From IMG/VR virus record IMGVR_UViG_3300022200_000139, positions 1-38,640 of that record: a stretch of 38,640 nt of DNA. One strand, given 5' to 3'. Shown here piece by piece: positions 1-38,640 of the stretch. The translations under genes were made by a program, and so were the position numbers. The first letter of the stretch is position 1. The number at the start of each line of letters is the position of its first letter. Source of the DNA: a virus. The notes beneath the pieces were generated by a model, which saw nothing but the letters and a program-made list of their open reading frames with translations, searched no databases and was not told where the DNA came from.

Positions 1-182
1 TCGACCTCACCATCCTTTGGATCGCCGATGCCATCAACTTCATAGATATAAAGTTGTGAGCTTGTGTTTGCAATTTCTACGTTGTCGCCAACTTTAATCC
101 CATTGATATAGATATTAGCGCGAGCAGCTTCATCGCCTGCTTGATCTTGGTGTAGCTTTAGAGCAATTTTATAAGTGGCCAT
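1..182 (-). CDS. Partial hypothetical protein, possibly virion-associated (3' end outside window)
   Basis: This is the N-terminal 60 residues of a minus-strand gene that runs off the left edge. It begins MATYKIALKLHQ and continues with a segment reading ARANIYINGIKVGDN, a pattern of short beta strands with an NG turn that resembles carbohydrate-binding or beta-sandwich proteins. The start is supported by AGGAGA (191-196) eight bases upstream of the ATG. A late-promoter-like ATAAATA lies further upstream, overlapping the end of phoH. I do not recognise a family; the beta-rich character and the late motif suggest a structural or adhesion role, which is inference. Confidence 0.6.
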   Translation of the reverse strand, partial: MATYKIALKLHQDQAGDEAARANIYINGIKVGDNVEIANTSSQLYIYEVDGIGDPKDGEV

Positions 183-216
183 AGAAGCCTTCTCCTATAT
201 AAACATGTTTATGATA

Positions 217-957
217 TTATTTATCGCCGTATATTGAAAGAACTTCGCTGACCACAGGATGTCTTTCAATATCGTTATAATCGAATTCTACAAATTTTAT
301 ATATTTAGCAAATTTGTAAGAATTATATAGCTTATTAAAATCTAACAAACCGTTTTGCGCTTCTTTTTTGTCAGTTTGTTGTATGTCGCCAGTAACAGCC
401 ATATAACTACCCTCACCAATGCGAGTTAGCAGCATTTTCATTTGATTAGGTGTAGCATTCTGCATCTCATCCGCAATAATATATGAATTTTTAAAGGTAC
501 GACCTCGCATGAAAGCCAATGGTGATATTTCAATAACCATTTCATCAATCATTTCCTTAATTTGTTTAGGAGAATAGTATTCTTGCATAACATCAAAAAT
601 AGGCCGTGTCCATGGTTCCATTTTACTGTTTAAGTCGCCGGGTAAAAAGCCGTGTCGTTCATCATCCACTCCCACTGCTGGTCTAGTGACCACTATTTTT
701 TTTATACTACCTTCTTTGAGTGCTTTTAATGCTGCTAGCACAGCAAGCATGGTTTTGCCTGTGCCCGCAGGACCTACACCAAACACAATAATGTTATCTG
801 GATCTAATAATTTTTCTATATATGTTTCTTGGTTTAAATTTCTTGGAACAAGTAGTACCTTGTTTTTGCGTTGTATATATTCACTGATGTTTATAATATT
901 TTCATTGCGATGATTATGATATGTGTCTTTAAACTTATTCTTGTGCCTGCGACTCAT
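217..957 (-). CDS. phoH: PhoH-like P-loop ATPase
   Basis: The 246-residue protein is the PhoH-type P-loop NTPase common in marine phages. Walker A GPAGTGKT is at residues 62-69, the region TRPAVGVDDERHGFLPGDL at about 91-109 is typical of PhoH, and the Walker B-like DEMQNAT is at 163-169 followed by the sensor-like TGDIQQTD at 189-196. In bacteria the family is phosphate-starvation associated and has RNA helicase/ATPase features; its exact job in phages is not settled. The start is supported by AGGAGG directly upstream. A 14-codon ORF with its own strong ribosome site ends on top of this one, so translation may be coupled. The basic, His/Asn-rich N-terminus (1-30) is an extension of unknown function. 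Confidence 0.95.
   Translation of the reverse strand: MSRRHKNKFKDTYHNHRNENIINISEYIQRKNKVLLVPRNLNQETYIEKLLDPDNIIVFGVGPAGTGKTMLAVLAALKALKEGSIKKIVVTRPAVGVDDERHGFLPGDLNSKMEPWTRPIFDVMQEYYSPKQIKEMIDEMVIEISPLAFMRGRTFKNSYIIADEMQNATPNQMKMLLTRIGEGSYMAVTGDIQQTDKKEAQNGLLDFNKLYNSYKFAKYIKFVEFDYNDIERHPVVSEVLSIYGDK
218..224 (-). promoter_or_regulatory. Late-promoter-like ATAAATA motif
   Basis: On the minus strand this reads ATAAATA, the core of the T4 late promoter (TATAAATA). It overlaps the phoH stop codon and points at the partial gene that starts at 182, giving a leader of about 30 nt that includes an AGGAGA ribosome site. A 14-bp perfect palindrome, ATAAACATGTTTAT (199-212), sits in that leader. Confidence 0.5.
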
Positions 958-969
958 TAAGTTGTCCTC

Positions 970-1014
970 CTATTTGAAACCGAGGACATAAGTTAAATTT
1001 TTGATTGAGAGCAT
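970..1014 (-). CDS. Possible 14-codon leader ORF upstream of phoH
   Basis: Minus-strand ATG at 1014 opens MLSIKNLTYVLGFK and stops with TAG at 970-972. It is preceded by AAAGGAGGGCAT, an excellent Shine-Dalgarno. Its stop overlaps the AGGAGG that serves phoH, so ribosomes finishing the peptide would sit on the phoH start region. This suggests a translational-coupling or attenuation leader. The peptide itself matches nothing I know and could be incidental. Confidence 0.4.
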   Translation of the reverse strand: MLSIKNLTYVLGFK

Positions 1015-1054
1015 ATGCCCTCCTTTCAAAATTATTTAACAGGTAGATATTCCA

Positions 1055-1060
1055 ATTATA
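1055..1060 (-). promoter_or_regulatory. Possible -10 box for the phoH leader
   Basis: The minus strand reads TATAAT here, inside the last codons and just past the stop of the upstream gene, about 40 bases before the leader ORF start. I see no good -35 at 16-18 bp spacing, so this is a weak or activator-dependent promoter candidate only. Confidence 0.3.
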
Positions 1061-1065
1061 ACACA

Positions 1066-1842
1066 TTATTTGAATTTTTTTTGGGCAAATTCGTATAAAA
1101 ATTTGTTTACAAAATCTGTATGAGCACTTTCACAGGGATGTGTAGCATAAAACGGATAACCACCATCTGCTGCCCACTTATAAAAACCAGGAAAGTGATA
1201 AAAATTACTCTGGTCCAGGCTTTCAAATAGGTTTTCTATACTAGCGTCCCAGGGCACATTTTTATTAAAAATACACTCATCTACGTAGGTGAAAATATAT
1301 TTTTTGTTGCGCTGCTTTAACCAATCCTGTAAATAAACTATTTCTTTAAGAGTGCTGTATGTTTCCCAGTATTTACTGTCGCCTATATGTTTATAATATA
1401 CTTCACTGAAGTCTGCTAGTCCTGTGCTTTGCGCTACAAGTTGACTTTTCTTGTAATGATTAAAGATATTATCTTTAAAATTTTGAAAGGCTTCTAGTAT
1501 AACACTTTGATTTCGTTCATGTGTCCAGGGACTAATACTGTACCAGGGACTGTCTCGTTCCAGGGTATCATAGTTAAACCTAAACTCAAACCGTGTGGGG
1601 AAACTCCACATAACCACTACTACATGCTCTATTCCTCGCCGATCCAGAGAACTTACGGTGTTGATAACGTTTCTAGCAATAGCAGGATTACTCCAACCTC
1701 CCTGAGCCACACACACGTATTTCATTTCTAGTTTGTGTGCTAGATATGCGCTCCAGGTTAGTTCGCTAGGGGTTTGAGGCGTACAGTCAGCAAGTTCGTT
1801 ACCGTAGGTAAAACTGTCCCCGCCTGCTACAAGTATTGTCAT
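1066..1842 (-). CDS. SGNH/GDSL-like hydrolase family protein
   Basis: The 258-residue protein starts MTILVAGGDSFTYG, the GDS(L) nucleophile block with Ser10. A block III-like GGWSNPAIARN follows at about residues 58-68, and the C-terminal HPCESAH places a catalytic-type His at 241, with Glu238 where Asp is usual (ExxH for DxxH). The SGNH family covers esterases and lipases, including sugar O-deacetylases; in phages such proteins often modify or remove O-acetyl groups on glycans. No signal peptide is visible. The start follows a CTAAATA late motif by six bases with no Shine-Dalgarno, so the mRNA may be nearly leaderless. The substrate cannot be inferred. Confidence 0.6.
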   Translation of the reverse strand: MTILVAGGDSFTYGNELADCTPQTPSELTWSAYLAHKLEMKYVCVAQGGWSNPAIARNVINTVSSLDRRGIEHVVVVMWSFPTRFEFRFNYDTLERDSPWYSISPWTHERNQSVILEAFQNFKDNIFNHYKKSQLVAQSTGLADFSEVYYKHIGDSKYWETYSTLKEIVYLQDWLKQRNKKYIFTYVDECIFNKNVPWDASIENLFESLDQSNFYHFPGFYKWAADGGYPFYATHPCESAHTDFVNKFLYEFAQKKFK

Positions 1843-1848
1843 ATGAAA

Positions 1849-1855
1849 TATTTAG
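1849..1855 (-). promoter_or_regulatory. Late-promoter-like CTAAATA (minus strand)
   Basis: The minus strand reads CTAAATA, then TTTCAT, then the ATG at 1842. With T4 late-promoter geometry the transcript would start one base before the ATG. It lies back to back with the plus-strand CTAAATA at 1884-1890, making 1843-1910 a divergent promoter region. Confidence 0.5.
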
Positions 1856-1883
1856 TAGCGTATTAAGGATTAGAATATAAAAA

Positions 1884-1890
1884 CTAAATA
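1884..1890 (+). promoter_or_regulatory. Late-promoter-like CTAAATA upstream of prkA
   Basis: CTAAATA lies 20 bases upstream of the prkA ATG. It is followed by an AAAGGA ribosome site, so this transcript would carry a short conventional leader. TATTATAT overlapping 1891-1898 could alternatively act as a -10. Confidence 0.45.
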
Positions 1891-1910
1891 TATTATATTA
1901 AAGGAAAATC

Positions 1911-3860
1911 ATGCCAACTTCTATTTCAAACTTATTTAAGAAAAACTATGATAGTAGAGTTAGTAAAACCTATACCATAGACGAATATCTAGATTTATGT
2001 AAAAAAGATCATCTAGCATATGCCACAGCGGCAGAACGTATGTTGGCTGCTATTGGGGAACCTAAGCTTGTTGACACAAGTAAGGATCCCAGACTTAGTC
2101 GTATATTTTACAATAGAACAGTACGGGTATATGAAAATTTTCGAGAATTCTATGGCATGGAAGATGTGGTAGAACGCATTGTAGGTTATTTTCGCCATGC
2201 TGCCCAGGGCCTGGAAGAGCGCAAGCAAATACTTTATCTACTGGGACCCGTGGGAGGTGGCAAGAGCAGCCTTGCTGAAAAGCTAAAAGAACTCATGGAA
2301 AAATTACCCATCTATGTACTAGCAACAGAAGATGGTGAGCTGAGTCCTGTATTTGAAAGTCCACTAGGACTATTTGCCAATGAAAATTACTATGACGTTA
2401 TGCTGGACAAATATGGTATCGAATCCAGATACCTAACCAGTATCATTAGTCCGTGGGCCATAAAGAGATTACGAGAATACGAAGGTGACATCGGTCGTTT
2501 CCGTGTTATTAGTATTATACCCAGCAAACTAGAACAGATTGCTGTAATGAAAACAGAGCCCGGCGACGAGAACAATCAGGATATTAGCACACTAGTAGGC
2601 AAGGTAGATATTCGTAAACTAGAACACTTTAGCCAGAATGACACAGACGCCTACAGTTATAGTGGTGGGTTATGCCGTGCTAACCAAGGTTTGTTAGAAT
2701 TCGTGGAAATGTTTAAGGCGCCCATTAAAGTTCTACACCCACTGCTAACTGCTACACAGGAAGGCAACTATGTGGGCACAGAAGCTATTAGTGCCATCCC
2801 TTTCCAGGGTATCATACTGGCACACAGCAACGAATCAGAGTGGCAGACATTTAAAAACAACAAAAACAATGAAGCATTCTTGGATCGTATTAGTATTGTT
2901 AAAGTTCCTTACTGCTTGAGGGTAGATGAGGAAAAAGGCATATATGAAAAAATGATCCGCGCAAGCGGACTACACAACGCAGCCTGCGCTCCACAAACAG
3001 TGGAAATGTTAGCTCAGTTCAGCGTACTCACCAGGCTCAAGGAGCATGAAAATAGCACACTATTCAGCAAGCTCAGAGTTTATAACGGCGAGAACATCAG
3101 AGAGCAGGATCCCAAAGCTAAGACTATTCAGGAGTACAGGGATGTGGCCGGTGTTGACGAAGGCATGGAAGGTATCAGCACACGGTTTGCTTATAAAATA
3201 CTAAGTCAGACTTTTAACTTTACCCCCGAAGAAATAGCTGCTGATCCTGTTCATATGATGTTTGTGTTAGAAAATGCTATTAAACGCGAGCAGTTTGGAC
3301 AGGAACGAGAAGAACGTTATCTCGATTTTATTAAAAGTGATCTAGCAAACAAATACGCGGAGTTTCTAGGCAACGAAATTCAAAAAGCTTACCTAGAAAG
3401 CTATAGCGAATATGGTCAGAACTTGTTTGATCGTTATGTAGAGTATGCTGATGCTTGGATACAGGACCAAGAATTCAAGGATCCTGATACTGGCTTGCTT
3501 ATGGACAGATCACAACTCAATGACGAACTAGAAAAAATTGAAAAACCCGCTGGTATTGCCAATCCCAAGGACTTTAGAAATGAGATTGTAAACTTCTGTT
3601 TACGAGCAAGAGCTAAACCCGAAAACGGTGGTAATAATCCAATGTGGACAAGTTATGCTGTGCTTAGAGACGTTATTGAAAAGAAAATGTTTAGCCAAGT
3701 CGAAGACTTGCTCCCTGTAATTAGTTTTGAGGGTAAAAAAGACAAAGAACTCGAGAAAAAACACAATGACTTTATAGCCAGAATGGAAGATCGTGGATAC
3801 ACGCCACGACAAATTCGTAGGCTAGTTGAATGGTATATGCGTATCAGAAAGTCAAACTAA
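1911..3860 (+). CDS. prkA: PrkA-type serine protein kinase (YeaG-like)
   Basis: At 649 residues this matches the length of bacterial PrkA/YeaG (about 640). Walker A GPVGGGKS lies at residues 112-119 inside the N-terminal AAA domain. The following region with SPLGLF, the long central AAA+ part, and the C-terminal segment ending RQIRRLVEWYMRIR are typical of the family. Bacterial PrkA is reported as a Ser/Thr kinase or AAA+ regulator in starvation and sporulation responses. AAAGGA upstream of the ATG supports the start. It is the first gene of prkA-yeaH-spoVR, the same trio that is functionally linked in bacteria. Finding all three intact in a phage suggests reprogramming of host stress physiology, which is inference. 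Confidence 0.92.
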   Translation: MPTSISNLFKKNYDSRVSKTYTIDEYLDLCKKDHLAYATAAERMLAAIGEPKLVDTSKDPRLSRIFYNRTVRVYENFREFYGMEDVVERIVGYFRHAAQGLEERKQILYLLGPVGGGKSSLAEKLKELMEKLPIYVLATEDGELSPVFESPLGLFANENYYDVMLDKYGIESRYLTSIISPWAIKRLREYEGDIGRFRVISIIPSKLEQIAVMKTEPGDENNQDISTLVGKVDIRKLEHFSQNDTDAYSYSGGLCRANQGLLEFVEMFKAPIKVLHPLLTATQEGNYVGTEAISAIPFQGIILAHSNESEWQTFKNNKNNEAFLDRISIVKVPYCLRVDEEKGIYEKMIRASGLHNAACAPQTVEMLAQFSVLTRLKEHENSTLFSKLRVYNGENIREQDPKAKTIQEYRDVAGVDEGMEGISTRFAYKILSQTFNFTPEEIAADPVHMMFVLENAIKREQFGQEREERYLDFIKSDLANKYAEFLGNEIQKAYLESYSEYGQNLFDRYVEYADAWIQDQEFKDPDTGLLMDRSQLNDELEKIEKPAGIANPKDFRNEIVNFCLRARAKPENGGNNPMWTSYAVLRDVIEKKMFSQVEDLLPVISFEGKKDKELEKKHNDFIARMEDRGYTPRQIRRLVEWYMRIRKSN

Positions 3861-3870
3861 GGTTAAGTCA

Positions 3871-5145
3871 ATGTCTACAGTAATTGATCGTAGACTTAAT
3901 CCTAGGGATAAAACTATAAAGAACAGACAAAAGTTTGTACAGCGTAGTCGCGACCAAATAAAACGAGCTGTTAAAGAAAGCATAGACTCAGGTAATATCG
4001 CTGATATAGAAAATGATAAAGCTCGCATTCGTGTTAAAGGTATCAACGAACCTGAGTTTACTATAGATCCAAAAACCGGAGATAAAAAATATGTACTGCC
4101 CGGCAACAAAAAACACGTTGTTGGCGATAGGCAGGATAAACCCAGTGAGGATGGTGGATCCAGTGGCAAGCAGGGCGGGCTAGGACGCAGCGAAGATGAA
4201 TTTGAGTTCGTGTTAAACAGGGACGAATACCTAGATTTTATATTCCAAGACCTCGAACTACCAAATCTTGTTAAAAGAAAAATTAAAGACGTAATTAAAC
4301 ATAGACTACGCAGGGCCGGATTTACCAATCAAGGTTCTCCTAATCAGCTTGACATAACAAGAAGTTTAAAAAACAGCATAGGTAGACGCATAGGTCTGCG
4401 TAGACCAAAAAATCAAGAAATTGAAGAATTAGAACAAGAACTAGCAGACTGCGACAACGAACTTCGCAAGCAGGAAATACAGGAACTTTTAACATATCTA
4501 CGTAAGAGACAAATTACGGTCCCATGGTTAGATCCCGTGGATGTTAGATATAGAGCATTTGTAAGTCACCCTGAGCCTACTACAAAAGCAGTTATGTTCT
4601 GCATCATGGATGTTAGTGCCAGCATGGGGCAGCGTGAAAAAGATTTGGCAAAGCGTTTCTTTTTCTTACTACATATGTTTTTAATCCGCAAATATGAAAA
4701 GGTAGATATTATCTTTATTAGACATCATGAAGAAGCCAAAGAAGTTGATGAGGAAGAATTTTTTACTAGCAGAGAAAGTGGAGGAACAGTTGTAAGCAGT
4801 GCCCTGTGTTTAACAAAGGAAATAATTAAAAAGCGTTATAATTTAGATGAATGGAATGTTTACGTAAGCCAAGCCAGTGATGGAGATAACTATGCGGCTG
4901 ATCAAGATCGGTGTAAACAAGAAATGGAGCAGCTATTACCCTTATCACAGTATTTTGCTTATATAGAAATTGGTGGTTACAATGTTGATTATATGGGCGT
5001 ACATCATCATCATAGTTTAAGTCAACTTTGGTGGACCTACAAAGAACTAACCAGATCTTACCCACAGTTAAATATTAAAGAGATCGACGAAGTGCCGGAT
5101 ATCTGGAAGGTGTTCAAAGAACTTTTTAAGAAAGACGAAGCGTAA
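3871..5145 (+). CDS. yeaH: YeaH/UPF0229 family vWA-domain protein
   Basis: The 424-residue protein matches E. coli YeaH (about 427). The open frame extends back to 3826, but the ATG at 3871 follows the prkA stop, has AAGG upstream, and gives the family-typical start STVIDRRLNPRDK. A Gly-rich linker lies at about residues 94-105. The C-terminal half is a von Willebrand A-like domain with the MIDAS sequence DVSASMG at 247-253 and later SGGTVVSS and SDGDN. In bacteria YeaH is encoded with the PrkA kinase and acts in the same starvation response; its biochemical role is unclear. It overlaps spoVR by one base (TAATG), implying translational coupling. Confidence 0.9.
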   Translation: MSTVIDRRLNPRDKTIKNRQKFVQRSRDQIKRAVKESIDSGNIADIENDKARIRVKGINEPEFTIDPKTGDKKYVLPGNKKHVVGDRQDKPSEDGGSSGKQGGLGRSEDEFEFVLNRDEYLDFIFQDLELPNLVKRKIKDVIKHRLRRAGFTNQGSPNQLDITRSLKNSIGRRIGLRRPKNQEIEELEQELADCDNELRKQEIQELLTYLRKRQITVPWLDPVDVRYRAFVSHPEPTTKAVMFCIMDVSASMGQREKDLAKRFFFLLHMFLIRKYEKVDIIFIRHHEEAKEVDEEEFFTSRESGGTVVSSALCLTKEIIKKRYNLDEWNVYVSQASDGDNYAADQDRCKQEMEQLLPLSQYFAYIEIGGYNVDYMGVHHHHSLSQLWWTYKELTRSYPQLNIKEIDEVPDIWKVFKELFKKDEA

Positions 5146-6599
5146 TGGCAAAATTGTTATACGATGATAATGAATGGACCTTTGACAAGTTACACGCAGC
5201 AGACGAAGCAATTCGTGAAATTGCTCTTGAAGAATTAAAGCTTGACGTATATCCTAATCAAATTGAAATTATTGGCAGTGACCAGATGCTGGATGCTTAT
5301 AGTAGCCATGGGCTACCATTGATGTATAATCACTGGAGTTTTGGTAAACATTTCCTAAGTCAGGCATACAACTACAGGAAGGGTTATAGCGGACTTGCCT
5401 ATGAAATTGTAATTAACAGCAATCCTTGTATTAGCTATCTCATGGAAGAGAATAGCATGACCATGCAGACACTTGTTATTGCTCATGCTGCTTATGGACA
5501 TAATCACTTTTTTAAAAATAACTATTTGTTTCGTCAATGGACGGACGCAGAAGGAATAGTAGATTACCTAAACTTTGCTAAAAACTACATAAAGAAGTGC
5601 GAAGAAAAACACGGCACACAACTAGTAGAGGAAACACTGGATGCTTGTCACGCTATCATGGACTATGGCATTGACAAGTATCGTAGACCCAGTAAACTTA
5701 ACAAAGAAAAAGAACTTGAACAACAAATTGCCAGGGAAGAATATGTTCAACAACAAGCGAACCAGCTATGGTCAACCTTGCCTAAACGTAAAAAGAAAGT
5801 TGTAGAAGTTAAAGAAGAAAGGTTTCCCCGAGATCCGCAGGAAAATATCCTATACTTCATAGAAAAAAACTCACCTAGTTTAAAGAGTTGGCAAAGGGAG
5901 ATTGTGAGAATAGTTCGTAAGATAAGCCAGTATTTCTATCCACAGCGCCAAACAAAACTAATGAACGAAGGTTGGGCTAGTTTTACGCACTATTATATTA
6001 TGAACAGACTCTGGGAAAAGGGCTTAATCAGCGACGGGCATTATATTGAGTTTATTCACAGCCACAGCGGCGTACTAAGGCAACTGGATCATGACCACAA
6101 ATACTATAATGGCTTTAATCCCTATGCCCTGGGCTTTGATATGTTTACGGATATACGCAGGATTTGCTCTGAACCCACAGCAGAAGATCTAGAATATTTT
6201 CCACATATAGCAGGCAAAAACTGGTTGGAAACATGCTTAGATGCTGTAATTAATTATAGGGACGAAAGTTTTATAACACAATTTTTAAGCCCACGTATAA
6301 TGCGTAAATGGCGTTTATTTGAAGTAAGTGACCAAGAAATGGACAGTTATGTTGAAGTCACTGGTATACAAAATAAAACAGGCTATGCTAAAATAAAAGA
6401 AAGTTTAAGTTATCAATATAGTATAGGAAAGTTCCAACCAAACATACAAATAGTCGACGCTAATCTCAAGGGCAGTAGAGAATTAATTTTATCCTATACC
6501 AAGCATAATAAACAACGTTTGGGCGGTTCTCGCGATCGCGTATTAGAATATATTAAATACCTTTGGGGCTATGAAGTGTCTATCAAAGAAAATGAATAA
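5145..6599 (+). CDS. spoVR: SpoVR/YcgB family protein
   Basis: At 484 residues this is close to bacterial SpoVR/YcgB (about 470-510). Family features include LPLMYNHWSFGKHF near residues 54-67, EINSNPCISYLMEEN-like text near 88-102, AHAAYGHNHFFKNN at about 113-126 and NEGWASFTHYYIMNRLW at about 275-291. SpoVR is needed for spore cortex formation in Bacillus, and YcgB co-functions with YeaG/YeaH in enterobacteria. Here all three genes are collinear with one-base coupling at the yeaH boundary. The repeated His/Glu motifs suggest metal binding, but the activity is unknown. The gene looks intact. Confidence 0.92.
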   Translation: MAKLLYDDNEWTFDKLHAADEAIREIALEELKLDVYPNQIEIIGSDQMLDAYSSHGLPLMYNHWSFGKHFLSQAYNYRKGYSGLAYEIVINSNPCISYLMEENSMTMQTLVIAHAAYGHNHFFKNNYLFRQWTDAEGIVDYLNFAKNYIKKCEEKHGTQLVEETLDACHAIMDYGIDKYRRPSKLNKEKELEQQIAREEYVQQQANQLWSTLPKRKKKVVEVKEERFPRDPQENILYFIEKNSPSLKSWQREIVRIVRKISQYFYPQRQTKLMNEGWASFTHYYIMNRLWEKGLISDGHYIEFIHSHSGVLRQLDHDHKYYNGFNPYALGFDMFTDIRRICSEPTAEDLEYFPHIAGKNWLETCLDAVINYRDESFITQFLSPRIMRKWRLFEVSDQEMDSYVEVTGIQNKTGYAKIKESLSYQYSIGKFQPNIQIVDANLKGSRELILSYTKHNKQRLGGSRDRVLEYIKYLWGYEVSIKENE

Positions 6600-6611
6600 C
6601 AGTTTAGAATA

Positions 6612-6618
6612 ATAAATA
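6612..6618 (+). promoter_or_regulatory. Late-promoter-like ATAAATA, leaderless geometry
   Basis: ATAAATA is followed by exactly five bases (TATAT) and then the ATG at 6624. In T4 the last base of the late motif is about -6, so the predicted +1 is the A of the ATG. There is no Shine-Dalgarno upstream. The same five-base spacing recurs at 16465, 18808 and 30669. Confidence 0.6.
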
Positions 6619-6623
6619 TATAT

Positions 6624-7181
6624 ATGGATATTAAAGAAATTGTTGAAAATACTAAAAAAGTTTACATGAGCGAGGCTAGCCTTGAATTGCTCATGGACTT
6701 TGAACGGGTTCTTGATGAAGTAGATTTATATGCTTTCAAGAACTGGAAAAAAGGCGAATTAGTCGAAGGTCCAATAAAACACAGACACTGGGTCGAGTGT
6801 ACGTTTATGTATCCAAATCGTCTAATGCCGGACCCAGATGGTGGTAAAAGACTGCTGGGCTACAACGTTATTGTTGAATACAAAAAAGACAAACTTGTAG
6901 TACCAGTTAAAGTTCAAAGTTACAGTGACTTTAGACCAGGCACTAAGAAACCAAAACTCAAAGAAGATCCTGTGTGGTTGGTCAAACTTAAAATGCCAGT
7001 TGAATTAGTCAAAGACGTAGTTGAAGGATTTATCGAACTTGAAGGTAAGGACATAGACTTGTCAGATCTTGACAATGCTTATGACCAAGGCATCAATGAT
7101 GTAAGTAACTCATCGGCTGGACCGGCAGCACAACCCCAAGAGCAACAACCCCAAGAGCAACAAGCCCAAGGAACAATCTAA
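6624..7181 (+). CDS. Conserved-type phage hypothetical protein with Q-rich tail
   Basis: The 185-residue protein has a globular N-terminal part (1-155) with HRHWVECTFMYPNRLMPDPDGG and a region rich in alternating charged and beta-prone residues, then a low-complexity tail PAAQPQEQQPQEQQAQGT encoded by a 15-bp tandem repeat. I do not recognise a family. It is preceded by a leaderless-type late motif, which suggests late expression and possibly a virion role. The next gene starts three bases after the stop with GTG, so the two are probably co-translated. Confidence 0.75.
   Translation: MDIKEIVENTKKVYMSEASLELLMDFERVLDEVDLYAFKNWKKGELVEGPIKHRHWVECTFMYPNRLMPDPDGGKRLLGYNVIVEYKKDKLVVPVKVQSYSDFRPGTKKPKLKEDPVWLVKLKMPVELVKDVVEGFIELEGKDIDLSDLDNAYDQGINDVSNSSAGPAAQPQEQQPQEQQAQGTI
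7131..7170 (+). repeat. 15-bp tandem repeat encoding PQEQQ units
   Basis: The unit CAACCCCAAGAGCAA occurs at 7131-7145 and again at 7146-7160, with a degenerate third copy to about 7170. It lies in frame in the C-terminal tail of the upstream gene, so copy-number changes would alter tail length without frameshift. Confidence 0.8.
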
Positions 7182-7183
7182 CA

Positions 7184-7732
7184 GTGGATACATTAAATGA
7201 AAGTTTAGATCCAAATGATCTACAAGACAGGGTAAAACCCACGGTTCATTTTGACGAATACAGTCCTAAAATGGGCACGGATGATTCTGTTATTGTAGCA
7301 AGCTTTAGCGTAATGGGACAGCAGGCAGCATTTGATCTTGAAAATTTTTTAGAAAAAGGATATCCGTGGATACTAGATGCTGAAACCAGTGCCGGTGAAA
7401 TAAAATCTAATCACTGGCTGGTATTTGTTGAAGCGGAGCGTAGGACCAGTTTTCCAGAAAACTTTATCGAACTTATAAAAGATCTGGAGAATCTCACAGG
7501 GATAAAACTTGAATCATGGAATATGCTCTACTATCTCGGCGGTCGAAAAGATCCCACATATTCTCTAACAAAAAATAACATAGCAGCTCATGTACCACTT
7601 AGTCCAAAGAAGTACAGAGATATAAGAAACTCAAACGCAATGCTAGAAAGCATGCTTAACATCGCAAGAGTTCCACGACGCCAAGGAGACATACATGGAC
7701 TTACAAAAGCTAAGACAAGACCTAGCCAATGA
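7184..7732 (+). CDS. Hypothetical phage protein
   Basis: The 182-residue protein starts at GTG three bases after the preceding stop; AAGGA lies 11 bases upstream. Recognisable text is VIVASFSVMGQQAAFDLENFLEKGYPWILDAETS followed by a segment beginning KSNHWLVFVEAERR, suggesting an alpha/beta domain, and a C-terminus rich in basic residues. I do not recognise a family. Its last 38 bases overlap the lysozyme start in another frame. Residues 4-6 (LNE, followed by S) match the T4 prohead-protease pattern, but a single match means little. Confidence 0.7.
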   Translation: MDTLNESLDPNDLQDRVKPTVHFDEYSPKMGTDDSVIVASFSVMGQQAAFDLENFLEKGYPWILDAETSAGEIKSNHWLVFVEAERRTSFPENFIELIKDLENLTGIKLESWNMLYYLGGRKDPTYSLTKNNIAAHVPLSPKKYRDIRNSNAMLESMLNIARVPRRQGDIHGLTKAKTRPSQ

Positions 7733-8135
7733 TGAAGGCGTAGTCTACGAAATCTATCTAGATCACCTAGGTTATCCTACTTTTGGTATTGGACACCTGG
7801 TTACATCCAATGATTCTGAATACGGCTATCCAGCTGGAACACCCGTTACGGAAGATAGGGTAATTTCAGTGTTCGAATCTGATATACAGGTTGTATTACA
7901 GGACTGTGAAAAGCTTTATCCAGATTTCTATGTGTTGCCCGAAGAAGCGCAGCTAATTATCGCCAATATGATGTTTAATCTTGGCTATCCTAGATTATCA
8001 AAATTCAAAGGCATGAAGGTTGGTGTTGATGCTCGAGATTGGAATCGAGCAGCCGACGAAATGGTTGATAGCTCGTGGTATAAGCAGGTTCCAAATAGAG
8101 CCAGCAGACTAGTAGAAAGAATGCGTAACGTTTAA
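7695..8135 (+). CDS. T4-type lysozyme (GH24 endolysin)
   Basis: The 146-residue protein aligns by eye with T4 gpe. The catalytic triad E11-D20-T26 of T4 corresponds to Glu14, Asp23 and Thr29 in DEGVVYEIYLDHLGYPTFG, followed by GIGHL. The C-terminal NMMFNLGYPRLSKF also matches the family. It cleaves the peptidoglycan glycan strand during lysis. It is slightly shorter than T4 lysozyme (164). No signal peptide or SAR segment is visible, so release should need a holin. AGGAGA seven bases upstream fixes the start. The spanin pair follows directly. Confidence 0.93.
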   Translation: MDLQKLRQDLANDEGVVYEIYLDHLGYPTFGIGHLVTSNDSEYGYPAGTPVTEDRVISVFESDIQVVLQDCEKLYPDFYVLPEEAQLIIANMMFNLGYPRLSKFKGMKVGVDARDWNRAADEMVDSSWYKQVPNRASRLVERMRNV

Positions 8136-8149
8136 AGGTAGATAAACCC

Positions 8150-8611
8150 ATGGGTTTGAAAATCGCTGGCATAATGTTAATACTAATGATGGCTATGTCT
8201 GGCATAGGCTATTGGTACTACAACGACACGCAGGAAAAAATGCGTATTCTTGTTGCTAATGAAGCAAAGGCTACAATAGCCGCTCAAACAGCAGAAGCAG
8301 CAACCAAAGCACTACAAGAAAGTTATCAGCGCATGAGCGAAGAGTTAAATCGTGTTAATAGCCAGTTTGCAGAGGCAAGAGCAAATAATCAGGTACTAAC
8401 TAATAAACTTGCAAAACACGATCTGGCGGTTCTCGGTGAGAAAAAACCAGACACAGTTCAACGCATGATTAACAGTGCGAGTGCAAAAGTGTTGAGATGT
8501 TTTGAAATAGAAAGTGGTTCAAAATTAACGGAGGCAGAAAAAAATGCTAAGTCAGGTAAAGCGTTCAATAGCGAGTGTCCTTGGCTGTGGCCTGGTCCTA
8601 GTAAGCCTTAG
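8150..8611 (+). CDS. Rz-like i-spanin
   Basis: The 153-residue protein has one N-terminal membrane anchor (about residues 4-23, LKIAGIMLILMMAMSGIGYW), then a long helical, Ala/Gln/Glu-rich coiled-coil segment (about 30-90) and a C-terminal Cys-containing tail ending in WPGPSKP. This is the layout of an inner-membrane spanin subunit. The next gene starts inside its 3' end in another frame and encodes a lipoprotein, which is the classic Rz/Rz1 arrangement. Together they would fuse inner and outer membrane at the last step of lysis of a Gram-negative host. The assignment rests on topology and context, not on sequence motif. Confidence 0.7.
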   Translation: MGLKIAGIMLILMMAMSGIGYWYYNDTQEKMRILVANEAKATIAAQTAEAATKALQESYQRMSEELNRVNSQFAEARANNQVLTNKLAKHDLAVLGEKKPDTVQRMINSASAKVLRCFEIESGSKLTEAEKNAKSGKAFNSECPWLWPGPSKP

Positions 8612-9020
8612 TGCTTGCAGTAGTCCTAGGGTCCTAGAAATAAGTTCAAAACCAGTTGAAATACCTAAACTTACTCTGCCCAAGTCGGACGTTTTAAGTT
8701 TAAGTTCACGGCAGGTAGAATGGCATGTAATTACGTTGGAAAATTATCAAACAATTTTTGAAGAGATAAAAAAGTCAGGTAGACCCATGACACTGTTTGC
8801 TCTTACAGATAAGGGTTACGCCAATCTAGGCGAGAATTTAAGCAGTATTAGAGCATTTATAGAACAGCAAAAAGCTATTATTGTTGCCTACGAAAATTAT
8901 TACAAAGAAAGTGGTAAAGCCATAGAAGATGCTAATAAAGAGATAACCAAGAGTCAAGAAGAAGTTAAAAAAAGTGTAGAACCCAGTCCAGCGTTTAGTT
9001 TTAAAGGATTATTTAAATGA
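8544..9020 (+). CDS. Rz1-like o-spanin lipoprotein
   Basis: The 158-residue protein has a lipoprotein signal (residues 1-24) with lipobox LSAC, Cys25 being the lipidation site. Pro-containing segments follow (PVEIPKLTLPK), then a helical region. It overlaps the Rz-like gene by 68 bases in a different frame and starts behind GGAGG. In a Gram-negative host the mature protein would sit in the outer membrane and pair with the i-spanin. It is longer than lambda Rz1, so part of the periplasmic bridge may come from this subunit. Confidence 0.7.
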   Translation: MLSQVKRSIASVLGCGLVLVSLSACSSPRVLEISSKPVEIPKLTLPKSDVLSLSSRQVEWHVITLENYQTIFEEIKKSGRPMTLFALTDKGYANLGENLSSIRAFIEQQKAIIVAYENYYKESGKAIEDANKEITKSQEEVKKSVEPSPAFSFKGLFK

Positions 9021-9214
9021 CAGTAGATGGAGGAATTTACGCTGGTACAGCAGGTACAGATACAAACTGTAACAACTGTGGCCATCCCAGTCACTGTGGT
9101 GGACCACTCTATGAAGATGCTTGGAACGAATATGGACGTCGTTTAGGTAGAATAGAGATTTGTAAAAGCTGCATCTGCGATGACTGTAGTACTAAAGATA
9201 TTAGTGAATGTTAG
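9017..9214 (+). CDS. Small Cys-rich protein, possible zinc-binding
   Basis: The 65-residue protein overlaps the o-spanin stop (ATGA) and has AAAGGA upstream. It contains two Cys clusters: NCNNCGHPSHCGG at about 17-29 and CKSCICDDCSTKD near 49-61. The CxxC spacing suggests a zinc ribbon or small metal-binding fold. There is no membrane segment. I do not recognise a family and its place in the lysis cassette does not reveal a function. Confidence 0.6.
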   Translation: MTVDGGIYAGTAGTDTNCNNCGHPSHCGGPLYEDAWNEYGRRLGRIEICKSCICDDCSTKDISEC

Positions 9215-9222
9215 GAAATAAC

Positions 9223-9618
9223 ATGAGAAAGTTTTTATCAACAAGTTTATTTTTATTATTTTTATCAGGCTGTGCTTTAACTGATGTTATCCCTAGTTTC
9301 TGGGACGACAACCAAAGTTCACGTATAGTGGATGTTTATGTTAAAGCAACAAACATGGATTGTAAACAACCACACCTATCTCAGGTATCCAGCATTAGAG
9401 ATGACTTACAGTGGTTCCAATTATATAGCGAAAGCAAAGGTTGGTTACAGCGAGATGTTCTAAAACTTATAAAACCCATGCAGGACACCGTAGAAGATTT
9501 TTATAAGCGTAGCAAAGAAAAACAGGGCAGCGAAGCCTATTGTGAAATTAAAAAGAAACTATTAATCAAACAGAGCAAAGACAGTGCTCAGGCAGTACTA
9601 GGAAGGTATGACTTATAA
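9223..9618 (+). CDS. Predicted small lipoprotein
   Basis: I start this at the ATG at 9223 (131 residues) rather than the in-frame ATG at 9208, because TAGGA lies at proper spacing and the protein then begins with a canonical lipoprotein signal, MRKFLSTSLFLLFLSGC, with Cys17 as lipidation site. The remainder is helical and charged, with two more Cys residues (near 42 and 107). It sits just after the spanin pair, so it could be a second outer-membrane lysis factor or a superinfection-type lipoprotein. Neither role is shown by sequence. Confidence 0.65.
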   Translation: MRKFLSTSLFLLFLSGCALTDVIPSFWDDNQSSRIVDVYVKATNMDCKQPHLSQVSSIRDDLQWFQLYSESKGWLQRDVLKLIKPMQDTVEDFYKRSKEKQGSEAYCEIKKKLLIKQSKDSAQAVLGRYDL

Positions 9619-9878
9619 TGGAAAAACTAAATGAAGCGGTAAATGATTTAAAGGCTTTAATTGACAATGGTCCAGACTGGGCTAGCGAACGGGCAAAGAT
9701 CGCGCTAGATTTATTTGAACAAGTAAAAACAGGTAGCATAAGCCAAAGCGAGTACGATGAATTATTAGAAGATTTAGTTCGTACAGATAAACTAGATGAA
9801 CTAGCCGACGATCTAAATACAAAAAATAATCTAGTAGCAACTGTAATGGTGCTAAAAAACTTCGCTAGTCTAATTTAA
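9618..9878 (+). CDS. Small acidic helical protein, unknown
   Basis: The 86-residue protein overlaps the lipoprotein stop by one base (TAATG), with AGGAAGG about 11 bases upstream. It is acidic and predicted mostly helical (EYDELLEDLVRTDKLDELADDL), ending in a hydrophobic stretch NLVATVMVLKNFASLI. I do not recognise a family. A role with the lysis cassette is possible from position only. Confidence 0.6.
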   Translation: MEKLNEAVNDLKALIDNGPDWASERAKIALDLFEQVKTGSISQSEYDELLEDLVRTDKLDELADDLNTKNNLVATVMVLKNFASLI

Positions 9879-9895
9879 TTAATAAAAAAATATTT

Positions 9896-9923
9896 TTGTA
9901 ACTTTTTTGTAACACTCTATAAG
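9896..9923 (+). promoter_or_regulatory. Sigma70-like promoter upstream of the PiT-like gene
   Basis: TTGTAA (9896-9901), a 16-bp spacer, and TATAAG (9918-9923) lie in the 82-base gap before the transporter gene. A TTAAATA late-type motif (9924-9930) follows immediately, so early and late initiation could both occur here. Confidence 0.45.
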
Positions 9924-9960
9924 TTAAATAACTAGGAACAACAGATGGAGTTTTTTAAAT

Positions 9961-10920
9961 ATGGAACTAGTTACAATATGGATGGCCGTGGGATTTCTCA
10001 TGGCAGCATACAGTGTTATCGCTAACGACAGTGTACAAACACTGGGCACTTGGATAGCCAGCAATCACGAGCGTTTTAATTGGAAAATACTTTGGGCCGC
10101 CGCTAGTGCGGTTTTATTATGGGCATTATGGTATGGGTGGTATACCTCAGGAGGAGATATTAGTTATGGACGTTTAACTAAGATCCCATTTCAAGAGATA
10201 TACTGGTACCATGCTGTAGCACCGGGAATATTGCTTTTATTAACACGAGTAGGCGTACCAGTAAGTACGTCCTTTTTAGTTTTAAGTGCATTTGCAACTA
10301 GCTTTGTGCTTGAAAAAATGCTGATGAAGTCAATAATGGGTTATGCATTAGCGGCTGTTAGTGCTTATGCTCTATGGCATATTATTAGCAGAATAATTAA
10401 TGAAAATCGATCAATGGGAGATCATTGGAGTCGTCCTTATTGGCGAACCGCGCAATGGGCCACAACTGCTCTATTATGGTGGACTTGGCTGAGCCATGAC
10501 ATGGCTAATATTGCGGTGTTTCTACCTAGGCAAATCCCATGGGACCTAATGATTGTTATTAGCATAGTATTTGTAGCATTGCTAGGCTTTATGTTCCGCG
10601 AAGGCGGTGGTAAAATCCAGGACATTGTTTTGGAAAAACAAACCACACGTTACATAAGATCAGCAACACTAATTGACTTAGTATACTTGGTTATACTATA
10701 CTTCTTCAAAGAATTAAATTCAATACCAATGTCAACAACATGGGTATTCGTAGGCTTGTTAACAGGGCGTGAACTTGCTATTGCTCACGTTAGGAACACT
10801 AAAATGAAACAGGTGTTCCCATTGGTAACAAAGGACTTTATCAAGATGATGATTGGACTTGGTGCTAGTGTTGGCATTGTATTATTCATCCATTACCTGG
10901 TAGTGCCCAACGGCTGGTAA
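9961..10920 (+). CDS. PiT-like inorganic phosphate transporter-related membrane protein
   Basis: The 319-residue protein has about eight to nine hydrophobic segments. Two short motifs recall the PiT phosphate permease family: IANDSVQTLGTW at residues 20-31 (PiT: G-x-ND-x-A-x-x-x-G-T/P) and GVPVSTSF at 98-105 (PiT: P-[VI]-S-T-T/S). PiT proteins usually carry the ND motif twice in inverted halves and are 400-500 residues; only one copy is visible here, so this may be a reduced or divergent relative. It is followed by an MscS-like gene. With phoH in the same window, manipulation of phosphate uptake is plausible but unproven. Confidence 0.5.
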   Translation: MELVTIWMAVGFLMAAYSVIANDSVQTLGTWIASNHERFNWKILWAAASAVLLWALWYGWYTSGGDISYGRLTKIPFQEIYWYHAVAPGILLLLTRVGVPVSTSFLVLSAFATSFVLEKMLMKSIMGYALAAVSAYALWHIISRIINENRSMGDHWSRPYWRTAQWATTALLWWTWLSHDMANIAVFLPRQIPWDLMIVISIVFVALLGFMFREGGGKIQDIVLEKQTTRYIRSATLIDLVYLVILYFFKELNSIPMSTTWVFVGLLTGRELAIAHVRNTKMKQVFPLVTKDFIKMMIGLGASVGIVLFIHYLVVPNGW

Positions 10921-10957
10921 TAAAATAACAGTGTAACTAATTATGTTATTGTTCTGA

Positions 10958-10964
10958 CTAAATA
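10958..10964 (+). promoter_or_regulatory. Late-promoter-like CTAAATA
   Basis: CTAAATA lies 18 bases before the TTG start at 10983, with AGGAG (10971-10975) between them. This is a conventional leader arrangement, unlike the leaderless cases. Confidence 0.4.
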
Positions 10965-10982
10965 TTGTTGAGGAGCAATTCA

Positions 10983-11405
10983 TTGTTAACACCAGACCAA
11001 GCAGCACTACAAATCACAGAATTTTTAATGCCGTTTATAGGCATGTTAGTGATGATTATTATAGCCATGATGATTAAAGATTGGGCTATGAAAGTAGCCA
11101 AGGGAATGGCTTTTGCCTTTAACAAAAGTTTTAGCGAAGGTGATAAAGTTATACTAGATGGAGAACGTGCTTTAATAGTTAAAATAGGCATGACTCAAAC
11201 AGTGTTTGGCATAAACAAAAAAGGCGGCGAGTGGGACGGTGATTATGTTTGGAGATATGTACCTAACGAAAGAATAGATACATTAAAATTAGAAAAAGTT
11301 ATTTTTGATCGTAAGCCAATAATCAACGAATCCGACATTGCTAAAAACAGAGAATTGATACGAAAGAACATGGAATCAATTGAGGAGATCAAAAATGTCG
11401 GATGA
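10983..11405 (+). CDS. Small MscS-like membrane protein
   Basis: I choose TTG at 10983 because AGGAG lies seven bases upstream; the open frame extends to 10965 but that start has no ribosome site. The 140-residue product has one or two membrane helices at about residues 9-35 (EFLMPFIGMLVMIIIAMMIKDW), then FNKSFSEGDKVILDG...ALIVKIG and VWRYVPNERIDTLKLEKV. This resembles the pore-helix/beta domain junction of MscS channels (F-x-x-GD-x-V...G-x-V...PN). It is far shorter than MscS and lacks extra helices. It overlaps the next gene by 11 bases. Confidence 0.5.
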   Translation: MLTPDQAALQITEFLMPFIGMLVMIIIAMMIKDWAMKVAKGMAFAFNKSFSEGDKVILDGERALIVKIGMTQTVFGINKKGGEWDGDYVWRYVPNERIDTLKLEKVIFDRKPIINESDIAKNRELIRKNMESIEEIKNVG

Positions 11406-11859
11406 TGTAGATGAAACAGTTAGTAAAACAGAGTACAACGAATTAAAGGCCAAATTTGATCAATTAGAAAGCAGTTTAGTTCCATCCACTGTTGCAGTAG
11501 TTGAGATGACCCCAGTTGAAAAATTTAAAACAACATGGTGGTGGTTTGCTCCAGAATATTTTAGCCGGTGGCGTTTATTTCCTAGAGCATTTATTAGCAT
11601 GTACATTTATTTGCTTTATAAAGTTGTAGTGTGGTTTATGGATTTACCAGATCCAAATATGAATCAAGCTGGTCTTGTTTCAGTGGTTGTTGGTGCTGGC
11701 GCTGCATGGTTTGGTTTGTATGTAAACAGTACAAGCACAAAATTTGATGCAGTTAGTGTTCCGGTTCAAAACCAATATGGGATCACACAAGGTGCTCCTG
11801 GCGCAACTCCACAGATTACATCATCTCCGTCTCTAGCACCACGTTTACCATCTAAATAG
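11395..11859 (+). CDS. Two-TM protein, holin candidate
   Basis: I use the ATG at 11395 (154 residues), supported by GAGGAG seven bases upstream. A charged, helical N-terminus (1-40) precedes two hydrophobic segments, about residues 66-82 (FISMYIYLLYKVVVWFM) and 93-110 (GLVSVVVGAGAAWFGLYV), then a Pro/Ser/Thr-rich tail. The two-helix topology fits a class II holin, and the lysozyme upstream has no export signal and no other holin candidate nearby. The gene is separated from the lysis cassette by the transporter pair, so a different membrane role remains possible. Confidence 0.5.
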   Translation: MSDDVDETVSKTEYNELKAKFDQLESSLVPSTVAVVEMTPVEKFKTTWWWFAPEYFSRWRLFPRAFISMYIYLLYKVVVWFMDLPDPNMNQAGLVSVVVGAGAAWFGLYVNSTSTKFDAVSVPVQNQYGITQGAPGATPQITSSPSLAPRLPSK

Positions 11860-11862
11860 CAG

Positions 11863-11890
11863 TTGACAACGTGGTTTTATATTGTATAAT
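11863..11890 (+). promoter_or_regulatory. Consensus sigma70 promoter with leaderless dnaJ
   Basis: TTGACA (11863-11868), a 16-bp spacer and TATAAT (11885-11890) are perfect hexamers. Six bases (TACAGT) separate the -10 from the ATG at 11897, so the expected +1 is the A of the start codon. No Shine-Dalgarno exists. This predicts strong early, leaderless transcription of dnaJ and probably clpA. Confidence 0.8.
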
Positions 11891-11896
11891 TACAGT

Positions 11897-12757
11897 ATGG
11901 ACTACTATGACTTACTTGGCGTAGAGAAATCAGCATCTGCTGATCAAATTAAAAGTGCCTTTAGAGCAAAAGCAAGGCATACGCATCCTGACGCCGGAGG
12001 CGATCCCGAGGAGTTTAAAAGGATAAACGAAGCATACGAAACATTAAAGGATCCAGAAAAACGTAGTTTCTATGATACGCAAAATTCTTCGAATAGGATA
12101 CATGTAAACATTAATGGACAACCGTTTGATGTATTCAATGATTTTTTCAAGGATATACACACAGCTTTTGGTGATACCGGTCCATTTGCTACATCAAGAA
12201 CATATAGAAAACAAAATAGAAATAAAGATCTGGCAATTGAATATGTTTGCTACCTTAAAGATACATTGATTGACCAAGAGCGAGATATTAGTGTAAGACA
12301 CATATCCGGGAACAGAGAAATTGTTCATATTAATATGCCAATTGGTGTTAAGGATGGAGATAGGATAAAGTATAGCAAGCTCGGAGATAAAACTATAAAC
12401 CAATTGACGCCTGGAGATCTGTATGTTAATATTAAAGTTATAAACAATACTGATTTTAAGATTGATAAAAATAATCTTGTCGTCACAAAAACCATTGATT
12501 GCTTTGAAGCCATTTTAGGAACCGCTATTACTGTTGAAACACTGGAAGGAAAAAAATTAAATGTAACTATACCAGCTGGTACTCAACATGGTACAACATT
12601 AAACCTAAAAGGGCATGGCTTGTATGAACGAGGACAAAAAACCAATAGAGGTAATTTATTACTGATTATTTTAATAAAAATACCAGAAAATTTAACACCA
12701 CAGCAATTAAATAAAATTAAAGAAGTAAAAAGAGAAACATTTAATGAAAAGCAGTAA
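11897..12757 (+). CDS. dnaJ: DnaJ-class co-chaperone (no zinc finger, CbpA-like)
   Basis: The frame opens at a TTG (11882), but that codon overlaps the -10 box; the ATG at 11897 gives MDYYDLLGVEKSASADQIK, the start of a J domain. The HPD triad is in THPDAGGDP near residues 35-43. There is no CxxCxGxG zinc-finger region, so it is type II/CbpA-like, followed by two C-terminal beta domains (ETLEGKKLNVTIPAGTQHGT, LKGHGLYERG). It is 286 residues. J proteins stimulate host Hsp70 ATPase and choose clients. The 3' end overlaps clpA by 14 bases, indicating coupled expression of a J protein and an unfoldase. Confidence 0.9.
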   Translation: MDYYDLLGVEKSASADQIKSAFRAKARHTHPDAGGDPEEFKRINEAYETLKDPEKRSFYDTQNSSNRIHVNINGQPFDVFNDFFKDIHTAFGDTGPFATSRTYRKQNRNKDLAIEYVCYLKDTLIDQERDISVRHISGNREIVHINMPIGVKDGDRIKYSKLGDKTINQLTPGDLYVNIKVINNTDFKIDKNNLVVTKTIDCFEAILGTAITVETLEGKKLNVTIPAGTQHGTTLNLKGHGLYERGQKTNRGNLLLIILIKIPENLTPQQLNKIKEVKRETFNEKQ

Positions 12758-15014
12758 AGCATTAGATAATCTAGTCGAACAAGCAATTAATCAAGCAAAG
12801 ATTAGGAGTCAAAGGTATGTTACCAGTGAACACCTACTTCTTTGTTTATTACTTGATGAAGATTTTAAAAAGACACTGGATGATTTTGGTGTTCAAACCG
12901 ATGCTTTATACACGGATTTAAATGATTATCTTAATTCTAAACTAGCCTGTGATTTAAAAGCCAACGAAATTCCTAAAAAAACACACTCATTGGACAGGAT
13001 TTTTAATAGAGCATACACCCAAGTATTATTCAGCGGTAGAGACGAATTATTAATATACGACGTGTTTATAAGTCTCATGGCAGAAACTCACACAATGAGT
13101 TCTTATTTTACTATCAAATATAATATTCACAGGGAAGAGTTTGTAAACTTTGCTACAAAAAAATATAGCAAAGATATAAAAAGCCAGGAAGCAAAAAAGT
13201 ATTATAAAAAAGTATTAGATGAATATTGCACAGATTTTACCAAATTAGCAAAGCAAGGTGCAATAGATCCTGCGATTGGCAGAGACACTATATTAGATGA
13301 TATCTGTCAGACCATGGCTAGACGCAACAAAAGCAACGTACTCATGGTTGGTGATCCTGGTGTGGGCAAAACTGCTATCGCCGAAGGGTTAGCCATTAAA
13401 ATAATAAACGACGATGTTCCTGGTTACCTAAAAGAGCATAAAGTGTACAACCTTGATATAGGTGTACTGCTTGCTGGCACACAGTACAGAGGTCAGTTTG
13501 AAGAGCGTGTTAAAGAAGTAATGGAGGCTCTGATAAACCAGGGCAAGTGTATCCTGTTTATTGACGAGGCGCACACCATGAAGGGTGCTGGCGCCGTTAG
13601 CAATGGTGGCACAGACTTTGCTAATATGTTAAAACCCTATTTGGGTCGTAATAAACTAAAAGTTATTGCCAGCACCACCTGGGAAGAATACACAGAAAGC
13701 TTTGAAAAGGATCGCGCACTAATGCGTCGGTTCTATCGAATTACTGTGGATGAACCTAGCCCGGCGCTGGCAAAACAAATCTTAAATGGCACGATAAAAT
13801 ACTACGAAGAATTTCACAATGTACTTATTGCTCCCGACAGCATTGACAGTGCTGTGGATCTAAGTGTTAGATTCATGACGGACAAGCGGCTCCCGGATAA
13901 AGCATTTGATCTCATTGACAGTGCTTGCGCTAGACAGCGATTATTAGAATCAGAGTATCCTAACATTACCAAAGAACTTATTGAACTTGAATGCAGCAAA
14001 ATTACAGGCATTCCTTTGGATCAACTCAGCGAGCATGTAAATCAAACATACAACCTGTCAACCGTTGAAGACAGCATTAAAGCAGAGGTATATGGCCAGG
14101 ATAACGTTGTTGACAAGGTTATGGAAAAAGTCTATGTCAGCAAAGCTGGACTTACGGTATCAGATAAGCCAATTGGTGTATTCCTTTTCTTAGGTCCAAC
14201 TGGTACGGGTAAAACAGAATTGGCAAAACAACTTAGTTCTGGGTTAAACATGAAACTGTTACGCTATGATATGAGCGAATATCAAGAAAGACACAGCGTG
14301 GCACGGTTTGTTGGTGCTCCTCCTGGCTACGTTGGCTACGATGACAGCAATCTCGGCGGTGGTTTGTTAATTCGTGACATTGAACGAAATCCAAACAGTG
14401 TAATATTATTTGACGAGATTGAAAAAGCACATCCCGACGTTACTAATGTGTTACTACAATTAATGGATGAAGGGTTTGTTACTAGTACCAATGGTAAGCG
14501 TGTAGACGCTAGAAATACAATTATTATTATGACCAGCAACCTTGGCGCACAGGAAATGGAACGAGAGCCAATTGGGTTTGGCAGAACAGCCAGGGAAGGC
14601 GAAGATGACAAGGCCATGAAAGATTTCTTCAAGCCGGAGTTTCGTAACCGTATTGATGCTGTATGTAAGTTTAATAAACTTGACGATCTAATCAAACGCA
14701 AAATTGTTGCTAAATTTGTTAACGAATTAGCCGAACAATTAAAAGCCAAGGGATTCAGGATGAACATAGATGAACCTAGCATTGATTTAATTATGAATGC
14801 CGGCTTTGACGAAAAGATGGGAGCAAGGCCAGTTGCTAGAACCGTGGATAGACTGCTACGTGTTCCAATTAGCAAGCAGATAATACTTGACAAGAGTATT
14901 TCAGGCTGTAAAATTAAAGTGCGTACAAAAGACAAAGATCTGCTAATAAAAATAATAAGAAAGGATCTCAATCATGGACTTGGTCCAATTAAAGAAATTA
15001 CAGTCAAATTATAA
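12744..15014 (+). CDS. clpA: ClpA-type AAA+ unfoldase (Clp ATPase)
   Basis: At 756 residues this matches bacterial ClpA (758). The N-domain (1-140) includes VTSEHLLLCLL. The first AAA+ module has Walker A GDPGVGKT at 203-210 and Walker B LFIDEAHT at about 271-278; the second has GPTGTGKT at 484-491 and VILFDEIEKAH. There is no long ClpB-type middle domain. Residues 610-612 read IGF, at the position of the ClpP-docking loop (IGL in ClpA, IGF in ClpX), so it could dock on host ClpP. No clpP is visible here. It would redirect host proteolysis or remodel complexes, with dnaJ upstream feeding substrates; that role is inference. Confidence 0.93.
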   Translation: MKSSKALDNLVEQAINQAKIRSQRYVTSEHLLLCLLLDEDFKKTLDDFGVQTDALYTDLNDYLNSKLACDLKANEIPKKTHSLDRIFNRAYTQVLFSGRDELLIYDVFISLMAETHTMSSYFTIKYNIHREEFVNFATKKYSKDIKSQEAKKYYKKVLDEYCTDFTKLAKQGAIDPAIGRDTILDDICQTMARRNKSNVLMVGDPGVGKTAIAEGLAIKIINDDVPGYLKEHKVYNLDIGVLLAGTQYRGQFEERVKEVMEALINQGKCILFIDEAHTMKGAGAVSNGGTDFANMLKPYLGRNKLKVIASTTWEEYTESFEKDRALMRRFYRITVDEPSPALAKQILNGTIKYYEEFHNVLIAPDSIDSAVDLSVRFMTDKRLPDKAFDLIDSACARQRLLESEYPNITKELIELECSKITGIPLDQLSEHVNQTYNLSTVEDSIKAEVYGQDNVVDKVMEKVYVSKAGLTVSDKPIGVFLFLGPTGTGKTELAKQLSSGLNMKLLRYDMSEYQERHSVARFVGAPPGYVGYDDSNLGGGLLIRDIERNPNSVILFDEIEKAHPDVTNVLLQLMDEGFVTSTNGKRVDARNTIIIMTSNLGAQEMEREPIGFGRTAREGEDDKAMKDFFKPEFRNRIDAVCKFNKLDDLIKRKIVAKFVNELAEQLKAKGFRMNIDEPSIDLIMNAGFDEKMGARPVARTVDRLLRVPISKQIILDKSISGCKIKVRTKDKDLLIKIIRKDLNHGLGPIKEITVKL

Positions 15015-15705
15015 TTTACACATAGAATTAAGTGATAAAAAATTCTATAAAAAATATAATTATAAAATTGCTGCTACCTTTACATTTAGAATAGATCATA
15101 TAGATAATCTAGATATATACGGTAATATCATTGAGAACCTAAGGTGCCTTTCTTTATCTGATGATTTAAAAATTAGAGTTGAACGAGATAGAATACAGAT
15201 TTATCTTAATGATACGGAGAAAATCTATAACCTAATCACTTCCTATCAAAAGTATTTGAATTTCTATTTACTAAGTTATTATATTGACAACAAGGACAAT
15301 AAATCATATAACGTTAAGTATAGGAAAAGACCGGTTAGTCATCCCTGGGAAGTTTGCCTGAGGAGAGGCGTTAGTAAAAAATCTTTAGAAGAATTTTATA
15401 GAAATCACAGCAATGAACTATACTTGGATAAGCATACTAGATGGGAGATACTTGGTGAATATGACATAAAATGGACACTATACAATCCTCCATTAAGAGA
15501 AAATACCTGGGGTACAAGCTTATATAGGTTTACAAATGAAACATTAATGAACTATTTTCTTTTCCAATTTGGCGAATACATACAAAACATAACATATTAC
15601 GAACAACAAAAGGTAAAAAAACATGAATTCAAATCTATTGAAAACACTGGTCGAGAAAAAATTGGTTACTTTAGACACCGTTATAAAGGCCCGGGTTACA
15701 GCTAA
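14974..15705 (+). CDS. Hypothetical protein
   Basis: The 243-residue protein overlaps the clpA end by 41 bases; AAGGA eight bases upstream supports the start. It is rich in Tyr, Asn and Lys, with no clear motif, signal or membrane segment. A segment YRKRPVSHPWEVCLRRGVS is the most distinctive. The base composition is more AT-rich than clpA. I do not recognise a family. Confidence 0.65.
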   Translation: MDLVQLKKLQSNYNLHIELSDKKFYKKYNYKIAATFTFRIDHIDNLDIYGNIIENLRCLSLSDDLKIRVERDRIQIYLNDTEKIYNLITSYQKYLNFYLLSYYIDNKDNKSYNVKYRKRPVSHPWEVCLRRGVSKKSLEEFYRNHSNELYLDKHTRWEILGEYDIKWTLYNPPLRENTWGTSLYRFTNETLMNYFLFQFGEYIQNITYYEQQKVKKHEFKSIENTGREKIGYFRHRYKGPGYS

Positions 15706-15892
15706 GGACTTTTCTGGTATAAATTTTAAAACTATTAAAGATATAAACTGGAACGAAACTATAAAAGCCGACGATATTATGGATATCGAAGGCATGGATC
15801 CAGAAAGATTTGCTAAAAGTTACAGCATTAAACCCGATGGTAGTGTAAAGGTATATAAAAAACGAGGCCGTAAGCCTAAACAAACCGCATAA
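15623..15892 (+). CDS. Small basic-tailed protein overlapping the upstream gene by 83 nt
   Basis: The 89-residue protein starts behind AAAGG and runs out of frame through the last 83 bases of the upstream gene. The C-terminus is AT-hook-like: VYKKRGRKPKQ, with the RGRKP core that binds AT-rich minor groove. The body is mildly acidic (DINWNETIKADDIMDIEGMDPERF). This suggests a nucleic-acid-associated phage protein. The long overlap means that either both genes are real and constrained, or the last 28 codons of the upstream gene are a readthrough extension. Confidence 0.6.
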   Translation: MNSNLLKTLVEKKLVTLDTVIKARVTAKDFSGINFKTIKDINWNETIKADDIMDIEGMDPERFAKSYSIKPDGSVKVYKKRGRKPKQTA

Positions 15893-15895
15893 ATA
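15889..15895 (+). promoter_or_regulatory. Late-promoter-like ATAAATA
   Basis: ATAAATA overlaps the stop codon of the basic-tailed gene and lies 19 bases before the ATG at 15915, with AGGAG in between. It likely drives the late gene pair 15915-16456. Confidence 0.55.
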
Positions 15896-15914
15896 CTCTA
15901 GTTAGGAGTATTCA

Positions 15915-16079
15915 ATGGCTAAACTCAACGAAGAAACAGTTGTCATTAAGATTAGTAAACTTCTTAGAGACAGCGAAACGCCAACACAGATGCTAGATGT
16001 GGAAATGACCGCAAATTTAGAAGCGGTTATTCAGGAACTAGCAGGACCAGACAAACTAGTAGAAGTGATTAAGGAATAA
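15915..16079 (+). CDS. Small acidic protein upstream of virion beta-sandwich gene
   Basis: The 54-residue protein begins MAKLNEETVVIKISKLLRDS and ends KLVEVIKE. AGGAG six bases upstream supports the start, and the stop overlaps the next ATG by one base (TAATG), so the two genes are translationally coupled. It is helical and acidic with no cysteine. I do not recognise a family. Confidence 0.7.
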   Translation: MAKLNEETVVIKISKLLRDSETPTQMLDVEMTANLEAVIQELAGPDKLVEVIKE

Positions 16080-16456
16080 TGGCAGCAACAACCACAGTAA
16101 CACTATTACCAACAACAACTTATAATACTGCCGTGGGTAACTATGATGGTAGTAGCACATCATTCAGCAGCGACAAGGTTAAGGGTGACGGATATTATGG
16201 TTTTGCCGACGGTGTTCACACAGTTCAACTACGGGTAACTGGATTTCCGGGCACAGTAAAAATCCAAGGATCATTAGCAACAGATCCAGCGAGCACTGAT
16301 TGGGTTGACGTCACCGGTGCTGCGCTGGCCGGTGACGGAAGTACATTAATAACAAACAGTTATTTTTATAACTTTACAGGCAACTACGTATGGATTAGAG
16401 CCTCTGTAAGTGACTTTACCGCAGGAACAATTAACAGTCTCGTTCTTGCACATTAA
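16079..16456 (+). CDS. Virion-type beta-sandwich protein
   Basis: The 125-residue protein is Thr/Ser/Gly-rich with alternating hydrophobic strands (GVHTVQLRVTGFPGTVKIQG, GNYVWIRASVSDF). The opening PTTTYNTAVGNYDGSS and the pattern 'xIQGSLATDP..DWVDV' are familiar from short structural proteins of marine T4-like phages. It is probably a late virion component with an Ig-like or jelly-roll fold, such as a decoration or fibre-associated protein. No catalytic motif is seen. It follows a late promoter motif and is coupled to the small upstream gene. Confidence 0.65.
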   Translation: MAATTTVTLLPTTTYNTAVGNYDGSSTSFSSDKVKGDGYYGFADGVHTVQLRVTGFPGTVKIQGSLATDPASTDWVDVTGAALAGDGSTLITNSYFYNFTGNYVWIRASVSDFTAGTINSLVLAH

Positions 16457-16459
16457 ATA
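16453..16459 (+). promoter_or_regulatory. Late-promoter-like TTAAATA, leaderless geometry
   Basis: TTAAATA is followed by five bases (CAATT) and the ATG at 16465, the same spacing as at 6624, 18808 and 30669. No Shine-Dalgarno precedes the ATG. Confidence 0.5.
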
Positions 16460-16464
16460 CAATT

Positions 16465-17676
16465 ATGATAACATGGTTATTTGATAACCGTAATCAGTTT
16501 GGGTTTGTGCCTAATCTAGTAAAGGATTTTTCTCTACGAGCAGGCACCGATGCCTGGCATGATCTATGCATTAAAGCCCCATACAGTTACGAGTTTAGGT
16601 TCTTAAAATACTGTATGCTCGACAAGGTTCCATTCCGATGTCAATTAACGCGGTCTGAAACCTGGGAACATCCTGCTTATTATCCCGTAAACCTAAACTT
16701 TTTTGATCTTGACATTGATTTTTTTGAACTGATGGAGCCACATAGTCTGGAACTATTGCGGCAAGGAAAATTTAAATTTTTGATGTATTACAGCGAAGGC
16801 GATGACGTTGACAGTACAGGCATTGATGCGAGGATTAATGAATTATTAGTCAAGCATAATATTAGTAAAGAAAATTTTGTTTTTGTAACCGCTAATAGAT
16901 TATTAGATAAACGAGGACCTTACGTTTACTTCCCCGACGACGAACTGTACTACAGACTACTACACATCAATAAAAAAGATTGGATTAAATCTGTGAGCTT
17001 AGGTAAAAGAAAACACACCTTTACCTGTTTAAATCGCGCAGATAAAATATGGCGTAGGATTTATGCTAGTAAATTATACAGTTTAGGATTATTATCAAAG
17101 GCTCAATTTAGTTACACCGGTTATCAATACGAAACTCCTGCTGTAAACGAAGAAAGCACAAAGACCTGGGAGTCATTGGATACGAACTTAATTGAAAACC
17201 TCAGCGCCTTTGAACTAGGAATTCCCTATAAATGTGACAATCTCAGTGACAAGGACCATAACGATCATAAACTGATTTATGGTCCACACTTCATGGATAG
17301 TTATTGGCAATTTGTAGTTGAAACACACTTTGACCAGCATACCTGTTTTATCACTGAAAAAACTTTTAAATGCATATTAAATTTACAGCCCTTTGTTATT
17401 GTTGGTAATTACTATACATTAAAAACACTGCATAATCTAGGTTATAAAACATTTAATAATGTGATCAACGAAACCTACGATTTATTATTAAACCCAGTTG
17501 AAAGAATGCAGGAATTGTTTAGTCTAAGTTATAGTATTTGTCAACGTGGAGATGCTGATCAAATTCATATTATGAAAATGATAAAATCTGTGTTAGAATA
17601 TAATCAACAGCATTTCCTTGCTCCAAAGACACAGAGAATAATGAGCCTGATTAAATTTTTGGATTATACAAAATGA
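16465..17676 (+). CDS. Glycosyltransferase-like protein
   Basis: The 403-residue protein has no strong catalytic motif. The C-terminal part, FITEKTFKCILNLQPFVIVGN then LKTLHNLGYKTF, resembles the nucleotide-sugar-binding end of GT-B-like transferases (for example fucosyltransferase-type enzymes) and similar uncharacterised marine phage proteins. A central TCLNRADKIWRRIYASKLY is distinctive. It overlaps the next gene, a GT-A-like transferase, by four bases (ATGA), so sugar modification of virion or host surface is the likely theme. The assignment is tentative. Confidence 0.5.
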   Translation: MITWLFDNRNQFGFVPNLVKDFSLRAGTDAWHDLCIKAPYSYEFRFLKYCMLDKVPFRCQLTRSETWEHPAYYPVNLNFFDLDIDFFELMEPHSLELLRQGKFKFLMYYSEGDDVDSTGIDARINELLVKHNISKENFVFVTANRLLDKRGPYVYFPDDELYYRLLHINKKDWIKSVSLGKRKHTFTCLNRADKIWRRIYASKLYSLGLLSKAQFSYTGYQYETPAVNEESTKTWESLDTNLIENLSAFELGIPYKCDNLSDKDHNDHKLIYGPHFMDSYWQFVVETHFDQHTCFITEKTFKCILNLQPFVIVGNYYTLKTLHNLGYKTFNNVINETYDLLLNPVERMQELFSLSYSICQRGDADQIHIMKMIKSVLEYNQQHFLAPKTQRIMSLIKFLDYTK

Positions 17677-18305
17677 TACATTTTTGCACACCCTGCTACG
17701 GCGGACAGCTCAGTGAAGCAACCTTTAAAGGCTATCTAGATTGGACGGTTTTCGCTATGCAAAACAAAATACCGTTTACTGTAGACACACTGACTAATGA
17801 AAGTAATATAAATCGAGGCAGGAACAGTTTAGCGGCCAAGTTCCTGGCTGGTAAGGGCACTCATCTAATGTTCATCGACAGCGACATAAAGTGGTTCCCC
17901 CAACAGATATTACAACTACTTGCTAGCAACAAAGATCTTGTGGGAGGTATATATCCTAAAAAATCCTATCCAATTGAATATGTTGTTAACAAGATACATA
18001 ACGGCGAAATTGAAAATAACTTAATTGAAGTAGGTATGGTTGGCACTGGATTTTTGTTAATACGGCGCACGGTGTTTGAACAAATGATCGAAATGGGAGC
18101 AAAAAAATACACAGACAGCATAGGTCTAGGCAACGAATATGATAATTACACCTATGATTTTTTTAATTGTACAATAGACAGTCAAGACAGATATCTAACA
18201 GAAGACTGGAGTTTCTGCCGACGCTGGCGGCAATTAGGTGGTAAAGTCTGGGCTGAAACCAGCATTAAGCTGGGGCATGTTGGTTATCACAGATTTGAAG
18301 AATAG
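17673..18305 (+). CDS. GT-A-fold glycosyltransferase (GT2-like)
   Basis: The 210-residue protein opens MIHFCTPCYGGQLSEATF and contains RGRNSLAAKFL and the metal-binding DxD-type motif in MFIDSDIKW (about residues 66-74). A later TEDWSFCRRWRQLGGKVW provides the acidic ED(W)xFC block seen in GT2 enzymes. It should transfer a sugar from a nucleotide donor. Marine myoviruses carry related genes thought to modify virion or host glycans. It is coupled to the upstream transferase by ATGA and looks complete. Confidence 0.75.
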   Translation: MIHFCTPCYGGQLSEATFKGYLDWTVFAMQNKIPFTVDTLTNESNINRGRNSLAAKFLAGKGTHLMFIDSDIKWFPQQILQLLASNKDLVGGIYPKKSYPIEYVVNKIHNGEIENNLIEVGMVGTGFLLIRRTVFEQMIEMGAKKYTDSIGLGNEYDNYTYDFFNCTIDSQDRYLTEDWSFCRRWRQLGGKVWAETSIKLGHVGYHRFEE

Positions 18306-18315
18306 GATAAATTGC

Positions 18316-18783
18316 TTGGAACAAATTAAGTTTAATATAGAATTGTTTGGAAATGGATTTGAGGATCGTTGGCCGCGTGCACGGATATTAATCAACGATT
18401 CAACCTTTTTTGATGGCATAGTCCAAAACAACCTTAATGTAGAATTTACCGCGGATGTTAACGGAGAAGACGAACACAGTTTAATAATTGATTACTATAA
18501 CAGAAACTATAAAAAAGACGTGGTATTAGACAGCAACAACAGCGTTGTTAGTGCTACAAGCATAGTAATTCAGAGAATCTTGTTTGATGACATCGACGTT
18601 GGAATGCTACCATATAACCTAGGATCTATTGCTGTATATGAACCTTGGTATTTACAGGCTGCGGAAAAAGATCCCACTGAATGGCCAAATCCTAGACTTA
18701 ACGACCTACAACTCAGCTGGAACAGTCGTTGGATTTTAAAATTTACTAGCCCAGTTTATGTTTGGTTGCTGGAAAACCTTTAA
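18316..18783 (+). CDS. Beta-rich hypothetical protein (TTG start)
   Basis: The frame is open from 18238, inside the upstream gene, but AGGA at 18304-18307 lies eight bases before TTG at 18316, giving a 155-residue product. It begins with IKFNIELFGNGFEDRWPRAR and has the pattern of a phage beta-sandwich module (ILINDSTFFDGIVQ...VEFTADVN). The short protein at 22516 has a similar opening (LSFDIHC...RIFVNNDLVIERDF), so the two may belong to one loose family. A virion or carbohydrate-binding role is plausible. The start choice is uncertain. Confidence 0.55.
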   Translation: MEQIKFNIELFGNGFEDRWPRARILINDSTFFDGIVQNNLNVEFTADVNGEDEHSLIIDYYNRNYKKDVVLDSNNSVVSATSIVIQRILFDDIDVGMLPYNLGSIAVYEPWYLQAAEKDPTEWPNPRLNDLQLSWNSRWILKFTSPVYVWLLENL

Positions 18784-18795
18784 AATACTATTTTA

Positions 18796-18802
18796 ATAAA
18801 TA
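18796..18802 (+). promoter_or_regulatory. Late-promoter-like ATAAATA, leaderless geometry
   Basis: ATAAATA, five bases (CATGT), then the ATG at 18808. There is no Shine-Dalgarno. Predicted late transcription would begin at the A of the start codon of the polyprotein. Confidence 0.6.
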
Positions 18803-18807
18803 CATGT

Positions 18808-21800
18808 ATGCGTATACATGAAGCAGTTCAACAAGTTGTAGCTATATATCCTGGCAGATTCCATCCTTTCCACAAGGGTCATGCCAGTGTTTACAACTAT
18901 CTACGCAGTAAATTTGACACTGTTTTTATTGCTACCAGTGACAAGGTAGACCCCCCTAAAAGTCCTTTTAGTTTTGCTGAAAAACGTGCTATGATGTTAG
19001 CTGCTGGCATTCCAGATTCTGCTATTGTTCAAACTAAAAACCCCTACAAGGCAGAAGAAATTCTACAAGCATATGATCCAGCAACCACCGCAGTTGTATT
19101 TGCTGTAAGTGCTAAGGACATGGCCGAGGATCCACGATTTAGTTTTGCTAACAAAAAAGATGGTTCGCCCAGTTATTTCCAACCCATGGCACCTAACTTA
19201 AAACAGTTAGAAAGCCTTGACAAGCATGGTTATATCACAACCGTTCCCACACTGGATTTTACAGTGCTAGGCGAACCCATGCGTAGTGCCACAGAACTGC
19301 GCCGCAATTTTGCTGGTGCAGATAATGAAACACAGAAGAAAATTGTTGCAGATCTCTATGGCAAATATGATGCTAAAATTCATAAAATTATGAAAAATAA
19401 GATCACAGAAGCATTAATAGATTTTGAAAGACTCAGTGAAGTTATCAATCGCATTTGGACACTAGACGTTCAGCGTCCTCTCAGCGAAGATGTAAAAAAG
19501 ACTGTAATAAAGAATATTAGACTAGCAACCGAAGCATGGAGCGAGAAGTACAAGCGTTCAATAAACTGCAACAATCCAAAAGGCTTCAGTCAGAAGGCGC
19601 ATTGTGCTGGACGTAAGAAGAACGAAGAAAATGAGATACAGATAAATGACTTATTAAATGACGATGCAACAGCCGGCGATCTTTCCAGCGTGTATACACC
19701 AAGTATTCCTGAAATTGCTAAAAAACATAATATATCACTGCAACAGGTTGTTGATCAACTAAAAAAGGGTCTTGCTAAAGAATCAGAACATACTAAAAAC
19801 TTTGATGTAGCCTTAGAGATAGCAATGGATCATGTAGCAGAAATTCCTGACTATTATGATAGAATAGAAGATATTGAAGGCCCTTATGTAGAGCCAGATC
19901 CCGAAGGCTACCAAAAAGATTTGTTGACTATGCCACAGAGAACTGTGGTAATAGACACCCCCGGTGAGCTTGACTGGTATAAGATTGGCCAACACTATCC
20001 AAATCTAGGACAAGAAGATCCACATGAATATGGACAAAGCGAAACTGATATGGTTATTATTCCTCCCAGTGAGGAGATGTTAGATAAACTAACCAAGGAT
20101 CTATCACGCTTGGGTTTAAAGTGGAAAGTAATTGGCGGCACAAAAGACCAGCCCGAGATTCACAGTGAAAGCGAACTAGCAGAGACAATCCGTAAGACTG
20201 GTAGTCAGTATACCGTTTATAGTAAAAAGGGTAAGCGCATGGGCACTTACCCCAGTAAAAAAAAGGCTAAAGAACGTTTAAGACAGATTGAATACTTCAA
20301 GCATGTTGGTGAGAGTCATGAGTCGTGCCCTAGAACTAAGGCATCTACTTGTCACTGTGAAATAGTTTCTAAAATTGCAGAAACAGAGGAATCAGTTACA
20401 GCAATCTGTGTACTAGAACACAACGAAAGTGTAAAAGGAACAATATTATTAAAACAAGCAGGCAGCGGACCCACACTGGTTGTAGGTAAAATAACAGGAT
20501 TAACTCCGGGTAAGCACGGCTTACATATACATGAATTCGGAGATCTAAGCCAAGGCTGCGATTCTGCAGGAGGACATTTCAATCCTGACAATGTAGATCA
20601 TGGTGACCTTAGCAATGGACATGTTGGAGATCTTGGTAATATTGTTGCGGATGAAAATGGCATAGCAAACATAGGAATTGCAGCTGATAGAATTACGCTG
20701 CGCGGCGAGAGAAGTGTGGTTGGTAGATCAATAGTTATCCACAGCAACGAAGATGACTTAGGTCGTGGCGGCAACGACGAAAGCTTAAAAACCGGTAATG
20801 CTGGAGATAGACTTGCTTGCGGTGTGATTACATTTCGCGAACCAATTAACGAAGCTGTATATCCTGGCAACTTGGGGTTTGAGGAAGTTTTTAAATTCTT
20901 CGCAGATGCCAGCAAACGCAATCCTAAACTGGTGGACATAGTTCAGGATTTAATTGATCAAGGACAAAATAAAGAAGCCTGGAAAATTATACAGGACTTT
21001 GCCAATGTTAAACTACAAGGCAAACAGTTTAGTTCTGAATCTCAAATAAATGAACGTGCTACTGATATAGTCTATCACTATACCACAATTGGCCCAGCAT
21101 TAAATATTTTAAAATCCGGCGAGTTTCAGTTAAGCAGCGTAGCAGGCAGTGTTGAGCAGGATATTAATCCCAAAGGTCATAACTTTTTCCTAAGCACTGC
21201 TCGCAGCAAAGGTGGCGAATACCACAGAAGAGTTGGTAATTCAGCAGTAATGTTTGTATTGAATGGACGCTGGATCAGCGATCGCTATCCAGTTAAACCA
21301 GTGGACTATTGGTCTGGGTTCTCTATTGCTGGACGTAACAAAGAAGCAGAGGATCGTATATTCAGCAAAGATCCTACTATGCCCATGGACCCTGTTACAA
21401 GTATACATGTTTTACTAAAAGAAAAGCATCCATTCGCTAGTGCTAAGACCAGACAGTTTCTAATACTAGCAAAAACACTGGGTATACCAACTTATTTGTA
21501 TAAAGATGAATCTGCGTGGAGATTACAGAACACTGCCAAAGCAGCCAGTGTAGAGCAAATGAAAAGTGAACTAAGTGGCCCAGAAACATTTCGCAGTGGT
21601 GGTAGCGGATCACGCTGGTTAAAACCCTGGCTTGAAGTTATATTTGGCAAAACTGAAGCTGATTTGGGTAAAAAAGCTAAAGACTTGGTAAGAGGGTTCC
21701 GCTATTATCATAATGATGGCGATGACCACGGACTAGGAACTGAACTTAGCAATGCTAGAAAGCCTGGCAATTTAGACAGAGAAGATGCGGTTAATATTTT

Positions 21801-22230
21801 AAAGTTTATGCAACAAAATCGTATGGCCACACACATGGATCTAGTAAACTATCTAGTAGACAAGTGGAAAGTAAAAGACGAATCCATAAACGAAATGGGA
21901 GTGGGTCGAGTTGTCAAAGGTGTAAACACCACGCCTGATGTAGGACCAGATGAAATTAAAAAGCAGGCAGCAAAAATGGGTTTCAAAGTTGATCGTGACG
22001 GTCGCCCACCACTACTACATGCTAAAGCAAGAAAGAATTCAGATCCCGATACACTTTTCAATCTTGGACTAAAAGAACAAGAGTTAGATGAACGAGGCAG
22101 CATTTCAGTACCATTTGCTAGTGGAACAAGTGTTACTATTGCGCCTCACAGAGAACTTAAGATTAAAAAATCCACACCAGGGAGGCACAGCTATGGAAAC
22201 CCTAAATCTAACAGAAAGAAATCTAACTGA
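18808..22230 (+). CDS. Mosaic polyprotein: nucleotidyltransferase, Cu/Zn SOD, ART-like domain
   Basis: The 1140-residue protein is a string of unrelated domains. Residues 9-195: nucleotidyltransferase with HKGH (22-25). About 245-272: a Cys-containing motif, KRSINCNNPKGFSQKAHC. About 285-350: a small helical module. About 465-500: a basic TYPSKKKAKERL module. 526-682: a complete Cu/Zn superoxide dismutase. About 750-935: an ADP-ribosyltransferase-like region. About 960-1020 and 1040-1140: unknown. Sequences of form (I/L)xE lie at the borders (ITE 199-201, LAE 457-459, IAE 523-525, INE 680-682, INE 747-749, INE 1027-1029, LDE 1093-1095), resembling T4 prohead-protease sites. I infer a virion-packaged, cleaved polyprotein. 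Domain calls are firm for the first and SOD, weaker for the rest. Confidence 0.85.
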   Translation: MRIHEAVQQVVAIYPGRFHPFHKGHASVYNYLRSKFDTVFIATSDKVDPPKSPFSFAEKRAMMLAAGIPDSAIVQTKNPYKAEEILQAYDPATTAVVFAVSAKDMAEDPRFSFANKKDGSPSYFQPMAPNLKQLESLDKHGYITTVPTLDFTVLGEPMRSATELRRNFAGADNETQKKIVADLYGKYDAKIHKIMKNKITEALIDFERLSEVINRIWTLDVQRPLSEDVKKTVIKNIRLATEAWSEKYKRSINCNNPKGFSQKAHCAGRKKNEENEIQINDLLNDDATAGDLSSVYTPSIPEIAKKHNISLQQVVDQLKKGLAKESEHTKNFDVALEIAMDHVAEIPDYYDRIEDIEGPYVEPDPEGYQKDLLTMPQRTVVIDTPGELDWYKIGQHYPNLGQEDPHEYGQSETDMVIIPPSEEMLDKLTKDLSRLGLKWKVIGGTKDQPEIHSESELAETIRKTGSQYTVYSKKGKRMGTYPSKKKAKERLRQIEYFKHVGESHESCPRTKASTCHCEIVSKIAETEESVTAICVLEHNESVKGTILLKQAGSGPTLVVGKITGLTPGKHGLHIHEFGDLSQGCDSAGGHFNPDNVDHGDLSNGHVGDLGNIVADENGIANIGIAADRITLRGERSVVGRSIVIHSNEDDLGRGGNDESLKTGNAGDRLACGVITFREPINEAVYPGNLGFEEVFKFFADASKRNPKLVDIVQDLIDQGQNKEAWKIIQDFANVKLQGKQFSSESQINERATDIVYHYTTIGPALNILKSGEFQLSSVAGSVEQDINPKGHNFFLSTARSKGGEYHRRVGNSAVMFVLNGRWISDRYPVKPVDYWSGFSIAGRNKEAEDRIFSKDPTMPMDPVTSIHVLLKEKHPFASAKTRQFLILAKTLGIPTYLYKDESAWRLQNTAKAASVEQMKSELSGPETFRSGGSGSRWLKPWLEVIFGKTEADLGKKAKDLVRGFRYYHNDGDDHGLGTELSNARKPGNLDREDAVNILKFMQQNRMATHMDLVNYLVDKWKVKDESINEMGVGRVVKGVNTTPDVGPDEIKKQAAKMGFKVDRDGRPPLLHAKARKNSDPDTLFNLGLKEQELDERGSISVPFASGTSVTIAPHRELKIKKSTPGRHSYGNPKSNRKKSN
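18832..19392 (+). other. Domain: cytidylyltransferase-like nucleotidyltransferase
   Basis: Residues 9-195 of the polyprotein. GRFHPFHKGHASVY holds the HxGH nucleotide-binding signature, and GEPMRSATELRR (156-165 region) stands where the second conserved motif ([IS]SxTxxR) lies in NadM/CoaD-type enzymes. The fold should transfer a nucleotide from NTP. The substrate is unknown. The domain ends before ITE (199-201), a possible protease cut. Confidence 0.75.
20383..20853 (+). other. Domain: eukaryote-type Cu/Zn superoxide dismutase
   Basis: Residues 526-682. All metal ligands are present: copper His573, His575, bridging His590, His645; zinc His598, His605, Asp608. The disulfide pair is Cys584 and Cys671, and the active-site Arg is Arg668. 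The wording GLHIHEFGD, HVGDLGN, DDLGRGGNDES and KTGNAGDRLACGVI follows the animal/plant SOD1 pattern rather than bacterial SodC. It would convert superoxide to peroxide and oxygen. IAE (523-525) and INE (680-682) bracket it exactly, giving a fragment of 157 residues, close to SOD1 length. There is no signal peptide of its own. Confidence 0.92.
21055..21612 (+). other. Domain: putative ADP-ribosyltransferase-like region
   Basis: Residues 750-935. IVYHYTTIGPALNILKSGEF, then FFLSTARS, then EAEDRIF give an H-Y / S-T-x-x / E pattern like ARTs of the HYE type. The order and spacing are plausible, but I cannot confirm the fold by eye. T4 packages the ART Alt in its head and delivers it with DNA, so an ART-like piece in a probable virion polyprotein would fit. 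INE (747-749) precedes it. Confidence 0.4.
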
Positions 22231-22519
22231 GGAGAAATTATACGATGAACAATTACAGAAATGTCTTGAAGAACTTGAACAACTCATTGAAGATTTTACA
22301 GGTAGTGCCAAACCAGGTAGCAGGCCAGGAAGTTTAAAAAGAAAAGCCAGTCTTTATCTTGGCAAAGGTGCTGGAGAAAAATTAAGCAAAGGTGAACTGA
22401 GAAAACTTAGAGCTAAAGCAAACAAAATGAAAACTTCTGATAAAAAAGAAGAGCGTGATCGAGGCATACAACTAGCTCGTCAGGTTAGTTTTGCTTTTAA
22501 CATGCGAGACAGCAAATGA
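22193..22519 (+). CDS. Small basic phage protein
   Basis: I start at ATG 22193 (108 residues), backed by GGGAGG seven bases upstream, not at the far upstream frame opening; it overlaps the end of the polyprotein gene by 38 bases. The product has an acidic coiled N-terminus (EEKLYDEQLQKCLEELEQL) and a basic C-terminus (KRKASLYLGKGAGEKLSKGE, LRKLRAKANKMK), suggesting nucleic-acid or scaffold binding. Similar proteins are common in marine T4-like phages, with unknown role. It overlaps the next gene by four bases. Confidence 0.7.
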   Translation: METLNLTERNLTEEKLYDEQLQKCLEELEQLIEDFTGSAKPGSRPGSLKRKASLYLGKGAGEKLSKGELRKLRAKANKMKTSDKKEERDRGIQLARQVSFAFNMRDSK

Positions 22520-22779
22520 AGCTAAGTTTTGACATACACTGCGAAGAATTTACAGATAACCCTAGTTATAGAATATTTGTAAACAACGACCTTGTGATAG
22601 AACGTGATTTTGTTGTCCCCGAATTTGAAATGGGATATTATAGATTTTTAGGATATTACAATTTACCCAATGGCGAAAATATTGTAAATATACAAGGGCT
22701 TACAGGTAATTTTACCCTAGGCAAAATGTGGGTTGAAGATAATGAAATACCACACGATAATGGAAGATTTATACTATGA
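22516..22779 (+). CDS. Short beta-rich protein
   Basis: The 87-residue protein starts at an ATGA overlap. It reads as a compact beta sandwich: SFDIHCEEF, YRIFVNNDLVIERDF, GENIVNIQG, LGKMWVEDNEIPHDNGRF. There is no Cys pair, membrane helix or motif. It resembles in pattern the gene at 18316. A virion or glycan-binding accessory role is guesswork. Confidence 0.65.
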   Translation: MKLSFDIHCEEFTDNPSYRIFVNNDLVIERDFVVPEFEMGYYRFLGYYNLPNGENIVNIQGLTGNFTLGKMWVEDNEIPHDNGRFIL

Positions 22780-22988
22780 GAGCAAAAGAATTTATGATAA
22801 AAGAAACAGCCAGCGCCGGCGCTACCAGCGCAGGTAATATAGCAACTGTAGTAAATCCAGCTGTGGCACACAGTAAAAAGAAGCCAAAAATGCAGAAACC
22901 CACAGACAATGCGCTTGACATGGATGTTAGTTTGTTTGGTGGCGGAGCATTAAAGCGCAATAGTAAAACTCCTCTAGCGACTCTTTAG
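22776..22988 (+). CDS. Small marine-myovirus protein with capsid-targeting-like N-terminus
   Basis: The 70-residue protein begins MRAKEFMIKE, then TASAGATSAGNIATVVNP, a low-complexity Ala/Gly/Ser linker, a Lys-rich patch (KKKPKMQK) and DNALDMDVSLFGGGALKR. The first ten residues resemble the T4 internal-protein targeting tag (MKTYQEFIAE, cut before A) with IKE as possible cut site after Glu10. Proteins with this 'SAGATSAGNIA' run are frequent in marine T4-like phages. The likely role is packaged or capsid-associated, by inference. Confidence 0.65.
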   Translation: MRAKEFMIKETASAGATSAGNIATVVNPAVAHSKKKPKMQKPTDNALDMDVSLFGGGALKRNSKTPLATL

Positions 22989-22989
22989 C

Positions 22990-22996
22990 ATAAATA
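22990..22996 (+). promoter_or_regulatory. Late-promoter-like ATAAATA
   Basis: ATAAATA lies just after the preceding stop codon and 28 bases before the ATG at 23025, leaving a short leader that contains GGGG but no good Shine-Dalgarno. Confidence 0.5.
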
Positions 22997-23024
22997 TAGT
23001 ATACTTTTATTGGGGTAACAGAAT

Positions 23025-23444
23025 ATGGAAATTAAAGATATTCAAAAAACATTAAAAATTATAAACGAAGGTCACCTAGGTGACATGGCAAATCGCTGCG
23101 AGCAGGACCACGAAGTCCAAATGGCTCGCGCAGACCTATACAAGCTCGCAAAATACAGCATTCAACTTCATGACATGTTAAAAGGCATCAGCGAAGAACA
23201 AGGTTTAGAAGGCTGGGTTCAAGCAAAAATTACCAAAGCCGCAGACTATATTAGCAGTGTAAAGCATTACTTAGAATATGAACAAAGCCCAATGAATTCC
23301 CCGGAAGAGCAAGAAAAAGCCATGGATCAGATGGCTTTTGATCTGGCCACAGAATCAACTGATGAATCCTGTGGTAAAACCCATAAAAAGTCAATGAAAA
23401 AAGAAAATGTTAAAACTAAATTTAGTGATTGGAGTAAATCATGA
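23025..23444 (+). CDS. Helical marine-phage protein, probable virion-associated
   Basis: The 139-residue protein has a short N-terminal segment ending IINE (11-15), then GHLGDMANRCEQDHEV, then a helical core with LYKLAKYSIQLHDMLK and GWVQAKITKAADYISSVKHY (about 70-90), a wording that recurs in marine T4-like phages. The IINE before Gly could be a prohead-protease site. The C-terminus is charged. The four-base overlap with the next gene shows an operon. Function unknown; a capsid core or packaged protein is inferred. Confidence 0.65.
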   Translation: MEIKDIQKTLKIINEGHLGDMANRCEQDHEVQMARADLYKLAKYSIQLHDMLKGISEEQGLEGWVQAKITKAADYISSVKHYLEYEQSPMNSPEEQEKAMDQMAFDLATESTDESCGKTHKKSMKKENVKTKFSDWSKS

Positions 23445-23890
23445 ATAATTCATTCTCGGATCTAGTTCGAAGGCTAAATGAACTAAGCAAGGAAGAAACC
23501 ACCGATGATATCGTAGAATCTGCGGAAAGCACTTCTATAGTAGAAGCTAAAAAAGACGTTGAGGAAGATATAGTTGGTGATATCCGTACACGTTACAGCG
23601 ACTTTATGAAGAGCGAAACAGCCCAAGGCAACAATCTAAACACAATTGAAGTTGCAGTTAAAGAAGCAACAAGTTCTGCAATGGCTATTGATGATAGTTT
23701 TAGCAAAATTTTTAATATGATGAACCGCCTGTTAACAGTAACAGGAGAAAATGCTGTTCTCAGTAGAATGGTAGAGCGTGAAGGCGGCGATACAGCATGG
23801 ATTGCAGATGCACATCAAAAACTTATCGAGGCTATGGAAGCTATTGAAAACGCACATATGTATGCTGTCAAGCAGGTCGAAGTAGACTAA
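23441..23890 (+). CDS. Helical acidic protein, unknown
   Basis: The 149-residue protein has GGAG six bases upstream of its ATG, which overlaps the prior stop. It is acidic, predicted helical, with segments DIRTRYSDFMKSETA and DDSFSKIFNMMNRLLTVTGE. RLNE (11-14) and SIVEA (about 31-35) match the (I/L)xE pattern. I do not recognise a family. Its position suggests the same packaged/structural set. Confidence 0.6.
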   Translation: MNNSFSDLVRRLNELSKEETTDDIVESAESTSIVEAKKDVEEDIVGDIRTRYSDFMKSETAQGNNLNTIEVAVKEATSSAMAIDDSFSKIFNMMNRLLTVTGENAVLSRMVEREGGDTAWIADAHQKLIEAMEAIENAHMYAVKQVEVD

Positions 23891-23896
23891 GTTATC

Positions 23897-24811
23897 ATGC
23901 GTCTAAGCGAGTTTACTAGTCCAATTAAACAAGAAGGTCTACGTGATCCCAAAGACAATCCTTGTTGGGACGGATACAAACCTGTAGGTACTAAAAAGAA
24001 GAATGGTAAGACCGTTCCTAATTGCGTTCCTGAAAATGCAGATGTTGAACTTGCTATCAAAGAACATATTAGATTAAATATTCCCTTTAGTGAATGCTTG
24101 TTTAGACCAGGCAGTGATGCCTTTTATGAATTCTATCAAACAGCCAAACGTATGTTTGTCGAAGGCAAGCTGGATGTTGACTGGCAGGATGCTGAATTAC
24201 TTGGCACAGACATTGGCGAATTCATTATGGTAGAGGGCGAGCGTGTTCCTCTTGATGTTCCTATTGAAGAGAGCGAATCAAAGCAAGGTGTGGCGGAAGG
24301 CTCTTTGGAAACAAACACACCAAACCCAGTTGTAGTAATACAAGATCTAAAAGGTAAAATTTTAGATAAAGTAAACTTATCTGTGGCTGCACAAAAATAT
24401 AAACTAGGTAACCCGCAAGATATAAAGAAACAATTGGCACATCAAAATTATACCACTATTGGAAATTATGTTGTGGTTGCTCCAATGACTGGCCAGCCAA
24501 ACGATGTCACAACACAGGACATGGCGGAAGCAGAGTATCAGGGCAAGGATGTGGATCTAAACTCTCCCAAGCGCGGCGGTCCTAAGAAGTTCTATGTATA
24601 TGTAAAGAATCCCAAGACTGGTAATGTTAAGAAAGTAACCTGGGGTGATACAACTGGACTAAAGATTAAGTCTGGCGATCCTGATCGTGTTCGCAGTTTC
24701 GTAGCTCGTCATAAGTGCAAGCAGGCTAATGATAAAACTACGGCAAGATACTGGGCATGCCGTACACCACGTTATAAATCACTGGGTGTTAAGGGCGGGG
24801 CCTGGTGGTAA
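23897..24811 (+). CDS. Multi-module marine-phage protein with Cys motifs
   Basis: The 304-residue protein starts MRLSEFTSPIKQE, like the N-terminal tags of its neighbours. Residues 14-43 carry a KDNPCWDGYKPVGTKKKNGK and CVPE motif pair, well known from marine T4-like phage proteins. A middle acidic part (50-125) and a beta module (PVVVIQDLKGKILDKVNL) follow. The C-terminus holds FYVYVKNPKTGNVKKVTWG, VRSFVARHKCKQA and TTARYWACRTPRYKS, a basic Cys-containing motif also repeated among marine phages. No Shine-Dalgarno is visible. A virion role is likely but unproven. The end overlaps a GTG-start cupin gene. Confidence 0.65.
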   Translation: MRLSEFTSPIKQEGLRDPKDNPCWDGYKPVGTKKKNGKTVPNCVPENADVELAIKEHIRLNIPFSECLFRPGSDAFYEFYQTAKRMFVEGKLDVDWQDAELLGTDIGEFIMVEGERVPLDVPIEESESKQGVAEGSLETNTPNPVVVIQDLKGKILDKVNLSVAAQKYKLGNPQDIKKQLAHQNYTTIGNYVVVAPMTGQPNDVTTQDMAEAEYQGKDVDLNSPKRGGPKKFYVYVKNPKTGNVKKVTWGDTTGLKIKSGDPDRVRSFVARHKCKQANDKTTARYWACRTPRYKSLGVKGGAWW

Positions 24812-25071
24812 AGCCCTATACAGAACAAGTAAATCACAATACAAGAATCCGTAAATTTTCTACACTAGTAGACGTTGACGACCTTGTCTGGCACAGGGAT
24901 GCCACCGACAGAGAAGTTCATGTGTTAGAAGGGCAGGGTTGGCGTTTTCAGTTAGATAACCAACTTCCTCGACAAATTGCTCCGGGCGATGTGATACACA
25001 TACCCCGAGAAACATACCATCGCGTTATAAAAGGTAAAACAAATCTTACTGTAAAAATTATAGATAAATAA
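24805..25071 (+). CDS. Small cupin-fold protein (GTG start)
   Basis: The 88-residue protein starts at GTG overlapping the previous stop. It has the cupin pattern: VWHRDATDREVHVLEGQGWRF (motif 1 with His/Asp/Glu), QIAPGDVIHIPRETYHRVIKG (motif 2, PGDxxxIPxxxxH). A single metal-binding cupin is expected. Such small cupins occur in marine phages with unknown substrate. No Shine-Dalgarno is obvious, so translation may depend on coupling. Confidence 0.7.
   Translation: MVKPYTEQVNHNTRIRKFSTLVDVDDLVWHRDATDREVHVLEGQGWRFQLDNQLPRQIAPGDVIHIPRETYHRVIKGKTNLTVKIIDK
25064..25070 (+). promoter_or_regulatory. Late-promoter-like ATAAATA
   Basis: ATAAATA overlaps the end of the cupin gene, 24 bases before the ATG at 25095. 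AAAGGA lies between, giving a conventional short leader. Confidence 0.5.
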
Positions 25072-25094
25072 TTCTGTTATAAAGGAATGTTACT

Positions 25095-25427
25095 ATGACT
25101 ATTGCATCGTATATACGTAAAACAATAAACATGCTAGAAGCAAGTAACATAGAGTATGTTGCTGGACGAGATTTTGACAAAGAAGAAGAAACAGTTGTAA
25201 ATGGTACTACTTATGCGCTAGGAAATACCAGGCACGAAGACAGCAACGTTAGCAAAAACGATTTTTCAATTTATAAAAAAGTAAGAGATGGGGGCTTCGA
25301 ATACAAGGATAAGTTTTATCCACAAGAATTCTATGTGGAAGTTGGAACACTGGATGTAAGTCCATATGCCAAACGGGATGAAGTACTTCAAGCATATAAT
25401 AAATGGCTAAAGACCAATAAAGGTTAA
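25095..25427 (+). CDS. Hypothetical protein
   Basis: The 110-residue protein is preceded by AAAGGA and a late-type motif. It is mixed alpha/beta with charged residues (RDFDKEEETVVNG, DFSIYKKVRDGGFEYKDKF), without a recognised motif. The N-terminal SYIRKTINMLEASN looks like a short tag as in neighbouring proteins. It precedes the TolQ/TolR-like genes. Confidence 0.6.
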   Translation: MTIASYIRKTINMLEASNIEYVAGRDFDKEEETVVNGTTYALGNTRHEDSNVSKNDFSIYKKVRDGGFEYKDKFYPQEFYVEVGTLDVSPYAKRDEVLQAYNKWLKTNKG

Positions 25428-25433
25428 TCTTGT

Positions 25434-25913
25434 ATGGAATTAAAAAAGATTTTTAATAATAGCCTTCTAAAATGGTGGATACAAGTTGTATGCTATGTTT
25501 TCGCCGGCGTGGTTGTATATGAATTAGGTTGGTGGCATGCATTATATAACGCGGACATTACAAAATTAAGTTTTGTAATACTGGGTCTATTTGTTTTATC
25601 TACGCTGCTAACAGGATATATTAGTAAAAACAATCAATTAAGAAATAGTAAACTTTCAGACTACGTTTGGTTTTCCAGCGAAACCATGGTAACCATTGGT
25701 ATGATTGGCACAGTTGCTGGTTTCCTTATGATGCTAGGAACAGCATTTACCTCATTGGATGTTTCTGACACAAAGAATATTCAAACAGCAATTGCAACCA
25801 TGGCAGTGGGAATGAGCACAGCATTGAGCACAACACTTATAGGGTTAATCTGTAGTGTGTTAATTAAATTTCAAATGTTGTTAGTAGAGAAGTCAGAAGA
25901 TGAGAAACCATGA
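25434..25913 (+). CDS. MotA/TolQ/ExbB-like proton channel protein
   Basis: The 159-residue protein has about four membrane segments: roughly 14-33, 45-63, 84-106 and 119-150. The signature lies in the last two: TMVTIGMIGTVAGFLMMLG (84-102) and TAIATMAVGMSTALSTTLIG (118-137), matching the TolQ/ExbB/MotA pattern of 'G(L)hGTVxG...F' and 'IaxGixxALxTTxxGL'. These proteins form pentameric proton channels that, with a TolR/MotB-type partner, act as rotary motors. It lacks a large cytoplasmic loop. It overlaps the next gene, the likely partner, by 14 bases. Confidence 0.72.
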   Translation: MELKKIFNNSLLKWWIQVVCYVFAGVVVYELGWWHALYNADITKLSFVILGLFVLSTLLTGYISKNNQLRNSKLSDYVWFSSETMVTIGMIGTVAGFLMMLGTAFTSLDVSDTKNIQTAIATMAVGMSTALSTTLIGLICSVLIKFQMLLVEKSEDEKP

Positions 25914-26562
25914 CAGATTTAAAAGTAGTTTTGGTTTTATTGATCTGCTGTTTAATCTACTAGTAGGATTTACATTCCTCTTTCTTTTAGCATTTATTTT
26001 AATAAATCCTGTCGCAAAGAAATTTGACTTTGATCCCAAGGCCGAATATCTAGTTATCATGACCTGGGATGACCAGAGCGCAAACGACATTGACTTATGG
26101 GTACAAGATAACAACAAGCATACGGTTAGTTTTAGATCAAAAGACGAGGGATTAATGAACCTCGACAGGGACGATCTAGGACTTCGCAATGACACAGCAA
26201 TGTTCGATGAGAGTAAACCAACTGTAATTGAAAAAGAACTAAACAGAGAAGTAGTATCTATTAGGAGCAGTGGTAATAGAACAATTCTGGTGACTGCACA
26301 TTGGTACAGCGCATTCCATGCAAAACAATTGAAAAAAGACAAACCTACCGAAAAGGTTACAGTGGAAATAATCCGTGTTAATCCTTATCAAGTTCTCAAG
26401 GTAAAAGAAGTAATACTAGAAAACGAAGGTGACGAAAAATTTATAGCCGAAATGACAATCAAAGACGATCAAGTCAGCTTTGATGAAACCAATAGACTAA
26501 TAGTTGCAAAAATTAAATCCCTTGATGGAGCAATGTTTAGAGAAAACAAGGGAGTGCCTTAA
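25900..26562 (+). CDS. TolR/ExbD/MotB-like single-TM partner with periplasmic beta domain
   Basis: The 220-residue protein has a short basic cytoplasmic tail, then one TM helix at about 13-36 (FIDLLFNLLVGFTFLFLLAFILIN) with Asp15 at the position of the proton-carrying Asp of TolR/MotB. The rest (40-220) is exported, with YLVIMTWDDQSANDIDLWVQDNN, a pattern seen in secreted beta domains (DxDLWV). There is no OmpA peptidoglycan-binding signature. Together with the upstream TolQ-like gene this makes a complete stator-like pair, resembling Tol/Exb/Mot or the ZorAB part of Zorya defence. Which of these it is functionally is unknown. Confidence 0.65.
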   Translation: MRNHDRFKSSFGFIDLLFNLLVGFTFLFLLAFILINPVAKKFDFDPKAEYLVIMTWDDQSANDIDLWVQDNNKHTVSFRSKDEGLMNLDRDDLGLRNDTAMFDESKPTVIEKELNREVVSIRSSGNRTILVTAHWYSAFHAKQLKKDKPTEKVTVEIIRVNPYQVLKVKEVILENEGDEKFIAEMTIKDDQVSFDETNRLIVAKIKSLDGAMFRENKGVP

Positions 26563-26564
26563 CC

Positions 26565-27053
26565 ATGATGATTGAGTTTAATATTACAACAAGTCAACTG
26601 GCAATTATCTGGATTTTTGCTGGAATTGTCTGCATGGTACCAATGTTTATTCAGCTGACCTGGAAAAAGTTTTTCATTGTTCCTCTTGTTTTTTTATCCG
26701 TCTATTTAAGTTTTGTAACCAATAAAGAGTTTTTAGGTACCCCGTTATATGAAAAACCACAAAAATTTGTTCACAAATATCACGAAATAACACTGGACAA
26801 TAATCAGAAATGGGTGACCATGTGGGCAATGGTAGATAACAAGGACAGACTTTATAAATTTCCCTATAACAAACAGATGGAACAGCAGTTAAAAAAAGCA
26901 AGAGAACGAGCAAGACAGGGTAGACCAACCCAAGGAGAATTTATCCCTAAAAATCCGGGAGAAAAAAATCCTACCGAAACCACCAAGGGCGGCGATTTGA
27001 AAATCTACGATTTCCCATTCCAAAAGATGTTTCCTAAAGATGCTGCAAATTAA
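26565..27053 (+). CDS. Two-TM protein, third member of the stator-like operon
   Basis: The 162-residue protein has two membrane helices, about 10-28 (SQLAIIWIFAGIVCMVPMF) and 35-52 (KFFIVPLVFLSVYLSFV), then a soluble part with a basic segment KKARERARQGRPTQGEF and a Pro/Lys-rich linker. I do not recognise a family. GGGAG upstream and its place directly behind the TolQ/TolR-like pair suggest it belongs to the same membrane complex. The 3' end overlaps the next gene by 14 bases. Confidence 0.65.
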   Translation: MMIEFNITTSQLAIIWIFAGIVCMVPMFIQLTWKKFFIVPLVFLSVYLSFVTNKEFLGTPLYEKPQKFVHKYHEITLDNNQKWVTMWAMVDNKDRLYKFPYNKQMEQQLKKARERARQGRPTQGEFIPKNPGEKNPTETTKGGDLKIYDFPFQKMFPKDAAN

Positions 27054-27666
27054 AAATGATACGTTAGAATCATTAGGTTATTACACTAATCCCTGCAACG
27101 AATTTAATCTGAGCAAAGATCCAACCTATCTAATGGCTCCAAATGGATTCAGTCTCACTGAGCTAGAAATAGAACTAGTACGTGCCAACAATGGTAAATT
27201 TTACAGTGAAACTGACCTAGCACAAAAAACAGATTGGTTCATACAAATACCTAATGAAAAAGAAGGGGTGGTAATGAATCATAGTTTTATGCTATATCGC
27301 AGAGCGTACAAGGATGCAGCCAGTGAACAATTATGGCGATTGGCCAAGGAAAATCCTAGAATACACAGAGTACTACAACAACGCCCAAGATGGGGGTTAG
27401 ACATAAGCATGGAATACATATTAGCAGATGGAACTATGTTTGAAATATTACACTGGGAGTATGATAGTGATCAATGGGAACCAATAGAGGATCTACGACA
27501 ACAATATGAACCAAAAATACTTTCAATTGATTGGGAGGATGGCGCAAAACAAATGTTAAAACGCAAAGACGAATGGCACCATTTATCCTGGTTTCCGCAA
27601 AGCAAATACAAATGTGAATACTTTGGTTTTGTGCCAGAAAATTTTGGACAAGTTTTGTGGAAATAA
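27040..27666 (+). CDS. Hypothetical phage protein
   Basis: The 208-residue protein starts within the 3' end of the previous gene. It is soluble, Trp-rich (HWEYDSDQWEPIED, RKDEWHHLSWFPQSKYK) and conserved-looking, but without a catalytic motif I recognise. Length and position next to the dsbA/polymerase promoter fit a common marine T4-like hypothetical protein. It ends just before a sigma70-type promoter. Confidence 0.65.
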   Translation: MLQIKNDTLESLGYYTNPCNEFNLSKDPTYLMAPNGFSLTELEIELVRANNGKFYSETDLAQKTDWFIQIPNEKEGVVMNHSFMLYRRAYKDAASEQLWRLAKENPRIHRVLQQRPRWGLDISMEYILADGTMFEILHWEYDSDQWEPIEDLRQQYEPKILSIDWEDGAKQMLKRKDEWHHLSWFPQSKYKCEYFGFVPENFGQVLWK

Positions 27667-27671
27667 AAAAA

Positions 27672-27700
27672 TTGACCTACCAAATATTTTTAAGTAATAT
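27672..27700 (+). promoter_or_regulatory. Sigma70-like promoter for dsbA-polymerase
   Basis: TTGACC (27672-27677), a 17-bp spacer and TAATAT (27695-27700) precede the gene at 27723. TATAAC at 27705-27710 is an alternative -10. The position fits early transcription of the replication genes. Confidence 0.5.
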
Positions 27701-27722
27701 TAGCTATAACATGGAGTAACAA

Positions 27723-27986
27723 ATGAGTAGCGATCGAGTTTTTAATCAAGAAGAAAAAGCCAAGCTAACCCAACTAATCAACGAAGGCCTCACAGTTATG
27801 CAGGAGATTGATGATCTCACCGAAGGCCTCAACGACACCGTAAAAGCGATTGCTGAAGAAATGCAGATTAAACCTGGTGTTCTTAAAAAAGCGGTACGCA
27901 CAGCATACAAGGCAGACTTTGCTCGTCACAGCGAAGATCTAGCAGAACTAGAAAATATTCTTGCTACGGTTGGTAAACTACAGTAA
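27723..27986 (+). CDS. dsbA: DsbA-like dsDNA-binding / late transcription accessory protein
   Basis: The 87-residue helical protein has the pattern of the T4-like DsbA family in marine phages: FNQEEKAKLTQLINEGL, DTVKAIAEEMQIKPGVLKKAV and YKADFARHSEDLAELENIL. T4 DsbA binds double-stranded DNA near late promoters and helps late transcription. GGAG six bases upstream of the ATG fixes the start. It lies immediately before the DNA polymerase. Identity is by pattern recall and length, so moderate confidence. Confidence 0.65.
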   Translation: MSSDRVFNQEEKAKLTQLINEGLTVMQEIDDLTEGLNDTVKAIAEEMQIKPGVLKKAVRTAYKADFARHSEDLAELENILATVGKLQ

Positions 27987-27995
27987 TATACTAGT

Positions 27996-30647
27996 ATGTC
28001 TTATGTAGACGCTTTCTTTGACAGAGATCACGACAAAATCTACATTGTAGAACGTATATCGGGACGCAGGGAATACAGAGAATTTCCTGCTAACTATGTA
28101 TTCTACTACAATGATCCGCGAGGTAAGTTTCGCACGATCTATGGTAATCCTGTAAATCGTTTTGCTACACGCAACGGCAAAGAATTCCATAAAGAAGTAA
28201 AAATGCATGGCAGCAAAGGAATTTGGGAAAGTGATATCAATCCCATATTCCGGTGCCTAGCTGAAAATTATCTAGGAGTTGATGCCCCTAAACTTCAAAC
28301 CGCGTTCTTTGACATTGAAGTTGACTTTGATCCGGAACGAGGATATTCAACTCCTGAAGATCCATTTAATGCAATTACAGCAATAAGCGTATATCTAGGC
28401 TGGTTAAACCAATTGGTAACACTGGCAATTCCTCCACGCAGCATGAGCATCGAAACTGCTAGAGAGACTGTGGCAGGTTTTGATAATACATTTTTGTTTG
28501 ATCGAGAAGAAGACCTGCTGGTAACTTTTTTAGATCTCATTGAAGATGCTGATATTTTAAGTGGTTGGAACTCAGAAGGCTACGATATTCCCTATACCAT
28601 ACAGAGAATTACCCGTGTACTCAGCAAAGATGATACAAGACGTTTCTGCTTATGGGGCCAATATCCCAAACAGCGAACATTTGAAAGATTTGGCGCACAA
28701 AATATTACGTTTGATTTAATTGGTAGACAACATCTAGATTACATGCAACTGTATCGTAAGTATACCTATCACGAAATGCACAGTTATAGTTTAGATGCTA
28801 TCGGTGAATATGAACTCAATGAACGCAAGGTTGCCTACGAAGGCACATTAGACCAATTGTATAATCAAGATTTTTATACATTTATTGATTACAACAGACA
28901 AGATACCATGCTGTTACACAAATTGGATGCTAAACTAAAATTTATTGATCTAGCCAACGAACTTGCTCACGCTAACACTGTGCTATTACCAACCACCATG
29001 GGCGCTGTAGCTGTTACAGAACAGGCCATTATCAACGAAGCGCACGAGAAAGGATTGGTTGTTCCTAATCGTAGAAATAGAGACGGTGAACCCACCACAG
29101 CCGCAGGTGCTTACGTTGCTTATCCAAAGAAAGGCCTGCACGAATGGATTGGCAGCATTGACTTAAACAGTCTATATCCCAGCGTTATCCGCGCGTTAAA
29201 CATGGCGCCGGAAACCATAGTCGGTCAGCTGAGACCAGTTATAACCGACCATGCCGTAAAAACTAAAATGGAAAAAGGAAGCTTTGCAGAAGCCTGGGAA
29301 GGCGAATTTGGAAGTAAAGAATATCAGGCTGTAATGAACATGGAGACTGGCACAGAAATTACCATTGACTGGGAGTCAGGTGACAGTGATACACTAAGCG
29401 CAGCAGATACATGGCGATTAATCTACGACAGCAATAAACCATGGATGCTCAGTGCCAATGGCACTATCATAACCTATGAAAAGAAGGGCGTGGTGCCGGG
29501 TTTGTTGGAACGATGGTATGCTGAACGCAAAGAGCTACAAGCAAAGATGCGAGAAAGCGAAGGCGAACAACGTGCTTTCTGGGACAAGCGACAGCTGGTT
29601 AAAAAAATTAACTTGAATAGTTTATATGGCGCTATTCTTAATCCAGGTTGTAGGTTCTTTGATCATCGTATTGGACAAAGCACTACACTCACCGGACGTT
29701 GTATTGCCAAACACATGGCAGCAAAAGTAAATGAACTCCTCACAGAAAAATATGACCATACTGGTGATTGTGTGATCTACGGCGATACAGATTCAGTTTA
29801 TTTTAGTGCGTGGCCGGTTATTCATGAGCAAGTTGAACAAAGCAGAATGTCCTGGGGTAAAGAAGAATGTATTAGACTCTATGACCAGATCGGCGAAGCG
29901 GTTAATGAAACCTTTGCTGCATTTATGGAACGTGCTTTCCATTGTCCGCGGAAGAATGGCGAAATCATTGCAGCAGCAAGAGAAATTGTTGCTACCAAAG
30001 GTCTTTATATTACCAAGAAACGGTATGCTGCACTGGTCATTGACACAGAAGGGTATCGAAGCGACACAGATGGCAAGCCCGGCAAAGTAAAAGCCATGGG
30101 CTTGGACCTAAAGCGCAGTGATACACCAAAAGTTATGCAGGATTTCCTCAGCGAAATATTGCTGGATGTGCTCACAGGCAAGAAGCAAGATCACATAATT
30201 GAACGCATCAAAGAATTCAAGCACGAATTTAAAAATAGGCCAGGCTGGGAAAAGGGTACTCCTAAACGTGTAAATAATTTGACCACATATACCGCCAAAG
30301 AAGATCGCGAAGGCAAGACAAACATGCCCGGGCATGTTAGAGCAGCAATGAATTGGAATTATCTGCGTAAACTTAACGGGGATAACTATAGCATGCAGAT
30401 AGTTGATGGTATGAAAACCATTGTATGTAAACTAAAAAACAATCCATTAGGCTATACCAGTGTTGGTTATCCCACAGACGAAACACATCTTCCTCGTTGG
30501 TTTAAAGAACTACCTTTTGATGATGACGCAATGGAAGATACTATTGTAGACCAAAAGATCGGTAATCTTCTCGAAGTTCTAGATTGGAACCTCAAAGAAA
30601 AAACGCAGACAAAAAACACGTTTGACAGTTTATTTACTTTTGAGTAA
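27996..30647 (+). CDS. 43: Family B DNA polymerase (gp43-like)
   Basis: The 883-residue protein is close to T4 gp43 (898). The 3'-5' exonuclease motifs are FFDIEVDFD (Asp106, Glu108), GWNSEGYDIPY (190-200) and YNRQDT (299-304). Polymerase motifs are SIDLNSLYPSVIR (motif A, 387-399), KKINLNSLYGA (motif B, 536-546) and YGDTDS (motif C, 595-600), with KKRYAAL downstream. It replicates the phage genome with the sliding clamp encoded nearby. The ATG lies nine bases after the dsbA stop with no Shine-Dalgarno; TAATAT 12-7 bases before the ATG could even act as a leaderless -10. The gene is intact. Confidence 0.97.
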   Translation: MSYVDAFFDRDHDKIYIVERISGRREYREFPANYVFYYNDPRGKFRTIYGNPVNRFATRNGKEFHKEVKMHGSKGIWESDINPIFRCLAENYLGVDAPKLQTAFFDIEVDFDPERGYSTPEDPFNAITAISVYLGWLNQLVTLAIPPRSMSIETARETVAGFDNTFLFDREEDLLVTFLDLIEDADILSGWNSEGYDIPYTIQRITRVLSKDDTRRFCLWGQYPKQRTFERFGAQNITFDLIGRQHLDYMQLYRKYTYHEMHSYSLDAIGEYELNERKVAYEGTLDQLYNQDFYTFIDYNRQDTMLLHKLDAKLKFIDLANELAHANTVLLPTTMGAVAVTEQAIINEAHEKGLVVPNRRNRDGEPTTAAGAYVAYPKKGLHEWIGSIDLNSLYPSVIRALNMAPETIVGQLRPVITDHAVKTKMEKGSFAEAWEGEFGSKEYQAVMNMETGTEITIDWESGDSDTLSAADTWRLIYDSNKPWMLSANGTIITYEKKGVVPGLLERWYAERKELQAKMRESEGEQRAFWDKRQLVKKINLNSLYGAILNPGCRFFDHRIGQSTTLTGRCIAKHMAAKVNELLTEKYDHTGDCVIYGDTDSVYFSAWPVIHEQVEQSRMSWGKEECIRLYDQIGEAVNETFAAFMERAFHCPRKNGEIIAAAREIVATKGLYITKKRYAALVIDTEGYRSDTDGKPGKVKAMGLDLKRSDTPKVMQDFLSEILLDVLTGKKQDHIIERIKEFKHEFKNRPGWEKGTPKRVNNLTTYTAKEDREGKTNMPGHVRAAMNWNYLRKLNGDNYSMQIVDGMKTIVCKLKNNPLGYTSVGYPTDETHLPRWFKELPFDDDAMEDTIVDQKIGNLLEVLDWNLKEKTQTKNTFDSLFTFE

Positions 30648-30656
30648 ACTACCCAC

Positions 30657-30663
30657 ATAAATA
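30657..30663 (+). promoter_or_regulatory. Late-promoter-like ATAAATA, leaderless geometry
   Basis: ATAAATA, then five bases (TCTGC), then the ATG at 30669, without Shine-Dalgarno. It matches the 6624, 16465 and 18808 arrangement. Confidence 0.6.
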
Positions 30664-30668
30664 TCTGC

Positions 30669-31754
30669 ATGAGCAGATTATACCATAGCCATAGTTTATT
30701 AGATGCGTTTAAAAGACGAATCGCCGAAATAAACATTGATCTATCATCAACAGTTTTAACGAACAAAACCGTGTTAAACGATCAACTTCAAAGATTTAAA
30801 TACAATAACCTTCATCAATCTTGTTTAGAAAATCTAGCATCAATTGAACACGCTGTTAATCTGTACAATGAAAATTTAAAAGAACTTAGCAACAAAATTA
30901 ACACGGACCTACGTAAGGTGGAACAACAAATAATTCAGCGTGATTACGATAGAACTGAAAACAGCAATGAGGACATTGAATATGTTCACAGGAATTCTTA
31001 TCTAAGCACTGATATCATTGAAAAATGCCAGGCTGTGATTAGATATTACACAACATGGCAGCATGCTAGTTTAGAAGTTAATCCAGGCGATGGCGTATTT
31101 TCAATAGAAATGAATGCCGCTGAGCCACAATACTGTATTGTCCAAAACAAGGACGTTGAGGCTGCGGTAAAAAGTAAGTTCAATGATTTTTATGCTAGAC
31201 GCCGGTTAAGGATATATAGCAGCATCACAGACGTTCCCGAATCCTGTGCTGGCATAGCAACCTGTATAAATTTATTTGAATATTTGCCATTGGATCCAAT
31301 TAAAGATATAGCCAAGCAAGTAATTACCTGCTTAAAACCCGGCGGCGTTTTCTTATCTACATATAATAACTGTGAACAAAGACGCAGTTTAGAAATGTTA
31401 GACAACGGATTTAGATGCTTAAACACTAAAGAAATAATGAGTAATCTACTCTACGGTGTAGGTTTTGATATAGTTGACACTGGATCTGTTAACGATGGTG
31501 CTTGGAGTTATATTATTGTTAAAAAGCCCGGTGATCTGTTTTCCGAAAAACTGTCAAGCCCCCAGGTTGGATTTATTACTATCTATGTTCCATATGCGGA
31601 TTGGCCCAGCGAACTACAGGAACTAGTGGAGGCAAAGAAAAGTAGGTCATCGGTTCAATGGAGGGGTGATGTTATGGCATATTATCAACCTGCGTGGAAC
31701 AATCTTAAACCCAGTGTACACAAATATATTGATGAATTCTATTTAATTAAATGA
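30669..31754 (+). CDS. SAM-methyltransferase-like protein
   Basis: The 361-residue protein has a helical N-terminal part (1-125) and a class I methyltransferase-like core from about residue 130. LEVNPGDGVFSIEM stands where the SAM-binding motif I (E-x-G-x-G-x-G) usually is, but with one Gly missing, and INLFEYLPLDPIKDI with CLKPGGVFLSTYNN matches the post-core strands. Substrate is unknown and the altered motif I leaves activity in doubt. It overlaps the next gene by four bases and is preceded by a leaderless-type late motif. Confidence 0.55.
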   Translation: MSRLYHSHSLLDAFKRRIAEINIDLSSTVLTNKTVLNDQLQRFKYNNLHQSCLENLASIEHAVNLYNENLKELSNKINTDLRKVEQQIIQRDYDRTENSNEDIEYVHRNSYLSTDIIEKCQAVIRYYTTWQHASLEVNPGDGVFSIEMNAAEPQYCIVQNKDVEAAVKSKFNDFYARRRLRIYSSITDVPESCAGIATCINLFEYLPLDPIKDIAKQVITCLKPGGVFLSTYNNCEQRRSLEMLDNGFRCLNTKEIMSNLLYGVGFDIVDTGSVNDGAWSYIIVKKPGDLFSEKLSSPQVGFITIYVPYADWPSELQELVEAKKSRSSVQWRGDVMAYYQPAWNNLKPSVHKYIDEFYLIK

Positions 31755-32185
31755 CCAGCCAAACTCGTAACTGTGGAACCTGTACAAGATGCTGCGAAGG
31801 CTGGCTTGATGGCGAAGCACATGGATATAAATTCTTTCCGGGAAGGCCCTGCCATTTTTTAAATCCTACCTCTCTGTGTACCATCTATGAACAAAGACCC
31901 AATTTATGTCAACAATACAACTGCGAATGGTTGCTGCGAGATTATTTTCCAGAGTGGATGAAGCCCGAACACAGTAATGTAATAGTGAGTTTACGCGATT
32001 CAAATGGATTTATATACTACTACGTTAGAGAGTGTGGTAAAATGATAGATAGTCGTGTACTAAGTTGGTTAGTGGATCATTGCCTTAGAGACAACAAAAA
32101 TATGGCATATCAGGTAAATGGTACTATGATGTTTGTGGGATCTGCGGAATTCATGAAAGCTTCTGAAAAATATAAAAAAGTTTAA
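31751..32185 (+). CDS. YkgJ-family Cys-cluster protein
   Basis: The 144-residue protein begins with RNCGTCTRCCEGW (Cys8, Cys11, Cys14, Cys15), then PCHFL, LCTIYEQRPNLCQQYNCEW, the CxxCxxCC...C...YxxRPxxCxxY pattern of the YkgJ zinc/iron-chelating family. It should bind an Fe-S cluster or zinc. The cellular role of the family is poorly known; some members sit with protein-modifying enzymes. It overlaps the methyltransferase-like gene (ATGA) and lies close to a radical SAM gene. Confidence 0.75.
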   Translation: MTSQTRNCGTCTRCCEGWLDGEAHGYKFFPGRPCHFLNPTSLCTIYEQRPNLCQQYNCEWLLRDYFPEWMKPEHSNVIVSLRDSNGFIYYYVRECGKMIDSRVLSWLVDHCLRDNKNMAYQVNGTMMFVGSAEFMKASEKYKKV

Positions 32186-32189
32186 TTTA

Positions 32190-32218
32190 TTGACTTAGCT
32201 AACTACTGTTTATATAAT
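32190..32218 (+). promoter_or_regulatory. Strong sigma70-like promoter for the sliding clamp
   Basis: TTGACT (32190-32195), a 17-bp spacer and a perfect TATAAT (32213-32218) sit in the 65-base gap before the clamp gene. AAGGA then supplies a conventional ribosome site. Confidence 0.8.
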
Positions 32219-32250
32219 TAGTGTAATCAATCAACAAAAGGATTTTTTCA

Positions 32251-32982
32251 ATGAGAGATTATTTATTAGATATCGTTCAGCACACCCATAGCCTAGGTTT
32301 TATCAGCTTGGTTAAAATCGAAGGCACTGACGAAGCTACAACCATCGAGGGACTAGCCGAAGATCGCAGTGTTATTCTTAAAGGCAAGTTTCACACACCG
32401 GTAGCAGAATTTATGGGTACTTTTGGAATGCCCAACTTAGATAAACTAGGCATTATTCTACGCATTCCAGAATACGCTGAAAAATCTAAGATCAGCATCA
32501 ACACACAAGAACGCAATGGTAGCAAGGTTCCGGTGGGTATTCACTTTGAAAATGCCAACGGTGATTTCCAAAACGATTATCGCTTTATGAGCAGTGAAAT
32601 TATCAATGACAAACTAAAAAGCGTTACCATGAAGGAAGTTAAATGGGGTGTTGATTTCCAGCCATTGGTAGCAAGTATCCAACGTCTAAAAATGATGATT
32701 AGTGCTCACAGCGAAGAAACGGTGTTCGTTGCTCGCACAGAGGGAAAGAATCTAAAATTTAGCTTTGGCGATGTTAGCACACATGCTGGTAACTTTATTT
32801 TCCAACATGATGTAGGTGGCAAGCTAGAAAGATCATGGGCCTGGCCGGTTGATCAGGTTAGCAAAATCCTAGGGCTTGGCGGTGATATTACATACAAAAT
32901 CAGCGATGATGGTGTAACACAGATCACCGTTGACAGTGGCATGGGCGTTTATAACTATCTACTTCCCGCACAAACAAAATAA
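32251..32982 (+). CDS. 45: DNA polymerase sliding clamp (gp45-like)
   Basis: The 243-residue protein is similar in length to T4 gp45 (228) and carries the marine-phage gp45 pattern: GTFGMPNLDKLGIILRIPEY near residues 53-72, the segment beginning FQNDYRFMS, and VDFQPLVASIQRLKMMISAHSEE. It would form a trimeric ring that tethers gp43 and also, in T4, activates late transcription. The strong promoter and AAGGA upstream of the ATG predict abundant early synthesis. The stop is directly followed by the ATG of the methyltransferase gene. Confidence 0.85.
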   Translation: MRDYLLDIVQHTHSLGFISLVKIEGTDEATTIEGLAEDRSVILKGKFHTPVAEFMGTFGMPNLDKLGIILRIPEYAEKSKISINTQERNGSKVPVGIHFENANGDFQNDYRFMSSEIINDKLKSVTMKEVKWGVDFQPLVASIQRLKMMISAHSEETVFVARTEGKNLKFSFGDVSTHAGNFIFQHDVGGKLERSWAWPVDQVSKILGLGGDITYKISDDGVTQITVDSGMGVYNYLLPAQTK

Positions 32983-33876
32983 ATGTCTAGGCCAGATCTA
33001 GCCAATATTGAAGATACCCTTAATAAACTAGAATGGGATCATGACGATGGTATATTCCTACCGATGATCAATGACGTGGCAAGGAATAACTTTTACAATG
33101 ATATATTAAGGGAAAAAGCACAGGATAAAATAGTTTGCGATATTGGCAGCGGTACCGGGTTGTTAAGTGTACTAGCAGTTCAGCATGGCGCTAAAAAAGT
33201 TTATGCTGTTGAAAGAGATTACCACAGGGCTAGACTCTGCGAATATGTTGTACAAGAACTAGGTTTATCAGACAAGATAACCGTTTGGCATGGAGACTTT
33301 TTTAAATTTAATACCGACGACGTTGACTTTTTTATCAGCGAAACTATTGGTAGTAACATATTTGAAGAAGGGTTCCTCCGAATTGCTCAACACTGTAATC
33401 TACTTAACAAACCATTATATCCAGACAATATTATTTTAAGTTTAGGTATATATGATAATTCATCAAACTATGTTTTTAAAAATACTAAACTTACAGATTT
33501 TAATCCTGGCATTGATATAGCTTATGGTTTTACTGATTTTATTAACAAACTTATTCGTGACAAGTACAGTTTCAATACTCAATTTTTATCAGACGTACAG
33601 CAAAAGTTAGCTAAAAATTTCCCAGGGTTACTTTTTCTAAAACAGTTAGATAGTATTGACTTACACAACCCAGAGATTGAATATAGTGTGGACATCACTG
33701 GTTTTTCTGTGCCTGTTTTTGCAGCAATAACCTGGACATTAGTTACTGATAAACATACATTAGATTGTACTAATACTAATTGGAGTGTTCCGTGCATTAG
33801 ATTATCAGGTAATAAATCTAGATTAGTTATTAAGTATAAACAAGACTCTAACACATGGATAATCAATGAATCCTAA
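32983..33876 (+). CDS. PRMT-like protein methyltransferase
   Basis: The 297-residue protein has the PRMT layout: EWDHDDGIFLPMINDVARNNFY (17-38), then KIVCDIGSGTGLLSVLAVQHGA (SAM motif I at 52-60), KVYAVERD (72-79) and FFISETIGSNIFEEG, in the place of the double-Glu loop of protein arginine methyltransferases. A C-terminal beta barrel-like half follows. It probably methylates protein arginines or a related nucleophile. It starts right after the clamp stop and overlaps the sulfotransferase remnant by 11 bases. PRMT-type enzymes are uncommon in bacteria, so the origin is of interest. Confidence 0.7.
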   Translation: MSRPDLANIEDTLNKLEWDHDDGIFLPMINDVARNNFYNDILREKAQDKIVCDIGSGTGLLSVLAVQHGAKKVYAVERDYHRARLCEYVVQELGLSDKITVWHGDFFKFNTDDVDFFISETIGSNIFEEGFLRIAQHCNLLNKPLYPDNIILSLGIYDNSSNYVFKNTKLTDFNPGIDIAYGFTDFINKLIRDKYSFNTQFLSDVQQKLAKNFPGLLFLKQLDSIDLHNPEIEYSVDITGFSVPVFAAITWTLVTDKHTLDCTNTNWSVPCIRLSGNKSRLVIKYKQDSNTWIINES

Positions 33877-34492
33877 TTTTGCACATGTTAATCTATTAAC
33901 ACGACCACAATAAGATGTTGCTTGGATTAGTGTAACAAAATGTGGCAGTGCTTTTATTAGACAAGTCCTCCGAGAAAATAATTGGTTTGAACCCAGTGAT
34001 GAAGTAAGTGAAGCAATAAGACGTAGTAGAGATATTCCTAAAATGATTGTTTTGAGAGACCCAGTACAACGCTGGATCAGTGGCTTCAGTGAATGTTTTT
34101 CTAAAAGCCCAGCACAACTCAAAATTTTAGATTTATTAGATAACGAAACATTTTGGGACACCATAGCAGTTAATCCTGTGTTTGACGGGCACACTGAATT
34201 TCAACATAGATTTTATAGAGGTGCTGCAAATACACAATACATCTATATGCAAACCAATCATCCAGCACAAGAATTTTATACAAAACTTGCTGTATGGATG
34301 AGAAAGTATGATTGTGTGGCAGAATTTGATCGTTGGCGTGATCCTGCTAATAGTTATAAAAATGATCCTATAAAGCAGGAGATTAATTTAAAATTAAAAG
34401 ATTTAGTTCGTTCTAAATATAAAGAAATGCTAACAGAGTTACACAACAACGACTATAAACTTCTTGATCAGCTACCAAAACTAAAATTATGA
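33866..34492 (+). pseudogene. Sulfotransferase-like gene interrupted by an in-frame TAA
   Basis: Reading from ATG 33866 gives MNPNFAHVNLLTRPQ, then TAA at 33911-33913, then in the same frame DVAWISVTKCGSAFIRQV, a PAPS-binding-loop-like segment, and later MIVLRDPVQRWISGFSECF, HTEFQHRFYRG and an alpha-helical end, all sulfotransferase-like. No ATG, GTG or TTG lies between the stop and the KCGS motif; the first in-frame ATG is 34043, which would remove the cofactor site. The full frame is 208 codons. Either a nonsense mutation, a base error, an ATT start at 33926, or stop readthrough explains this. The 3' end overlaps the radical SAM gene. Confidence 0.65.
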
Positions 34493-35373
34493 TTACTATC
34501 CCTAATTTAGATCTGTTTATAGCACAAACTTGCAATCTAAGTTGCAGTGGCTGTATTACTTTTAGTGATAGCAGGGTAGTTAAAGGAATAACTAGATACA
34601 ATCCGGATCATCTAGCGTTCTGGAGTCAACACATAGAACCAGCCTACATTAATATGTTTGGTGGCGAACCCTTACTTAATCCTGATCTGGAATTATGGCT
34701 TGCTGGTTGTAGTGAATACTGGCCTAATAGCAGTCTAGCAATACAAACCAATGGTCTTAGATTAACCAAAGGACATTTAACTCTTATTGACAAGTATAAC
34801 GTTAATTTTATTATAAGTCAGCATTTAGCGGACTATACCAGCGTAATCACTGATTTTATAGATGCTGTCCTAGCAACTGGCAAATTCCAACCTTGGACAA
34901 ATGAAAATGGGCCAGTACAAAATGGTTATGGTGAACAGCGCGGGTGGATAAATGAAAGTGGTGCTAGTATACAATGGACAGAAAGTTATAAAGAAACGGT
35001 TTGGTGGCCATTTTACCAAGGCACCGCCGAAGACAGCGAGCCAAATTACAGTTATTTTAGCAATGATTTTGCCAGTAGTTGGAATACCTGTGTGGCTAGA
35101 ACTTTTGTAAATATGTTTGAAGGTGACCTATATAAATGTCCGGCAGTTGCGGGACTTTTGATCAACGGTGAAAGCCTAGGGTTAAATAAAAAAGAAACTT
35201 GGAGAGATTATTTCAATAATTACAAAAAATTGTCACTAGGCAGTGATTCTTCTACAATTACTAACTGGTTTAAAGAGCAGGCTGCTCCTCAAAGTTGTTG
35301 TAATATGTGCACACGGAATGTAAGCATGGATGTAGAGCCACAAAAACTAGCACAGGCAAAAGTAAAGATTTAG
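34489..35373 (+). CDS. Radical SAM enzyme with extra C-terminal cysteines
   Basis: The 294-residue protein has the radical SAM cluster motif CNLSCSGC (Cys15, Cys19, Cys22; CxxxCxxC) and the SAM-binding GGEPLLNPDLE at about 59-69, followed by IQTNGLRL. The C-terminus has YKCPA and SCCNMCTRN, resembling an auxiliary SPASM-type cluster. Such enzymes modify peptides or small molecules by radical chemistry. It starts at an ATGA overlap with the sulfotransferase frame, after YkgJ-like and PRMT-like genes, so a joint modification pathway is possible. Confidence 0.82.
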   Translation: MITIPNLDLFIAQTCNLSCSGCITFSDSRVVKGITRYNPDHLAFWSQHIEPAYINMFGGEPLLNPDLELWLAGCSEYWPNSSLAIQTNGLRLTKGHLTLIDKYNVNFIISQHLADYTSVITDFIDAVLATGKFQPWTNENGPVQNGYGEQRGWINESGASIQWTESYKETVWWPFYQGTAEDSEPNYSYFSNDFASSWNTCVARTFVNMFEGDLYKCPAVAGLLINGESLGLNKKETWRDYFNNYKKLSLGSDSSTITNWFKEQAAPQSCCNMCTRNVSMDVEPQKLAQAKVKI

Positions 35374-35383
35374 GAGTGGAGAA

Positions 35384-35665
35384 ATGTGCCCAGCATGTTA
35401 TATTAACGGATTATTATTTTTAATTTTTGGTGCCAGCGGTGCGGCAGTAGCCAACAGTCCTTGGATTATAGCACTCAGCGTGATATTAACCATTGGAGGA
35501 TTATACTGGCTCTGGCAAGGTTACCGTAAAGGCAGCGATGGAGCAGCGTGGAAAAAGAACCTAAAGACCACAATGTTGTTTTTGCTGGTGTTTTTAGCAG
35601 GATATGGAACCGCAGCCTTCCAAACCCATACATATTTTGAAAACAAACACCAGCACCATAAATGA
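35384..35665 (+). CDS. Small membrane protein with N-terminal CPxC
   Basis: The 93-residue protein begins MCPACYINGLLFLIFG and has three hydrophobic segments (about 7-25, 27-46, 61-79), a Lys-rich loop and a His-rich tail (KHQHHK). The N-terminal CPAC is redox/metal-type, and the tail may bind metal. GGAG seven bases upstream supports the start. It lies just after the radical SAM gene. I do not recognise a family. Confidence 0.6.
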   Translation: MCPACYINGLLFLIFGASGAAVANSPWIIALSVILTIGGLYWLWQGYRKGSDGAAWKKNLKTTMLFLLVFLAGYGTAAFQTHTYFENKHQHHK

Positions 35666-35688
35666 AAATCTTTAAGAATAAAATACAG

Positions 35689-35716
35689 TTGACTAATTTA
35701 TTTAAACCTGTATAAT
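35689..35716 (+). promoter_or_regulatory. Strong sigma70-like promoter
   Basis: TTGACT (35689-35694), a 16-bp spacer and TATAAT (35711-35716) in the 82-base gap before the gene at 35748, which has its own AGAGG ribosome site. It probably drives the small-gene operon to the right. Confidence 0.75.
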
Positions 35717-35747
35717 TTATATTAAGCATATTATTTCAGAGGCGAAC

Positions 35748-35990
35748 ATGCACAAAGAAGAATTGCTAGCAAAATTAAAAGACAATTTGCTAGAAGTTAC
35801 TTTTACAAAGGTTAATGGCGACCAACGCGTCATGACCTGTACATTAAAAACCGACATTGTTCCACAGCCAACAGGTTCAGTAAATCAAAAAAGAAAAACC
35901 AACACAGATGTGATCAGTGTATGGGACACAAATGCCGCTGGTTGGCGCAGTTTTAGGTATGATAATATAGTTTCAATCAGGGAGATTTAA
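35748..35990 (+). CDS. Sm-like/SH3-barrel phage protein (DUF2693/WYL_2 type)
   Basis: The 80-residue protein reads EELLAKLKDNLLEVTFTKVNG, MTCTLKTDIVP and VISVWDTNAAGWRSFRYDNIVSI. The 'VTFTKxdG..R.M.CTL' opening and 'VWD...GWRSFR' end are those of the short phage DUF2693/WYL_2 family predicted to be an SH3-like barrel. The biochemical role is unknown; nucleic-acid binding is suspected. It follows a strong promoter with AGAGG. Confidence 0.7.
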   Translation: MHKEELLAKLKDNLLEVTFTKVNGDQRVMTCTLKTDIVPQPTGSVNQKRKTNTDVISVWDTNAAGWRSFRYDNIVSIREI

Positions 35991-35991
35991 A

Positions 35992-36219
35992 TTGGATTTA
36001 GAATCAAAAATTCGTTATTTAGAAGAACAACATCGCAGGTTGGATCTTGCTACAAGTCAACTTGAAACTAAGCGTGATGTGGATAGATCAGATAAGACCA
36101 AGCTTGACCTTGTTGAATTAAAGAAAAAGAAACTTGCTGTAAGAGATGAACTAGCTGCCCTAAGGAAGGAACTTTACGAAAATCAATTTGAGTTGAATTT
36201 TTCGGATTATGATCGATGA
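35992..36219 (+). CDS. DUF465/YdcH-like coiled-coil protein (TTG start)
   Basis: The 75-residue protein starts at TTG one base after the upstream stop, with GGGAG six bases upstream. The sequence SKIRYLEEQHRRLDLATSQLE, then ELKKKKLAVRDELAALRKEL, is the pattern of the YdcH/DUF465 family: two helices in a coiled-coil hairpin. Function unknown. It overlaps the next gene by four bases. Confidence 0.65.
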   Translation: MDLESKIRYLEEQHRRLDLATSQLETKRDVDRSDKTKLDLVELKKKKLAVRDELAALRKELYENQFELNFSDYDR

Positions 36220-36782
36220 TCAGAGATTACAAAGACAATAAAGATCAAGGTAACGTAAAGTTTTTCTTAGGTGAAGAAATTGAGCATACTCCTGCTTATA
36301 TGTTACCAACGTTATTTGTTGTAGGAATTGCTGATTCAAAACAGATTTTAAATCTAGCAGACTTGTATGACTGTGAGCATATTTATTTTGGCGCCAATCA
36401 AAGTTTTGCACTCAGCGAACTGCCCTACGGCACCGACAAGGAAAACCAAGCTTGGATTGAAATGGTTACAAATGTTTTAGAATCTAATCATTATGTTACA
36501 CTTGATTATGATTTGAAGTATCATGAATGGGTGCTGGAATCTGGATTCGCTGAGCGTTCAAATTTCATTGCTCAGATTAGCGTTAAGATACCTTATATAG
36601 AACAACTAGGATATAATGCCTGTGTTAAATTTGATGACAAGGATTTTAATGTCTCAAACCCTGGCGTCTGGGTTCATAGGGTACATGATCTAATGGACAC
36701 AAAAAAATTTACACCGTGGCACTTGTATGAACAAGATATAATTATCAAAGATGACAGCAATGAACAGACTGTGTCATTTTAA
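36216..36782 (+). CDS. Conserved marine T4-like hypothetical protein
   Basis: The 188-residue protein contains EEIEHTPAYMLPTLFVVGI, HIYFGANQSFALSEL, HYVTLDYDLKYHEWVLESGF and ISVKIPYIEQLGYNACVKFDD, a wording seen in hypothetical proteins of marine T4-like phages. There is no signal, membrane segment or recognised catalytic motif. It is coupled to the coiled-coil gene by ATGA and probably belongs to the same early operon. Confidence 0.7.
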   Translation: MIRDYKDNKDQGNVKFFLGEEIEHTPAYMLPTLFVVGIADSKQILNLADLYDCEHIYFGANQSFALSELPYGTDKENQAWIEMVTNVLESNHYVTLDYDLKYHEWVLESGFAERSNFIAQISVKIPYIEQLGYNACVKFDDKDFNVSNPGVWVHRVHDLMDTKKFTPWHLYEQDIIIKDDSNEQTVSF

Positions 36783-36806
36783 ATTACCGGTGAGTATCTA
36801 AAACAA

Positions 36807-37050
36807 TGAATGATGATGATAATCTACAAGAGCTCTTTGATAAGTATTTTCTATTAACCTAGAACTTGCCCAAGAATACAGCATAGAAATGCTTGCGGGT
36901 GTACTTATGTCACAGGCAATTAGATTCTATAAAACAATACTAAATGATGAAGATTATAATAGTTTGGTTGCGGAATTATTTAAATCATTTAAAACAATAA
37001 AACCTTATACAGAAGAAAACTTTACCGACAAAAAATCAACACTTCACTAA
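36807..37050 (+). pseudogene. Small helical phage protein broken by a one-base frameshift
   Basis: ATG 36807 opens MNDDDNLQELFDKYF and hits TAG at 36860-36862. One frame over, the sequence reads INLELAQEYSIEMLAGV, MSQAIRFYKTILNDEDY and continues to TAA at 37048-37050. Adding one T to the run TTTT at 36847-36850 restores a single frame of about 80 residues, YFSINLELAQ, joining the halves naturally. It could be a real deletion, a base error, or -1 slippage on the T-run. A separate start at ATG 36889 is possible for the second half. Confidence 0.6.
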
Positions 37051-37067
37051 GAGGAAAAATCAAAACT

Positions 37068-37247
37068 ATGTTTGCTGTTAAGGTATTGGTTGACGACACT
37101 TGGTTGTACGTTACTAAAATGGATCAATTGGATCAGCCTGATCCAATATTATTTGATACTGAAGATGAAGCGGAAGATTTTGCTAGTACGTGGCGCCTTG
37201 CCGGGGCCGAAGGAAATGTAAAGGTGGTATATTATGAAGGGCTTTAA
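37068..37247 (+). CDS. Small acidic protein
   Basis: The 59-residue protein starts MFAVKVLVDDTWLYVTKM and ends GNVKVVYYEGL. It has a beta-type start, an acidic middle (DTEDEAEDFAS) and a beta-type end, like short modulators of phage early regions. The ribosome site AGAGGA is rather distant. The next gene starts inside its last codons. Confidence 0.6.
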   Translation: MFAVKVLVDDTWLYVTKMDQLDQPDPILFDTEDEAEDFASTWRLAGAEGNVKVVYYEGL

Positions 37248-37410
37248 AAACAAACAAGACTACACTAACTGGGCTTACTATCAGATGAAAAAGTACGGTA
37301 TTCGTATGCCAGAAACATATTCCGCTGATGAACTAGAATATTTTAATCCCAGTGTTCCTAGAGATTTTATTGACAACCACGTAAAGCATAGAGACAAACA
37401 GGGATCATAG
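37234..37410 (+). CDS. Small basic protein
   Basis: The 58-residue protein starts MKGFKNKQDYTNWAYYQM, overlaps the previous gene by 14 bases, and uses AAGGTGG as ribosome site. It is basic and helical, with no recognised motif. Its stop is directly followed by the ATG of the next gene. Confidence 0.6.
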   Translation: MKGFKNKQDYTNWAYYQMKKYGIRMPETYSADELEYFNPSVPRDFIDNHVKHRDKQGS

Positions 37411-38040
37411 ATGCGCTATTATCGTATTTTTATTCATGGTTATGGTGGTGAGCAATGCTTTGGCGCACTAACCCAAGAACAGTATGATTTTTGGAAAGAC
37501 ATGGAAGAAGAACATATCATCTCTCATATGATTGATCCATATGAAGAGGATGATGCGAATCCTGTGTTTGATGATACTGATCCACGCTGGATTGGCGAAT
37601 GGTTCGAAAATGACAACATCACACATGTAAATGCTTGTTTGTTAGATTCAGCACATATTAGCATTGACGAGTATGATGGCTCTGGCTATGATTCTAATCA
37701 TGTTAGAGAAGTTATGAAAAATACCTCATGGCACGATATCTATGAAAAATATCTAGATGCTGGTATCGATGATAACATTACCCAAGACTGGGTAAAGAAC
37801 ATGGATGATTACAAATATATTTTCTTTGGTGCTAGCATTGACAAAGGATGCTTTGGGGATTATACTATAGAACTACCCGATGACGAAGAATTTGACTTTA
37901 TGAAGCTGAAATGGTATCACTTAGAAACACCCAATGGTGAAGACTTCATTGAGTTACTTGCTTATGGTGAGCAGGAACTTGACAACTGCGGCGGAGATAC
38001 CAATGGAAAAGGTATGGCCGCCGGTGTATGGGAGAATTAA
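37411..38040 (+). CDS. Hypothetical acidic protein
   Basis: The 209-residue protein is strongly acidic, rich in Asp, Glu, Tyr and Trp (EEDDANPVFDDTDPRWIGEW), with a YGGEQCFGAL start. There is no membrane segment or catalytic motif. It could be a DNA mimic-like or host-interaction protein because of its charge, but that is only a charge-based guess. The next gene begins behind GGGAG. Confidence 0.6.
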   Translation: MRYYRIFIHGYGGEQCFGALTQEQYDFWKDMEEEHIISHMIDPYEEDDANPVFDDTDPRWIGEWFENDNITHVNACLLDSAHISIDEYDGSGYDSNHVREVMKNTSWHDIYEKYLDAGIDDNITQDWVKNMDDYKYIFFGASIDKGCFGDYTIELPDDEEFDFMKLKWYHLETPNGEDFIELLAYGEQELDNCGGDTNGKGMAAGVWEN

Positions 38041-38041
38041 A

Positions 38042-38500
38042 ATGGCTGAAACCAGAGAAAGTTATGACCAGTACATGTTACGTAGGATGCACGAAGAAGG
38101 TTTAAAAGATCGCTTACGCAAAGCAAAAAAAATGATCTGGGTAACCTTCCAAAAAGAAGGTATCCACAAATATCCTGCTGCTCTCGACGATCCTAAACTA
38201 GCCACTGGAGACGAATATGATGTAAGTTTCCTGGGTTATCCGCACAGGCACACATTTCATTTCCGTGTATGGATCGAAGTATTCCATGATGATCGCGACA
38301 TTGAATTTATTCAGTTTAAAAGGTGGTTGACAAAATTATATGATCAGCGTACACTAGAACTTGATTATAAGTCATGCGAAATGATCAGTGATGACTTATA
38401 TTTACAGATACAGGAACGTTATCCAGGCCGTAATGTCTGGATTGAAGTATCTGAAGACGGCGAAAACGGCGCACTAACACAATACTCAAAGGCTGTATAA
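38042..38500 (+). CDS. PTPS/QueD-like (T-fold) hypothetical protein
   Basis: I start at ATG 38042 (152 residues) after GGGAG, not at the upstream frame opening inside the previous gene. VSFLGYPHRHTFHFRVWIEV, then IEFIQFKRWL, SCEMISDDLYLQIQERYP and VWIEVSEDGENGA recall the 6-pyruvoyltetrahydropterin synthase/QueD order (HxH near mid-protein, then SxE and a C-terminal E). Full ligand spacing does not match cleanly, so this is a weak call. It overlaps the last gene by one base. Confidence 0.4.
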   Translation: MAETRESYDQYMLRRMHEEGLKDRLRKAKKMIWVTFQKEGIHKYPAALDDPKLATGDEYDVSFLGYPHRHTFHFRVWIEVFHDDRDIEFIQFKRWLTKLYDQRTLELDYKSCEMISDDLYLQIQERYPGRNVWIEVSEDGENGALTQYSKAV

Positions 38501-38640
38501 TGAGGCATTTTACGATAGATTTAAGCACTAGGCAATTTTCTCAAGCAAAAGATATAAGAAAAAATTTTTTTGAATATAATGGGATCACTGATTTTACTTA
38601 TGGAATAAAAATACGAAAAGAATCAGCTCTTTATAGCAAA
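38500..38640 (+). CDS. Partial hypothetical protein (3' end outside window)
   Basis: The first 47 residues begin MRHFTIDLSTRQFSQAKDIR and run off the right edge. TAATG coupling with the upstream gene supports the start. I do not recognise a family. Confidence 0.6.
   Translation, partial: MRHFTIDLSTRQFSQAKDIRKNFFEYNGITDFTYGIKIRKESALYSK

Follow-up and report, generated by a model that had tools for sequence, protein, structure and literature searches.

Three genes encoding PrkA, YeaH and SpoVR, known together from a bacterial starvation-linked operon, form an old, maintained cassette of large phages, as found here in a linear viral sequence of 38,640 bases (the window, which comprises a whole IMG/VR record and is probably a fragment) and in its viral relatives. 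Phage genes acting on host physiology are usually described as single and recently borrowed. Here, a whole three-gene machine has been kept together under selection, with apparent phage late control and its own phage ancestry. The trio offers a genetic handle on phage reproduction in starved cells and on the actual roles of PrkA, YeaH and SpoVR. Some of these genes were already visible in individual phages; the new elements are the near-obligate cassette, its phage ancestry and its putative late-type control, as well as a tentative zincin-like fold predicted for SpoVR.

The initial annotation of the region as an intact, collinear and coupled trio spanning positions 1911-6599 is correct. Pfam matches cover the whole length of each protein (AAA_PrkA, 1.7e-170, and the PrkA C-terminal domain, 3.6e-69; DUF444 in YeaH, 7.2e-147; SpoVR, 1.4e-164, and SpoVR_C, 8.5e-17). 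YeaH most likely starts at ATG 3871, as opposed to TTG 3826 of the mechanical ORF list, 10 nt after the PrkA stop, and the YeaH stop and the SpoVR ATG overlap by one base (TAATG, 5143-5147). The Walker A motif of PrkA is GPVGGGKS (residues 112-119), K429 is the counterpart of K426 in Escherichia coli YeaG, and a solved relative is available (PDB 9xip, 2.2e-56). YeaH, the predicted structure of which is a von Willebrand A (VWA) domain (Foldseek E 1.4e-7), possesses a complete MIDAS (D247, S249, S251, T306, D337). None of the 86-89 viral sequences compared deviates at Walker A K118, at the YeaG K426 counterpart or at any of the five MIDAS residues. Moreover, dN/dS is 0.01-0.13 in unsaturated viral pairs, which points to strong purifying selection on the trio in the pairs where it is measurable; comparisons of the window with its relatives are saturated, and the estimate comes from other viral pairs. 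The intact reading frames, invariant residues and low dN/dS rule out broken or decoy genes; broken genes in relatives were a concern that the initial annotation had raised.

Table 1. Coordinates of the trio and of adjacent features in the window
Feature	Position	Strand	Basis and remarks
phoH	217..957	-	Pfam/PHROGs; synteny with Phosso, Atu_ph07, G003 and G034; backbone left of the cassette
CTAAATA, T4-late-like promoter element	1884..1890	+	About 27 nt before the PrkA start; sequence, conserved in relatives
PrkA (YeaG-type), AAA+ ATPase and C-terminal PrkA domain, 649 aa	1911..3860	+	Pfam; residue conservation
YeaH/YhbH (DUF444), 424 aa, predicted von Willebrand A domain	3871..5145	+	Pfam; alignments; predicted structure and fold search
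SpoVR, 484 aa, tentative gluzincin-like predicted fold	5145..6599	+	Pfam; alignment; predicted structure and VIA-align
Virion structural protein (phrog_12928)	6624..7181	+	PHROGs, synteny; backbone right of the cassette; AATAAATA just upstream
Virion structural protein (phrog_13138)	7184..7732	+	PHROGs, synteny; phage backbone

With respect to SpoVR, no sequence match was detected in the PDB copy searched, and Foldseek with the predicted model (pLDDT 84.8) returned no confident match (best E 1.0), an absence that is uninformative. A second look with VIA-align ranked zincin-type metallopeptidases at the top (Z up to 12.7), and among the matches listed, those down to Z 4.2 are zincin-type proteins; Z values under about 13 between mostly helical models might reflect only a common arrangement. 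Given that the scores lie below this warning level, the zincin-like (gluzincin-like) fold of SpoVR is tentatively suggested as a lead only. In the alignment, H114, H119, E275, H282, E302 and H307 are invariant, and H114, H119 and E275 could constitute a candidate metal site. In place of the HExxH signature, the alignment shows HAxxGH, with Ala at the position of the catalytic glutamate, and the SpoVR proteins of Thermomicrobium roseum and phage phiLo have Val at this position (HVxxH). A tentative zincin-like fold with a possible metal site but lacking the catalytic glutamate is a concrete biochemical lead for this protein family.

By its gene content, the window is assigned to an Atu_ph07/Phosso-like jumbo phage, of which it would be a fragment with backbone genes on both sides of the trio. 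The DNA polymerase (27996-30647) is closest to that of Sinorhizobium phage Phosso (51% identity; 469 kb genome) and is 46% identical to that of Agrobacterium phage Atu_ph07 (490 kb). Both phages are collinear with the window with respect to phoH, the two virion proteins, DnaJ, a ClpB-like ATPase, DNA polymerase and a clamp-type gene, so that a related polymerase and a collinear backbone jointly support the assignment. Neither Phosso nor Atu_ph07 has the trio at the corresponding site, and no PrkA match was found anywhere in either record. The backbone is shared by the phage contigs nearest to the window, G003 (polymerase identity of about 66%) and G034 (about 57%), in which the trio is located about 50-90 kb from the backbone site that it adjoins in the window; the gap between phoH and the virion gene ORF in G034 is only about 130 bases long and represents the uninterrupted site. 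In the window, G003 and G034, phoH and the virion genes have opposite orientations, which is not the case in Phosso and Atu_ph07. Lysozyme and spanin genes also neighbor the window trio (PHROGs), and an independent contig (L124) contains the same downstream junction, with a SpoVR gene (100% identity) followed by the virion, lysozyme and spanin genes. This repeated junction, together with the two-sided synteny, rules out a host-phage chimera, one of the possibilities that the initial annotation had named as fatal to its reading.

The initial annotation further linked the trio with the phoH gene next door. The gene is present, but its proximity is weak evidence of joint function because phoH belongs to the backbone common to phages that lack the trio at this site. 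PhoH-trio proximity does recur outside the phage family of the window: in another viral clade, phoH lies downstream of SpoVR (L295:15120-15884, and also L153, L180, L185, L190 and L194). Between phoH and the trio, the window contains a 258-aa ORF (1066-1842, minus strand) with no Pfam or PHROG match, the start of which, GDSFTYG, suggests an SGNH/GDSL hydrolase.

To survey the trio, profile scans of viral contigs were employed, which yielded 202, 269 and 239 confirmed stretches for SpoVR, PrkA and YeaH, respectively, with the best 80 of each kept; combined with a first scan, these gave 234 IMG/VR loci in 100 contig clusters. Within this set of best matches, the full trio is present in one order and on one strand in 89 of the 100 clusters, whereas the other 11 are partial, nearly all being cut by contig ends, with L031 (without SpoVR) and L179 (without YeaH) as possible real exceptions. 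PrkA matches were detected in 16 of 50,697 phage records, including 11 Thermus phages. The block is rare among phage records, yet near-obligate as a three-gene cassette where present, and its recurrence across the contig clusters argues for an old, maintained phage cassette as opposed to stray host DNA. The relatives are not host contigs: of 50 large records, 13 exceeded the cut-off of a terminase model and only 3 that of ABC_tran, so the relatives are viral in bulk. The Pfam models for gp23 and tail sheath produced few matches on these contigs.

Comparison with host copies separates the phage genes from the cellular ones. Viral and cellular sequences are almost cleanly separated in two PrkA trees (201 and 83 rows, with 5 and 4 label changes, respectively), and the window PrkA belongs to a viral-only clade of 15 rows (support 100; 10 sampled rows, 100/99). 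All three window proteins are closer to viral than to cellular homologs (best virus versus best cell: PrkA, 85% and 72%; YeaH, 65% and 48%; SpoVR, 73% and 55%). A recently captured host gene is thus ruled out, the window PrkA being neither nested among nor near-identical to host genes. When three short contigs located inside or beside host clades (L136, L138 and L184) are removed, two label changes suffice in the PrkA tree, and the two main cellular clades, one around alphaproteobacteria and the other around gammaproteobacteria, lie among paraphyletic viral sequences. With the same contigs left out, the AU test, run under one model, rejected a single origin of all viral PrkA (p = 0.0016), with mostly Pseudomonadota on the cellular side and with groups named after the tree was seen; the tree is unrooted, with the same cellular bias, and gives no direction for ancient transfers. 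Of the three excluded contigs, L136, with a GC content of 62% and the trio near an integrase, looks like host DNA, whereas L138 (with a Rad52-type gene) and L184 (with a homing endonuclease) may represent real separate captures. In two temperate-phage records, L035 (MN688132) and L136, yeaG-yeaH or the trio seems to belong to flanking host DNA that adjoins prophage genes.

The evolutionary distances of the three genes are correlated across 44 viruses (Mantel r 0.68-0.81), which indicates a common history. Furthermore, the PrkA of phage G026 is 84% identical to that of the window whereas its polymerase is only 26% identical; together with the different location of the trio in G003 and G034, this implies that the cassette changes its genome position and is transferred among phages that are only distantly related.

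The initial annotation also placed a late-type motif ahead of the trio, and the comparative data bear this out. In the clade of the window, TAAATA occurs upstream of PrkA in 10 of 14 viruses (1.8 expected) but in 0 of 14 before YeaH and 0 of 13 before SpoVR. Across 83 viruses, it lies within 50 nt of the PrkA start in 36 (10.9 expected), mostly as CTAAATA or ATAAATA; after dereplication at 85% identity, the count is 21 of 48 viral PrkA genes (4.8 expected; highest value in 2000 shuffles, 13). The motif falls 20-50 nt before the start in 35 of the 43 viral genes that have it within 100 nt. None of 93 cellular PrkA genes has the motif, although this is a weak control because these genes are GC-rich. 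The motif is both degenerate and short. It is missing from the 50 nt ahead of about half of the dereplicated viral PrkA genes, and the exact sequence TATAAATA was found nowhere in the window. An upstream promoter motif of the T4 late type is thus a feature of PrkA only, and its presence there, along with its absence before YeaH and SpoVR, points to a single operon with late-type control; by sequence, the motif appears phage-late-like rather than starvation-type. The related jumbo phage Atu_ph07 has a gene for a late sigma factor of the T4 kind (PMC6102473), and no late sigma gene was found on the 38.6-kb fragment. A literature search for temporal data on phage YS40 returned nothing relevant.

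The closest counterpart of the phage trio is the prkA/yeaG-yeaH/yhbH-spoVR operon of Pseudomonadota, which has the same families, order, strand and key residues, and the same gene order is found in T. roseum. Unlike the bacterial operon, the phage trio forms a clade apart from the sampled host genes, is preceded by a late-like motif and has a mobile genome position. In layout, the trio resembles machines such as RavA-ViaA, NorQ-NorD, CbbQ-CbbO and magnesium chelatase I/D/H, in which an AAA+ motor and a VWA/MIDAS adaptor are combined with a further partner, whereas PrkA and SpoVR are families of their own. Among phages, Thermus phages YS40, TMA, phiLo and Lalka carry PrkA-like kinases and YeaH-like proteins as the window does, and phiLo and Lalka also have a SpoVR-like protein; however, their PrkA is only 25-28% identical to that of the window and represents a separate lineage, and in phiLo SpoVR is in the middle. 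The uncultured huge phages LR756502, LR745206 and LR756504 carry the whole trio, albeit unannotated and with PrkA (60-63%) from another viral clade; in LR756502, unlike the window, SpoVR is far from PrkA-YeaH. In the isolated Ralstonia jumbo phage RsoM2USA, ORF28 is annotated as SpoVR and ORF30 as PrkA, a likeness at the level of annotation; in the available part of the report these are separate annotations without an operon-level interpretation (PMC8504454). In an oxygen minimum zone, spoVR has been described as exceeding all other viral 'sporulation' genes in abundance (PMC8940887), and our literature search found no paper that treats the phage trio as one system.

As for function, the initial annotation proposed that the module keeps the host productive, which finds no support in the work on E. 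coli, where YeaG and YeaH have been characterized as a metabolic brake with a quiescing effect on cells under nitrogen starvation (PMC10954441) and mutants lacking yeaG or yeaH regain growth faster (PMC4664914). Given this quiescing activity, we tentatively favor, at somewhat less than an even chance, a host-quieting or host-preserving role for a phage cassette under late control. Under this proposal, the trio would be a phage-adapted copy of the bacterial machine that large phages would inherit and exchange as one cassette, driven by the phage's own late, T4-type promoter. PrkA would form an AAA+ ATPase ring with YeaH as its von Willebrand/MIDAS adaptor, and SpoVR would be a metal-site effector or a partner remodeled by the PrkA motor; the physical complex, late expression and a braking or host-preserving effect in infected cells are our inferences. 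Under such a starvation-type brake, a cell short of resources or slow in production would stay viable and quiet while the phage completes a long late phase. The K426A substitution in YeaG has been described as catalytically deleterious (PMC10954441), and one study of Bacillus anthracis PrkA reported negligible kinase and protease activity in vitro (PMC13001217). The brake phenotype is documented for two of the genes, both in a single bacterium, and might not hold for the phage. A bolder version of the proposal, rather unlikely as a whole, is that large phages retain and exchange the complete AAA+/MIDAS/zincin-like machine as a dedicated late module, the viral lineages of which match the host lineages in depth, and that SpoVR would be a catalytically altered effector with a metallopeptidase fold, remodeled by PrkA-YeaH so that starved infected cells become quiescent yet stay productive.

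The virion or end-of-infection role that the initial annotation offered as the alternative under late timing stands as a rival, and the late control on which it was predicated is better supported than the productive-state claim. An unlikely scenario, in our estimate, is that the late trio remodels a virion, lysis or cell-wall component in the phage's own end-game: the late-like motif, the adjoining virion, lysozyme and spanin genes and the requirement of SpoVR for bacterial spore cortex formation, as cited in PMC12456014, are in line with such a role, but these neighbors belong to the shared backbone, from which the trio is distant in the closest phages, and the genes next to the trio vary among viral lineages. 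Quite improbably, the phage proteins could mix with host PrkA-YeaH-SpoVR subunits or compete for their targets, freeing the host from quiescence. About a quarter of 200 sampled Pseudomonadota genomes have a true PrkA, and the faster recovery of the E. coli mutants shows that removal of the brake helps growth to restart (PMC4664914); however, a decoy need not retain the ATPase, MIDAS and K426-equivalent residues, all of which are invariant in viruses, nor would it require three genes in one operon. It is more doubtful still that the trio manages translation at the late stage, with RNA or ribosomes as its binding partners: SpoVR of Bacillus subtilis crosslinks to RNA in vivo (PMC12456014), and a full elongation factor G gene directly follows SpoVR in one viral group (L214:15549-17645), yet RNA binding is known from one distant bacterium only and the EF-G adjacency is confined to this small group. 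Passive cargo, functionless in the phage and stemming either from recent capture of a host operon or from a chimeric assembly, has next to no chance: a few cases have this appearance (the record of Enterobacter phage LAU1 begins with yeaG-yeaH, and L136 has the features noted above), but for the window this explanation is already contradicted by the two-sided backbone and the repeated junction, in addition to the deep viral clades in the PrkA trees and the dN/dS far below 1 in other viral pairs. A defense system was considered and rejected, the only PADLOC match being a weak one of PrkA to IetA (0.0027).

Other genes recur next to the trio in particular viral groups. In about 24 viral contig clusters, a gene for a phrog_1574 protein precedes PrkA at a distance of about 64 nt (e.g., L139:5867-6709), and a member of this family is present in the window away from the trio (17673-18305). 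In 14 viral clusters, SpoVR is directly followed by a gene for a bacterial Fe(2+) trafficking protein (PF04362; e.g., L152:11616-11897). Elsewhere in the window, a 1140-aa phage protein (18808-22230) has a complete Cu/Zn superoxide dismutase domain alongside DUF5661 and a cytidylyltransferase-like domain.
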